Assembly (NCBI GenBank): GCA_020049615.1
Contig: JAIFKN010000242.1
Span: 1-5,092 of the forward strand
Origin: a bacterium
GTDB taxonomy: Bacteria; Planctomycetota; UBA11346
DNA length: 5,092 bases
Direction: 5' to 3'
Shown here: positions 1-5,092 of the stretch, in pieces
Layout of the letters: the number at the start of each line of letters is the position of its first letter
Numbering within the stretch: the stretch's first letter is position 1
The notes under the pieces: generated by a model
The model's database searches: none
Told to the model about the DNA's origin: nothing
Seen by the model: only the letters and a program-made list of their open reading frames with translations
Position numbers and translations under genes: made by a program

Positions 1-206
1 AGCCCGACATCTTCTGCAGCGGCATCAAGGACAAGTACGTGGTCGAGAAGATGGGCGTGCCGTGCAAGCAGCTGCACAGCTACGACTACGGCGGCCCCTA
101 CGCCGGGTTCAAGGGCGCGGCGAACTTCTACCACGAGATCGACCGCATGATCAGCAAGCGGATCTGGAAGATGATCGTCCCGCCGTGGAAGCAGGCAGCG
201 GCCTGA
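1..206 (+). CDS. nifD: Nitrogenase MoFe protein alpha chain NifD (C-terminal fragment, 5' end outside window)
   Basis: Last 67 residues of the alpha subunit of dinitrogenase, which with NifK forms the cytoplasmic alpha2-beta2 MoFe protein that reduces N2 to ammonia at FeMo-cofactor. The frame is read from base 3 (bases 1-2 finish a cut codon) to TGA at 204-206. The fragment shows CSGIKDKYVVEKMG followed by QLHSYDYGGPYAGFKGA. The His encoded at 75-77 corresponds by motif to Azotobacter alpha-His442, the imidazole ligand of the cofactor Mo. The tail FYHEIDRM...PPWK resembles NifD of anaerobe-type (group II/III) nitrogenases rather than group I. AnfD and VnfD also end in a PPWK-like tail, but those genes are normally followed by a small G-subunit gene. 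Here nifK begins 34 nt downstream, leaving no room for one, so NifD is preferred. The P-cluster ligands and the rest of the protein lie upstream of the window. Confidence 0.95.
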   Translation, partial: PDIFCSGIKDKYVVEKMGVPCKQLHSYDYGGPYAGFKGAANFYHEIDRMISKRIWKMIVPPWKQAAA

Positions 207-229
207 ACCAGCCAAACACCTACAACAAC

Positions 230-233
230 AAGG
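230..233 (+). promoter_or_regulatory. Weak Shine-Dalgarno for nifK
   Basis: AAGG lies 7 nt before the ATG at 241 in the short nifD-nifK gap (207-240). The rest of the gap is A/C-rich and shows no promoter or hairpin, which fits co-transcription of nifD and nifK. The match is only four bases, so it supports the ATG mainly by position. Confidence 0.45.
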
Positions 234-240
234 CCCAGCC

Positions 241-1614
241 ATGCTCGACCAGACCACCGCCACCATCACCGAGCGCACCGCGCTCAAGATCAACCCGGCC
301 AAGACCTGCCAGCCGGTCGGGGCGATGTACGCCGCCCTGGGCGTGCATGGCTGCCTGCCGCACAGCCACGGCAGCCAGGGCTGCTGCGCCTACCACCGCA
401 GCCAGCTGACCCGCCACTTCAAGGAGCCGATCATGGCTTCGACCAGCTCGTTCACCGAAGGGTCTTCGGTGTTCGGCGGCATGGCCAACCTCCAGCAGGC
501 CATCTCGACGATCTTCGAGATGTACGATCCGGAGATCATCGCCGTCCACACCACCTGCCTGTCGGAGACGATCGGGGACGACATCCCGACCATCATCGGC
601 AAATGCCAGAACGAGGGCAAGATCCCCGAGGGCAAGGTCGTCGTCCACTGCAACACGCCGAGCTACGTCGGCTCGCATGTCACCGGCTTCTCCAACATGG
701 TGAAGGGCTTCGTCAAGTACCTGGCGACCAGCACCGGCCGGCGCAGCGAGGCGGTGAACATCATCCCGGGCTGGGTCGAGCCGTCCGACATGGCGGAAAT
801 CAAGCGCTATGCCGCCTCGTTCAAGCTGCCGGCGATCATGCTGCCGGACACCAGCAGCGTGCTCGATGCCCCGACCACCGGCGAGCACAGCTTCTATCCC
901 AAGGGCGGCACGACCGTGCCGCAGGTCAGGGCGATGGGCGACGCCCGGCACACCCTGGCCCTGGGCAAGTGGGCCTCGGCCGACGCGGCCGAACTGCTGA
1001 CCAAGCAGTGCGAAGTGCCCCACGAGGTCCTCGACCTGCCCATCGGCCTGGCGGCGACCGACCGCTTCGTCTCGGCCCTGGCCAAGCTCTCGGGAACCGC
1101 CGTCCCCGAAGGGATCGAGGATGAGCGTGGCCGTCTGGTCGATGTGATCAGCGACATGCACCAGTACCTCGGCGGCAAGACGGTGGCGATCTGGGGCGAC
1201 CCGGACCAGGTCATCGCCCTGACCGAATTCTGCCGTGACATGGACATGAAGCCGGTGCATGTGCTGACCGGCGGCCACGGCCAGGCCTTCGAGGCCCGGA
1301 TCAAGGAGATCCTCGCCGGAAGCGTGCCGGATGCGAACATCAAGCAGCAGGGCGACCTGTTCCTGATGCACCAGTGGATCAAGAACCGCCCGGTCGACCT
1401 GATGATCGGCACCACCTACGGCAAGTTCATCAGCCGCGCCGAGGACATCCCGCTGGTGCGCTTCGGCTGGCCGATCCTCGACCGCGTCGGCCACAGCTAC
1501 TTCACCACCGTCGGCTACACCGGCAGCCTGCGCCTGGCGACCCAGATCATCACTGCGATCCAGGAGCGCCAGGATCGCGACGCCCCGGATCACGCCTTCG
1601 AACTGGTGTTGTAG
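241..1614 (+). CDS. nifK: Nitrogenase MoFe protein beta chain NifK
   Basis: 457-residue beta subunit of dinitrogenase, which carries the P-cluster with NifD and relays electrons from the Fe protein to FeMo-cofactor. All beta-side P-cluster ligands can be placed: Cys23 (KTCQPVGA), Cys48 (HGSQGC), Cys106 (HTTC) and Ser141 (NTPS). Their spacings of 25, 58 and 35 residues equal those of Azotobacter beta-Cys70, Cys95, Cys153 and Ser188, and Tyr51 matches beta-Tyr98. Other family blocks are SFTEGSSVFGG (70-80), SYVGSHVTGFSNM (141-153), DLPIGL.ATDRF (265-276), LFLMHQWI (373-380) and the C-terminal FELVL. The start at ATG 241 gives only 22 residues before the first ligand, about 47 fewer than group I NifK, which is normal for the short NifK of clostridial, methanogen and Desulfobacterota-type enzymes. 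The gene looks complete, with TAG at 1612-1614. It begins 34 nt after nifD and is surely co-transcribed with it. Confidence 0.98.
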   Translation: MLDQTTATITERTALKINPAKTCQPVGAMYAALGVHGCLPHSHGSQGCCAYHRSQLTRHFKEPIMASTSSFTEGSSVFGGMANLQQAISTIFEMYDPEIIAVHTTCLSETIGDDIPTIIGKCQNEGKIPEGKVVVHCNTPSYVGSHVTGFSNMVKGFVKYLATSTGRRSEAVNIIPGWVEPSDMAEIKRYAASFKLPAIMLPDTSSVLDAPTTGEHSFYPKGGTTVPQVRAMGDARHTLALGKWASADAAELLTKQCEVPHEVLDLPIGLAATDRFVSALAKLSGTAVPEGIEDERGRLVDVISDMHQYLGGKTVAIWGDPDQVIALTEFCRDMDMKPVHVLTGGHGQAFEARIKEILAGSVPDANIKQQGDLFLMHQWIKNRPVDLMIGTTYGKFISRAEDIPLVRFGWPILDRVGHSYFTTVGYTGSLRLATQIITAIQERQDRDAPDHAFELVL

Positions 1615-1624
1615 CTCTTTGCTC

Positions 1625-1740
1625 AGGGGCCTCGCCCCTACGGCCCGCTGGGCCTACCCCGGGCTTTGTCGGGGCTCGGTTTCCTAGGGCGAGCCTCGGA
1701 AACCGTGGGCGGATGGGCTTCGCCCATTCTATCCGCCCAC
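1625..1740. repeat. Tiled array of five inverted repeats (REP/BIME-like or structured mRNA element)
   Basis: Five hairpins follow each other with 0-2 nt between them. (1) AGGGGC 1625-1630 with GCCCCT 1634-1639, loop of 3. (2) GGCCC 1642-1646 with GGGCC 1650-1654, loop of 3. (3) CCCCG 1657-1661 with CGGGG 1670-1674. (4) CGGTTTCC 1677-1684 with GGAAACCG 1698-1705. (5) GTGGGCGGAT 1705-1714 with ATCCGCCCAC 1731-1740. All arms are perfect. The array begins 10 nt after the nifK stop and lies wholly outside coding sequence. Small GC-rich palindromes at such positions often belong to dispersed REP-type families, or act in RNA as 3'-end stabilisers or processing sites. That role is inferred here; the pairing itself is directly visible. 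Confidence 0.75.
1705..1740. repeat. Perfect 10-bp inverted repeat with a nested competing hairpin
   Basis: Arms GTGGGCGGAT (1705-1714) and ATCCGCCCAC (1731-1740) are exact reverse complements around a 16-nt spacer. Inside, ATGGGC (1713-1718) and GCCCAT (1722-1727) form a second 6-bp stem with a TTC loop that shares two bases with the outer left arm. The two stems can stack almost completely into one long hairpin. The GGGCTTCGCCC core is a common look of bacterial REP-like palindromes. No poly-T follows, so this is not a typical intrinsic terminator. Confidence 0.75.
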
Positions 1741-1798
1741 CGCCCCTCGGCGCCCGCCCCATCGCTGCGTGACGGGGCCCCCATCCACCCTGACCCAC

Positions 1799-1802
1799 GG
1801 GA
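1799..1802 (+). promoter_or_regulatory. Weak Shine-Dalgarno deciding the nifE start
   Basis: GGGA sits 7 nt before the ATG at 1810. It favours this start over in-frame upstream starts (for example TTG at 1666), which would drag the hairpin array into the coding sequence and add about 48 residues with no family counterpart. Confidence 0.45.
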
Positions 1803-1809
1803 ATCTGTC

Positions 1810-3150
1810 ATGCTCGACGCGCGCAAATCCCAGGTGGTGACGGCCGACGACGCCCGGGCGGTGGTCTGCGACCGCCCGAGCGTAGCCGGCTCGGTGACCC
1901 AGCGCGCCTGCACCTTCTGCGGGGCGCGGGTGGTGCTCTACCCGATCAGCGATGCCCTGCACCTGGTGCATGGCCCGTCCGGATGCGCCGCGTTCACCTG
2001 GGATATCAGGGGTTCGCTGTCCTCGGGTCCGCAGTTGCATCGGCTGTCGTTCAATACCGACATCCGCGAGAACGAGGTCATCTTCGGTGGTGAGAAGAAA
2101 CTGCTGCGCGCCCTGCGTGAACTGGTTGCCGAACACAAGCCCAAGGCCGCCTTCGTCTATGCCACCTGTCTGACCGGGGTGATCGGCGATGATGTCGAGG
2201 CGGTCTGCCGCACGGCGACGGCCGAACTGGGCATCCCAGTGATCCCGGTGCAGAGCGAAGGTTTCCGCGGCACCAAGAAGCAAGGCTACTCGGCCGCCTG
2301 CACCGCCCTCGGCCAACTGATCGGTACCGGCGCAACCGACGGCATCGGCAGGTTGTCGGTGAACATCCTGGGTGATTTCAACATCGCCGGCGAGATATGG
2401 ACGATCAAGGGCTACCTCGAGCGCATGGGCATCGAGGTGGTGGCGACGATGACCGGCGATGGCCGTGTTGACCACATCCGCCGCGCACACGGCGCCACGC
2501 TGAATGTGGTGCAGTGCGCGGGTTCGATGACCGGCCTGGCCAAGATGATGCAGGAGCGCTACGGCATCCCCTACATCCAGGTCTCGTTCTTCGGACTCGA
2601 GGATTGCGCCGATGCCCTGTACCAGATCGCCGGGCATTTCGCCGACAAGGACGTGATGACGCGGACGCGTCAGGTGGTGCGCGAGGAGACCGCCACGGTG
2701 CTGCCCGAGCTCGCCAGGCTCCGCCAGGATCTCAACGGCAAGGTGGCGGCCCTCTACGTCGGTGGGGCCTTCAAGGCATTCTCGCTGGTCAAGGCCCTGC
2801 GCCAGCTCGGCATGCGCGTGGCGATGGCCGGCACCCAGACCGGGGCGCAGGCCGACTACGAGCACCTCAAGGAGCTGTGCGATTCCGGCACCATCCTCGC
2901 CGACGACACCAATCCGCTCGAACTCGCCGGCTGGCTCTCCAGCTGCGACGTCGACCTGTTCATCGGCGGGGTCAAGGAACGGCCGGTGGCCTACAAGCTC
3001 GGCATCGGCTTCTGCGATCACAACCATGAGCGCAAGATCGGCCTCGCCGGTTTCGCCGGCATGACCTCGTTCGCCCGCGAGGTCCATGCGACGGTGATGA
3101 GTCCGGTGTGGAAGCTGGTTCCGCGCCGGGCAGCCCGGGGCACGCCATGA
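1810..3150 (+). CDS. nifE: FeMo-cofactor scaffold protein NifE
   Basis: 446-residue NifE, paralogue of NifD. With NifN it forms the alpha2-beta2 scaffold that accepts NifB-co and matures it (Mo and homocitrate insertion) before transfer to apo-NifDK. Cluster-site cysteines: Cys34 in RACTFCGAR, Cys59 in HGPSGC (25-residue spacing, as in Azotobacter NifE Cys37/Cys62) and Cys120 in YATC (Cys124 equivalent), with Cys236 in NVVQC matching the L-cluster ligand Cys250. Other blocks are WDIRGSLSSGP (64-74), FGGEKKL (92-98), VIPVQSEGFRGTKK (144-157), ILGDFNIAGEIW (186-197), YVGGAFKAFSL (316-326), GGVKERPVAYKLG (386-398) and DHNHERK (403-409). It ends SPVWKLVPRR plus six residues. Lys and RACTFC details fit the anaerobe-type lineage. 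The gene appears intact. Its TGA (3148-3150) overlaps the nifN ATG. The start at 1810 is chosen from family length and GGGA 7 nt upstream. Confidence 0.97.
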   Translation: MLDARKSQVVTADDARAVVCDRPSVAGSVTQRACTFCGARVVLYPISDALHLVHGPSGCAAFTWDIRGSLSSGPQLHRLSFNTDIRENEVIFGGEKKLLRALRELVAEHKPKAAFVYATCLTGVIGDDVEAVCRTATAELGIPVIPVQSEGFRGTKKQGYSAACTALGQLIGTGATDGIGRLSVNILGDFNIAGEIWTIKGYLERMGIEVVATMTGDGRVDHIRRAHGATLNVVQCAGSMTGLAKMMQERYGIPYIQVSFFGLEDCADALYQIAGHFADKDVMTRTRQVVREETATVLPELARLRQDLNGKVAALYVGGAFKAFSLVKALRQLGMRVAMAGTQTGAQADYEHLKELCDSGTILADDTNPLELAGWLSSCDVDLFIGGVKERPVAYKLGIGFCDHNHERKIGLAGFAGMTSFAREVHATVMSPVWKLVPRRAARGTP

Positions 3151-4484
3151 CCGCCGTCAGCATCAAGGTCCAACGCCCCGCCGCGACCAACACCTGCCGG
3201 GTCTGCGCTCCACTCGGTGCCGTGCTCGCCTTCCGTGGCGTCCGCGGCTGCGTGCCGCTGGTGCATGGTTCGCAGGGCTGCGCCACCTACATCCGCCGCT
3301 ACCTCATCTCCCATTTCCGCGAACCGATGGATGTGGCCTCGACCTCGTTCACCGAAAGCAGCACGGTGTTCGGCGGGCGCAGCAACCTCAACGAGGCGAT
3401 GGCGAACATCGCCAGCCAGTACCGGCCCGAGGTGGTCGGGGTGTGCACCACCTGCCTGGCCGAGACCATCGGCGAGGATACCCAGGGCATGCTCCGTGAC
3501 CTGGCGCGGGATCCGGCCCTGCCGCGCGCGCTGTTCGTCCCGACGCCCAGCTTCAAGGGCTGCCAGCACCGTGGCTTCCACGATGCGGTCGGCGCGATCC
3601 TCGCCCAGACCGCCGCTGGCGGCGAGCGGCTGCATCAGGTCAACCTCCTCGCTGGGCCGGTGTCGCCAGCCGACCTGCGCCATCTGCGCGAGGTGGTCGA
3701 TCAACTCGGCCTCCCGACCATCCTCTTCCCTGACTACAGCGAAACCCTGGATGGCCCGAGCCTGGCGGAGTACACGCCCATCCCGGCCGGTGGCGTCGGC
3801 CTCGACCAGCTCGCCCTGGCCGGCCGTTCGTCCTGCACCATCCAACTGGGCGCGGTGCTGGAGCCCGGTCCGGGCCACATCCTGGCCGAACGGCACGGCG
3901 TCCCGTTGCGGCGGCTCGGCCTGCCCATCGGGGTGACCGCGACTGACGCCGTCTTCCACGCCTTGGCTGAAGCTGCCGGCGCCCCGCTGCCCGAACGCCT
4001 CATCGCCGAGCGCGGCCGCCTGGTCGACGCCTATGTCGACGGGCACAAGTATCTCGCCGGCAAACGCGTCGCGCTGGTCGGAGATCCGGATCTGGTCGTC
4101 GCCCTGGCCGGATTCTGTACCGAGATCGGTCTGATTCCGGTCCTCGCTGCGAGTGGCGCGATCACCGGCCGTCTGGCCGCGGCCTTGGCGGCGGTCGGCG
4201 TCGGTGGTGCCGAGGCGCTGGAGGATGGCGACCACCAGCACATCGGCGAGCGCATCGAGCATCTGCGCCCGGATCTCATCCTCGGACCGAGCAAGAGCTA
4301 CACCACCTCGCGCAAGCTCAGCATCCCCCTGGTCCGCGTCGGCTTCCCGGTCCACGACCGCATCGGGGCCGGACGCATCCTGCATCTCGGCTACCGTGGG
4401 ACCCAGCGCCTGTTCGACGAGATCGTCAACACCCTCCTGGAGCACAACCAGGACGAAAGCGAGACCGGCTATGCCTATCTCTGA
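3147..4484 (+). CDS. nifN: FeMo-cofactor scaffold protein NifN
   Basis: 445-residue NifN, paralogue of NifK and partner of NifE in the cofactor-maturation scaffold. Recognised by NTCRVCAPLGA (15-25), HGSQGCATYIRRYLISHFREP (40-60), SFTESSTVFGG (67-77), TTCLAETIGED (101-111), PDYSETLDGP (195-204), LGLPIGVTATDAVF (257-270), YVDGHKYL.GKR (296-307), PSKSYTTSRKL.IPLVRVGFP (381-401) and LGYRGTQ (414-420). Cys45 (SQGC) is the family K-cluster ligand (Azotobacter Cys44). Unlike Azotobacter NifN, this protein also has Cys20 and Cys103 where NifK has P-cluster ligands. The ATG at 3147 overlaps the nifE stop as ATGA, with GGGG (3137-3140) 6 nt upstream, so translation is probably coupled. The frame is open back to a GTG at 3108, but that would lie deep inside nifE and is not needed. 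Complete, with TGA at 4482-4484. Confidence 0.96.
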   Translation: MTAVSIKVQRPAATNTCRVCAPLGAVLAFRGVRGCVPLVHGSQGCATYIRRYLISHFREPMDVASTSFTESSTVFGGRSNLNEAMANIASQYRPEVVGVCTTCLAETIGEDTQGMLRDLARDPALPRALFVPTPSFKGCQHRGFHDAVGAILAQTAAGGERLHQVNLLAGPVSPADLRHLREVVDQLGLPTILFPDYSETLDGPSLAEYTPIPAGGVGLDQLALAGRSSCTIQLGAVLEPGPGHILAERHGVPLRRLGLPIGVTATDAVFHALAEAAGAPLPERLIAERGRLVDAYVDGHKYLAGKRVALVGDPDLVVALAGFCTEIGLIPVLAASGAITGRLAAALAAVGVGGAEALEDGDHQHIGERIEHLRPDLILGPSKSYTTSRKLSIPLVRVGFPVHDRIGAGRILHLGYRGTQRLFDEIVNTLLEHNQDESETGYAYL

Positions 4485-5092
4485 CTGCCAGCCCGATGCC
4501 AAGACCGCTGCGCATCCCTGCTTTTCAGCGGATGCGAAGCACACCAACAGCCGCCTGCACGTGCCGGTGGCGCCGAAGTGCAACATCCAGTGCAACTACT
4601 GCAACCGGTCCTACGACTGCGTCGCCGAAAGCCGGCCGGGTGTGACCAGCACGGTGCTCGAACCGTGGCAGGCCGAGCGCTATGCCGAGGAGCTGATCGC
4701 CTCCGATCCGTCGATGACCCCCGGTGACGCCCTGGCCAACGCAGCCGCGTCGCTGGAGACCCTGACCCTGATCCATGCCGCGCATCCGACCGTCGCCCTG
4801 TGCGTGGCGACCAACGGGTTGGCCCTGCCCCAGCACGCCGATGCGCTGGCAGACGCCGGCGTCAGCCATGTCACGGTGACGGTCAACGCCGTCGATCCCG
4901 ACATCGGCAAGTGGCTCTACGCCTGGGTGCGCGACGGGAAGAACGTGCTGCGCGGCCGTGCCGCCGCCGAACTGCTCTGGCAACGGCAGCGCGAAGGCAT
5001 CGCCAAGCTGGTCGCCCGCGGCGTGGTGGTGAAGATCAACACCATCGTCGTGCCGGAGATCAACAGCGGGCACACCGGCGAGATCGCCGCCG
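4471..5092 (+). CDS. nifB: Radical-SAM FeMo-cofactor core synthase NifB (5' part; six-residue gap in a key motif)
   Basis: First 207 residues of NifB, which fuses two [4Fe-4S] clusters and inserts a SAM-derived carbide to make NifB-co for NifEN. Seen: HPCFS (15-19), the radical-SAM motif CNIQCNYC (Cys37, Cys41, Cys44) binding the SAM cluster, YDC then ESRPGVTS (48-60), ATNGLALP (113-120), VSHVTVTVNAVDP (131-143), Y.WV (150-153), RG (161-162) and VKINTIVVPEIN (187-198). The expected MTxxGIAGPGDPLAN reads MTPGDALAN (82-90). Compared with Azotobacter NifB from memory, residue spacing matches from Cys44 to Thr83 and is then exactly six shorter, with no frameshift. This may impair the enzyme or be a sequence error. 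ATG 4471 overlaps nifN by 14 nt and gives a normal N-terminus, and no better start lies before HPC. The SD is poor (GAGA 4461-4464), which suggests coupling to nifN. The C-terminal half is outside the window, so presence of a NifX-like domain is unknown. Confidence 0.93.
   Translation, partial: MPISDCQPDAKTAAHPCFSADAKHTNSRLHVPVAPKCNIQCNYCNRSYDCVAESRPGVTSTVLEPWQAERYAEELIASDPSMTPGDALANAAASLETLTLIHAAHPTVALCVATNGLALPQHADALADAGVSHVTVTVNAVDPDIGKWLYAWVRDGKNVLRGRAAAELLWQRQREGIAKLVARGVVVKINTIVVPEINSGHTGEIAA

Follow-up and report, generated by a model that had tools for sequence, protein, structure and literature searches.

Gene content of the window

The window, the whole 5,092-nt stretch of DNA that was analysed, opens within nifD and runs through nifK, nifE and nifN into nifB (Table 1). 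Its nearest relative is a locus in a MAG (JAIFND010000120.1, hereafter L001), followed by the loci L002 and L003. No broken frame was found in nifK, nifE or nifN of either the window or L001, and the alignment of nifK from the window with those of L001, L002 and L003 is ungapped. The nifB frame stays open from 4471 to the end of the window. Its product matched TIGR01290 (E 1.7e-71, profile 7-208 of 441) with 241.2 bits against a cut-off of 343.65, the window holding only the first half of the protein, and the equivalent part of L001 nifB scored 270.2 bits. The spacer between nifK and nifE (window:1615-1800) contains short G+C-rich palindromes, e.g. GGGCTTCGCCC, which are common to L001.

Table 1. 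Features of the window, with positions in nt from its first base
Feature	Positions	Strand	Basis
nifD, 3' end	3..206	+	TIGR01282, E 1.2e-26, profile 405-466 of 466
nifK, intact, 457 aa	241..1614	+	TIGR01286, 437.4 bits (cut-off 427.3)
nifE, intact, 446 aa	1810..3150	+	TIGR01283, 599.8 bits (cut-off 505.1)
nifN, intact, 445 aa	3147..4484	+	TIGR01285 best match, 320.6 bits, just below cut-off (326.8)
nifB, 5' part, 207 codons, truncated by the window end	4471..5092	+	TIGR01290, Pfam Radical_SAM
CX3CX2C radical-SAM cluster motif, residues 37-44	4579..4602	+	Motif scan
Junction without the 18 nt (codons V-V-G-I-A-G) that L001 has	4719..4720	+	DNA alignment
PGDALAN, what remains of the VVGIAGPGDALAN stretch	4720..4740	+	Sequence; alignment
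Left end, exactly 91 nt identical to the start of the L001 contig	1..91		
Right end, exactly 91 nt identical to L001:5225-5315	5002..5092		

Nearest relatives and constraint on nifB

The loci L002 and L003 lie in genomes G002 and G003, two of the 23 that were covered when the family of the genome containing L001 was searched. The window and L001 are 90.6% identical in DNA over ungapped columns and their NifB proteins 95.3% identical with the gap counted, and protein P0124 differs from the window NifB at 6 of 207 shared residues. Comparison of nifB with L001 over 207 codons gave 6.5 nonsynonymous and 40.5 synonymous differences and a dN/dS of 0.044, numbers that are lowered slightly by the last 91 nt, which are identical to L001, maybe as a result of assembly. 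When L002 and L003 were used as outgroups, no amino-acid change fell on the window branch of nifB and one on the L001 branch, while three were unplaceable. Judged from these substitutions, nifB has not been in decay and, because the gene is otherwise so strongly conserved, the gap is either very recent or not real. In the sister genome G001 the family search located nifB at one place, on contig C35, where three pieces of a single gene were matched. A piece of window nifK DNA found a single place in the sister MAG, at 94%, and the sister MAG therefore has no second, closer nifK copy.

The record containing L002 is titled Candidatus Kuenenia stuttgartiensis, yet the stretch has 66.9% G+C and its nif genes group with those of L001 and L003. 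Kuenenia has a low G+C content, and the label looks wrong. Between nifD and nifK (L001:224-306), L001 carries about 88 additional nt, including a 29-nt inverted repeat (97% complementary), which are missing from the window. A GAGCTTTGAGCTT-type repeat with inverted arms is present at L001:3213-3386, the nifE-nifN junction, and at 9570-9675; it alters the start of NifN in L001, and none was found in the window.

The gap in nifB and a second defect in L001

Residues 82-90 of the window NifB read MTPGDALAN, and measurement confirmed the original prediction that the Pro of PGD falls at +40 from the third cluster Cys and not at +46, its position in L001. The proposed clean loss of six codons was likewise borne out, since DNA alignment with L001 revealed a single gap, exactly 18 nt long, at 4719/4720 that keeps the frame, between flanks that are intact, as had been stated. 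This is the sole indel between the window and L001 from position 3174 to the window end. The junction may also be placed one base earlier (4718/4719), the homology there amounting to one base. In L001 and P0124 the residues VVGIAG precede PGDALAN, and the six residues are also present in L002 and L003.

A Pro to Ala change in GDALAN had been taken for a second deviation, and this proved mistaken. The motif GDALAN is common to L001, P0124 and the window NifB, GDAL occurs in L001, L002 and L003, GDALAN in 15 of 15 proteins of the clade (P0121-P0135) and in the crystallised NifB 7BI7, and GPGDAL in 30 of the 239 homologues listed by the searches described below. The change was therefore rejected as a form of damage. 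A DNA hairpin was also rejected as the cause of the gap, as none of the folding z-scores was unusual (-1.18 for the L001 stretch spanning the 18 nt, -0.57 at the junction in the window and -0.66 around a separate defect in L001).

That defect is the absence from L001 of 7 nt that L002 and L003 have, directly after the right-hand shared 91-mer (L001:5315-5316). The nifB frame of L001 shifts at this loss, exactly where the window ends, and the P0124 protein reads on through the point of the frame change.

Expected effect on the enzyme

A fingerprint set of NifB motifs was described by Arragain et al. 2017 (PMC5715403). Compared with the set as given in excerpts of that paper, the window NifB has HPC, Cx3Cx2C, ExRP and TxTxN (HPC, ExRP and TxTxN starting at residues 15, 53 and 135), but AGPG is absent and MTPGD is read instead; the Cx2CRxDAxG motif and the NifX-like domain fall beyond the window end. 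By descent the gene is still nifB, but one that on sequence grounds fails a motif that a working NifB should have. The crystallised NifB proteins 6Y1X, 7BI7, 7JMA and 7JMB are homologous over about residues 12-280 of P0124; 7BI7 and 7JMB carry VIGVAGPGDALAN, and the alignments of 6Y1X, 7BI7 and 7JMB are ungapped at the AGPG segment, unlike the window NifB. With the six residues go part of strand beta-2 and half of the AGPG motif, and a real gap should therefore leave the enzyme inactive, which supports the earlier expectation of a disabled NifB.

Search for other NifB proteins with the gap

A search with the gapped protein gave 1318 relatives and one with the full-length NifB of L002 gave 6757 matches among 8000 candidates scored. 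From each, 120 were listed and inspected, yielding 239 distinct homologues, so that the NifB relatives have been sampled and not exhausted. Because proteins in the collection were grouped at 90% identity, a lone gapped member might go unseen within a cluster such as that of P0124. The gap was found in none of the 239 homologues among the matches listed, 238 of which have AGPG. The pattern G[ILVM][AS]GPG[DE] is present in 236, the other three reading VVGFAGPGD, VVGIAGPED and VIGIAGPGY. The corresponding Pro lies at +46 in 233 listed homologues, at +45 in one and at +47 in one; three were mis-scored through an earlier chance GPG and the cut protein P0064 is without Cx3Cx2C, but all four carry AGPG.

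In addition 97 loci were examined, several of them repeats, since some loci re-cover L001-L003; L088 gave no match and the gap was absent from the 96 that did. A further search, focused on the residues that flank the gap, matched 21 of 71 candidates, all of them already among the 239 homologues listed and none with the gap. The exact junction had no match in viral contigs, and the top-ranked match among plasmid records reached 68.9% identity over 75% of the query. Literature on NifB covering in-frame deletions, structure, and pseudogenes or metagenomes yielded, among the titles listed, none announcing a NifB with this gap. Thus the broad alignment that had been suggested as a check found no examined homologue sharing the gap, and the loss appears to be private to this contig in the data examined.

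Origin of the gap

A recent deletion or an assembly error had been named as explanations, and this is the right pair of options. We lean to assembly error because of the 91-nt ends of the window and the 7-nt defect of L001, and consider it slightly more likely than not that the gap is a local error made when several close strains of a metagenome were co-assembled. The host itself probably has an ordinary NifB; what the window shows is such a protein in damaged form, either as a damaged gene copy or, more likely, as a misassembled one, although an artefact is not proven. No uninterrupted matches between the window and L001 are longer than those at the two ends of the window, 91 nt each; runs of 86 and 74 nt come next, and the L001 contig and the window begin at the same base. 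A length of 91 nt alone is not extreme, some mismatch shuffles having produced runs of up to 137 nt somewhere; what is extreme is that it recurs exactly at both ends and that the contigs have a start in common. In 0 of 2000 shuffles, which ignore the clustering of conserved sites, were there runs that long at both ends. Such ends and such a start would be the mark of contigs that come from a single de Bruijn graph and were split at common k-mers, and the window and L001 may both have come from one graph with k near 91. Excerpts of PMC7111523 report that metagenome assemblies contain local assembly errors, suspected to be prominent with one assembler, and that scaffold ends frequently overlap by the length of the largest k-mer or by one base less.

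Conserved stretches common to the strains, such as the AGPG block, would create branch points in the graph, and a contig joined over a branch point without overlap can lose a few bases. The 7-nt loss in L001 could have arisen when a short shared graph edge was skipped in joining, and by analogy a join like that suspected in L001 may have produced the 18-nt gap. Within nifB the AGPG block ranks with the most conserved parts and is a likely break point. The otherwise strong constraint on nifB also speaks for an assembly error. Six listed proteins are without a Met start, among which P0064 begins exactly at VVGIAG, the six missing residues, P0130 and P0141 start at the conserved block of the cluster motif, and the other three begin near the N-terminus. 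To judge from their sequences, the starts of P0064, P0130 and P0141 may be contig breaks at conserved stretches.

There are difficulties with an assembly error. The window resembles one graph edge lying between two branch points, and bases within such an edge should have reads behind them. De Bruijn contigs normally do have read support from one branch point to the next, and this speaks for a real, very recent in-frame deletion, that is, a null allele of nifB in one strain with an otherwise intact nif cluster. Moreover, no 91-mer common to a known strain flanks the 18-nt junction: there are 5 sites that differ from L001 in the 91 nt to its left and 13 in the 91 nt to its right, and P0124 and the window NifB disagree at residue 62 to the left and at residue 107 to the right. 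Many joining steps need an overlap, and the junction has none of that kind; nor is there any N in the window or in L001. A gap that is exact and frame-keeping, in clean sequence with intact flanks, is what a deletion would leave, zero amino-acid changes on the window branch of nifB would fit a very young event, and a population in which L001 nifB is also frame-broken could be losing the gene. Against this, two separate lesions of nifB in sister contigs in which the frames of nifK, nifE and nifN are whole would be unlikely under such constraint, the L001 lesion lies exactly at the end of the shared 91-mer, and the homology at the junction is just one base. We regard a real deletion as a serious possibility that falls a little short of an even chance. 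It is held with the same reserve that SAM binding or folding would be abolished once strand beta-2 loses residues and the GGE-like loop its start, and, with confidence that stops somewhat below the midpoint, that no NifB-co would be made and no nitrogen fixed unless another nifB exists. That the protein still works and binds SAM with the AGPG segment missing, e.g. with PGDA slid into the position of strand beta-2, is very improbable; the divergent SAM-binding solution put forward in the original prediction is without support, the gap being absent from every homologue examined. An assembly error thus remains the reading that we favour.

Implications

Only a working variant, which is unlikely, would alter ideas on radical-SAM chemistry, as the binding site for the methionine of SAM would then be rebuildable from PGDA slid back by six residues. 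If the deletion is real, counts of nif genes would wrongly label as a nitrogen fixer a strain that is null for nifB in an otherwise intact cluster. If the gap is an artefact, strain-mixed assemblies can remove invariant active-site residues with the frame unbroken, and annotation would pass such a gapped nifB as normal.
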